From a virus, in IMG/VR virus record IMGVR_UViG_3300034631_000018, positions 1 through 37,224 of that record: a DNA stretch of 37,224 nt. One strand, written 5' to 3'. Positions 1-37,224 of the stretch are shown piece by piece. The position numbers and the translations under genes were made by a program. Numbering within the stretch: the first letter of the stretch is position 1; every line of letters starts with the position of its first letter. Under the pieces are notes generated by a model that worked only from the letters and a program-made list of their open reading frames with translations, ran no database searches and had not been told where the DNA came from.

Positions 1-2
1 CC

Positions 3-59
3 GAGAACCGCGATGCCGGCACCTCCCAAATCGTGCGTCTCACCAACGCGGCGCAATAA
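3..59 (+). CDS. C-terminal end of an unidentified protein (partial)
   Basis: Only the last 18 codons lie in the window. The frame reads through QIVRLTNAAQ and stops at TAA. It is too short to name. It ends 8 bases before a strong hairpin terminator, and the integrase begins about 250 bases later, so it could be the host gene bordering the left end of the prophage. That placement is inference; the open frame and stop are what is seen. Confidence 0.45.
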   Translation, partial: ENRDAGTSQIVRLTNAAQ

Positions 60-66
60 ACAAGCT

Positions 67-92
67 AGGGCGGAGCCAACCGGCTTCGCCCT
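67..92 (+). terminator. Rho-independent-type terminator after the partial gene
   Basis: An 11-base stem (AGGGCGGAGCC with GGCTTCGCCCT, one G-T wobble) closes a 4-base AACC loop and is followed by TGTCTGTTCTTTC, a moderately T-rich tract. It sits 8 bases after the TAA of the partial gene and would insulate that gene from the integrase. Confidence 0.7.
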
Positions 93-311
93 TGTCTGTT
101 CTTTCGATGGGATTATTGGTGCCCCCCCCGCCAGCAACATATTGTAATTTCACGATATTTCGCGCCGTCTCACCTTATCCGCACCGCTTTGCACCTTCTC
201 ACCTTTCGTGTTTCGTTCTATATCAACCCATCTCGCTAAATATCGCCCAAGCGCACGACCAAAGGGGGATTGGCAGGGGGATTGAAAAACATGGATCGAA
301 AGGTGGATTGA

Positions 312-1472
312 GTGCGGGCAATGCACCGCTTGAGCGCCAAGGCCGTCGCCACTTTAGGCCCCGGCAAATATGCCGATGGGGCAGGGCTCTGGCTTTATAA
401 GCGCGACGATGGCGGCGCTCAATGGGTGCTCCGCTATACCGTCCACGGCCGGCGCCGCGAGATGGGGCTTGGCAGGCTCGACGATGTTTCCCTCAAGCAA
501 GCCCGCATCGATGCCGAACAATGGCGTGGCGTGGTGCGAACCGGCAAGGATCCGATCAAAGAGCGCGACAAGCAGCGGCTAGAGGCCTCGCGCAATATTC
601 ATCTCCTCAAGGACATCGCCCTCGACGCCTTCGAGAGCCGCAAAGCAGAGCTAAAGGGTGACGGGGTGGCTGGCCGCTGGTTTAGCCCCCTGGAGCTGCA
701 CGTGCTGCCCAAGCTGGGCAAAGTCCCGGTTTCAGAGATAGATCAGCGCGACATCCGCGACACCCTGGCGCCGATCTGGCACATCAAAGCCGACACTGCT
801 CGCAAGGCCATGAACCGGCTGGGGCTATGTCTCAAGCATGCCGCGGCGCTCGGTCTCGAAGTCGACTTGCAAGCGACCGACAAAGCCCGCGCCCTGCTAG
901 GCCAGCAGCGCCATGTGGTGGCGAACATCCCGGCGCTGCACTGGTCAAAGGTGCCTGCCTTCTATGCCAGCCTGAGCGACGGCACTGTCACGCACCTGGC
1001 GCTCCGACTGATGATCCTGACGGTGGCCCGCTCCATGCCTTTGCGGCACATCCATGAAGATCAGATCGACGGCGATATCTGGACGATCCCCGGCGAGGCC
1101 ATGAAGGGACGCAAGGGCAAAACCCTGGACTTCCGCATCCCCCTATCCACCGAAGCAATGGCAGTGATTGAGCAGGCTCGAAAGCATGCGCGTGGCGGTT
1201 TCCTATTCCCCGGTCAGCTTCGTGGCGTGATCTCGGACATGACGATGAGCAAGCACATGGAGCGCGCCGGGATGGCCGAGCGCCCCCATGGGTTTCGATC
1301 CAGCATGCGGGACTGGATAGCCGAGACCACAGAGACGCCGCACGAGGTGGCCGAGACCATTCTCAGCCATGCCGTGGGGGATAAGGTGGAGAGATCCTAT
1401 CGTCGCACTGACTACATCGAGCAGCGGCGCAAGGTTATGGAAGCATGGGCCGCTTGGGTGACGAGCGGCTGA
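312..1472 (+). CDS. int: Tyrosine recombinase / phage integrase
   Basis: Site-specific recombinase that would integrate and excise the prophage. The N-terminal ~90 residues match the arm-binding (DUF4102-like) domain of P4-type integrases (YADGAGLWLY, RREMGLGRLDDVSLKQAR). The C-terminal catalytic domain shows Arg240 (TVARSM), the HGFR box (His326, Arg329), His354 (LSHAVGDKVERSY) and the nucleophile Tyr363. The usual TGxRxxE context of the first arginine is altered to VARSMPLR. The start is taken as GTG at 312; ATG at 321 in the same frame is an alternative. The 386-residue length is normal for the family. It is the leftmost phage gene and lies tail to tail with the minus-strand RHH gene. Confidence 0.95.
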   Translation: MRAMHRLSAKAVATLGPGKYADGAGLWLYKRDDGGAQWVLRYTVHGRRREMGLGRLDDVSLKQARIDAEQWRGVVRTGKDPIKERDKQRLEASRNIHLLKDIALDAFESRKAELKGDGVAGRWFSPLELHVLPKLGKVPVSEIDQRDIRDTLAPIWHIKADTARKAMNRLGLCLKHAAALGLEVDLQATDKARALLGQQRHVVANIPALHWSKVPAFYASLSDGTVTHLALRLMILTVARSMPLRHIHEDQIDGDIWTIPGEAMKGRKGKTLDFRIPLSTEAMAVIEQARKHARGGFLFPGQLRGVISDMTMSKHMERAGMAERPHGFRSSMRDWIAETTETPHEVAETILSHAVGDKVERSYRRTDYIEQRRKVMEAWAAWVTSG

Positions 1473-1487
1473 CAGGCATTTGATCGA

Positions 1488-2150
1488 TCATTTCTTCTTC
1501 CGAGGCGGCTTGTCGCGCAGCCGTTCCCATCCTTCGTTGTTCGGTTCGGGAGGCTTTGGCAGAGGCTCATCATCGGGCTTCAGTGTGCCGGCCAACTCTA
1601 TCGGCCTGCTTTCCGCTGAAGCCGAAGCTCCCCCGCCTCCCTTCAACTTGAGAACCTTCTTTTGCCGAACCTGATCGAGCAGCTCACCTAGACGAGTTAT
1701 TCCCTCCACCGTCAATAGATCTAGCGTTGCGACCTCATCCTTGACTGCTTGGCTACCCGCCAACGCAGTTTCCACGTCAGCAGTCCGAGCTCGTAGCGCA
1801 TCGACCTGCATCGAAAGGGCGATGTGCTCAGCCAAGCTAGCGCTTATCTGCTGCAAGAGAGGGTTTATGCCTTGCGAAGCGACACTCGCCACAAGGCCAG
1901 CCGCAGCGTTTTCCTGCCGTGCAGCAGCCCTCACCGACTGTGACAGAACGAGCACCCGTTCGGCCTCCGCTGCCACGCTGTCGACAAGACCGGGCATTGC
2001 CTCGTCTAACGCCAAGCCCATCTGAGACAGCCGTCGTATAGCCTCCGCGCGTGAGCGGATGCGATTTTGAAACATCCAGTCATCGAGGGTTTCCGCCTCC
2101 GCTGGAGACATCATCATCTGAAATTTCAGTGTCTTTTTTTCGCCCGCCAT
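1488..2150 (-). CDS. Ribbon-helix-helix protein with long helical tail; candidate prophage repressor
   Basis: A 220-residue protein. Residues 6-50 fit an RHH fold: a short beta strand (LKFQMMM), then a helix with DDWMFQNRI, a turn, and SRAEAIRRL. The same block occurs in the divergently transcribed gene at 2294 (about 21 of 46 residues identical). Residues ~55-165 are alanine/glutamate-rich and probably helical, which would suit oligomerisation. The C-terminus is proline-rich and ends in basic PPRKKK. A Shine-Dalgarno GGAGG lies just before the ATG. The gene is transcribed away from the early operon and next to the integrase, where temperate phages usually keep the repressor. RHH proteins of the Arc/MetJ class are known DNA binders; the repressor role is inferred. 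Confidence 0.75.
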   Translation of the reverse strand: MAGEKKTLKFQMMMSPAEAETLDDWMFQNRIRSRAEAIRRLSQMGLALDEAMPGLVDSVAAEAERVLVLSQSVRAAARQENAAAGLVASVASQGINPLLQQISASLAEHIALSMQVDALRARTADVETALAGSQAVKDEVATLDLLTVEGITRLGELLDQVRQKKVLKLKGGGGASASAESRPIELAGTLKPDDEPLPKPPEPNNEGWERLRDKPPRKKK

Positions 2151-2186
2151 ACGGTCCTCCAGCGGGGCTGAGGTTATCGTTTTCCC

Positions 2187-2286
2187 CCGTTACAACGTCA
2201 ATAGACGGAAGTTCCGTCACTTTGGGGTTGATTTTGAAAAGTCCTTGCGAGCATGGTTAAGCCGTTACTAACGGAACTAACGGAGG
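2187..2286. promoter_or_regulatory. Operator cluster between the divergent RHH genes
   Basis: This stretch holds several inverted and direct repeats. GACGGAA-G-TTCCGTC at 2204-2218 is a perfect 7-base inverted repeat. CCGTTA-C-TAACGG at 2262-2274 is a perfect 6-base inverted repeat. ACTAACGGA is duplicated in tandem at 2267-2284. A further half-site CCGTTA lies at 2187-2192. The last TAACGG copy runs into the ribosome binding site CGGAGG (2281-2286) of the plus-strand gene, so a bound protein would cover both start region and translation signal. TTGAAA at 2234 and TTAAGC at 2257, 17 bases apart, could be a weak early promoter. Short repeated half-sites are typical of RHH operators. Confidence 0.6.
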
Positions 2287-2293
2287 TTTTCTG

Positions 2294-2500
2294 GTGAGAG
2301 AAGCAAGAACCGCTAAGGTTCAAATCATGGTCGAGCCAAGCCTAGTGGCTCGTATCGACGACTGGCGGTTTCAGAACCGCATAGGTTCACGGTCTCAGGC
2401 AATGCGCAGCCTGATCCAGAACGCCATCAAAGCAGATGAAGAAAACGGTCCGGCAGCGACTGCAATCGCACCGGACCTGAACACGACCCATCCCCGGTAA
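2294..2500 (+). CDS. Small ribbon-helix-helix protein, Cro-like position
   Basis: A 68-residue protein, nearly all RHH domain: strand AKVQIMV at ~7-13, helix with DDWRFQNRI, then SRSQAMRSLIQNAI. It shares this block with the minus-strand protein encoded at 1488-2150 but lacks its helical tail. The GTG start is set by CGGAGG 7 bases upstream. It is the first gene of the early operon and its leader contains the repeated TAACGG sites. A role as autoregulator or antagonist of the longer paralogue is inferred; an antitoxin-type role is possible but no toxin is evident beside it. Confidence 0.75.
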   Translation: MREARTAKVQIMVEPSLVARIDDWRFQNRIGSRSQAMRSLIQNAIKADEENGPAATAIAPDLNTTHPR

Positions 2501-2512
2501 GGAATTAGATCA

Positions 2513-2899
2513 ATGAACGTGCAGACTAATACCACGCGCGCGCCTCAGGCCGCAATCGAAACTCCGACCGAACGGCTGATGGACCTATGCGCTCAGATCG
2601 CTGAGATCCTCGACGGGCAGTTTGGCGACCAGTTCGACGCAGTGATCAAATCGAACGGCAAAGTCTGGCTGAAGGACGCTGAGCGGATTTCGCCCATGCC
2701 GTCGCCCGAGGATGCTTTCGACATCGCCGCCGCAGCGCTGAATGTCGCTGCTCAAAACCTCGATCCCACCATCACCGGGCTCTGGCTCGGTCGCGATATG
2801 GGACCGGGCATCGAGGATCGAGGCCGGATCAGTTGCATCACCTTTGACCGTGGCAGCACTGCCCATCGTGCTGCTATGGCCGCGAGGGCTGGCAAATGA
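2513..2899 (+). CDS. Early-operon hypothetical protein, 128 aa
   Basis: Not recognised. It starts at ATG 12 bases after the RHH gene. The sequence is acidic to neutral with no membrane segment; residues ~50-90 look helical (SPEDAFDIAAAALNVAA). The stop codon TGA overlaps the ATG of the next gene (ATGA), which implies translational coupling within the early operon. Confidence 0.75.
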   Translation: MNVQTNTTRAPQAAIETPTERLMDLCAQIAEILDGQFGDQFDAVIKSNGKVWLKDAERISPMPSPEDAFDIAAAALNVAAQNLDPTITGLWLGRDMGPGIEDRGRISCITFDRGSTAHRAAMAARAGK

Positions 2900-3111
2900 G
2901 CCTCTCAACCTCTCAACTCATTGGCCTGATCGACCGCATCGACGAGACACGAGACCTCAACCATGTGGCCCTCATGGCTGCTGGAGACTTGGGCGACCGG
3001 CAAGACTCTGGTGGGCTAGTCCGCTTGCTTGGCATCGTCGCCAGTCAGCTCCAGTCCGTGCGTGACGATCTGGAGAAGCATCAGATGCAGGAGGCCGCTG
3101 ATGCATCCTGA
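2896..3111 (+). CDS. Early-operon hypothetical protein, 71 aa
   Basis: Not recognised. It overlaps its upstream neighbour by 4 bases and the AlpA-like gene downstream by 11 bases. The protein is predicted helical (LVRLLGIVASQLQSVRDDLE) with an acidic C-terminus. Gene position suggests an early phage function, but nothing in the sequence points to a specific activity. Confidence 0.65.
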   Translation: MSLSTSQLIGLIDRIDETRDLNHVALMAAGDLGDRQDSGGLVRLLGIVASQLQSVRDDLEKHQMQEAADAS

Positions 3112-3289
3112 CATCCTTCTCAAGACCATCGAGGTCCGCGAAATCCTGCGGGTCAGCCATGCCACTCTCTACCGGCGCATTGCTGATGGCACGATCCCCA
3201 AACCGATCAAGCTCGGAAGTGCCTCTCGTTGGCAGCGCTCCGACATCCTCGCCGCTATTGAGGCCGCGAAGAATGGGGGCGCCAAATGA
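3101..3289 (+). CDS. AlpA-family helix-turn-helix regulator / excisionase
   Basis: A 62-residue protein with the AlpA/MerR-like winged helix-turn-helix pattern: EVREILRVSHATLYRRI, then the GTIPKPIKLGSASRW segment, then a DILAAIEAA helix. Members of this family (prophage CP4-57 AlpA) activate excision or act as excisionases. The start is ATG 3101, preceded by GCAGGAGG; a longer open frame upstream has no such signal and overlaps the neighbouring gene. It is probably the partner of the integrase at 312. Confidence 0.85.
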   Translation: MHPDILLKTIEVREILRVSHATLYRRIADGTIPKPIKLGSASRWQRSDILAAIEAAKNGGAK

Positions 3290-3744
3290 GTACTGAGATC
3301 GACGATCTCGAACGCCATGTCCGCTCTATTTGGCCCGATCTCGGAAAGCCCCGGCCTGCCCTCGCCGAAGAAGATCGGGCTATCGCAGCAAAGCTCTTGG
3401 GCAAGGAAAATTTCCAGCGCCTATCCCGCGCCAAGAGTGGAGACCGGGTCAAGTACCGCACACCGGTCGTAACCGCAGAATATCACTGCTTTCCGTCAGC
3501 TACGATGGCTGGCGTTGAGCATTGGGTGATCACCCTCATCGAGGATGGCAAGCGTCGACCACTCAACATCTGGTTCTCGTACGAGGACTGTTTGCTGGGA
3601 ATTCGTTGGCTGGAGAGCAAGGGCGTCCCTGCCAAGCGAATTGAGACCGAGTACATGCGGCACCGGTCAGTGCCGCCGGCCAAAGCTCAACAAGACCGCA
3701 GCAAGCGCTTTGATGCCGACTGGCTGCGGAGGGCTACATCATGA
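3286..3744 (+). CDS. Early-operon hypothetical protein, 152 aa
   Basis: Not recognised. It overlaps the AlpA-like gene by 4 bases (ATGA). The N-terminus is acidic (IDDLERHVRSIWPDLG) and the middle is beta-rich and aromatic (EHWVITLIEDGKRRPLNIW). The C-terminus is basic. There are no membrane segments, cysteine clusters or known catalytic motifs. Confidence 0.7.
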   Translation: MSTEIDDLERHVRSIWPDLGKPRPALAEEDRAIAAKLLGKENFQRLSRAKSGDRVKYRTPVVTAEYHCFPSATMAGVEHWVITLIEDGKRRPLNIWFSYEDCLLGIRWLESKGVPAKRIETEYMRHRSVPPAKAQQDRSKRFDADWLRRATS

Positions 3745-3890
3745 TGTTCCTCCGAGCCTGCTGGAATGAACTGCGCATGCATCGCGCAATCTGGCATCGC
3801 CGCCAGCACGAGAAACTCTGTCGCAAGGTCGGTCTATACCTCGAGGACATTGAGGAAGGTTACAAGCTGCACGGGGGAGGTGGCCTATGA
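3741..3890 (+). CDS. Small basic early-operon protein, 49 aa
   Basis: A short open frame with overlapping junctions on both sides (ATGA type upstream, 4 bases downstream). It is rich in Arg, His and Trp in the first half (ELRMHRAIWHRRQHEK) and ends in a glycine run. The close packing into the operon is the main support for it being real. Function unknown. Confidence 0.55.
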   Translation: MMFLRACWNELRMHRAIWHRRQHEKLCRKVGLYLEDIEEGYKLHGGGGL

Positions 3891-4063
3891 GCCGACCCAT
3901 TCCCATTGAAGTGCTCGCTGCGGCCGAATGGCTGGCCAACAACTGGAGTGCCGCCTTCCGCAGTCCATCGATGGTCGGACTGCTGCGCAAGCAGTTCGGG
4001 CTCAGCCTAGACCACTCCATCAAAGCTATCGCGCAGGCCAAGCGCCTCCGAGCGGGGAGGTGA
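3887..4063 (+). CDS. Small early-operon protein, 58 aa
   Basis: A short open frame starting inside the stop of the 49-residue gene (ATGA). The sequence has a helix-rich character (IEVLAAAEWLANNW, SMVGLLRKQFGLSLD, IKAIAQAKRL), compatible with a small DNA-binding or adaptor protein. No family is recognised. The stop is followed 3 bases later by the GTG of the next gene. Confidence 0.6.
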   Translation: MSRPIPIEVLAAAEWLANNWSAAFRSPSMVGLLRKQFGLSLDHSIKAIAQAKRLRAGR

Positions 4064-4066
4064 TGA

Positions 4067-4777
4067 GTGCCACATCAAAAAAACCCGATGCGACGTACGT
4101 GGCTCAAAGACACGGACGGAGGGTGGATCGCTCATCGGCTAGAGCTGAAGGTGTCGCCATCTTGGCGGCACCGGCCTGTGCCGTTGATCCGGATATTGGA
4201 GCGGATCGAGGTCGAGCATCTTCGGCACGCTGGCAAGCAGAACGGGCAACTCACCGTGGCCTATGAACAGCTAGTGGCATGCGGTGTTTCCAGACGCGTA
4301 ATCGCTCCAGCTCTCGAGTGTGGTGTTCGGCTAGGACTTATCGAGGTCAGACAGACCCATGAGATGGTCAGCAACATCAAAAGCCCGAACCTATATCGGC
4401 TCACCTATGTGCCGGAGACGGACCGCAGGGCGCCGACAGATGAGTGGGCCAGAGTGACGGAGGAAGCAGCCAAGGCGGCGGCTGAGCACTTCCGGATCGC
4501 CCAGAAACAATCAGGAGGCCAGTTCCCTTTTCAGCAACCCTCTAGTTCCCTTTCCTGCACTGAAAAGGTCCCCTCTAGTTCCCTTTCCTGCAAGCCCCTA
4601 GTGCCCGTAAGGGAACATACTCTTACATCTGGGGGGGATACCGCTGATGCAGCGCAGGCCGCTGCGGAGGGAAAGCCCAACCCAAAAGGGCGCGCCCGCC
4701 GTAGTAGCGGACAAGCGAGCGGCTCCATCTCAGTAACCTCGACGCTCACTGCTCTCCTCGCGAAGGAGGCTCAGTAA
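4067..4777 (+). CDS. Helix-turn-helix protein, possible replication-related
   Basis: A 236-residue protein. Residues ~40-110 contain a winged-helix-like stretch (LTVAYEQLVACGVSRRVIAPAL, a helix pair, then NLYRLTY as a possible wing) seen in phage early regulators and replication-associated proteins. Residues ~145-185 hold a repeated SSSLSC element, and the C-terminus is low-complexity and basic. Start GTG 4067 is chosen because GGGGAGG lies 6 bases upstream; ATG 4063 opens a different, implausible frame. It is the largest early gene and sits where a replication initiator would be, but that role is inferred. Confidence 0.65.
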   Translation: MPHQKNPMRRTWLKDTDGGWIAHRLELKVSPSWRHRPVPLIRILERIEVEHLRHAGKQNGQLTVAYEQLVACGVSRRVIAPALECGVRLGLIEVRQTHEMVSNIKSPNLYRLTYVPETDRRAPTDEWARVTEEAAKAAAEHFRIAQKQSGGQFPFQQPSSSLSCTEKVPSSSLSCKPLVPVREHTLTSGGDTADAAQAAAEGKPNPKGRARRSSGQASGSISVTSTLTALLAKEAQ

Positions 4778-5034
4778 TGGCTCAGCTCGTTTGCTTCCCC
4801 CAAGAGAGGAACATCGGCAAGGCGAGGCGGGTAGCGTCTGTCTATCTTGGCAAGCGTACCGAAAAGGCTCGCTCAAGCTATTGGGGCGACACCTGCAACC
4901 GGCTGCAATGGACGATGCAGCGGTGCGGCTTCATCGACCACGAGATCGAGCGCCAGATCCAGGCCTTCAAGTGGGCAGTGGAGGAGGAACTCGATCGTCT
5001 ATCTCAACGCGGCAATGGACCAGGAGCAGCATGA
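4777..5034 (+). CDS. DUF6074-like small protein
   Basis: An 85-residue protein resembling the DUF6074 pattern of rhizobial phages: FP followed by a basic stretch (RNIGKARRVASVYL), then YWGDTCNRLQWTMQRCGF, then an amphipathic C-terminal helix with FKWAVEEELDRL. The ATG shares its A with the upstream TAA, and AAGGAGG precedes it. Function of the family is unknown. The family assignment is from memory of the pattern and should be treated as tentative. Confidence 0.7.
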   Translation: MAQLVCFPQERNIGKARRVASVYLGKRTEKARSSYWGDTCNRLQWTMQRCGFIDHEIERQIQAFKWAVEEELDRLSQRGNGPGAA

Positions 5035-5384
5035 TGCCTTCACCCAATTGCAAACGATGTGGTGGCGCTCTGGTCGACAGCGTGGCGCCGCGCTCAGGAA
5101 AGAAGCTGCGGTACTGCCCGGCCTGCCATGCCAAGGCAAGGCGTCTTGCCCGTGCGGCCCGCCCCGAAGTGGCGAAGGCTCATAAGCGGGTAGCCTACGC
5201 GCGCAGTAAGGGCTTGCTCGTTCCTGAGCCATGCCAGATCTGCGGCGATCCCAAGACCGAGGCCCACCACCCGAACTATGCAAATGCACTGCAAGTGCAG
5301 TGGCTTTGCAGACTTCATCATCGCCGGCTGCATGCGGCACTCCGCAGGGCGGGCGTTACTCTTCATCGAAAGGCGGCGAAATGA
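5031..5384 (+). CDS. Zinc-binding protein with HNH-like C-terminal motif
   Basis: A 117-residue protein with three metal-binding clusters: CKRCGG near the N-terminus, CPACHAK around residue 28, and a C-terminal CQICG ... AHHPNYANALQVQWLC with HHRRLH. The last block matches small phage zinc proteins related to HNH folds. It may bind or nick nucleic acid, but the compact form often lacks a proven nuclease role. It overlaps both neighbours by 4 bases. Confidence 0.8.
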   Translation: MMPSPNCKRCGGALVDSVAPRSGKKLRYCPACHAKARRLARAARPEVAKAHKRVAYARSKGLLVPEPCQICGDPKTEAHHPNYANALQVQWLCRLHHRRLHAALRRAGVTLHRKAAK

Positions 5385-5980
5385 ATCGGAACATCGGAAC
5401 TGCAGAGTTCGACAACCCTCACACGACCTATGCCCAGACCCTCTACGACGAGGAACGTGGGATCGAGCGCCCCGGCAAGATTGTGGTGCCGGTCAACCTC
5501 CGGACAATGCTCGGCGGCTTCGCCAGCTTCCGTGGCACTGATCTGCAGAACGAGACAGTGAAGCGCTTCCGCAGCATCTTTGAGGGAGCGCAGATCGGTG
5601 GCGCCAGGGCATGCGACCCTAGCATTGAGCCGGTGGATGGGGGAGGGGTGCGACAGGAGTCTGCTTCCATCATCGGGGCTGACGCCCGACGGAAGTACGC
5701 CGCGGCAAAGCATGCGCTGGGTTCTACAGACCTGAAGCGGCTGGAGTTCGTGGTGATCGGCGAGAGCGGCCCCACGGCATATGCCCGATGGCGCACAGGT
5801 AACCGTCGGCCCAACTCGAGGGTGGTGTCAAAAGCCATGGTCGAGATGCGGGTTATCGTGCTCAAGCTGGCTAAGCATTGGGAACTGGCTGGATCAGTGA
5901 AGGGCAGGAGGGCACCTGCCGCCTGGACCGATGGCAGCGAGCTCAAGACCCCTTCGCAGCTACTTGACGGGGCGGCGTAG
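5381..5980 (+). CDS. Last early gene; DUF6456-like protein, possible late regulator
   Basis: A 199-residue protein. The N-terminal half is unrecognised. Residues ~100-170 (DARRKYAAAKHALGS, then RRPNSRVVSKAMVEM, then LKLAKHWEL) resemble in spacing the DUF6456 domain of alphaproteobacterial helix-turn-helix proteins (DARRRFE...LG...ARSGKVVLRLAL...LA.HYGL). That similarity is by eye. It is the last gene before an intrinsic terminator, the usual position for a late-gene activator or antiterminator; that role is inference. ATG 5381 overlaps the upstream stop. Confidence 0.6.
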   Translation: MNRNIGTAEFDNPHTTYAQTLYDEERGIERPGKIVVPVNLRTMLGGFASFRGTDLQNETVKRFRSIFEGAQIGGARACDPSIEPVDGGGVRQESASIIGADARRKYAAAKHALGSTDLKRLEFVVIGESGPTAYARWRTGNRRPNSRVVSKAMVEMRVIVLKLAKHWELAGSVKGRRAPAAWTDGSELKTPSQLLDGAA

Positions 5981-6020
5981 ATAAACTAGAGATAGGTTAA
6001 TCCGGCGCAGTGCGCCGCTG

Positions 6021-6050
6021 AGCCATCGCTTTCACCAGCGGTGGCTTTTT
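6021..6050 (+). terminator. Intrinsic terminator of the early operon
   Basis: A 10-base stem (AGCCATCGCT with AGCGGTGGCT, one wobble) around TTCACC, then TTTTTGTT. A second hairpin, CGGCGC-AGT-GCGCCG at 6003-6017, lies just before it. The pair closes the early operon 40 bases after its last stop codon. Confidence 0.85.
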
Positions 6051-6160
6051 GTTGGTCGGCACAGTCTCGACCACTAGTCGCTCTCTGCGACCACTGGTCT
6101 AAGCTCTTGAAAACCACGGGCGTGGCCAAGCAAATGTTCTAGCCTTGCTTTGGCAAGTGC

Positions 6161-6200
6161 TTCAATGACGTAACGTTACCGTCACGCTTGGTCACGCGGG
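6161..6200. promoter_or_regulatory. Palindrome and direct repeats in the convergent gap
   Basis: GTAACGTTAC at 6170-6179 is a perfect palindrome made of the same TAACG/CGTTA units as the operators near 2262. It is followed by CGTCACGC and a 10-base-spaced second GTCACGC (6181-6197). It lies between two converging genes, so it is not an obvious promoter; it may be a distant operator or chance. Confidence 0.3.
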
Positions 6201-6256
6201 ACAGGAAGGGACACTCTCTGCACCGCGTGATCAATGCGGGGTTTGCGTTTCGTGAT

Positions 6257-6817
6257 TCAGAAATGCTCCGCTTCGGAGTCGAGGCTGTCGATCCAAGCCG
6301 TTTCCGTTCCAGGGCGGAGGGCGTCTAGCGAAAGCACCTTGTGCTGATCGTACTGGCGGTAATGTGCGGTCAAGTGAGCCTTCACGGACTTGCCGACATC
6401 ATCGATCCGAATGCGACCTTCCATGAAGGTCAGGTATATCTCGGCTTTGACCTCCTCTCGGACCTGTCTTGGGAGTGCAGGAGGCAATGCGCACTTGATG
6501 GCCTTTTCTATTTTACGCAGGTTTGCCGGACTGATGCCGGAGTTCCGCCTATAGGCTCTGCGGAGAACTGTGCGGTGGTACTCGGGGTTTGCGGCTAACC
6601 TCTTCTGTTGACTATCGCGTTGGTACCGCCTGTTCATCTCGATTAGTTTCTGGGGATCTTCCGCCCTGAGCCTGTCCACATACCTCTTTTTTGCCGCTCG
6701 CATTTGGGCTGCATGGCCCTCCGTGTCTTCCTCACGCTTTCTGGCTACGTATTTCCGGTGGTGGGCTCGCTTTGCTTCCACCTGTCGAGGGGTCATTTCC
6801 GATATGCGCTTAGACAT
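6257..6817 (-). CDS. Basic protein with sigma-factor-like C-terminal region
   Basis: A 186-residue protein. The first ~100 residues are strongly basic and repetitive (KRAHHRKYVARKRE, AAKKRYVDRLRAE), suggesting nucleic acid binding. Residues ~110-186 show a pattern like the sigma-like proteins of rhizobial phages: LPRQVREEVKAEIYLTFMEG, then HYRQYDQH, then the SLDALRP and WIDSL motifs. No separate region 4 is seen. It might redirect RNA polymerase to late promoters, but this rests on pattern resemblance only. It converges on the early operon and stands alone on the minus strand. Confidence 0.6.
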   Translation of the reverse strand: MSKRISEMTPRQVEAKRAHHRKYVARKREEDTEGHAAQMRAAKKRYVDRLRAEDPQKLIEMNRRYQRDSQQKRLAANPEYHRTVLRRAYRRNSGISPANLRKIEKAIKCALPPALPRQVREEVKAEIYLTFMEGRIRIDDVGKSVKAHLTAHYRQYDQHKVLSLDALRPGTETAWIDSLDSEAEHF

Positions 6818-6998
6818 ACGATCAACTCCGTTGTTGGGGTTCGATCATCGAAGCGTATGAGCGATAGGCAGTGGTGTTGATGGCTCGGAGCTCCGATGCA
6901 ACACGCGCGACCGCAGGAAGTTGGCAAAAGATGCCGTTAATCACTCGAACAAGAGCGGCGCAGATTGCTTAGATCAGAGTCTCCCTCCTGAAGAAACT

Positions 6999-7030
6999 AA
7001 GGCGCTCCAGTTTGAAGCGCCTTTTCTTTG
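6999..7030 (+). terminator. Bidirectional hairpin terminator, stronger on the plus strand
   Basis: A perfect 8-base stem (AAGGCGCT with AGCGCCTT), a 9-base loop, then TTTTCTTT on the plus strand. It lies 20 bases after the stop of the minus-strand gene at 7050 and could serve that gene too. No plus-strand gene precedes it, so its plus-strand orientation is unexplained. Confidence 0.65.
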
Positions 7031-7049
7031 GATCGCGGACTTGGTGAGG

Positions 7050-7382
7050 CTACCCCACCTTGCGGATACTGCCCAATAGCGCCTGCACTTGCTCGAACGA
7101 CATGGACTCAGTACTCCAGCCGCTCGCATCCTCGCTTGGTACGAATGGGCGCTTTCCATCGAAGCAGCCGTAGAGATTCTCAGCCTCGTCGTTGAGGTAG
7201 AAGATTTGGTGGTAGGGAAATCTACCCTTGCCAGTCACGCCGATGCGAACATGGGCGTTGCCGTGCTGTTTCCTACAGCCGGCCATATTGCTTAGGATGA
7301 CCCGGACATGCTCCTCAGGCTTGCCTAACGTAGGTCTGGCGGTCTCCAGTGTTGCGTCCGCTGGTAGTGGCGTATGCTTCAT
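7050..7382 (-). CDS. Hypothetical protein, 110 aa
   Basis: Not recognised. ATG 7382 is preferred because the longer frame upstream (to 7487) reads antisense-like low-complexity serine sequence and overlaps the neighbouring gene. The core (HVRVILSNMAGCRKQHGNAHVRIGV, split here as HVRVILSNMAG and HGNAHVRIGV) is beta-rich, followed by a conserved-looking aromatic stretch (FPYHQIFYLNDEAENLYG). It lies 13 bases after the stop of the secreted protein gene at 7396 and is probably co-transcribed with it. Confidence 0.6.
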   Translation of the reverse strand: MKHTPLPADATLETARPTLGKPEEHVRVILSNMAGCRKQHGNAHVRIGVTGKGRFPYHQIFYLNDEAENLYGCFDGKRPFVPSEDASGWSTESMSFEQVQALLGSIRKVG

Positions 7383-7395
7383 GACGTCTCTGCTT

Positions 7396-7710
7396 TCAGC
7401 GGGTGTAGCACTCGTACTCAACTTGGTTCCGGAACTCGACGGTGGCTCGCCGCTGATACTCTTCCGAGCCGAACTGGGGCTGGCCATAGGCCTCTTTGAC
7501 CAGCTCTATCCAGAGCTCGTAGTTTTCCCCATCTCGGTCGACGCTAGCCATCACCTCGGACATAATCATTCCGCCTTGCCTAGCCTCCATGAATGCCTCG
7601 GCAACGGAGCCGATGACCGCGCACTCATCCTCATTGGGGCTCGGCTCCTCTTGGGCTGCGGCAGGAAGCGACAGCACAGCCAAAGCTCCAGTAGCTAACA
7701 AAATTCTCAT
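7396..7710 (-). CDS. Small secreted protein, 104 aa
   Basis: ATG 7710 gives a clean signal peptide (MRILLATGALAVLSLPAAAQ, cleavage likely after AAAQ or before it). The mature protein is about 85 residues and acidic, with two cysteines (DECAVIG and EYECYTR) that could pair in the periplasm. The motif AEAFMEARQGGMIMSEVM recalls small periplasmic proteins of Hyphomicrobiales and their phages. The frame given by an earlier start lacks a ribosome site. Likely a lysogenic cargo gene in a minus-strand pair with 7050-7382. Function unknown. Confidence 0.75.
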   Translation of the reverse strand: MRILLATGALAVLSLPAAAQEEPSPNEDECAVIGSVAEAFMEARQGGMIMSEVMASVDRDGENYELWIELVKEAYGQPQFGSEEYQRRATVEFRNQVEYECYTR

Positions 7711-7829
7711 GGTGATGGGTCCCTCCAGTAGCCGCCACCCTTTCATGAGTGAACGGCAGAGGGCAAGCGCCTCCAAGAGGAAGGGCGGCTCCGAAGAACC
7801 GCCCCATTGTCGTTAGCTGATGCGTTGGC

Positions 7830-8315
7830 TTAGCGCAGGTAAGGCGAGATGCACTGCTGACGCGGCCCATTGTAGGGCTGGAACGTATTGTCCGATGCCC
7901 GGTAGGAGCGGAAGCGGTTCTCGCACCACACCAGGTGCTCGCGTGTAATGCGGACAGCCCCATAGCTGTTCTGGTGGCGATTGTTCTGATTGGCGATCGC
8001 ACCACTGATAATGCCGCCGAAGATGGCGCCGATAAACGCCTCCGGCGGGAAGTAGAAACCGTTGTACTGGCGATAGCCACGATGGCGATCACGACTGCCA
8101 CGGTGACCATTGAAATACACGCCATCACGCCGACGTTCGAACCGATCACGGGCATCCCAGCCGCCGCGGCGGTCGCGATCCCAGCGATCCTGAACGTTGA
8201 TGAACTGAGCGCCTGAGGTAATCTGCACCGATGCCGCATTGGCGGGCACCGTTGCTGCACCGAAGCTGGTGACAGCCATGATAGCGGCGCAAGCGCCGGC
8301 AATAATCTTCTTCAT
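7830..8315 (-). CDS. BA14K family protein
   Basis: A 161-residue exported protein. ATG 8315 opens a signal peptide (MKKIIAGACAAIMAVTSFG...). Residues ~35-90 are very rich in Arg, Asp and Tyr. A glycine/alanine membrane-like stretch follows (AFIGAIFGGIISGAIA). The C-terminus carries the BA14K hallmark: HLVWCENRFRSYRASDNTF, then QPYNGPRQQC. This family is known from Brucella and relatives as an immunoreactive lectin-like surface protein. It is a host-type gene located between the phage early and late regions, on the opposite strand, consistent with cargo picked up from a hyphomicrobial host. Confidence 0.9.
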   Translation of the reverse strand: MKKIIAGACAAIMAVTSFGAATVPANAASVQITSGAQFINVQDRWDRDRRGGWDARDRFERRRDGVYFNGHRGSRDRHRGYRQYNGFYFPPEAFIGAIFGGIISGAIANQNNRHQNSYGAVRITREHLVWCENRFRSYRASDNTFQPYNGPRQQCISPYLR

Positions 8316-8441
8316 CTGATTGCTCCTCGTCGGTCCACCCACCGCAGGACTCAGCAATGTCTACACGCCGGATTCGTTCGGCACATGGCGGTCATACTTG
8401 TTCACCATCCCGAGAGCATCAGAGCTGCAACTGAGTGAGCG

Positions 8442-8777
8442 ATGCCGAGTAAGCCCCCGAAGCTGAGCCCTGCAGGTCAGCCCACCAAGACACAGCAACG
8501 ACAGGCCCGCGACCGCAAGCGCAACAGCCAACCCTGGCGCCACTGGTACTGGACAGCAGCATGGCGGAAGAGAGCAAAGGCCCAGCTCACAGCTGAACCT
8601 CTATGCGCCTACTGCCTGTGCGAGGATCGGATCACCGTGGCGACTGTTGCAGACCATGTGATCCCGCACCGTGGTGATGCCGACCTATTCTGGAACGGGC
8701 CACTGCAATCACTGTGTGACGAAGCACCATGGCGGTGCCACTCACGGGTCAAGCAGATGGAGGAGCGAGGCACCTAA
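8442..8777 (+). CDS. HNH endonuclease
   Basis: A 111-residue HNH protein: a basic N-terminus, CAYCLCE, the HNH core ADHVIPHRGD, FWNGPLQSLCD, and a final WRCHS. HNH nucleases adjacent to terminase genes in HK97-type phages take part in cleavage of packaging substrates. Here about 900 bases with two minus-strand genes separate it from TerS, so the usual HNH-terS linkage has been interrupted by inserted genes. Confidence 0.9.
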   Translation: MPSKPPKLSPAGQPTKTQQRQARDRKRNSQPWRHWYWTAAWRKRAKAQLTAEPLCAYCLCEDRITVATVADHVIPHRGDADLFWNGPLQSLCDEAPWRCHSRVKQMEERGT

Positions 8778-8871
8778 GCCACGCAGCCCATAGGAGAGAG
8801 CAATGCCGATGGTTCACCACAAAGCCATGCGGGTAGGATCGGCGATGTTCGTCGAGTCCCCGACTAAGACG

Positions 8872-9189
8872 CTATTCGTTGCGTGCCTTGATGAGGCGAG
8901 CGCGGTACGCTTGGAAAGCTGCATTCAAGACATCGACGCCAAACTGGAGGCCTTCCGCCTCAGCCTCTATCGGGACGCCTTCGGTGACGGTGCCTTTGAC
9001 CTCTCTGACGGCGCTTTGGTGTAGTTCGTCCAGCCAAGTCAGGTCATCCGTACCCTTCACCTCGGCAATCTGCTCGATGGCCAACCATAGGCCGTATTGA
9101 AATGCAGCTGCGGCGCCAGTCATCGAAGCTATGGACATTTTCCCTGACATGGGCTGTGCGCTGAACGTCTCTGGATCATCATCCGACAT
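8872..9189 (-). CDS. Hypothetical protein, 105 aa
   Basis: Not recognised. The ATG at 9189 is preceded by TTGGAGGGAATCG, a strong ribosome site. The protein is mostly helical (AAAAFQYGLWLAIEQIAEV, AAFQAYRARLIKARNE) and acidic. A plus-strand frame at 8803-9024 overlaps its second half; the minus frame is judged the real one because its composition is more protein-like over the whole overlap. Confidence 0.6.
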   Translation of the reverse strand: MSDDDPETFSAQPMSGKMSIASMTGAAAAFQYGLWLAIEQIAEVKGTDDLTWLDELHQSAVREVKGTVTEGVPIEAEAEGLQFGVDVLNAAFQAYRARLIKARNE

Positions 9190-9299
9190 TCGATTCCCTC
9201 CAAGTTGCGGAATGGATGAGATCAGAGCGAAGACGCAGAGTCGAGCAGCGCCGGGCAGGGGCCGTCATTTGCGATCGGCACGATCCTGCGCTGCGCCTC

Positions 9300-9551
9300 T
9301 TAGTGGCCATTGACCGGAACGAACCGCACGCGACCCTCTTCGGCAACCAAGAAGGCGTTGTAGCGAGCGCCTTGCCAAGCGTCCCGCTGCACATTCCCAT
9401 GTCGCTCCACCGTATTGGCCCAGAACTGAGGCAGCCTCGCCGATCTCGGTAGCTTGCTCTCAAGGATCTTCTCTATCTCCTCAAAGGTCAGTGTGACCTC
9501 ACGAGGATGACACCCGATCAGGTGCCGTTGCAGCGGATCGTACTTCCCCAA
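9300..9551 (-). CDS. DUF7662-like protein
   Basis: An 83-residue protein with the pattern I associate with DUF7662: a KYDPL start, a short insert, EVTLTFEEIEKIL with LPRSARLPQFWAN, and a C-terminal beta stretch (GRVRFVPV). The family occurs as orphan genes in many bacteria and phages; function unknown. It lies upstream of 8872-9189 on the same strand. Confidence 0.75.
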   Translation of the reverse strand: MGKYDPLQRHLIGCHPREVTLTFEEIEKILESKLPRSARLPQFWANTVERHGNVQRDAWQGARYNAFLVAEEGRVRFVPVNGH

Positions 9552-9685
9552 TGTTCCCGTCCCTCTTGCTTCGGCGCAGTACCGTAGGGAGGGCGGGTTA
9601 AAAGTCCAAGACCTGATCTGTCTGCACCGCGCCCCCAGTCAAATTTCTGCCTGTGCAGATTAAATCCTGAAGCAGGAAAAAACTC

Positions 9686-10087
9686 ATGCAGCGTGGTCCC
9701 AAGGCCCAGCTCCCTTCGGAGAAAAGGGCAAAGGGCACATTCCAGAAGAGCCGTGACGGCAACAAGGTCGAGATCATCGAACGGATGTCCACGCCTCAGC
9801 AGCCGGATTGGCTGACGTCAGAGGCACAGGAAGTCTGGCTGGACGACATCGGCCGGGTGAAGCTGGCGACGGAAGCCGACACGACGCTGTTCGCCAACTA
9901 CTGCTCTCTTCAGGGCGCGTTGGTGAAGGCCATTCGCCAGGGCGGGGAAATGCCGCCGATCTCTGCCTTCACCGAGGTGCGCAAGATGCAAGAAGTGCTC
10001 GGTATCGGCGGAGCCCGCAGTCGCGTTGGCATCGCCCCAGAGGAAGGCAGGCCCGGCAACGTGTTTGCTCGGAATGGCCGCAAGTAA
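9686..10087 (+). CDS. terS: Terminase small subunit, P27 family
   Basis: A 133-residue P27-type small terminase that would recognise the packaging site. Typical features are the basic N-terminus, PDWLTSEAQEVW, helical LATEADTTLFANYCSLQGAL, and the C-terminal FTEVRKMQEVLGI. It begins the late operon. The ~135 bases before it (9552-9685) hold no gene and are the likely place for the late promoter and packaging site, though neither is visible. It overlaps terL by 14 bases. Confidence 0.92.
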   Translation: MQRGPKAQLPSEKRAKGTFQKSRDGNKVEIIERMSTPQQPDWLTSEAQEVWLDDIGRVKLATEADTTLFANYCSLQGALVKAIRQGGEMPPISAFTEVRKMQEVLGIGGARSRVGIAPEEGRPGNVFARNGRK

Positions 10088-11858
10088 ATGGCACGGCGCC
10101 CGCGATTACAGCGGCATTGCAGAGCGCTGGGCCAAGGATGTTGTTGCTGGCAAAGTGGTGGCCTGCAAGTGGGTGAAGCTAGCCTGCAAGCGGCATCTGC
10201 GCGATTTGAAGCGACCCAAGAAGTGGGGCTTTCATTTCGATCGCTGGCACGGTGATGACGTCTGCGACTTCGTCGAGAAGTTGCCGCACGTCGAGGGTGT
10301 GTGGAAAACATCGACGCTGTTCCTCGAGCCCCCGCAGATATTCATTCTGGTGGTGGTGTTTGGCTGGCGCCGGAACAACGATGGCGGCCGTCGCTTCAGC
10401 TACGCCTATATTGAGATGGCCCGAAAGGGCGCCAAGTCGACGCTGACCGCTGGCGTCGGGCTCTATTGTCTTTGCTGCGAGAACGAGGTTGGCCCGCAGG
10501 TCATCATCGGCGCCACGACTGGCGAGCAGGCGAACAAGGTGTTCAAGCCCATGCAGGGCATGGTGCGCCGGAGCCCCGACCTGCAGGAAGCGTTTGGCGT
10601 CACAGCCTGGGCTCGATCGATCACCTGCTCGGACAATGACGGCTACGTTCAGCCGATCAATGCCAAGGGCTCCACCCAAGACGGGCACAACCCGCACCTG
10701 GGCGTCCTGGACGAGCTGCATGCTCATCGCGATCGGGCACTGTTCGATGTGGTGAAGTCGGCCTTCGGTGCCCGGTCGAATCCGCTGATGTGGATCATCA
10801 CGACCGCCGGCTTTGACACTCAGGGTGTCTGCTATGAGCAACGGACTTATCTGACCAAGGTGCTGGAGGACGTGTTCGAAGCCGACCACTTCTTTGGCAT
10901 CATCTTCACGCTGGACGAGGCGATCCTCGACGACGACGGGCGGGAGGTCTCGCCGGCCGATGATCCCTTCGATGAGAAGGTCTGGATCAAGGCTAACCCG
11001 ATGCTGGGGGTCACTCCCAGCCTGAAGTACCTCAGGGACGAGGCGAAGGACGCGAAGGCGTCTCCGTCGAGCCAGGGGAACTTCCAGACCAAGAACCTGA
11101 ACATGTGGCTCAATGCCCATGGCGCCTGGCTCAACATGGTCCGGTGGCGGCAATGCGCCGACCCAAAATTGGATTGGCACGACTTCGAAGGCCTCGATTG
11201 CTGGATTGGTGGCGACCTCGCCGACAAGGACGACATCACCGCGCTGGTGCTGGCTGCCTTCGACGATCGGGACCGGCTGATCTTCAAACCGGTGTTCTGG
11301 CTGCCGGAGGCGGTGTTGCTGGATCCGCTGCACGCCGAAGGAAAGGGGCCCGCCCCATACCGCACCTGGCACAAGCAGGGACACCTGCAGCTAACCCCAG
11401 GTGACTGGGTCGACCACAATGCGGTTGAGGCGCAGGTTGAGGAGTGGATCGAACGCTACGGCATTCGTCGCATCACCTTCGACCAGTTCGCCGCGGCCCA
11501 GGCCATGGCTAGCCGCCTGAACGAGAAACACGGCAGCGGTGACGAGCCGCTCGCCGCCATCCTGCACAAGAAGGCGTCTGCCGTCACCGACCCGGCCAAG
11601 GAATTGGAAGCCCGAGTGAAGGGCGGACCAGCCCGACTGCGGCACGACGGAAACCCGGTGATGAACTGGATGGCCTCCAACGTGGTGGTCAGCCGCCGCC
11701 GCGACGAAACGATCCTGCCGATCAAGGAAAGCCAGATGAGCCCAAACAAGATCGACGGGATCGATGCCCTGATCAACGCTATCGCGCCAGCCATTCATCC
11801 CGACCAGGACAGCGGTAGCCTCGACGACTTCCTCAACAACCCGGTGATGGTCATCTGA
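10074..11858 (+). CDS. terL: Terminase large subunit
   Basis: ATP-driven packaging motor and headful/cos nuclease, HK97-type (Terminase_1), 594 residues. Walker A is ARKGAKST at residues ~116-123, Walker B is LGVLDE with Asp213-Glu214, and the RNase H-like nuclease has Asp381 (GGDLADKDD) and Asp470 (TFDQFAA), with DGIDALINA near the end. Start ATG 10074 overlaps terS by 14 bases; the frame stays open upstream but only with a non-ATG start deep inside terS. Its stop overlaps the portal start. Confidence 0.96.
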   Translation: MAASKWHGARDYSGIAERWAKDVVAGKVVACKWVKLACKRHLRDLKRPKKWGFHFDRWHGDDVCDFVEKLPHVEGVWKTSTLFLEPPQIFILVVVFGWRRNNDGGRRFSYAYIEMARKGAKSTLTAGVGLYCLCCENEVGPQVIIGATTGEQANKVFKPMQGMVRRSPDLQEAFGVTAWARSITCSDNDGYVQPINAKGSTQDGHNPHLGVLDELHAHRDRALFDVVKSAFGARSNPLMWIITTAGFDTQGVCYEQRTYLTKVLEDVFEADHFFGIIFTLDEAILDDDGREVSPADDPFDEKVWIKANPMLGVTPSLKYLRDEAKDAKASPSSQGNFQTKNLNMWLNAHGAWLNMVRWRQCADPKLDWHDFEGLDCWIGGDLADKDDITALVLAAFDDRDRLIFKPVFWLPEAVLLDPLHAEGKGPAPYRTWHKQGHLQLTPGDWVDHNAVEAQVEEWIERYGIRRITFDQFAAAQAMASRLNEKHGSGDEPLAAILHKKASAVTDPAKELEARVKGGPARLRHDGNPVMNWMASNVVVSRRRDETILPIKESQMSPNKIDGIDALINAIAPAIHPDQDSGSLDDFLNNPVMVI

Positions 11859-13150
11859 TGACGACGACGAACAAGCGCCGCCGTCGTCCGCGCCAGCAGC
11901 TGACCGACAGCGAGGGTGCCAAGCAGCGCCGGTTGAGCACCACTGACTCGGTGGCATGGGCGGAGTTCGCCGGCCGGGATAGCTTCTCTGGCAAGAACGT
12001 CACCGTACGTTCGGCCATGCAGTTGGCGACAGTGTGGGCCTGTGTCCGCCTCACTGCCCAGATGATCGGCTCTCTGCCGCTGGGCATGTACGAGAGCAAG
12101 TCGGATGGCAGCCGGGTCGGCAGTGATCATCGCGTCGGCGAAGTCATCAGCATCAGCCCCAACGCTGATCAGACGGCTTTCGAGTACTGGGAAACCAAGA
12201 TTGCCTGGCTCATGGCCACCGGCAACGCCTACTCGGAACGGAGCGACTTCGGCCGCCAGCTGTCATCGCTGCAGCCGATCGCGTCGACGCACTGCCGCCC
12301 CGTCCGCAAGGATGGTGAACTGGTCTACCGGGTCACTGATCGCGGCAAGAGCGAGGATCTGCCGCGGGATAAGGTCTTCCATCTGAAAGGTTTCGGCTTC
12401 GGGGGCGACCTCGGATTGTCGCCCATTGGCTACGGCGTACAGACGTTCGGCTCAGCCATGGCCACGGACGAGGCTGCAGGGAAGATCTTCGGTAATGGCC
12501 TCAACGTCAGCGGCGTGCTGACCAGTGACCAGCCGAACCTCAAGCCGGAGCAGCGCAAACAGCTGCAGGAGATCATGGCCAAGTACGCCGGCTCGACCAA
12601 CGCCGGCAAGCTGATGATCCTGGAGGCAGGGCTCAAGTACCAGCAGATGACCCTCAATCCTGAGGATGCTCAGATGCTGGAGACCCGGCGCTTCAACATC
12701 GAGGAAATCTGCCGCTGGTTCGGCATGCCGCCCATCATCATCGGCCATGCCGCTCAGGGTCAGACTATGTGGGGCAGTGGGGTTGAGCAGATCCTGCTGG
12801 CTTGGCTCGCGACCGGTATCAACCCGGTGCTCCGCCGTGTCGAGGCCCGCATTCGCCGCGACTTGGTGCCTCCGGGTGATCGGCGGCGCACCTATGCCGA
12901 GTTCAACCGCGAAGGTCTGCTGCAGATGGATAGCGCTGCCAAGGCGTCGTTCCTGTCGAGCATGACACAGAACGGGCTGATGACCCGCAACGAAGGCCGC
13001 TCCAAGCTCAACCTGCCGCGTGAAGATGGCGGGGACGTTCTGACGGCACAAACGAACCTGGCACCGCTGACCGCTCTCGGTGGTCAGTCCTCTGGTGAAG
13101 CCGCTCGCGCCGCCATGCTGGCGTGGCTGAACCCCGAAACTAAGGAATAG
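11858..13150 (+). CDS. Phage portal protein, HK97 family
   Basis: A 430-residue portal that would form the dodecameric DNA gate at one capsid vertex. Family features: TVWACVRLTAQMIGSLPLGM near residue 50-75, the FEYWETKIAWLMATGNAY block, HLKGFGFGGDLGLSPI, RFNIEEICRWFGMPP, and a C-terminal polar tail. The N-terminus is very basic (KRRRRPRQQ). The start shares one base with the TerL stop. Confidence 0.95.
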   Translation: MTTTNKRRRRPRQQLTDSEGAKQRRLSTTDSVAWAEFAGRDSFSGKNVTVRSAMQLATVWACVRLTAQMIGSLPLGMYESKSDGSRVGSDHRVGEVISISPNADQTAFEYWETKIAWLMATGNAYSERSDFGRQLSSLQPIASTHCRPVRKDGELVYRVTDRGKSEDLPRDKVFHLKGFGFGGDLGLSPIGYGVQTFGSAMATDEAAGKIFGNGLNVSGVLTSDQPNLKPEQRKQLQEIMAKYAGSTNAGKLMILEAGLKYQQMTLNPEDAQMLETRRFNIEEICRWFGMPPIIIGHAAQGQTMWGSGVEQILLAWLATGINPVLRRVEARIRRDLVPPGDRRRTYAEFNREGLLQMDSAAKASFLSSMTQNGLMTRNEGRSKLNLPREDGGDVLTAQTNLAPLTALGGQSSGEAARAAMLAWLNPETKE

Positions 13151-13156
13151 ACCGCG

Positions 13157-13996
13157 ATGTCCAAGCGAAAGCTTCCGGCTGCCTCCACGGTGGCCCGCCC
13201 CGGCATGCGCTCGGAACTGATGCCGAGTGCGCTGGACCGGTGGAACCCCGAGGTGAACGCGGCCGACAAGGACGCGGACAACACCATCTCCGTGCTCGAC
13301 GTCATCGGCGCTGATTTCTGGGGGGAGGGCGTGACCGCCAAGCGCATTGGCGCCGCCCTTCGCCAGATCGGCGAGAAGGACGTCACGGTCAACATCAACT
13401 CCCCCGGCGGCGACTATTTCGAGGGCCTCGCCATTTACAACATGCTGCGCGAGCATCCCGGCAAGGTCACCGTGAAGATCCTCGGGATCGCCGCCTCGGC
13501 CGCTTCGGTGATCGCCATGGCCGCCGATGATCTGCAGATCGCCCGCGCCGGCTTCCTGATGATTCACAACACCTGGGTGGTTGCTGTCGGCGATCGGCAC
13601 CAGCTGCGCGACGTCGCTGACTGGCTCGAACCATTCGATGCTGCCGCGAACGATATCTACGCGGCGCGCAGCGGACTCGACGCCAACGACATCGCCAAGA
13701 TGCTCGACCGGGAAACCTGGATCGGTGGCGCTGATGCTGTCGAAAGGGGCTTCGCCGATAGCCTGCTGTCCTCCGACGAGGTCGGCACCACTGCCAAGAA
13801 TTCAGCTGAGGGCAAGCCCGTTGCGGCAGCCCATAAGCTCGACACCCTTCTGGCCCAGCTCAATGTGCCGCGTTCCGAGCGGCGCGAATTGATCCAGGCT
13901 CTGAAAGGCGGCACGCGCGACGCTGCCGCATCCGACATGCCCGGCGCTGTCGTCCAAGAGGTCGAAAGCCTCCTCCACCAGATCCGCTCACTTTAG
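13157..13996 (+). CDS. ClpP-like head maturation protease
   Basis: A 279-residue serine protease of the ClpP/S14 class that would cleave the capsid delta domain during head maturation. NINSPGGDYFEGLAIYNML is the family signature, with the likely nucleophile Ser114 in GIAASAAS and His137 in MIHNTW; DAANDIY probably supplies the acidic residue. It lies between portal and capsid, as in HK97-type modules. It shares its first codons (ATGTCCAAGCGAAA) with the capsid gene. Confidence 0.95.
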   Translation: MSKRKLPAASTVARPGMRSELMPSALDRWNPEVNAADKDADNTISVLDVIGADFWGEGVTAKRIGAALRQIGEKDVTVNINSPGGDYFEGLAIYNMLREHPGKVTVKILGIAASAASVIAMAADDLQIARAGFLMIHNTWVVAVGDRHQLRDVADWLEPFDAAANDIYAARSGLDANDIAKMLDRETWIGGADAVERGFADSLLSSDEVGTTAKNSAEGKPVAAAHKLDTLLAQLNVPRSERRELIQALKGGTRDAAASDMPGAVVQEVESLLHQIRSL

Positions 13997-14005
13997 GAGA
14001 CAGCA

Positions 14006-15325
14006 ATGTCCAAGCGAAACATGCCGCTGGTGGCGCTCGCCGCGCTACTGGCAAACACTCGACCTGCCGGCGTTCTCGGCAGCGTCCGCGCTGATGCGCA
14101 AAACCTCGAAAAGCTCCTCGCCGATGTGAAGAGCGAACTGACCCGCGTCGGCGACGACGTGAAGCGCACCGCCGAGAATGCGCTCAAGCAGAGCAAGGAC
14201 GCCGGCACCGTGTCGGCTGAGGTCAAGCAGACCGCAGACAAGCTGCTGACTGACCAGGCCAAGCTCAACGACGCCATGAACAAGCTGACTGGCCGGCTTG
14301 AGGAACTGAGCGACCGCAATCTCGATCTGGAGCAGCGCGTCTCCAGCCGTGGTCGCGGTGGCAAGGACGAGGTGAAGAGCCTCGGTCAGCAGGTCAGCGA
14401 GTCCGATGGCCTCAAGCAGTTTGTTGCCCAGGGTGCTCGGGGTACCATCAAGGTACCGGTCCAGAACGTGATTACCTCGGGCGCTGGTTCTGCCGGCTCT
14501 CTGATCACCCCTGACCGCGATCCTGAGATTGTGGGTCTGCCCCGCCGTCAGATGACCATTCGTCAGCTGCTCAGCGTCGGTCGGACCACGTCGAACTCGG
14601 TTGAGTATGCCCGCATGGTCTCGCGCGCGCTCAATGCCGCTGTGGTGGCCGAGAACACGCTCAAGCCAGAGTCCGATCTGGTCTGGGAGCCCGATGATGC
14701 GCCGGTTCGCACCATTGCGCACTGGATCCCGGTCTCGCGCAATGCCTTCGACGACATTCCCCAGCTCGAGGGTGAGATCGACGGCGAACTTCGCTACGGT
14801 CTCGACCTCAGCGAGGAACTCGAAGTCCTCAAGGGCGACGGCACTGGGCAGCACTTGCACGGCCTTGTGCCCCAGGCGTCCGCCTATGCCCCGGCCTTCG
14901 CACCGGAGAACGAGACGGACATCGACACGCTCCGCCTTGCCCTGCTGCAGGCGTCCCTCGCTGAGTATGCAGCCGATGGCATCGTCATCAACCCGATCCG
15001 CTGGGCCCGCATCGAACTGACGAAGGATGGCGAGCAGCGCTACATCTTCGCCAATGTCATCCAGATGGCTGGTCCGCAGCTGTGGGGCCGTCCCGTGATC
15101 GCCACCCAGGCGATGGAGGATGACGAGTTCCTGGTCGGCGCCTTCCGTGTCGCGGCCAAGATCTACGACCGCATGGATGTGGAAGTGCTGATCTCCTCGG
15201 AGGACCGGGACAACTTCGTCAAGAACATGCTGACGGTTCGCGCGGAAAAGCGTCTCGCCCTTGCGGTGAAGCGCAGCGCTGCCCTGGTCACTGGCGCATT
15301 CCCTGAAGTCGTTGTAACGCCCTAA
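14006..15325 (+). CDS. Major capsid protein, HK97 fold
   Basis: A 439-residue precursor. Residues ~25-115 are helical, charged and coiled-coil-like (KSELTRVGDDVKRTAENALK), the scaffolding delta domain expected to be removed by the protease next door. The rest fits the HK97 shell fold: ITSGAGSAGSLITPD, the extended-loop region NSVEYARMVSR, DAPVRTIAHWIPVSRNAFDD, and DGIVINPIRWARIEL. Spacing of 9 bases to the protease gene suggests co-translation. Confidence 0.95.
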   Translation: MSKRNMPLVALAALLANTRPAGVLGSVRADAQNLEKLLADVKSELTRVGDDVKRTAENALKQSKDAGTVSAEVKQTADKLLTDQAKLNDAMNKLTGRLEELSDRNLDLEQRVSSRGRGGKDEVKSLGQQVSESDGLKQFVAQGARGTIKVPVQNVITSGAGSAGSLITPDRDPEIVGLPRRQMTIRQLLSVGRTTSNSVEYARMVSRALNAAVVAENTLKPESDLVWEPDDAPVRTIAHWIPVSRNAFDDIPQLEGEIDGELRYGLDLSEELEVLKGDGTGQHLHGLVPQASAYAPAFAPENETDIDTLRLALLQASLAEYAADGIVINPIRWARIELTKDGEQRYIFANVIQMAGPQLWGRPVIATQAMEDDEFLVGAFRVAAKIYDRMDVEVLISSEDRDNFVKNMLTVRAEKRLALAVKRSAALVTGAFPEVVVTP

Positions 15326-15384
15326 GCGCGATCAGCTGGGTGGCGGCCTAGTGTCGCCACCTCCTTCCCTCGGAGAATACTGAC

Positions 15385-15681
15385 ATGTCCAAGACGACAT
15401 ACCGCGCCACGCGCTCGTTCTATGGCGACCTCGGCAACTTCCGCCGCAACCAGATCGTCGAGCTCGATCCTAGCGACAAGACGGTTAAGGAGCTCATCAC
15501 CAAGGAGCTGCTGTCGACCGATCTCGGTGACAAGCGCGTCGGTGACGCCGCGCCTTCCCTCGACAAGATGACCGTCGATCAGCTGAAGGCACACGCCTTC
15601 TCCAACAACATCGATCTGGGCAGCGCGACCAAGAAGGATGAGATCCTTGCCGTCATCCAGAGCGCTAGCAAGACGGGCTGA
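15385..15681 (+). CDS. Small head-region protein, 98 aa
   Basis: Located directly after the capsid gene. The N-terminal half is beta-rich (TYRATRSFYGDLGNFRRNQ) and the C-terminal half resembles a HeH/SAP-like helix-extended-helix (MTVDQLKAHAFSNNIDL, KKDEILAVIQ). Such proteins occur after capsids in many siphoviruses and may be head-decoration or DNA-linked; role not proven. The 60-base gap before it contains the hairpin GGTGGCG/CGCCACC at 15339-15361 without a T tract. Confidence 0.75.
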   Translation: MSKTTYRATRSFYGDLGNFRRNQIVELDPSDKTVKELITKELLSTDLGDKRVGDAAPSLDKMTVDQLKAHAFSNNIDLGSATKKDEILAVIQSASKTG

Positions 15682-15695
15682 TTGAAGGTCTGGGG

Positions 15696-15869
15696 CTACA
15701 TGTGCAGCATCAGCCAAAATACGGCGATCGGCAGACCGGCTAAGACAGCTGCGATGATGATATCTACAAGCAGCTGATCTCTGCTTGGCGGAGGCGAGGA
15801 AAAAAACGGGGCCGCAGGTGGAGGAGTCCACTTGCGCTGGCTGAACTTCTTAGCGCCCTTGTATATCAC
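15696..15869 (-). CDS. Small single-pass membrane protein, 57 aa (moron)
   Basis: The GTG start overlaps the TGA of the upstream minus-strand gene (GTGA), so the two are translationally coupled. The N-terminal 30 residues are basic and proline-rich (QRKWTPPPAAPFFSSPPP); residues ~33-55 form one transmembrane helix (LLVDIIIAAVLAGLPIAVFW). It is antisense to the late transcript. Plausible roles are membrane-level effects on the lysogen, such as superinfection exclusion, but this is inference. Confidence 0.6.
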   Translation of the reverse strand: MIYKGAKKFSQRKWTPPPAAPFFSSPPPSRDQLLVDIIIAAVLAGLPIAVFWLMLHM

Positions 15870-16063
15870 AGATCGATTGCTTCGATGCTCTCGACTGCCC
15901 TCTCTGTATACGCCACTTCAGTGGTGCTGCTCGAATAACTGCCGCGGCGCTGAACCACGACGAACCCCTCGTGCGCCAACTCGGTGGCCAGAGCGTTGAG
16001 TGTGCGGTTGTCTTCGACTGTGGCGGTCTGCCCGGAGCGAAGAATGATCTTATAGGTATTCAC
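15866..16063 (-). CDS. Small cytosolic protein, 65 aa (moron)
   Basis: GTG start with GAGG 6 bases upstream. The protein looks like a compact alpha/beta fold (TYKIILRSGQTATVED, LNALATELAHEGFVVVQRR). It heads a two-gene minus-strand unit with the membrane protein at 15696-15869, inserted between capsid and connector genes. Not recognised as any family. Confidence 0.65.
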   Translation of the reverse strand: MNTYKIILRSGQTATVEDNRTLNALATELAHEGFVVVQRRGSYSSSTTEVAYTERAVESIEAIDL

Positions 16064-16248
16064 TTGCTGCCTCGTTTCTCCCGGGCTTATCAGCCGCTCT
16101 GTTCAGGGCAACAGGGGTACTGCTGTAGGGTGAAGCAGCGGTAAACGGAAACATCACCTCGGGGGGCAACTGATACCCCGTGGCAACGTTTTCAGCGCTT
16201 TGGGAATAGCGCTTCAAGAAGATCAGACTCCGAACAGGATTAACGCGA

Positions 16249-16270
16249 CCCGCCTTCGAGCGGGCTTTTT
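16249..16270 (+). terminator. Hairpin with T tract inside the late operon
   Basis: CCCGC-CTTCGA-GCGGG followed by CTTTTTC, located 14 bases before the next structural gene start. It has the form of an intrinsic terminator oriented against late transcription. It lies just past the minus-strand gene pair, like the second example at 27641. Confidence 0.7.
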
Positions 16271-16283
16271 CATGAGGTGTTCG

Positions 16284-16853
16284 ATGACTGTTTCTGTCAT
16301 CACCCCGCCAGATCCTGTGATTTCATGGGAACGGGCGAAGGTGCATCTGCGCCAGGACAGCGACGACGAGAAGACCTATGTCGAGGGACTGATCGCAGCC
16401 GCTACGGCTTGGCTCGACGGTCCTGCTGGCGGCTGGCTCGGCAGGGCACTGGGCCCGCAGCTGTTGGAGTGGCGCCCACCCAACTGGCCATACCGCGACG
16501 ATTTTGCCTTGCCCTTCGGTCCAGCACTGGAGGTGGACACTGTCGAGTACATCGACCTTGCTGGGCAGCTGCAGACATGGGCCTTTTCCGACCCACTCTA
16601 CTTCGAAGATCTGCCAGCAGTGCGGGGCAGGGATGGGGACATTCGCATCCGGTACTGGGCTGGCTACGGCAAGCGCGATCCCGAGGACGCCACCAAGTGG
16701 ATCGCTGAAGTCCCGCCCCCAATCACCCAGGCCATTCTGCTGCTCGTAGCGCAGTGGTTCACCAATCGCTCGTCGGTCCGCATTGGCGATGCCGTTAATC
16801 AACTTCCCTTCGCCGTCGAGGCCCTGCTGGGGCCCTACAAAGTCTGGAGATAG
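16284..16853 (+). CDS. Head-tail connector protein (gp6-like)
   Basis: A 189-residue protein of the phage gp6/phiE125 gp8 connector type: SWERAKVHLRQDSDDE, YVEGLIAAATAWLDG, then QAILLLVAQWFTNR near the end. It would form the adaptor ring under the portal. ATG 16284 is chosen for the GAGG 6 bases upstream; the earlier open start lies inside the hairpin region. Confidence 0.85.
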   Translation: MTVSVITPPDPVISWERAKVHLRQDSDDEKTYVEGLIAAATAWLDGPAGGWLGRALGPQLLEWRPPNWPYRDDFALPFGPALEVDTVEYIDLAGQLQTWAFSDPLYFEDLPAVRGRDGDIRIRYWAGYGKRDPEDATKWIAEVPPPITQAILLLVAQWFTNRSSVRIGDAVNQLPFAVEALLGPYKVWR

Positions 16854-16856
16854 AGA

Positions 16857-17036
16857 ATGAAACTGACGTTCGTAAAAGACTTCGACTTCAGCCCAGAGGC
16901 CAAGAACGGGCAGGTCACCGTGGCCTACAAGGCGGGTCAGGAATACTCAGTCACCCGCGAGTGCCACCAGAAGGCGTTCGCCGCCAGCGCTGTCACTGAG
17001 GTGCCGAAGGCTGAAGAGACCAAGGCCACCAAGTGA
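16857..17036 (+). CDS. Small protein between connector genes, 59 aa
   Basis: ATG 16857, 3 bases after the connector stop, with GGAGATAGAG upstream. The sequence is MKLTFVKDFDF..., beta-like for the first 45 residues and lysine/alanine-rich at the end. Its stop overlaps the GTG of the next gene. Such small proteins are common in this position; function unknown. Confidence 0.7.
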   Translation: MKLTFVKDFDFSPEAKNGQVTVAYKAGQEYSVTRECHQKAFAASAVTEVPKAEETKATK

Positions 17037-17371
17037 TCGACGCCGGCGATCTTGATCAGCGCGTCACGTTTGGCGAGCGCACGATCATAGATGACGGGGC
17101 AGGAAACGAGCGCGGCGACTTTGCCGACCGGTTCACCGTCTCAGCTCAGTTCGTGCATTTGCGGGGTGGCGAGAGTGTCATGGCCGCCCGCCTCGACGGC
17201 AAGCATGTGCAGGTCATCCGCGTCTGGACCTCCAGCGATACCCAGCAGGTGACTACTGACTGGCTGGTGAAGGACGCCCGCAAGGGTACGCTCTTCAACA
17301 TCCGCGACATCACCCCGGCGCGTGACGGCTCCTTTCTCGACCTCCTCTGCGAAACCGGAGTGGCGCTCTGA
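17033..17371 (+). CDS. Head closure / head-tail adaptor protein
   Basis: A 112-residue protein of the SPP1 gp16-type adaptor family: LDQRVTFGER near the start, then FVHLRGGESVMAARLDGK, RVWTSSDTQQVTTDW, and a final beta stretch. It would seal the connector after packaging. It starts at GTG overlapping the previous stop and ends one base into the next gene. Confidence 0.88.
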   Translation: MIDAGDLDQRVTFGERTIIDDGAGNERGDFADRFTVSAQFVHLRGGESVMAARLDGKHVQVIRVWTSSDTQQVTTDWLVKDARKGTLFNIRDITPARDGSFLDLLCETGVAL

Positions 17372-17784
17372 TGGCCAAGAAGGTGCTCAATCTGGATCGG
17401 TTGAACAGCAAGCTGGCCAAGATGCCGAAGGTCGCTAAGGACGAGATCCGCAAGGCCCTCGACAAGGGCGGTGATGAGATCGTCGCCTCCGCCAAAGCTC
17501 TAGTTCAGGACAAGACCGGCACCCTTGCCAGCACCATCGAGAAGCAGGACGGTCGGCACGAGCTTGAGGTGCAGGTCGTAGCGGGCGGACCGGCAACCAC
17601 CAAGCCGGTGCGGGCCGGTGCGGACGCCGAATACGACTATGCCTGGGCCAATGAGATGGGCACCCGAGAGATGGCCAAGCAGCCCTTCCTGCGGCCAGCC
17701 TATCGCCTCGTCGCCAAGAAGGTGAATGGCCGCGTCCGACGCGCCGTCAACAAGGCAGCTAAAGCACAGGCGGGCGGACAGTGA
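17371..17784 (+). CDS. HK97 gp10-like tail-component protein
   Basis: A 137-residue protein matching the HK97 gp10 family: LAKMPKVAKDEIRKALDKGG, DEIVASAKALVQ, GTLASTIEKQDG, then the characteristic YDYAWANEMGTREMAKQPFL. It participates in joining head and tail. It overlaps the following gene by 4 bases. Confidence 0.9.
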   Translation: MAKKVLNLDRLNSKLAKMPKVAKDEIRKALDKGGDEIVASAKALVQDKTGTLASTIEKQDGRHELEVQVVAGGPATTKPVRAGADAEYDYAWANEMGTREMAKQPFLRPAYRLVAKKVNGRVRRAVNKAAKAQAGGQ

Positions 17785-18179
17785 GCGATCCATCCTATGC
17801 CATTCAGGTTGCCATCGTGGCAGCGCTGCGGGCGCTCGGCACCGAGGCAGAGGCGCGGGTCTATGACACCGTTCCGGCTAGCGCAGCCTTTCCGTATGTC
17901 AGCTTGGGCGAGGGACAGATGATCCCGGTCGACGAAGACTGCGGCGATCCCAGCGAGACCTATCTCGACATCGACATTTGGACCCGTGACGCGGGCTTCC
18001 CGCAGACCAAGCGCATCGCCGGAGCCTTTCGCGAGCGCCTCCACCATGGCGATCTCTCCATTGCCGGGCACGTGCTCGATCTCATGGAAGTGCAGAGCGT
18101 CAACTACGTCCGCGACCCGGACGGCATCACCCGGCACGGCATCCTGTCCGTGCTGATCAGAACCACTCCCGCCGGCTAA
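17781..18179 (+). CDS. Tail terminator protein (DUF3168)
   Basis: A 132-residue DUF3168 protein: IQVAIVAALRALG, VYDTVPASAAFPYVSLGE, and YLDIDIWTRDAGF, with the C-terminal RHGILSVLI strand. Family members cap the tail tube and define its end. GTG start overlapping the gp10-like stop. Confidence 0.9.
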   Translation: MSDPSYAIQVAIVAALRALGTEAEARVYDTVPASAAFPYVSLGEGQMIPVDEDCGDPSETYLDIDIWTRDAGFPQTKRIAGAFRERLHHGDLSIAGHVLDLMEVQSVNYVRDPDGITRHGILSVLIRTTPAG

Positions 18180-18196
18180 CCTTCAGAGGAAACATC

Positions 18197-18637
18197 ATGG
18201 CCACCACGCGAAAGCTCCTGATCCAGTTCGGCGATGGTGCCGAACCCGAGGTCTATTCCCACAATTGTTCGATCAACACCTCGCGCGAGTTCACGATCGA
18301 GGCGACCACGGTCGACCAGACCGAACCCGATTGCGACGCGCCCGATGCACCCTCCTGGGTAGCGCGTGCGGTTGATACGCTCTCTGCGGGTATCTCCGGC
18401 GCCGGCACCATGGACCCGGTCAGCTGGGGCGTGCTGCGCGACCTGATGCTTGCAGGCGAACCGTTCAATGTTCGGGTCAAGCTCGACATCCCGCTCGCAC
18501 AGGGTGGCGGCCACTTCCAGGGGCGCTACGTCATCACCACCCTCGGCATGGCCAAGGAAGGCAAGGGCTACGTCACCAGTAATGTGGCGCTGTCCTCAGA
18601 TGGGATTGTCACCTGGTCGGATGCTGCGGCCTCGTGA
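18197..18637 (+). CDS. Major tail tube protein
   Basis: A 146-residue protein expected to polymerise into the tail tube. The sequence is beta-rich, with FGDGAEPEVYSHNCSI, FTIEATTVDQTEPD, a GAGTMDPVSWGVLRDL block, and a C-terminal VTSNVALSSDGIVTW like the gene transfer agent and Rhizobium phage tube proteins. Its stop overlaps the start of the chaperone gene. Confidence 0.88.
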   Translation: MATTRKLLIQFGDGAEPEVYSHNCSINTSREFTIEATTVDQTEPDCDAPDAPSWVARAVDTLSAGISGAGTMDPVSWGVLRDLMLAGEPFNVRVKLDIPLAQGGGHFQGRYVITTLGMAKEGKGYVTSNVALSSDGIVTWSDAAAS

Positions 18638-19119
18638 TGGAAGGGTATCTCGAGGAGAACTTCGGGGGTGAGCTTTGCCGCTTTGCCCTTCCTATCGGCC
18701 AGCTGCGTGAGCTTCAGGAGAAGTGCAGCGCTGGTCCTGCCACTATCCTGGCGCGGCTCATCTCCAAGCAGTCGGCCCTTGCGGCCATGCCGGAGCCGAA
18801 GACTGAGGAGGAGAAGGGCGTCCTGCACATCCTCTCCATCATCGGTGGTGACTGGCGGATGGAAGATATTCGCGAGACGCTGCGGCTGGGTTTGATCGGC
18901 GGCGGTAAGACCCCCAGCGAAGCCTATGTCTTGGTGTCCCGCTATGTGGATCTCCGTCCGCCACTGGAGAACCTGTCCCTCGCCGCTTCGGTGCTTTTAT
19001 CGGCTCTCGTCGGGCCGGAGGATGACCAGCCGGGAAAAGCAGGGACGGAGAAGGCCAGGACAGAGGCGACGGAACCGGTCGCATCGCCTTCTCCGGATAT
19101 TACGGCTGGGGCGCAGTGA
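18637..19119 (+). CDS. Tail assembly chaperone, GTA-type (lambda gpG analogue)
   Basis: A 160-residue protein of the gene transfer agent family: YLEENFGGELCRFALPIGQL, then LQEKCSAGPATILARLIS, helical middle with GDWRMEDIRETLRLGLIGGG, and a low-complexity C-terminal tail. The tail contains a canonical slippery heptamer at 19032-19038 from which a -1 shift would continue into the 19119-19268 frame. GTG 18634 just before ATG 18637 is an alternative start. Confidence 0.85.
   Translation: MEGYLEENFGGELCRFALPIGQLRELQEKCSAGPATILARLISKQSALAAMPEPKTEEEKGVLHILSIIGGDWRMEDIRETLRLGLIGGGKTPSEAYVLVSRYVDLRPPLENLSLAASVLLSALVGPEDDQPGKAGTEKARTEATEPVASPSPDITAGAQ
19032..19038 (+). other. Slippery heptamer G GGA AAA for -1 frameshifting
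   Basis: In the chaperone frame the codons are CCG GGA AAA GCA, so G-GGA-AAA fits X-XXY-YYZ exactly; lambda uses the very similar GGGAAAG in its G-T gene pair. After a -1 slip, reading resumes at AGC 19038. That frame has no stop until TGA 19266-19268, passing through RIAFSGYYGWGAVMGFSP in frame with the downstream small gene. The fusion would be about 210 residues. Confidence 0.7.
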
Positions 19120-19268
19120 TGGGCTTCTCGCCCCGCGAGGTGGACCAGATGACCCTCTGGGAGATGAACGCCTGCATCGACTTCCACAGGCGCGCCAATG
19201 GGGCAGAGGACGAAGTCGCCCCGCCCTCTTTCGAAGAGCACCAGGACATGGTGCGCCGGCTCGGCTGA
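19119..19268 (+). CDS. Second tail chaperone unit (lambda gpT analogue), 49 aa
   Basis: ATG 19119 overlaps the stop of the first chaperone (TGATG). The frame reads MGFSPREVDQMTLWEMNACI, a helix-rich pattern with the MT-x-WE motif seen in short tail-assembly chaperones, and ends with HQDMVRRLG. It may be translated alone, but the same frame is open upstream to the slippery site at 19032, so it is more likely the C-terminal part of a frameshift fusion. It lies immediately before the tape measure gene. Confidence 0.75.
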   Translation: MGFSPREVDQMTLWEMNACIDFHRRANGAEDEVAPPSFEEHQDMVRRLG

Positions 19269-19291
19269 GCACTCCAACCCCTGAGGTCTGA

Positions 19292-21094
19292 ATGGCGCAA
19301 CTGGAGAAGCTGGTTGTGAGCCTTGAGGCTCGCATCAACCAGTATGAAAAGTCACTGGCCAAGGCGCAGCGGACCACGGACCAGCAGTTCACCCGTATTG
19401 AGCAGCGGGGCGCCCGGTTGGAGTCTCGCCTCTCCAAGCTCGGTGCAGGGGCATTCGGCGCCTTTGCCAAGGGCGCAACACTTGCCTTGGCCCCGCTGCT
19501 GTCTGTCGGAGCCGCCCTTGGTACCGCCAAGGCGGCCATGGATGACTTCGACAAGATCGCCAAGCAGGCCAAGGCCTCGGGATTGGATCCGGAGTTCTTC
19601 CAGGAGCTGGGTTACGCCGCCGAACTCGGTGGCATGTCCGTCGACGAGCTCTCCAGTGCCATGTCGGGGTTCATCAAGAACGCTGGTCTGGCGGCCGAGG
19701 GCAAGGGCCGCATGGTGACGGCGCTCAAGGCGCTGAACCCAGAGTTGCTCCAGTCCATCCAGCTCACGCAGAGCCAGGAGGAGCGTCTTCGCCTAGTCGC
19801 GGATGCGTTGGACAAGGAAGGTGATGCCAGCCGGCGCGCTGCAATCGCTGCGGCGGCCTTCGGTGATAGCGGCATTCGCATGGTCGAAGTGCTCAAGGGT
19901 GGATCGGCTGCCCTAGAGGAAACCGCGCGCAATGCTCGCAATCTGGGTCTGATCATTGATCGGGACCTGCTGGCCCGTGCCGAGCAGATGAACGACGAAT
20001 TCGGCACCGCCACCAAGGTGATCGACATGCAGTTCAAGCAGGCGCTGATTGAGCTGGCGCCGATCCTGATCTGGACGGCACAGCTTGCTGGCGGGTTGGC
20101 GAGCGGTATCAACTACATCTCCGACAGCATGCAGAACCTCGCGAACCGCGGCACCGCTCGGCTGCAGTCCGATCTGGAGAAGCTGGACAACCTCATCGCT
20201 GCCGCTGGCGCTGACTATGCGCCCGATGTTGTGGGGAACATGGGCGTGCAGATGGACAGCGGTAAGCTGGCGGAGCTGCAGGCGGAGCGTGACGCCACCT
20301 ATGCTGAACTCAAGCGCCGCGCCATTGACCAGTTGCGGGCAGACCTCAGTCGACCCAAGCCCCGCGACATCGGCGACCCGGCAGCGGAAACCACCCCTGC
20401 TGAAGCTGCCTCCGTGTTGGAGAAGCAAGCCGAGGCGGTTCGCCAGCTTGTTGCCGATCTCCAGCACGAGCAGACCCAGCTGGGTAGAACTGCCGAACAG
20501 CAAGAGCTCTACAATGCCCTGAAGTCGGCGGGTGTGACCCTGGAGTCTGCCTACGGGCAGGAAATCCAGGGCGCCATGACGGCGCTACAGGCGCAGCGTT
20601 CGGAGATCGAAAAGAACGCCGAGGCAATGGCGCTCTTTGACACCGCATCCCAGCAGGCTCTGAACACCGTCATAGACGGCTTTTTGGAGGGCAAGGACGC
20701 GGGCGAGATCTTCCGCAACCTAATCGGAGATATTGGCCAGCAACTGCTGAGCATGGGTGTTTCGGGCCTATCGGGCGGACTCGGCAACGCGCTGTTCCCT
20801 GGCATTCCCCGGCGCGAGCATGGCGGACCAGTCCGTCGTGGGCAGGCTTATGTGGTCGGCGAGAAGCGCGCCGAACTCTTCGTGCCGGACCAGAACGGCA
20901 CCATCATCCCGCAGCTGCCGGATGCTAGCGCTGCTGGTGGCTCCGGCGGCGGCTTCACCTATGCTCCCGTGATCGACGCGCGCGGAGCTGACGTGGCGGC
21001 GGTTGCCCGGCTTGAGCGGGTCGTTGCCAAGGATAAGGCTGAGTTCACTGCACGCGTAAAAGAGATCATTACGACGCGACGTCGCAAGTGGTGA
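19292..21094 (+). CDS. Tail tape measure protein
   Basis: A 600-residue protein. Residues 1-50 are coiled-coil-like (VSLEARINQYEKSLAKAQ), residues ~50-80 are hydrophobic (GAFAKGATLALAPLLSVG), then FQELGYAAELGGMSVDELSS and long helical segments; the C-terminus has GGLGNALFPGIPRREHGGPV and GEKRAELFVPD, standard for tape measures. At about 0.15 nm per residue the tail would be near 90 nm. Position after the chaperones supports the call. Confidence 0.93.
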   Translation: MAQLEKLVVSLEARINQYEKSLAKAQRTTDQQFTRIEQRGARLESRLSKLGAGAFGAFAKGATLALAPLLSVGAALGTAKAAMDDFDKIAKQAKASGLDPEFFQELGYAAELGGMSVDELSSAMSGFIKNAGLAAEGKGRMVTALKALNPELLQSIQLTQSQEERLRLVADALDKEGDASRRAAIAAAAFGDSGIRMVEVLKGGSAALEETARNARNLGLIIDRDLLARAEQMNDEFGTATKVIDMQFKQALIELAPILIWTAQLAGGLASGINYISDSMQNLANRGTARLQSDLEKLDNLIAAAGADYAPDVVGNMGVQMDSGKLAELQAERDATYAELKRRAIDQLRADLSRPKPRDIGDPAAETTPAEAASVLEKQAEAVRQLVADLQHEQTQLGRTAEQQELYNALKSAGVTLESAYGQEIQGAMTALQAQRSEIEKNAEAMALFDTASQQALNTVIDGFLEGKDAGEIFRNLIGDIGQQLLSMGVSGLSGGLGNALFPGIPRREHGGPVRRGQAYVVGEKRAELFVPDQNGTIIPQLPDASAAGGSGGGFTYAPVIDARGADVAAVARLERVVAKDKAEFTARVKEIITTRRRKW

Positions 21095-21098
21095 GGTC

Positions 21099-21311
21099 CT
21101 AATCCAAGGAGTCCAGAGCACGTTGCAGTGCCGCCTTAGCTCGTTCTTTCATAGAGCGTTCGACCTCGGCGATGCTGATGTCATCGGAGGCCTGCACCCA
21201 CACTTCTGCAGTGACAACCACCCACCTGTCCGGGTCCATCTCGTCCACGATCGTTACTTTGCCGCTCAAGCCAGCGTCGAAGTTCCCGATTCCTCGTACG
21301 ACAACGTCCAT
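21099..21311 (-). CDS. Small minus-strand protein, 70 aa (moron)
   Basis: Sits between the tape measure and distal tail genes on the opposite strand. Residues 1-45 look beta-rich (VTIVDEMDPDRWVVVTAEVWV) and the end is an amphipathic helix (EVERSMKERAKAALQRAL). Not recognised. It is the second of three antisense insertions in the late operon. Confidence 0.6.
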   Translation of the reverse strand: MDVVVRGIGNFDAGLSGKVTIVDEMDPDRWVVVTAEVWVQASDDISIAEVERSMKERAKAALQRALDSLD

Positions 21312-21385
21312 AATCCGCCTGCTCCATAGGTTCTGTGTGAGCCAATGGTTGCACGCTCAATCTAGTCGCACAACAGAGGTGCTAC

Positions 21386-21994
21386 GTGCCGCTGACCGAA
21401 CCTCTCGATCTGCTGACGGGCTTCCCCGGCTGGTCCACCGACTTCGCGCTGATGGCGCGGCAGGAGCAATCCCGGCACGCTTCCGGCCGCACTCGTGTCA
21501 AGGACTTCGGTCAACCGATCTGGCGGGGCCGGTGGCAGAGCAAAACGCTCTCTCCGAATGCCTTGGATGCGTGGCGGGCTCGCATTGAGCAGGCGATGAT
21601 TAGCCAGATGACGTTCAAGGCGTGGCAGTCGAGCCGGTGCCGGCCGATTGCGCATCCTGGCTCTGCTGCACTGCCAGCCGGAACGCTCAACACCATTGGC
21701 GATGATGACAAGACAGTCCGCGTGGCAGGGCTGGTCAACATCAGCCTTTCCATCGGTGACATGCTCCGCATCGGCTCAAGCCTCTATCGGGCGCTGGAGC
21801 CTGCCTCTGGCGATCCTACGGGTGTACTCACCATCACTCCGCACCTATGGCCGGGAACGGCTACAGGGCAGGCGGTTATTATCGACAAGCCCTGGTGCCT
21901 GATGACGATCGATCCGAACTCGCTGTCGTCCAGTGCCGATCCTCGGACGGGCAGGGGCTCGATCTCCTTCAGCGCCACGGAAGCGCGGGGCTAA
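21386..21994 (+). CDS. Distal tail-type protein (GTA gp12 position)
   Basis: A 202-residue protein. The GTG start is set by AGAGG 6 bases upstream. Features: a conserved-looking N-terminal FPGWSTDFALMARQEQSR, SGRTRVKDFGQPIWRG, and a C-terminal beta domain (FSIGDMLRI-like segments, GRGSISFSATEARG). Its place directly after the tape measure and before the hub-like gene matches the distal tail protein of gene transfer agents and related siphoviruses. The exact family is not certain. Confidence 0.65.
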   Translation: MPLTEPLDLLTGFPGWSTDFALMARQEQSRHASGRTRVKDFGQPIWRGRWQSKTLSPNALDAWRARIEQAMISQMTFKAWQSSRCRPIAHPGSAALPAGTLNTIGDDDKTVRVAGLVNISLSIGDMLRIGSSLYRALEPASGDPTGVLTITPHLWPGTATGQAVIIDKPWCLMTIDPNSLSSSADPRTGRGSISFSATEARG

Positions 21995-21995
21995 G

Positions 21996-22679
21996 ATGAA
22001 ATCCTATCCAGCAAACACTGTGGCGGCTCTCTCAGCCCGCCGGCTGCTCCCGCGCGACTTCCTGACCATCACGGCGCGGGATCGCGGGACAGGCGCTCCG
22101 GTCACGGTCGGGTTCTATTCTGACCTCGCCAACATCTCCGCATTGGTGGTCGATCCAGATACCGGCGCTCCGGTGCTGCGCGATTTCTACGGCTCTGGCT
22201 CTCTGATCCAGATCAGCGACATTCCCTCCATCGTGGGGGTGAGCACGCAGAACGTCACCGTCACCATGTCGCAACTGCACGAGAAGGTGGAGGAGGCAAT
22301 CCGCCTCTATGACTGCAAGCAGGCGCGGGTGGAGATCCATACGGGGCTGCTCGATCCAGACAGCCGCAAGCTGGTGGACCCGGCAGAGCCCTGGTTCGTC
22401 GGGTTCGTGGATCAGATCGAGATCCGCACGCCGAGCGAGAACGAGGACGGTGCTGCGATCCTGACTTGTGCGAGCGGGACACAGGAACTGCTCCGGTCCA
22501 ACCCTGCCACACGCAGCCATGAGGATCAGCAAGTCCGCGCTCCCGGCGACGACTTCTTCCGGGATGCTGCGGTGTGCGGGGATTGGGATCACTATTGGGG
22601 CGCCGTGGGCGAAAACAAGGTCGAGACCTCCAAGCCCAAGGGCCTCTTTGGGTGGAATAACTTTCTCGGCTTCCTGTGA
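21996..22679 (+). CDS. Tail hub-like protein (GTA gp13 position)
   Basis: A 227-residue protein in the DUF2163-like hub position. Pattern: SARRLLPRDFLTITARDRGT, SDLANISALVVDPDTGAPV, DIPSIVGVSTQNVTVTMSQL, then QARVEIHTGLLD and WFVGFVDQIEI, ending with the FWGA-like tryptophan segment WDHYWGAVGENK. This reads like the baseplate hub domain that anchors the central fibre. ATG 21996 follows the previous stop by one base. Confidence 0.7.
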   Translation: MKSYPANTVAALSARRLLPRDFLTITARDRGTGAPVTVGFYSDLANISALVVDPDTGAPVLRDFYGSGSLIQISDIPSIVGVSTQNVTVTMSQLHEKVEEAIRLYDCKQARVEIHTGLLDPDSRKLVDPAEPWFVGFVDQIEIRTPSENEDGAAILTCASGTQELLRSNPATRSHEDQQVRAPGDDFFRDAAVCGDWDHYWGAVGENKVETSKPKGLFGWNNFLGFL

Positions 22680-23110
22680 TGGTGCGCTTTGCCACTCCAG
22701 CGGATCGCACAGCCATGGTTCGGTTGCTCCGGTCGGCGCATGAAGCCGCAGCATTGCCTTTCGCCTTCAGCGCGCCTCATGCGGCTGCATTGGTGGACAG
22801 ACACATTGCAGAGCCTCATTTGCTGGCGCTGGTGGCCGGGGAAACCGCTCAGGCGGTGCTCTTAGCCTCTAGCCAGGAACACCCGTTTGCTGCCCTCCGC
22901 TACGCCATGGAGACGGTGTGGTGGATCGCTCCAGAGGCACGCGGCAAACACGCAACGGATATGCTCGCCGCCTATGAGCAGTGGGCTCGAGAACAGGGCT
23001 GCGCCTTCGCGGGCATGGCAGCACTCTCCAGTTTTCCGCGTGCCGGGATCATCTACCGCCGCGCTGGCTTCCGTGAAGCCGAAACTCACTACCTGAAGAA
23101 CGTAGGCTAA
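22679..23110 (+). CDS. GNAT-fold acetyltransferase-like protein in the tail-tip module
   Basis: A 143-residue GNAT-type protein: IRPATPADR-like start (MVRFATPADRTAMVRLLR), a central ETVWWIAPEARGKHATDML matching motif A with RGKHA where RGxGxG/A is usual, and a C-terminal GIIYRRAGFREAETHYLK matching motif B. It would bind acetyl-CoA if active; the histidine in the phosphate loop may weaken this. In gene transfer agents this slot holds the NlpC/P60 cell-wall peptidase. Its start overlaps the hub stop. Confidence 0.85.
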   Translation: MVRFATPADRTAMVRLLRSAHEAAALPFAFSAPHAAALVDRHIAEPHLLALVAGETAQAVLLASSQEHPFAALRYAMETVWWIAPEARGKHATDMLAAYEQWAREQGCAFAGMAALSSFPRAGIIYRRAGFREAETHYLKNVG

Positions 23111-23116
23111 CCCTCC

Positions 23117-24403
23117 ATGGCAATCTTTACGGCGATTGGCGCATCTGTTGCGACCGCGACGGGCTTGGCGTGGCTCGGCACTGCCACGGCTGCCGCCCTC
23201 CAGATCGCGACCGGCGTGGCCTTCAGCCTCATCGGCAAGTCCATGCAGGGCGAACCTGAGCCGCCGCGTTTCGGTGTGCAGGGCAAGCTCCAGGCGGGCG
23301 AGGACGTGCCTCGCTCGATCAATCTAGGCTGGAACTGCACGGCAGGCTCTCTGGCCTGGCACAATACCTTTGGCGACGGCGGAGTCATGTCGGCCCGCGT
23401 CATTGCCCTAGGCGATCTGCCCATCCGTGAGCTGCTCTACCCCATCGTTGATGGTGTGGACTGCACCCTGCTCAAGGGCGAGGCGCACGGCAGCTACGGG
23501 TGGCCGGTAGCGGAGTTCCGTAAGGGCGGGCAAGACCACCTGTGGATCAAGTTCTATGACGGTTCACAGACCTCGGCAGATCCGTTCTTGGTCTCGACGT
23601 TCGGCAGCGATCCAGACCGACCCTATAGTTCAAGCCGCGTCGCCTATGGCGTGCCTTATGTCATCATCACCGCTAGGGCGCCAGAGCGCAACGACGAAGG
23701 CGACAAGCCACTCTTTCAGGGCATCCCAAGCCTCAAGTTCGTCACCAATGGTGTGCGCTGGTACAATCCCGCTCAGGATAGCTCGGTCGGCGGCTCTGGC
23801 GCTCACCGCTGGGACAATCCAGCGACGTGGGGCGGCGTGGGTGACTTCAACCCCATCGTGCACCTCTACAACCTGCTGCGCGGCATCCGCTACAATGGGC
23901 AGTGGTTCTATGGAATGCAAAACACCGCGCCGGCACGTTTGCCGGTGGCGAACTGGATCGCTGGGATCAATGCCGCTCAGGCTGGGATAGCAGGGCCGAA
24001 CGGCACTGAGCCGACCTATCGGGCCGGTGGTGAAATCCAGGTGGGCGCTCAGGTGGCGACTACCGTCGAGGCGGAACTAACCGCGGCGAATGCTCGGCTG
24101 GTAGAGACGGGTGGCACCTATTCGATCTTCGTCGGGCCTCCCGGCACTCCCGTGTTCGCCTTCACCGATGCCGACATTCTCTCGACCGAAGAGCAGAGCT
24201 TCAGTCCCTTCCTATCGCTGGCCGATACTGTCAACGGAGTGGATGCCGCCTATCCGAACCCAGCAGAGGGCTGGAACGCCAAGAAGGCACCCCCGATCCT
24301 GCGTCCTGATCTGGAGGTTCTCGCTGGCAATCGCCGGCTGATGGCCTCTGTCTCGCTGGATCTGGTGCCTTATGCGGCGCAGGCGCAGCGGTTGATGACG
24401 TGA
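23117..24403 (+). CDS. Central tail fibre / host-specificity protein, N-terminal part (in-frame TGA)
   Basis: A 428-residue open frame resembling the N-terminal region of the lambda J / GTA gp15-type tail tip protein: an alanine-rich hydrophobic start (ATATGLAWLGTATAAALQIA), GKLQAGEDVPRSINLGWN, the FYDGSQTSADPFLV block, and GVGDFNPIVHLYNLLRGIRY. It stops at TGA 24401-24403 after QRLMT. The same frame stays open beyond for 501 codons with sequence that normally belongs to one polypeptide, so this looks like one gene split by a premature stop. Confidence 0.85.
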   Translation: MAIFTAIGASVATATGLAWLGTATAAALQIATGVAFSLIGKSMQGEPEPPRFGVQGKLQAGEDVPRSINLGWNCTAGSLAWHNTFGDGGVMSARVIALGDLPIRELLYPIVDGVDCTLLKGEAHGSYGWPVAEFRKGGQDHLWIKFYDGSQTSADPFLVSTFGSDPDRPYSSSRVAYGVPYVIITARAPERNDEGDKPLFQGIPSLKFVTNGVRWYNPAQDSSVGGSGAHRWDNPATWGGVGDFNPIVHLYNLLRGIRYNGQWFYGMQNTAPARLPVANWIAGINAAQAGIAGPNGTEPTYRAGGEIQVGAQVATTVEAELTAANARLVETGGTYSIFVGPPGTPVFAFTDADILSTEEQSFSPFLSLADTVNGVDAAYPNPAEGWNAKKAPPILRPDLEVLAGNRRLMASVSLDLVPYAAQAQRLMT

Positions 24404-24439
24404 GCGCTGTCTGAGGCTCTACGCGCTCGCCGGCACACC

Positions 24440-25909
24440 TTGGTTCTTGGCCCTGAAGCACGCCCGCTAGAAGCTGGCGACGTGGTTCAATGGACCTCGG
24501 CCCGCAACGGCTATGAAGCCAAGCTCTTCCGCGTCGATGGCGTGGTCTACAAGTCCAATCTGGACGTGATCCTCGATCTAACCGAGGTCGATCCTAGCGA
24601 CTATGATTGGGACCAGGCTACAGACTACCGTCCGGTTATCGATGGTCCTCTGGCCCTTGTTGGCCCCCGTCCCATGCCTATGACGGGCTGGCAGGTGTTT
24701 CCTTGGGAGGTGGAGGACGAGCAAGGTCGAGCGCGTCGGCCAAGCATTCTAGTGCTCTACGCATCTGGATTGTCCAGTGTTGAACGTGTGCGTGTGCAGG
24801 TGCGCGTTGGTGATGAGAACGGCGCGCTGATCTTTGACAGCGATGCACACCCGTACGCAGCGCCATGGTACAATGTCTTGCAAGGGCAGTTCCCGGCCAA
24901 CACGCCGGTTTCCGTCCGTGGCATCTTCATCGGCCCGCCTGCTGCTGAGTGGTCGGGCTGGTTTGCGATCACCACGCCCGACATCAAGCTCTCTGCCCTC
25001 GATGTGGTCTATGAGAACATCGATCTTCCGGCTCTAGCGGATGACATACAGGGCTACTTGGCCTGGGCAGGCAACTCCCGCGAGGAGCTAGAGCAAGCCC
25101 AAGCTCTCGCCCTATCCACGGCCGACGAGATATTGGCCAACTACGCGGCACACCAACAAATCCGCCGTGAACTAACCATGACGGCGGAGAACGTTACCGC
25201 CAAGTACCTTGAGGCAATTACGGTTGCCACGGGGCCAGGATCGGCCATCGTTAACCGGATCGAAACGCTTGAGGTTACGGTCGAAGAAGACCTTGCATCA
25301 GCGGTGTCAGCCCTCACGACGCAGATCGAGACCGTTGGGAACGAGGTAACTGCCGTTGCTCAGGACCTCACCGCGCTGGAGACGAAGGCCAACGACGATG
25401 TGTCGTCGGCGATCACACTGCTTCAGTCTGAGATTGGCACGGTGGACGGCAAGACCAAGGCGAACGCTCAGGCCATTACGGCTCTAAATGCGGAGGTGGA
25501 TGGCGTAGCCGCCAGCATCACGATCCGAGCAGAGGCTGTCGCTGGTGGCACGGGTGGATGGGTTCGGTACGCCATCTATCTCAATGCCGAGGACACCGAG
25601 GCTGCCTTCTTCATCGAAGTAAATGGCAGCCAGAGCCGTATCGTCAACGTCGCTGATCAGTTCGTCGTCATGGCTCCAGGCTTTGAAGGTACTCCCTTCA
25701 TCTTCGACGGGTCTGCGATCCGGGTGGCGAACGCCTTCATTAAGGATCTGACGGCTGACAATATCTCGGCGTCCTTCATCGACTCCATTCAGGTGAATGC
25801 TGACGAGGTTCTTGCTCAGGATGCCACGATCAGCGGGGTGCTTCAGGTGGGGCCGCATGTATTCATCCAAGGCCCAGAGGGACGCATCTTGGTTACGGAC
25901 AATACATGA
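24440..25909 (+). CDS. Central tail fibre protein, C-terminal part after the in-frame TGA
   Basis: This is the same reading frame as 23117-24403. The open stretch really begins at 24404; TTG 24440 is merely the first possible start and has no ribosome site. The beginning (RHTLVLGPEARPLEAGDVVQ, WTSARNGYEAKLFRVDG) is the usual mid-protein region of J-like proteins. The middle is coiled-coil (LEVTVEEDLASAVSALTTQ), and the end (NAFIKDLTADNISASFIDS) matches the DUF1983-type tip region. Without readthrough it would probably not be made. Confidence 0.75.
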   Translation: MVLGPEARPLEAGDVVQWTSARNGYEAKLFRVDGVVYKSNLDVILDLTEVDPSDYDWDQATDYRPVIDGPLALVGPRPMPMTGWQVFPWEVEDEQGRARRPSILVLYASGLSSVERVRVQVRVGDENGALIFDSDAHPYAAPWYNVLQGQFPANTPVSVRGIFIGPPAAEWSGWFAITTPDIKLSALDVVYENIDLPALADDIQGYLAWAGNSREELEQAQALALSTADEILANYAAHQQIRRELTMTAENVTAKYLEAITVATGPGSAIVNRIETLEVTVEEDLASAVSALTTQIETVGNEVTAVAQDLTALETKANDDVSSAITLLQSEIGTVDGKTKANAQAITALNAEVDGVAASITIRAEAVAGGTGGWVRYAIYLNAEDTEAAFFIEVNGSQSRIVNVADQFVVMAPGFEGTPFIFDGSAIRVANAFIKDLTADNISASFIDSIQVNADEVLAQDATISGVLQVGPHVFIQGPEGRILVTDNT

Positions 25910-26271
25910 CTTATAGAGTAGTACTAGGTCCGCTTCCCGGTGGGGGCTATGGTCTCAGGGTCTCAGTTCCCGGCCAAGATGTTCTCAACTCCAACTTGTT
26001 CCCCAAGCATGTGGCCTTCGACAGTCGCTGGGGCTCGGCGTACAAGCTGCTGAGGAGCGGTCAAGACGTTCTGCCCACCGGGAGCTTCGGCAATGGAGTA
26101 TTGACCGTAGAGTTCGAAACCCAGAGCCACTATCCGCTGGCCATCGCCTACCACAAGAGAAGCGACGGTCTATACGTTACGGACGGAATCGGAGTGACAG
26201 TAGCTAAGAATTTCATCAGGATCGGCGGACCTACCGGGACGCGGGTCGGCTGGCAAGTGTTCACCCGATGA
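25906..26271 (+). CDS. Tail-tip small protein A of a paralogous trio, 121 aa
   Basis: Starts with ATGA overlap on the central fibre stop. The N-terminus MTYRVVLGPLPGGGYGLRVS, then VPGQDVL, is shared with the next two genes. The body is beta-rich with FDSRWGSAYKLLRSGQ. Likely a small tail-tip or receptor-recognition protein; no experimental role is known to me. Confidence 0.7.
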   Translation: MTYRVVLGPLPGGGYGLRVSVPGQDVLNSNLFPKHVAFDSRWGSAYKLLRSGQDVLPTGSFGNGVLTVEFETQSHYPLAIAYHKRSDGLYVTDGIGVTVAKNFIRIGGPTGTRVGWQVFTR

Positions 26272-26633
26272 CTGCGCGCGTCCTTCTAGGAAGTTGGGGA
26301 GGCGCGCACGGGCTGTGGGTCTCCAAGCCGGGCTGGAACGTCCTCGACGCGCCGGAGAGCCAGATGCTGATGTCAATTAATGGACAGGCCATGCAGGTCG
26401 TGCACAGCGGCATCGTGGCCGCTCCCCCGTACAACGACTTCACGGGCGCGATCAATCACGTTGACATGGGCTTCCACCCCTTCGTGATGCTCTCCTGCCC
26501 ACGGTACATGGTAGCCTTCGAGCGCCTGTCTTGGAGCTCCTTCCGCATTAAGCGCCTGAACGACCGTCCCGGCGGTGGGAACCTGCCAACGACGATCACT
26601 TGGGCGGTGACGACCATACCGGTGGCATTCTGA
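26268..26633 (+). CDS. Tail-tip small protein B of a paralogous trio, 121 aa
   Basis: ATGA overlap with protein A. It keeps the N-terminal block (MTARVLLGSWGGAHGLWVSK, PGWNVL) but has a different body with FTGAINHVDMGFHPFVML. The common start and divergent remainder suggest duplication followed by diversification of the exposed part. Confidence 0.7.
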   Translation: MTARVLLGSWGGAHGLWVSKPGWNVLDAPESQMLMSINGQAMQVVHSGIVAAPPYNDFTGAINHVDMGFHPFVMLSCPRYMVAFERLSWSSFRIKRLNDRPGGGNLPTTITWAVTTIPVAF

Positions 26634-27070
26634 TGGCTAATCGCGTCCTCCTCAACTCCTCTGGTCTGAAGGTCTCAAAGCCCGGGCATGACGTGCTGAC
26701 GACCGGTGTCACGGGCCTGCTGTTCTCGTCGGATTTTAGCCAAGCCTCCCACCTCACGGAGAACACAGTTAACTGTGACTGGAACGAGGCTGGCTTCAGA
26801 TTCATCAGCTACGGTAAGACGTTCCCGTCCACACCACTCGTCCAGTTTCTGGAGGTCTACCCCGACGGCATCTACTCAATGCTGTCAACCTTCAACGGGT
26901 TCTACTGGTCATATGAGAACCAATACCAAGATTTAGAGGGCAACACTATCTACAACTACCACCGTGTTGCCTGCTATGCGGACCTCGACGGTCTCCGTGT
27001 GCAGTCAAATCGAGCGGGGACTAATCCCGAGTTCTCGTTCTACTACCAAGTTCTCGACTACAACCACTAG
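26633..27070 (+). CDS. Tail-tip small protein C of a paralogous trio, 145 aa
   Basis: ATG 26633 overlaps the stop of protein B. The N-terminus is a shortened version (MANRVLLNSSGLKVSKPGHD). The body is aromatic and polar (FNGFYWSYENQYQDLEGN), typical of surface-exposed adhesive domains. Its TAG stop forms a CTAG shared with the TAG stop of the convergent minus-strand frame at 27067. Confidence 0.7.
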   Translation: MANRVLLNSSGLKVSKPGHDVLTTGVTGLLFSSDFSQASHLTENTVNCDWNEAGFRFISYGKTFPSTPLVQFLEVYPDGIYSMLSTFNGFYWSYENQYQDLEGNTIYNYHRVACYADLDGLRVQSNRAGTNPEFSFYYQVLDYNH

Positions 27071-27276
27071 GTTTCTGCGTTCTTTGGAAATTTCGCAAGT
27101 AAGTAAAGCCGCAGCGACTCAGTAGCTGCCCGCGTAGCTTCCTCTTCCGCCATCCGTAGGATCACCTTTTCAACCACCAAAAACTGAGGGCCGCACCATG
27201 AAGGTGACAGGCGCTCATTGTCAACGTCTGGAGCATCGCAATGTCCGCAGCCGTCTCAGCCCGCTACACTGAGCAC
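27067..27276 (-). pseudogene. Small zinc-type protein frame with an in-frame TGA
   Basis: From GTG 27276 (AGGA upstream) the frame reads MLSVAG, then TGA at 27258-27256, then DGCGHCDAPDVDNERLSP, SWCGPQFLVVEKVILRM and a helical end to TAG 27069-27067. The part after the TGA has four cysteines in CGHC and WC context and looks genuinely coding, yet it has no ATG before MAEEEATRAA. It is downstream of 27311-27574 on the same strand. Either a nonsense mutation, an assembly error, or an unusual start explains it. Confidence 0.4.
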
Positions 27277-27310
27277 CTTCAAGTTCCTGTTCCCGGATTA
27301 ATCGGACGCC

Positions 27311-27574
27311 TTAGTGGAACTTCGTCGCAGCCAGAAGGCTCGTCACCACTTCTTTCGCGTTCGCTCGGATCTGGTCCAACCGCTCGGGAGACTCACTCGG
27401 CAGAAGCGAGATAGTGAGTTTGTCGAGGTCGGCTAAGACTGTCTCCTCGAAGTGGAACAGTATCTCGCGCGCCTTCTCAGGCGTAGGCGCCATTGCCGCT
27501 ATCTCGCTGATGGTACGTACCTGCATCGCTATTAGAGCCATCACGAATGCTCTCGTGTCGATCTGTTCTGCCAA
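27311..27574 (-). CDS. Small helical protein, 87 aa (moron)
   Basis: A minus-strand gene between the paralogous trio and the tail fibre. The sequence is helix-rich (ALIAMQVRTISEIAAMAP, EILFHFEETVLADLDKL). No family recognised. It heads the third antisense unit in the late operon. Confidence 0.65.
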   Translation of the reverse strand: MAEQIDTRAFVMALIAMQVRTISEIAAMAPTPEKAREILFHFEETVLADLDKLTISLLPSESPERLDQIRANAKEVVTSLLAATKFH

Positions 27575-27640
27575 TTGTTAGTTCCCCCCTCCCGCTGATC
27601 AGCGCCTAGCGAAGCAGACAACCACCAAAGAGTCCATCGC

Positions 27641-27675
27641 GCCCGCCTGCCTGCAAGTGCAGCGGGCTTTTTCTA
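27641..27675 (+). terminator. Second hairpin with T tract inside the late operon
   Basis: GCCCGC pairs with GCGGGC, with CTGC/GCAG pairing inside, followed by TTTTTC, 12 bases before the tail fibre start. Its base and flank (GCGGGCTTTTTC) repeat the element at 16249-16270. Confidence 0.7.
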
Positions 27676-27686
27676 TTGGAGCATCC

Positions 27687-28901
27687 ATGCCCGCTCTCTC
27701 CGACTATACTGCAGGGTTGATCACCCTCACCAACGGCTCTGCCGCCTTCACCGGCGCCGGTGCGGGCTGGCAACTCGCCGGGTTCAAGGAAGGCGACACC
27801 ATCCTTGACATTGCCGGCGCAAGCGGGCGTGTCGGGGTCATCTCTTCCATCACCAGCAACACGGCAGGGACGCTCACCAAGCCGTGGGAAGGCCCAACAC
27901 TTGCCGGTGTTGCCTATCGGATGCGCTACCAGCCTGACGGGGCTCGTGTATCGGCGCAGGCGCGGAACCTGGTGGAAACTTTAGGCAACGGCAACCTCCA
28001 AGCGGAGGCTGAGCTTCCTTCTGCTGCGGACAAGATCAGTTACTACACGGGGGCAGGGCAGAAGGCCCTTGCTGAGTTCCCCCCATCGGCACGCGAACTA
28101 CTGCAGGGTTTGGGGCGCCTCGGCATTGTCGCCAAGGGCACGACCGACTGGCACGCCGTTACGGAGAACGGCTGGTACATCGGAGACAACGCCGCCAATG
28201 CACCGGCTCCCGGCTGGTTCACGGCACTGGTGACGGTCAACTCGCCAGACTTCATTGTCATCGAAGGTTCGGACTTCGTGACAGCAGGCCCCGGCGACAC
28301 GAAATCCTATCGCAAACATAAGCGGGACAAGATTTGGGGTGAATGGGATCGGGTCTATAAGACGGCCACTGAACTAGATGCCCGCTACGTCAATCAAGCT
28401 GGCGACACAATGTCGGGCGGGTTAGGGCTCGGCGGCTCCCTGATCCTTGGTGCTGGCGGCAGCTACGTTTCGGGAGCCATATACGCCGACGCTACCTGGG
28501 GCATGATCTTCCGGGCGCTCTATCAGAACCCCACTGGCGCACACTTCAGCTGGCGTACCGGCTTCGACATCGAGCTGCTAAATGCGGCGCTCGATGGTCA
28601 ATTCTGGAGCGTTATACCGGGCTTCAATGGGCTGTTCCTCGACATACCCTGCCGCGCCTGGGGCAACTATAACCCCTCTAACGGTCTACTGAGGGCATCA
28701 CGAGGCATATCATCCATCGTCTATCAGGCTGTTGGACGTTACCGGGTGAACTTCTCCACACCCATGCCAGACGCCAATTATAGCGTCACGACCACAAACG
28801 ATCTCCAAAAGGGCGGGGCCTACAGCTACGACACTGGCGGGTTCTACCTGTGGACGGACGACAACGGCCCCACAACGCTTTCCTTCGCAGTACACAGGTG
28901 A
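27687..28901 (+). CDS. Tail fibre protein with pyocin-knob-like region
   Basis: A 404-residue fibre. The N-terminal ~90 residues (SDYTAGLITLTNGSAAFTGA, GWQLAGFKEGDTI) form the known phage attachment-type domain. Residues ~155-230 (TDWHAVTENGWYIGD ... SYRKHKRDKIWGEWDRVY) match the pyocin-knob pattern. The C-terminal ~60 residues (RYRVNFSTPMPDANYSV, ending TTLSFAVHR) resemble a fibre-tip receptor-binding domain. ATG 27687 is supported by TTGGAG upstream; the preceding open frame overlaps the hairpin. Confidence 0.85.
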   Translation: MPALSDYTAGLITLTNGSAAFTGAGAGWQLAGFKEGDTILDIAGASGRVGVISSITSNTAGTLTKPWEGPTLAGVAYRMRYQPDGARVSAQARNLVETLGNGNLQAEAELPSAADKISYYTGAGQKALAEFPPSARELLQGLGRLGIVAKGTTDWHAVTENGWYIGDNAANAPAPGWFTALVTVNSPDFIVIEGSDFVTAGPGDTKSYRKHKRDKIWGEWDRVYKTATELDARYVNQAGDTMSGGLGLGGSLILGAGGSYVSGAIYADATWGMIFRALYQNPTGAHFSWRTGFDIELLNAALDGQFWSVIPGFNGLFLDIPCRAWGNYNPSNGLLRASRGISSIVYQAVGRYRVNFSTPMPDANYSVTTTNDLQKGGAYSYDTGGFYLWTDDNGPTTLSFAVHR

Positions 28902-28904
28902 ACC

Positions 28905-29246
28905 ATGCAGGCCATAGTCTTTCAGAACCCCGAGGGCGGCGTTCACGTGCTGACCCCGGCACCGGAGTTCTCAATCCTTGAGGCAGGGCGCAAGGATGTT
29001 CCCGAGCGGGCACCCTTCATCATCGTGGACGCCGACGAGCTACCTGATCGCGCATTGATCAGCGCTTGGGAGGTCGATTTCAGCGAGCCAGACGGTCACG
29101 GCATCGGGCCGGAGGCATGGTTTTCTGAACAGAAGCAGCAGAAGGACGCGGCAGAGGCGAAAGAGAGAAAGCGGCTGGCAGAGGCGGCGACCGAGGCAGA
29201 GCATGAGGCTGAGGCCGCGACTGAGGCTGAAGAGGTGCAGCAATGA
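28905..29246 (+). CDS. Tail fibre companion protein, 113 aa
   Basis: Starts 4 bases after the fibre stop. Residues 1-75 look like a small beta domain (MQAIVFQNPEGGVHVLTPAP); residues ~78-113 form a long charged helix of alanine and glutamate repeats (EAEHEAEAATEAEEVQQ), encoded by imperfect DNA repeats around 29145-29240. Its place suggests a fibre assembly chaperone, though no known chaperone family is recognised. Confidence 0.65.
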   Translation: MQAIVFQNPEGGVHVLTPAPEFSILEAGRKDVPERAPFIIVDADELPDRALISAWEVDFSEPDGHGIGPEAWFSEQKQQKDAAEAKERKRLAEAATEAEHEAEAATEAEEVQQ

Positions 29247-29551
29247 GCAAGATCAGGATCAACCCCGCTAAGGCACGAGCGATCCGTTCGGTTGACGTAA
29301 AGCGCGAGTGTGAGCGGCGAATCCTAGAGGTCATGCCGATCCATAAGCAAAACACTACGCAGGCTGCTGCTCTGGACGCCATGATGAAGCATGGCACCGA
29401 TCCGGCAAAGTGGCCGAAGAAGCTCCAGGAGCGGCAGAACTCAGCGATGGCTGCTTGGACTGAGATAAACCGCCTTCGTGAGCGGTCGAACGAGATCGAG
29501 GCCATGGAGCCTATCCCTGCCGATCTGAGCGACGACGCGCTTTGGGTTTAG
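29243..29551 (+). CDS. Tail fibre region protein, 102 aa
   Basis: Overlaps the previous gene by 4 bases. Basic and helical (KARAIRSVDVKRECERRIL, WTEINRLRERSNEIEAM). Comparable small proteins follow tail fibre genes in rhizobial prophages, where they may aid fibre folding. Function unproven. Confidence 0.65.
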   Translation: MSKIRINPAKARAIRSVDVKRECERRILEVMPIHKQNTTQAAALDAMMKHGTDPAKWPKKLQERQNSAMAAWTEINRLRERSNEIEAMEPIPADLSDDALWV

Positions 29552-29679
29552 TAAGCGCGCTAGCAGTCAGTCGAAATATCCGAGACTACCACTGCCAAGC
29601 CCTCCGCTATCAGCTTTGAGCAGTCGATGGGCTGCCGGCGGGTGGGGGATGGGGCGGACCGGTCGGGCACGTACAACTG

Positions 29680-29793
29680 TTAGACTTGCATCCCCTCCGC
29701 TGCGCGCCCCAGGTACCTTCCTGGAGCTAGCCTGTGGCCTTCCAGAACCGCACTTCGAAGCAGCTCGATTATCGCAAATGCGTGTTTCACCAT
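29680..29793 (-). CDS. Possible 37-residue protein in the post-fibre gap
   Basis: The minus strand has an open frame from ATG 29793 (MVKHAFAIIELLRSAVLEGH...). Its composition is protein-like but no ribosome site precedes it. The 307 bases between 29552 and 29858 otherwise show nothing but GC-rich sequence, so this may be a fragment of a lost gene. Confidence 0.25.
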   Translation of the reverse strand: MVKHAFAIIELLRSAVLEGHRLAPGRYLGRAAEGMQV

Positions 29794-29858
29794 GAATGAA
29801 CTACATCGAGCCCTTCGACGTTTTAGTGCAACCTAGAGCAAGAGCGGGAGTGAAACCC

Positions 29859-30026
29859 ATGACGTATCGCCTGATTGAAGGAATGGTTCATCGCAGACAG
29901 GAGGGGCAGTGGGAGCCGCTCAGCAAAGAGGAGGCAAACGAACTGCTCGCCCGCCTTGACGATGAATCCGACGAACCCCGCACCGATCACAACCAAAGGC
30001 GTGAGAATAGCCAGAGTGTGCATTAG
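29859..30026 (+). CDS. Small hypothetical protein, 55 aa
   Basis: ATG 29859 is chosen over 29796 because GGGAG lies 8 bases upstream. The sequence (MTYRLIEGMVHRRQEGQWEP, then LSKEEANELLARLDDE) is compact, charged and protein-like. It is followed 28 bases later by a perfect terminator. Function unknown. Confidence 0.55.
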   Translation: MTYRLIEGMVHRRQEGQWEPLSKEEANELLARLDDESDEPRTDHNQRRENSQSVH

Positions 30027-30053
30027 CAGGTGAACTGCAACGTTCCGCCCTAT

Positions 30054-30082
30054 GAAGCCCGCCAATGGCGGGCTTCTCTCTT
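30054..30082 (+). terminator. Strong hairpin terminator after the post-fibre gene
   Basis: A perfect 10-base stem, GAAGCCCGCC-AAT-GGCGGGCTTC, followed by TCTCTTC. Another hairpin, GCCACCCG/CGGGTGGC, lies at 30101-30124 without a T tract. Confidence 0.75.
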
Positions 30083-30169
30083 CACAGAAAGTGCGCCTTT
30101 GCCACCCGGGAAACATCGGGTGGCGGCATTCTTCGTAGCGCACCATAAGAGGCGCTCCGTCCATAAACT

Positions 30170-30328
30170 TCAGTGAGTGTTGCCTTTTGCGTCCCGCGGT
30201 TGAGGTATGGGGCTACCCCTGCCGTTGATCGCGTCAATCGGCGGCTTCCCCACATCGGGCTTATCTTTCTCGAGTCTGAGCAGACCCAGGTCGAAAATCT
30301 TCCTGGCATGATCCTGTCGCGCGTCCAT
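30170..30328 (-). CDS. Small hypothetical protein, 52 aa
   Basis: ATG 30328 has AGGA 6 bases upstream and AAGGAGG slightly further. The sequence is MDARQDHARKIFDLGLLRLE, then a proline- and lysine-rich second half. Longer upstream readings lack support. No family recognised. Confidence 0.45.
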   Translation of the reverse strand: MDARQDHARKIFDLGLLRLEKDKPDVGKPPIDAINGRGSPIPQPRDAKGNTH

Positions 30329-30552
30329 CTCTGATCCTAACCTCCTTGAGCCGATTACACTCAACGCTTCTCGGGACCCGCAGTTGCTAGCTGCAGAAAA
30401 GTGCCGCCGCTGGTGACCAGGCCGGTCGGCTTTATCGCGCGCACATGTCTCCCAATTATCTCGGCCGTTCTGACCTAGGCGTCCTCCATAAAGCATCAGC
30501 AAAGAGCGTTACCTGCGCCTCAGCGGCGCTCAGCCTGCAATTGGAGAACGTC

Positions 30553-30588
30553 ATGAACCTCAGTTCCGCTGGGGCCGCTTTCGCGCGA
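30553..30588 (+). pseudogene. Remnant of a GH24-type lysozyme start
   Basis: TTGGAGAACGTC precedes ATG 30553, and the first codons read MNLSSAGAAFAR, which strongly resembles the start of phage GH24 lysozymes (for example M-x-L-S-x-A-G-x-A-F-I-R). The frame then turns into unrelated sequence and stops at TAG shortly after. It abuts the end of the minus-strand gene at 30604, suggesting a recombination junction near 30590-30604. Confidence 0.4.
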
Positions 30589-30603
30589 TCGCTACGGCTA
30601 CAA

Positions 30604-30840
30604 TTAGGCTGCTGCGGCTGGCAGTCGCTCTAGCTGACGCAGTGCTTTCACCCACGTCCGCATGGGCTGAGGCTGTTTCGGATCACTACCGAGGTTTCGG
30701 ACAGCCCGAAGCACGCGGGTCGGACCGACGGTTTTCACTTCATCCCAGACCCAAGGCGCTATGCGTGCCAAGTCGATCAACTCAAAGCTGTCGCGGAGCG
30801 GGTCGCGGACCCCGGCAAACGTATGTTCCAAGTTTTCCAT
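30604..30840 (-). CDS. Hypothetical protein, 78 aa
   Basis: ATG 30840 lies 2 bases after the stop of the 40-residue membrane protein, so the two form a small operon. The protein (ELIDLARIAPWVWDEVKTVG, then PTRVLRAVRNLG) looks soluble and helical, with a basic C-terminus. No family recognised. Confidence 0.6.
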   Translation of the reverse strand: MENLEHTFAGVRDPLRDSFELIDLARIAPWVWDEVKTVGPTRVLRAVRNLGSDPKQPQPMRTWVKALRQLERLPAAAA

Positions 30841-30842
30841 AA

Positions 30843-30965
30843 TCACACCAGTGCTGCGAGGATGGCAGCTGCGGCCGCGAAAAGGGTGGTCCAAAACCAA
30901 GCTAAGTAAGCCGTCGCTGCCGTGCCCCCAGCGGCAAGGACGGTGATGCGAAGAGGCTTGCTCAT
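30843..30965 (-). CDS. Small single-pass membrane protein, 40 aa
   Basis: ATG 30965 has GGAG 6 bases upstream. After MSKPLR the rest is nearly all hydrophobic (AYLAWFWTTLFAAAAAILAA), one transmembrane helix or a tight hairpin. It heads a two-gene minus-strand unit with 30604-30840. It could be a holin-like or exclusion peptide, but this is a guess from size and hydrophobicity. Confidence 0.6.
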   Translation of the reverse strand: MSKPLRITVLAAGGTAATAYLAWFWTTLFAAAAAILAALV

Positions 30966-31247
30966 ATCGATCTCCATCGTTGCAGGAGATTAAGCGCGAC
31001 CGCGCATGAACGGTTCCTGAAGCGAGTGTTCAAGATGCTGGGAAGGGGCGACGGCTTCGCTTCTTTGGGGCTGCGTAGGTGCTGGTGCAAGCGCGGATCA
31101 GAGGGACGGTTCACCACGCTTGCCGCCGGTTAACAGGCGAGCTTGCCGGCTCGTTGCTCTTTTGGCGATCACAAGTGGCCTACGGCCTAGCGCCGCGCGG
31201 CGGCGAGCCGCTCGTCGATGTCCTGGAGCTGAGCGAAGAGCAGATTA

Positions 31248-31472
31248 TTAGCGCAATTCGACGTGGAGCAACTCTGCCAGCTGGTAGGGCACATGAACTC
31301 GGAAGAGGGAACTGTTGCTCTTTCCTGGGGATGCAGCAGCGGCGTTTGCCGCCCTGAACCATCCCTGTCGCTTCAGTCGGTCTGAGGCCCACCAGGCTCC
31401 AGGTAGCACCAACACTTCCGCGGACCCGGCTTCGGCCAAGGCCAGTCTCTCTACGTGCAATTGCGTCGTCAT
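31248..31472 (-). CDS. Hypothetical protein, 74 aa
   Basis: The frame reads MTTQLHVERLALAEAGSAEV, then PGAWWASDRLKRQGWF and a C-terminal FRVHVPYQLAELLHVELR. It looks like a genuine small phage protein. The frame is open to a further ATG at 31517, but that part is low-complexity, and the plus-strand lysozyme fragment begins at 31523, so the upstream region may be rearranged. No clear ribosome site is seen for either start. Confidence 0.55.
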   Translation of the reverse strand: MTTQLHVERLALAEAGSAEVLVLPGAWWASDRLKRQGWFRAANAAAASPGKSNSSLFRVHVPYQLAELLHVELR

Positions 31473-31522
31473 GGCTGCCGCAGTAGCCCCGCCGACCTCA
31501 CAGATCAACTCAACCATCGGAG

Positions 31523-31585
31523 ACCACCAAGAACCGCAAGGCTTTCTACGATGGCCTGCGACCGAAGCTTGGCGCCCTGACGCAA
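31523..31585 (+). pseudogene. Remnant of a GH19-type endolysin N-terminus
   Basis: The plus strand reads TTKNRKAFYDGLRPKLGALT followed by Q, preceded by GGAG but with no start codon in the expected place. The present endolysin at 31930 begins LKPEAFFTHVRKHLFGGSLN, with the same AF-x(3)-R-x-L-(F)G-x-LxQ spacing. After this stretch the similarity stops. It is probably the stub of an older endolysin gene replaced by recombination. Confidence 0.4.
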
Positions 31586-31609
31586 ACGTACGTCGTAGCT
31601 GGCCGGAAC

Positions 31610-31843
31610 TTAGTCGGCGAGGCCAGGCGGCAAAGTCCCTGACCTGAACAGCACCCTTGGTTCGTCGTAGGTGTCAGCTTCGACGTCAATGTCTGCTGAG
31701 TAGGCCCACACACCCGTCCGAGAAGGAGCGATCCGCTCCGCTGTCGCTATGGCGGCCTCTGCTGTCTTGGCAGCTTGAGGCTGGTCCGGCTGCAACTTCC
31801 GGCCTTTGGCTCGGAAGCCCTGAACAAAATACATCGTCGCCAT
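31610..31843 (-). CDS. Hypothetical protein, 77 aa
   Basis: AAGGATG lies 5-6 bases before ATG 31843. The protein is a likely small alpha/beta fold: a strand (MYFVQGF), a helix (AAKTAEAAIATAERIAP), then strands (GVWAYSADIDVE, EPRVLFRSG). Small proteins of this layout are common phage orphan genes. Function unknown. Confidence 0.65.
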   Translation of the reverse strand: MATMYFVQGFRAKGRKLQPDQPQAAKTAEAAIATAERIAPSRTGVWAYSADIDVEADTYDEPRVLFRSGTLPPGLAD

Positions 31844-31929
31844 GATTCATCCTTCGGTTTGGATCGCGGCATAGCACGTCCGCTTAACCGGCCATACGCC
31901 TGCCCCTCAACATACATCGGAGAACTTCC

Positions 31930-32694
31930 ATGCTTCTGAAGCCAGAGGCGTTCTTTACGCACGTCCGTAAGCACCTGTTCGGGGGATCGCTGAACCAAGG
32001 GCAGGTGGACGGCATCAACGCCATTCTCACCGCCTGGGATCGCTACGGCGACGGCAGCCTGCAGCGTCTGGCCTATGTCCTAGCCACGCCAATCCGCGAG
32101 ACGGACGGCACCATGCAGCCGATCACAGAGTATGGCCCTCGCTCCTACTTCAATAAGTATGAGCCGGGCACATCTATCGGCAAGCGTTTGGGCAACACCG
32201 TCGCGGGAGATGGCTACCGTTATCGGGGTAGGGGGCAGGTGATGATCACCGGGCGACGCAACTATCGTTTTGCCGGCGGCAAGCTCGGCATCGATCTTGA
32301 GGGCAAACCGGAACTAGCGCTCGACCTCGCAACCTCCGCCCGCATTCTTGTGGTCGGCACGATGGAGGGCTGGTTCACCGGCAAGGGGCTCACCGACTAC
32401 ATCGATGATGTGGACGAAGAGGACGATGAAGACCTCAGGGAGTTCATCGAAGCTCGCCGCACCGTCAATGGCACCGACAAGGCCGCTCTCATCGGTGGCC
32501 ACGCCATGCAGTTCGAGAAGGCGCTGAAGGCGGGCGGCTACACCTCGACACCGCCCATCCCCGACATCGACCACTACCCGGAACCGGCACCTGCCAACCC
32601 TGCCAGCGGCGCTTCCAAGCCCCCACCTTGGCTCATCGCCATCTTCATCATCGCTCTCGTCCTGGTCGCTTCGGCGGCCTTTTTCTTTTCATAG
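31930..32694 (+). CDS. Endolysin, GH19/chitinase-like, with C-terminal membrane segment
   Basis: A 254-residue cell-wall hydrolase. The start (FFTHVRKHLFGGSLNQGQVD) and the acidic motif RETDGTMQPITEYG (Glu57 and Glu67) match the GH19-like phage lysozymes, as does YRYRGRGQVMITGRRNY. After a proline linker (~residues 215-230) the last ~22 residues are hydrophobic (WLIAIFIIALVLVASAAFFF), a C-terminal membrane anchor that soluble relatives lack. This implies membrane-tethered export or delayed release. First gene of the lysis cassette. Confidence 0.88.
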   Translation: MLLKPEAFFTHVRKHLFGGSLNQGQVDGINAILTAWDRYGDGSLQRLAYVLATPIRETDGTMQPITEYGPRSYFNKYEPGTSIGKRLGNTVAGDGYRYRGRGQVMITGRRNYRFAGGKLGIDLEGKPELALDLATSARILVVGTMEGWFTGKGLTDYIDDVDEEDDEDLREFIEARRTVNGTDKAALIGGHAMQFEKALKAGGYTSTPPIPDIDHYPEPAPANPASGASKPPPWLIAIFIIALVLVASAAFFFS

Positions 32695-32703
32695 GAGGCC
32701 GCA

Positions 32704-33066
32704 ATGGCTATCGCAGAGACCATCTTCTCCACCGTGTTCAGCAAGGTGTTCGACACCATCACCCGGCAGGACGTGCCGGTGCAGAACCAATACGCCGACA
32801 AGATCGCGGCCGAGGTCACCAAGCAGGTTGCTCCGGTAGTGGTGAACGCCACGAACAGCGAGCCGTGGTTCAGGAGCCGCATCTTCATCGGCGTGGGGGT
32901 GGCTGCCGTCAGCTTCGTCACAAGCCGCTTCCTGGGCTTCGCTGTGGATGAAACCGACTTCACTGACCTGACGCACATCATTCTGATGCTCATCGAAGCT
33001 TGGGGTCTGTTCTATGCCTGGTATGGCCGCAAGGTCGGGGCGACGAAGAAGCCGCTCGGCCAGTGA
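32704..33066 (+). CDS. Holin-like membrane protein, 120 aa
   Basis: Two predicted transmembrane helices (~residues 60-80, IFIGVGVAAVSFVTSRFLGF, and ~88-108, HIILMLIEAWGLFYAWYG). The N-terminus is amphipathic with coiled-coil tendency, and the C-terminus is basic (GRKVGATKKP). Its place 9 bases after the endolysin stop supports a holin or pinholin role. Confidence 0.7.
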   Translation: MAIAETIFSTVFSKVFDTITRQDVPVQNQYADKIAAEVTKQVAPVVVNATNSEPWFRSRIFIGVGVAAVSFVTSRFLGFAVDETDFTDLTHIILMLIEAWGLFYAWYGRKVGATKKPLGQ

Positions 33067-33068
33067 CC

Positions 33069-33518
33069 ATGGACCGGCCTTCCTATTCAGGTCAGGCCCT
33101 ATGGGTGCAGGTCGCCCATAGGTTCGGCCCACGGCTGCCGGAGTGGTTTCTGGCAGTCGTCACCGCGCTGCTCGGGCTTGTACTCCTGTTGCCTGAGGTG
33201 ACCTTCGAACAACCGTCGTGGGCAGGCTTCCGAACGCTATTCGGCGACGAGAACCTGCTTGGCTGGATCATGGTGCTGTTGGGTCTGTTGAGGCTCGTCG
33301 GCCTCATCGTCAATGGCGCCCGGAAACATGTAACCCCTCGCATCCGGCAGGTCTCGGCCGGCGTCGGATGCCTCATATTCGTGGGCTGGGCCTGTGCCTT
33401 CGCCGCCTCAGGCGTGATCAGCACTTGGCTTGCTGTTTACCCAGCCTTCGCCGTCTTGGAGTTGGCCAACATCCTGAGGGCTTCCAAAGACGTCGGAGAG
33501 AGCAGTGGTCCTACCTGA
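33069..33518 (+). CDS. Multi-pass membrane protein in the lysis cassette, 149 aa
   Basis: ATG 33069 is 2 bases after the holin-like stop; a longer frame upstream overlaps that gene and is not needed. Three to four transmembrane segments are visible (FLAVVTALLGLVLLL, WIMVLLGLLRLVGLIV, GCLIFVGWACAFAASG, WLAVYPAFAVLEL). This could be a second holin or an anti-holin. It overlaps the next gene by 14 bases. Confidence 0.65.
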   Translation: MDRPSYSGQALWVQVAHRFGPRLPEWFLAVVTALLGLVLLLPEVTFEQPSWAGFRTLFGDENLLGWIMVLLGLLRLVGLIVNGARKHVTPRIRQVSAGVGCLIFVGWACAFAASGVISTWLAVYPAFAVLELANILRASKDVGESSGPT

Positions 33519-33840
33519 TCTTTCGCAGCTGCCGCCCTGGGCTGTTGTGCTCTTCGTCGTCTGCTTGGCGATCATTGTTGGTTTAGCTTGGCTTGGGGAG
33601 CGTATGGGGCGGAAGGCTCCACCGGCGACCGACAACGCCCGCATCCTCGGTGCCGTGATCGACGGCAAGAAAGCCGATGAGATGATCGCCGCCTTCGGTC
33701 GGCTCAGTACTCGGTTGGCCGAGAATACAAAGGCGCTCGAGGCCAACACCGCATCCGTTGCCTCCGCCGAGCGCGAGATTGACGAGGCCCGCACCGACAT
33801 ACGCGAACTCAATCGGGAGATTGCAAAGTCGGTGAAGTAG
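33505..33840 (+). CDS. Membrane-anchored coiled-coil protein, i-spanin-like, 111 aa
   Basis: GTG 33505 follows GGAGAGAGCA. One N-terminal membrane helix (WAVVLFVVCLAIIVGLAWLG) and a long charged helical tail (AENTKALEANTASVASAERE, LNREIAKSVK) give the architecture of an inner-membrane spanin. No outer lipoprotein partner is seen nested or downstream, so the role is tentative. Last gene of the late operon. Confidence 0.65.
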   Translation: MVLPDLSQLPPWAVVLFVVCLAIIVGLAWLGERMGRKAPPATDNARILGAVIDGKKADEMIAAFGRLSTRLAENTKALEANTASVASAEREIDEARTDIRELNREIAKSVK

Positions 33841-33843
33841 AGA

Positions 33844-33912
33844 AGAGGGATGCTGTATAAGAATGGCTTTGCCAGTCGGACGCAGGACCGGAGAAACCTA
33901 CTGCATCCCTCT
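33844..33912 (+). ncRNA. Possible structured RNA after the lysis cassette
   Basis: AGAGGGATGC (33844-33853) pairs perfectly with GCATCCCTCT (33903-33912). Inside lie the hairpin TGGC-TTT-GCCA (33864-33874) and a small stem CGG...CCG around ACGCAGGA. This would fold into a three-way junction with an AGAAACC single strand. No T tract follows, so it is not a plain terminator. I matched it to no known riboswitch or ribozyme. Confidence 0.35.
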
Positions 33913-33988
33913 CAGAAACTTTTGTATCTAGGCGCTCGTTGCGCCGCGTCGACCGCGATCAATTTACCAGCTGGCGCGGACTAGGTCC

Positions 33989-35566
33989 TTAGAGTTTTGT
34001 TTTAACCTCCGGCATCGCTTCAACATAATCTTCGGAGAATTTGAGGCGTATCTCGATGTCCTGAAGTTCATTCTGCGCCTCCATAGCGAAGTCACGAGCG
34101 ATTATCTTGTAGTCGCGAAGACGCCCCATTCGACCTTCCGAGTACATAACCGCCAAGAGGCCTTCGCAGTAGCCGCCCGTCTCCACCTTGGCCAGTATAT
34201 CCCGGTAGTACTCGATCTTTTCCTCGGTCGTCTTCATCGCTCCAAGCGCTGTGTCTATCCGGAAACAGGGAAAATCGCCGACCTGTCCATCGCGGACTGG
34301 GTATTGAACAATCTCGAAGCCCTGCGCGCCCAGTCCGCCTTGCCCGTAAACCACCCAGTCCGTCGAAGGATAGTCACCAAACGCGGCCTGGACGGTCGCC
34401 AACAACGAGTCTGCCGTGGGCATAAGTTCAGGATTGGAGGAGGATATCTGGCGCTCGACACGATGCATCAGCATGCCGGAGTGCCAATGGGTCGGTGACA
34501 CCACAGTACGATCACTGGCACCGTGAATATCAGTCACGCCGAAGTTGACGAAGCCGAGTTCTTCGCGAGTGGCAATTGGTGGTCGGAGCGCCGTCCCACC
34601 ATGTTTCCAGGTTGCCGCCGGAATGCTCACATCAGGATGGGCATCCGCCATAGCGGCTTTGTAGTCGAGGGCCAGGGGAATGCCGTTGATTCGCCAGTCG
34701 AGACCTGAGAACGCCGAGCGCTCGTCCCCGCCCTGTTTCAAGAAATCTTCGACACGTTTCTGCTCCGCTTCCTGCTGGAGGCTCGCAGCTTTCCAACCAG
34801 CAATGCTAACCGGCAATTCGTCGACCCGGCTAGCGTAAGTGGAGGTTTCTTTTAGTTGAAGGTTCGTGGCGTCACCATCAGATGCGATCCAGGTAGTCTT
34901 TCCAGCGCCGGCGAGTGTCACGCTCCCGTCGGCACAGAAACCCTCACCAAAGGCAGTGCTCCGATGGAAGTGCTCACCATCGGGAGACAGCGCGTACATG
35001 CAGGCGCTATTTCTAGAAGCGAGCAGCATAAACGCCCCAAATTGATCGGAGAACAGAAGCAAAGTTTGATTGATGCCGACGCCCGTTCTCATTACGGAGC
35101 TGTAGCCCGCCGGCAAGTCGCCCGGCATCGCTAGGGGCACGCCAAGCTTCTTCAGGTCGAATGCGCAATCCGGGTCACTGCCGGTCAGTTGCTCGCCTGA
35201 TCCGGCCACCTGCAGATTGAAAGCGTCTACAGCCTTTTTTTCACCTGGGCTGGAGATGTCGATCACAGGAGTGAGTTGAAAGCCCTCAGACGTTGGCTCA
35301 ACCTGAAAAACGATATCCTGATGCTCAAACGCGGGGGTTTCATCGCTAGCTTTTCCCAGCGTTTCAATCCACCGACGCGCTAGCAGGTCATCCCCAACAT
35401 TGGCAAACGAAATGACTGCGCCGTACCGCCGGTCTTCACACGTCATTTCGCCAGAGTAAGCACCACTCAAGCCGCTTGCATTGGTGGCCTCAGTGGCCAA
35501 GCTCGTGATGGGTGCCAAACATGATGCACTAAGCAGCAGTCCCGAGGCCAGTGTACGAAAAGGCAT
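33989..35566 (-). CDS. Large secreted protein of unknown function, 525 aa
   Basis: The N-terminus is a signal peptide (MPFRTLASGLLLSASCLAPI, possibly a lipobox-like LSASC, though without the usual L-x-G/A-C context certainty). Cysteine pairs recur (MTCEDRR, SDPDCAF, NSACMYA, EGFCADG, GGYCEGL), consistent with disulphides in the periplasm. The body has no recognised domain. It lies outside the late operon on the opposite strand, as expected of lysogenic cargo or of a host gene past the phage end. RBS GGGAGGA precedes the ATG. Confidence 0.75.
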   Translation of the reverse strand: MPFRTLASGLLLSASCLAPITSLATEATNASGLSGAYSGEMTCEDRRYGAVISFANVGDDLLARRWIETLGKASDETPAFEHQDIVFQVEPTSEGFQLTPVIDISSPGEKKAVDAFNLQVAGSGEQLTGSDPDCAFDLKKLGVPLAMPGDLPAGYSSVMRTGVGINQTLLLFSDQFGAFMLLASRNSACMYALSPDGEHFHRSTAFGEGFCADGSVTLAGAGKTTWIASDGDATNLQLKETSTYASRVDELPVSIAGWKAASLQQEAEQKRVEDFLKQGGDERSAFSGLDWRINGIPLALDYKAAMADAHPDVSIPAATWKHGGTALRPPIATREELGFVNFGVTDIHGASDRTVVSPTHWHSGMLMHRVERQISSSNPELMPTADSLLATVQAAFGDYPSTDWVVYGQGGLGAQGFEIVQYPVRDGQVGDFPCFRIDTALGAMKTTEEKIEYYRDILAKVETGGYCEGLLAVMYSEGRMGRLRDYKIIARDFAMEAQNELQDIEIRLKFSEDYVEAMPEVKTKL

Positions 35567-35582
35567 GTATTCCTCCCGGTAA

Positions 35583-35783
35583 TTATTCGCCGATGCTGTA
35601 ACCAGTGCACCACAGGTAGACTACGTGCAATCTCGAGCAAACGGCCTCAATCGCTGCAATGAATGCGCTTCTCGACACATCTATAGCAACCCCGGCAGAA
35701 CGACCCCCTGTCGGTTCAAGAAGCCTAACTGGCGCAATGGACTGCACGCAAGTAATTTGCGGTAGATAATTTGGCGTCATCAA
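35583..35783 (-). CDS. Small hypothetical protein, 66 aa
   Basis: ATG 35783 has AAGG 5 bases upstream. The sequence (MTPNYLPQITCVQSIAPVRL, then VAIDVSRSAFIAAIEAVC) looks protein-like, with three or four cysteines. It ends 16 bases before the start of the secreted protein gene and is probably in the same transcript. Function unknown. Confidence 0.45.
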   Translation of the reverse strand: MMTPNYLPQITCVQSIAPVRLLEPTGGRSAGVAIDVSRSAFIAAIEAVCSRLHVVYLWCTGYSIGE

Positions 35784-35852
35784 CGCCTTGGGTCCGCTAG
35801 TATCTCATCTCAACGATGGATCGTGCGCACATCGATCACGTCTCCTTAGGCG

Positions 35853-35867
35853 TTAACCCCTGGTTAA
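35853..35867. promoter_or_regulatory. Inverted repeat upstream of the minus-strand right-arm genes
   Basis: TTAACC-CCT-GGTTAA is a perfect 6-base inverted repeat 70-85 bases upstream of the ATG at 35783. The 35784-36080 gap has no convincing gene; a weak 45-codon minus frame (ATG 36033 to 35896, MEALRVLAKAPHDGAG...) is the only other candidate. The repeat may be an operator. Confidence 0.35.
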
Positions 35868-36080
35868 CCATGCCGGCGCACCGTGTCACCTGGCGCTACC
35901 TACCGTCTCCCTCCGAAGAGCTGCGGGTAGCGTCACCAGCCCCTTCTTTAAATGATTGCAGCGATATTCCAGTGGGTGGACCACGGCCGGCGCCATCGTG
36001 CGGGGCCTTAGCCAAAACACGAAGCGCCTCCATCCAGGCGTATGATCCGTCTGTATCTACCGGGTGTTCGGAGCCGCGCC

Positions 36081-36408
36081 TCAATCCAGCCCCTCGATTT
36101 CCGACAGCTTGCCCCAGTCGTCGCGCCAGACGGATCGGTGCTGCAGGCTGATTGCCACCCCGCTCATAAGCCCACAGCGCACAGAGCAGTTCCGCCCGTT
36201 CTAGGGCCTCAGGAACAGAGTAGGGGCCTTCCATGGCAGCCTTCACCATGTCGCCCTGGGTGATCCAGTCTGGCCAGTAGATCGAGGCTGTCGGTTCTTC
36301 CGGTTCGATGCCGACGGCAGCTAATGCCTGCGCATCGCTACCAATGCCGACGGTGATCGCGTCTAGGGCGATCTCATCATCGTCCGTGGTCCATTGGTAT
36401 GTGCTCAC
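36081..36408 (-). pseudogene. Small phage protein with a one-base frameshift
   Basis: GTG 36408 overlaps the stop of the thermonuclease gene (GTGA). The first frame reads MSTYQWTTDDDEIALDAITV and continues to ELLCALWAYER. At a run of four C (36158-36161 on the plus strand) the natural continuation switches frame: removing one base gives YERVAISLQHRSVWRDDWGK and an end at TGA 36083. That ending fits short phage proteins with a VxI...W...WG pattern. As written, the first frame runs on to 35896 through less protein-like sequence. Confidence 0.55.
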
Positions 36409-36830
36409 TCGCACCACCACTCCTCACCATCAGGCCATCGGCGCGCCAGGTGCTCTTTGATCAGTATGTCCCCAACGTCCTGTCCGCCGATCTTGATTGT
36501 CGCCAGCCGGCGCTTGCTGCTGGTGCTATCGTGACCGAAGTACTCGATCGTCCAATCGTGGCTGTTGAGCAGTTCCAACATCCGAGCACTGGCCATTGAT
36601 GCAAGCGCCTTCTCATTGTCGCCGCCGCAGATCGCTGTTTGAGGCTCCGGCGTGTCAAAGTCCTTGAGCCTAATGTTCTCGCCGTGGAGCCAAAGCGTGT
36701 CGCCATCCACCAGGCACGTCTTGTCCGGCGTGTTCGGCCGATTGTTGCACATCTCCAGCTTAGGCTGCTGAGCCACCGCTGATGTCGTCAGCATCGCAGC
36801 GACTGCCACCACCGCAGCAAGAAGCTTCAT
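36405..36830 (-). CDS. Secreted thermonuclease-family (SNase-like) protein
   Basis: A 141-residue protein. ATG 36830 gives a signal peptide (MKLLAAVVAVAAMLTTSAVA) and has GGAGAAGAC upstream. The SNase-like core follows: CLVDGDTLWLHGENIRLKDF, DTPEPQTAICGG, then a helix and RRLATIKIGGQDVGDILIKE and ARRWPDGE. Staphylococcal nuclease active residues are recognisable in part (the Asp/Glu in DTPE and Arg in KRRLA). It probably acts on extracellular or periplasmic nucleic acid. Such genes are common in rhizobial prophages and plasmids. Confidence 0.85.
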   Translation of the reverse strand: MKLLAAVVAVAAMLTTSAVAQQPKLEMCNNRPNTPDKTCLVDGDTLWLHGENIRLKDFDTPEPQTAICGGDNEKALASMASARMLELLNSHDWTIEYFGHDSTSSKRRLATIKIGGQDVGDILIKEHLARRWPDGEEWWCE

Positions 36831-36866
36831 TGTCTTCTCCCCCAATTTGCCGGAGCATTCGTGCAC

Positions 36867-37040
36867 ATGAACTGCCCTCATTGCCAGCGCCCATTGGAAA
36901 TGCAGGTTCACAGATCGGGGGGGACGTGGTGGGGCTTCACCAGATGTCTGGCCTGCGCTCCTGCTGGTGCATGGCAGCCGCGGGGAGAGGTCGATGTGGT
37001 CTGGCGTGCGGAAACTCGCCCCTGTGAATCGCGGCGATAA
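36867..37040 (+). CDS. Zinc-ribbon-like protein, 57 aa
   Basis: ATG 36867 opens MNCPHCQRPLEMQVHRSGGT, then WWGFTRCLAC and an acidic stretch EVDVVWRAE. Two CxxC pairs (CPHC and CLAC) 25 residues apart form a likely zinc ribbon. GGAG lies 11 bases upstream, somewhat far. It is divergent from the thermonuclease gene. Function unknown. Confidence 0.6.
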   Translation: MNCPHCQRPLEMQVHRSGGTWWGFTRCLACAPAGAWQPRGEVDVVWRAETRPCESRR

Positions 37041-37095
37041 CCCAAACTCGAATGTTGCGCCGGCCCTCCGCCAGGTGTTCGCTTTCCTTCTTTGA

Positions 37096-37224
37096 GGGGT
37101 CGCGTCCCGGGACGTGGTGTAACTGAGGTGGTCAAGCCGCTCGCGAGCGCGCCATCACGAGCGCCGTAGCGAGCGAGCGGCTGGGTGGTCATCGACGGAT
37201 TTCCGGTAAGGTTGGGTTGCACAC
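37096..37224. mobile_element. Possible terminal part of an IS256-like insertion sequence
   Basis: From about 37096 the sequence GGGGTCGCGTCCCGGGACGT and GGTGTAACTGAGGTGGTC resembles, from memory, the terminal region of IS256-family elements in rhizobia. It contains the palindrome CGTCCCGGGACG (37103-37114) and a GC-rich inverted repeat (AGCCGCTCGC at ~37135 with GCGAGCGGCT at ~37176). No transposase is inside the window, so this is only a possibility. Confidence 0.22.

Follow-up and report, generated by a model that had tools for sequence, protein, structure and literature searches.

A divergent pair of long and short ribbon-helix-helix proteins with putative shared operators as a candidate phage transcription switch

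The stretch of DNA analyzed here (the window, 37,224 bases) is an IMG/VR virus record that carries terminase, portal, capsid, and lysis genes. Neither tRNA genes nor attachment-site repeats were found in the record, which may be incomplete, a fragment. Near its left end lie an integrase gene, two divergent genes for ribbon-helix-helix (RHH) proteins, here called RHH-L (long) and RHH-S (short), and a series of early genes. The features of this region are the following.

312 to 1472, plus strand: tyrosine integrase gene (Pfam PF13356, PF22022, and PF00589) at the left end of the record, convergent with the RHH-L gene
1488 to 2150, minus strand: RHH-L, 220 aa, an N-terminal RHH domain and a long helical tail; proposed maintenance repressor
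2112 to 2126, minus strand: putative RHH-L recognition strand K9-F-Q11-M-M13, from the alignment, homology to AmrZ for the contact positions, and covariation
2173 to 2178, minus strand: weak -10 box GATAAC of the long-gene promoter, poorly conserved
2196 to 2201, minus strand: TTGACG, putative -35 box for the long gene, identical in six relatives
2204 to 2218, no strand: predicted operator O1, GACGGAA-g-TTCCGTC, between the divergent -35 boxes and conserved in six loci
2228 to 2257, plus strand: putative RHH-S promoter (-35 box TTGATT at 2228 to 2233, -10 box CATGGT at 2252 to 2257)
2262 to 2284, no strand: predicted operator O2, CCGTTA-c-TAACGGA-ac-TAACGGA, conserved, extending from the predicted transcription start of the short gene into its ribosome site
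2282 to 2286, plus strand: RHH-S ribosome binding site GGAGG, merged with the last O2 half-site and found in most class-A relatives
2294 to 2500, plus strand: RHH-S, 68 aa, GTG start, little more than an RHH domain; heads the early operon and is the proposed Cro-like partner
2315 to 2329, plus strand: putative RHH-S recognition strand K8-V-Q10-I-M12, with the same outward K-Q-M as RHH-L, from the alignment and covariation
2513 to 4777, plus strand: other early genes of the presumed RHH-S operon (128, 71, 152, 49, 58, and 236 aa)
3102 to 3289, plus strand: HTH_17 protein of the AlpA-like, excisionase type, encoded in the operon that the RHH-S gene heads

Pfam and NCBIfam scans gave no informative family match for the other early genes, and no DNA-binding family other than the AlpA-like one was seen among the early open reading frames (ORFs) scanned. 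A relative of the 152-aa early gene lies downstream of the short gene at a Devosia locus (L185). The 236-aa ORF contains a perfect 22-base direct repeat (CCCTCTAGTTCCCTTTCCTGCA) with a 33-base spacing at 4538 to 4592, and an 85-aa DUF6074 gene (PF19551) lies at 4777 to 5034, relatives of which stand beside the pair in G361 and in Cucumibacter. Two minus-strand genes of the window, at 7830 to 8357 and 36405 to 36911, resemble the BA14K and staphylococcal nuclease families and are possibly cargo genes or host flank.

The initial annotation had described the two divergent genes as RHH paralogs of 220 and 68 residues with a common DDW-x-FQNRI-x-SR motif. The ORFs and the motif are indeed there, and RHH-S matched RHH-L with an E value of 5.8e-11 (39% identity over 56 residues and 46% over the RHH block). 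The RHH domain of RHH-L is 75 to 78% identical to that of its orthologs, and its tail can barely be aligned. Neither protein has a Pfam match. Over a domain of about 45 residues, the RHH domain, both are matched by phrog_4738, annotated as a transcriptional repressor (E values of 4e-4 and 3.6e-8), and by phrog_32935, whose function is unannotated (2e-13 and 2.6e-4). Both PHROGs are single-domain families, in which neither the paired architecture nor a shared operator code is recorded.

We then considered the fold. A profile of the 41 short proteins described below matched Escherichia coli NikR, a solved RHH protein, with an E value of 0.0016; profile searches of PDB sequences returned NikR and not Arc or Mnt. 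The AlphaFold model of RHH-S showed an extended strand region followed by helices at residues 15 to 27 and 33 to 51, with pLDDT values of at least 88 in blocks of residues 11 to 50. In the RHH-L model, helices span residues 16 to 28 and 34 to 78, the second being thus extended, and apart from one disordered stretch the tail is largely helical. The strand itself was not assigned in the monomer model of either protein; in RHH proteins it forms upon dimerization (PMC3325190). The best Foldseek matches of the RHH-S model were mostly RHH proteins (NikR, MazE-mt1, SvtR, ParD, and CdbA), none of them below an E value of 0.6, as expected for a chain of 68 residues, and the RHH-L model, tail included, gave no meaningful match. 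The strand-then-two-helices pattern, together with the NikR match, supports the RHH fold that had been predicted for both proteins.

Between the two genes, the 7-base and 6-base inverted repeats noted previously are present, the former as O1 (2204 to 2218) and the latter as CCGTTA-c-TAACGG within O2 (2262 to 2274). The four CCGTTA/TAACGG half-sites are also all there, at 2187, 2262, 2269, and 2278, the last copy (2278 to 2283) running into the GGAGG of the ribosome site. The 37 kb hold nine copies of CCGTTA, about the number expected by chance, and four of the nine fall in the 143-bp gap. We compared six orthologous gaps of the window's own class, taken from different genera. In the O1 block (2196 to 2223) and the -10/O2 block (2253 to 2285), 44 of 61 columns were invariant, compared to 4 of 82 elsewhere, which argues that the repeats exceed chance. 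However, the recurring half-site appears to be (A/G)ACGGA rather than CCGTTA, and the outermost CCGTTA (2187 to 2192) is not kept in the relatives and is therefore probably incidental. The window contains no second strong copy of O1, and O2 occurs as a single exact copy.

A strict sigma-70 scan found no promoter, and both gap promoters are weak sigma-70 matches; the ATGGTT of the -10 region of the RHH-S promoter is conserved in relatives. Transcription starts were predicted by taking the center of the -35 box as about -32.5. On this basis, O1 would be centered at about -45 relative to the long gene and -52 relative to the short gene, and O2 would span positions of about -2 to +20 relative to the latter.

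With the family's own profiles as queries, viral and genome contigs and whole genomes yielded 45 distinct divergent long/short RHH pairs, mostly from Hyphomicrobiales prophages. In every one of them, one protein has a long tail (68 to 179 aa) and the other a short one (6 to 38 aa), and the domain starts lie 116 to 183 bp apart. Of the genomes sampled, about 3% in one order and 6% in one family had a long-type match. For the covariation, operator, and tree analyses, 41 representative pairs were used. In a maximum-likelihood tree resting on 46 columns, too few to resolve much beyond the long/short split, all 41 long proteins fell on one side of a single branch (94/87; 92% of bootstrap trees), and the split is therefore probably one ancient event. 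The helix identity between partners was 0.44 within pairs and 0.43 between pairs. Hence, the proposal that the two genes arose by duplication is supported only for such an ancient event, while recent duplication within each lineage was rejected on the basis of both the helix identities and the single branch.

We next asked how far partners agree along the recognition strand. At strand position 11, they agreed in 33 of the 41 pairs, against 12.6 expected on re-pairing (z of 7.6), and at position 9 likewise in 33, against 23.4 expected (z of 4.0). The agreement was weaker at position 13 (30 against 26.5; z of 2.0), and the remaining domain positions showed no excess apart from position 8 (z of 2.8). 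Shared ancestry alone as the cause of this agreement was unsupported, the same count having been made at every other domain position, and recent duplication was ruled out because the helix identity is equal within and between pairs. Positions 9, 11, and 13 are the alternating outward positions of the AmrZ type, AmrZ contacting bases through the alternating outward strand residues Lys18, Val20, and Arg22 (PMC3325190). NikR and AmrZ thus resemble the window proteins in their RHH fold and, in the case of AmrZ, in contacts at strand positions i, i+2, and i+4. In contrast, the window proteins have no visible nickel-binding domain, and NikR and AmrZ are unpaired, chromosomal proteins and not phage switches.

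The gaps were then examined for matching operators. Most contain the same sequence on both sides of a TTGAC box, individually at a P value of ≤0.05 in 28 of the 41, and TTGAC stands on the short-gene strand in 37 of the 41 gaps, compared to 5.2 in shuffles. With motifs picked after the sequences had been seen, so that the P values are descriptive, GCACAA occurred in at least two copies in all 17 Arg-Pro pairs and in none of the 24 others (P = 7e-12); A(C/T)GGA occurred in at least four copies in all 13 Lys-Gln pairs and in none of the 28 others, and in at least three copies in 13/13 and 4/28, respectively (P = 1.4e-7); and GTAAAC was found in four of five Arg-Val pairs and in 3 of the 36 others. 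Covariation with the operators was therefore seen for the alternating strand residues 9 and 11, which are putative DNA contacts. As the partners agree in these residues and the operators track them, RHH-L and RHH-S very probably both read O1 and O2, in good agreement with the shared operators of the initial annotation. The covariation shows that both proteins and their operators change together, not which protein represses which promoter.

The search for the same divergent pair next to integrases elsewhere, which the initial annotation had proposed, was successful, and we determined what else surrounds it. In tests of 24 viral records, each having the pair or at least the long gene, an S24-type CI repressor exceeded the curated cutoff in 13 and an HTH_3 match did so in 19. 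In most of the mapped records having an S24-type repressor, it lies within about 5 kb of the pair, and where the two adjoin, the pair usually stands between repressor and integrase. The recurrent order in the nineteen viral records mapped is integrase, short gene (towards the integrase), long gene, CI, and Cro. Given this proximity, the pair in such layouts would be a second switch, serving the integrase-side operon. Since S24-type repressors occur in more than half of the records, and HTH_3 proteins in still more, the pair does not replace CI/Cro in general.

The orientation of the pair to the integrase flips between phages. In the window's class (ACGGA), the integrase gene adjoins the long gene at six of six loci, in convergent orientation at four and codirectional at the other two, and the short gene is transcribed away from the integrase gene. 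At the Devosia locus (L008/L185), the integrase gene and the long RHH gene lie on one strand and share 4 bp (L008, 4980 to 6742), which suggests that the two are cotranscribed. No S24 repressor was found near the pair in this class of loci. Furthermore, neither a Peptidase_S24 nor an HTH_3 match was found anywhere in the 37-kb record, confirming that it contains no CI- or Cro-like repressor recognizable by these families, and HTH_3 matches were likewise missing from the Devosia contig and from the prophage-side part of G361. The other relatives differ: one HTH_3 protein is encoded about 23 kb away in the Mesorhizobium prophage, another about 1.5 kb from the pair, in the operon of the short gene, in the Cucumibacter relative, and the Brucella contig has only a subthreshold HTH_3 match about 25 kb away. 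A CI-like repressor was thus not found in the window phage or its closest relatives, for which the pair appears to be the best candidate for the main switch. The role of lysogeny switch initially assigned to the pair is therefore plausible for the window phage, but the S24-type repressors of other records mean that it cannot be read off the whole family.

We propose, with a probability of roughly 60%, that the pair is a bistable RHH-fold transcription switch acting on shared operators, a candidate for the main switch here and a second switch in many relatives. Sequence and covariation are the basis for the genes, the operators, and the shared specificity, and from these we infer repression, activation, cooperativity, and a role in lysogeny as follows. 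Dimers of RHH-L and of RHH-S would read (A/G)ACGGA half-sites through the same outward Lys-Gln-Met. Since O2 covers the start region and the ribosome site of the short-gene promoter, its occupation should shut off the early operon, i.e., the short gene, the AlpA-like excisionase gene, and the early genes that follow. A dimer on O1, between the -35 boxes, could act on the long gene as either an activator or a repressor. RHH-L, with its helical tail, would bind cooperatively and keep the prophage silent, and RHH-S, which has no such tail, would occupy the same sites once the early promoter has fired and turn RHH-L off, as Cro does to CI. We infer that RHH-S antagonizes RHH-L in this way.

The arrangement is like that of lambda CI/Cro: a long repressor gene and a short regulator gene diverge with operators between them, shared in the window as judged by covariation, the early operon begins with the short gene, and the long gene is on the side of the integrase. 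Nevertheless, the pair is not a member of the CI/Cro family, because its proteins have the RHH rather than the helix-turn-helix fold and the S24 self-cleavage domain is absent. In addition, two operators are predicted in the window, compared to the three-site OR of lambda. No evidence of SOS induction was seen; the one LexA-like box of the window (GTTC-N7-GTTC) falls within a coding sequence and matches the number expected by chance.

A less likely reading, which nevertheless deserves weight, is that the pair is an accessory switch for one operon, governing excision and neighboring early genes, while another, unrecognized repressor keeps lysogeny. Indeed, the pair stands beside a separate CI in most mapped relatives (L013, L101, L103, L104, L117, L126, L129, L130, L131, and L143). 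In these relatives, the short gene points away from CI and, where the record includes the integrase, towards it, and in the window an AlpA-like gene is within the operon of the short gene. However, the window lacks both S24 and HTH_3 matches, and the early ORFs scanned show the AlpA-like DNA-binding family only. Moreover, its orientation is reversed, the long gene adjoining the integrase gene and the short gene heading the main early operon, which favors the pair as main switch in this phage.

The nearest precedent for the window pair is Mnt/Arc of phage P22, whose genes are divergent and of whose products Arc is short. Mnt and Arc bind different operators, whereas the window partners share contact residues and very probably operators. 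Mnt represses arc and ant, and Arc inhibits mnt expression and moderates that of ant (PMC11016777); Mnt has a C-terminal tetramerization domain, and the specificity of both proteins is set by a short N-terminal region (PMC3325190, the latter point as cited there from Knight and Sauer 1989). Thus, P22 immI likewise has two RHH repressors, one tailed (Mnt) and one short (Arc), with mutual effects on expression, and a divergent long and short RHH pair is what we found in the window.

It could be argued that the window pair is such a secondary immunity region, controlling an antirepressor that acts on a second one, as Mnt and Arc are RHH proteins sharing one immunity region (PMC11016777). We consider this improbable. 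The P22 region is secondary, includes Ant, and exists beside C2/Cro, whereas neither an antirepressor nor CI was found in the window. No antirepressor-type family was detected by Pfam and NCBIfam among the early genes scanned, including those presumably cotranscribed with the short gene, although a diverged one could be missed, and the window offers no primary repressor for an antirepressor to target. Many RHH proteins are antitoxins or partition proteins, and the RHH-S model resembles MazE, ParD, and PrpA in Foldseek, but a regulator of this kind with its own operator cluster, unrelated to lysogeny, is the least probable reading of all: PADLOC returned no toxin- or defense-family match for the pair and three neighboring genes, no ParA-like gene was seen among the scanned ORFs, and the divergent paralog architecture is invariant, with integrase or CI/Cro neighbors in phage records.

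Overall, the pair looks like an undescribed switch that would do the job of lambda CI/Cro with a different fold. The open-access literature, which omits most subscription journals, yielded no description of a shared-operator RHH pair of this kind, nor of an RHH lysogeny pair in rhizobial phages. P22 provides the best-known case of RHH repressor pairs in immunity; their role there is accessory, and the sites that they read differ. Here, in contrast, contact residues stay identical between partners in many natural pairs while the operators change in step, so that the pairs represent a natural experiment on the coevolution of a repressor, its antagonist, and their shared sites. They may also hold a residue-to-operator code: if two or three strand residues suffice to tell the specificity, phage immunity groups would be predictable from sequence. 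In addition, the pair could supply candidate repressors for those rhizobial phages that have no recognized one; four phiLM21-like prophages, for example, show no similarity to known phage regulators (PMC12429752). In a wider form, the proposal would be that paired long and short RHH proteins constitute an ancient and widespread family of phage switches, CI/Cro-like by convergence, whose specificity is readable from two or three strand residues and which are the sole lysogeny switch of some Hyphomicrobiales phages, the window phage among them; we regard this wider claim as evenly poised.

Finally, 50,697 phage records were compared to the window proteins and three relatives, and gave no match or weak ones only, the weak ones being to Komagataeibacter, Azospirillum, and Bacillus phages. 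The isolated Azospirillum phage Cd (L181) contains a divergent short/long pair of RHH-like genes that lacks annotation (2188 to 2397, minus strand, and about 2484 to 2896, plus strand), with GRKMVSL strands in both proteins and GGTAC/GGTACGTT repeated in the gap. In Bacillus phage vB_BhaS-171 (L183; 2142 to 2671), two small divergent genes annotated as transcriptional repressors lie beside replication genes; gp50, and perhaps gp51 as well, is RHH-like, and related switches may therefore exist in Firmicutes phages. In Brucella sp. 21LCYQ03, a second divergent RHH pair (G004 contig C445, 68770 to 69222) is present in the same genome as L011. Lastly, the viral contig IMGVR_UViG_3300017816_000018 (L005, 3917 to 5362) contains a same-strand set of three or perhaps four RHH genes, the first of which has a recognition strand of the window's class.
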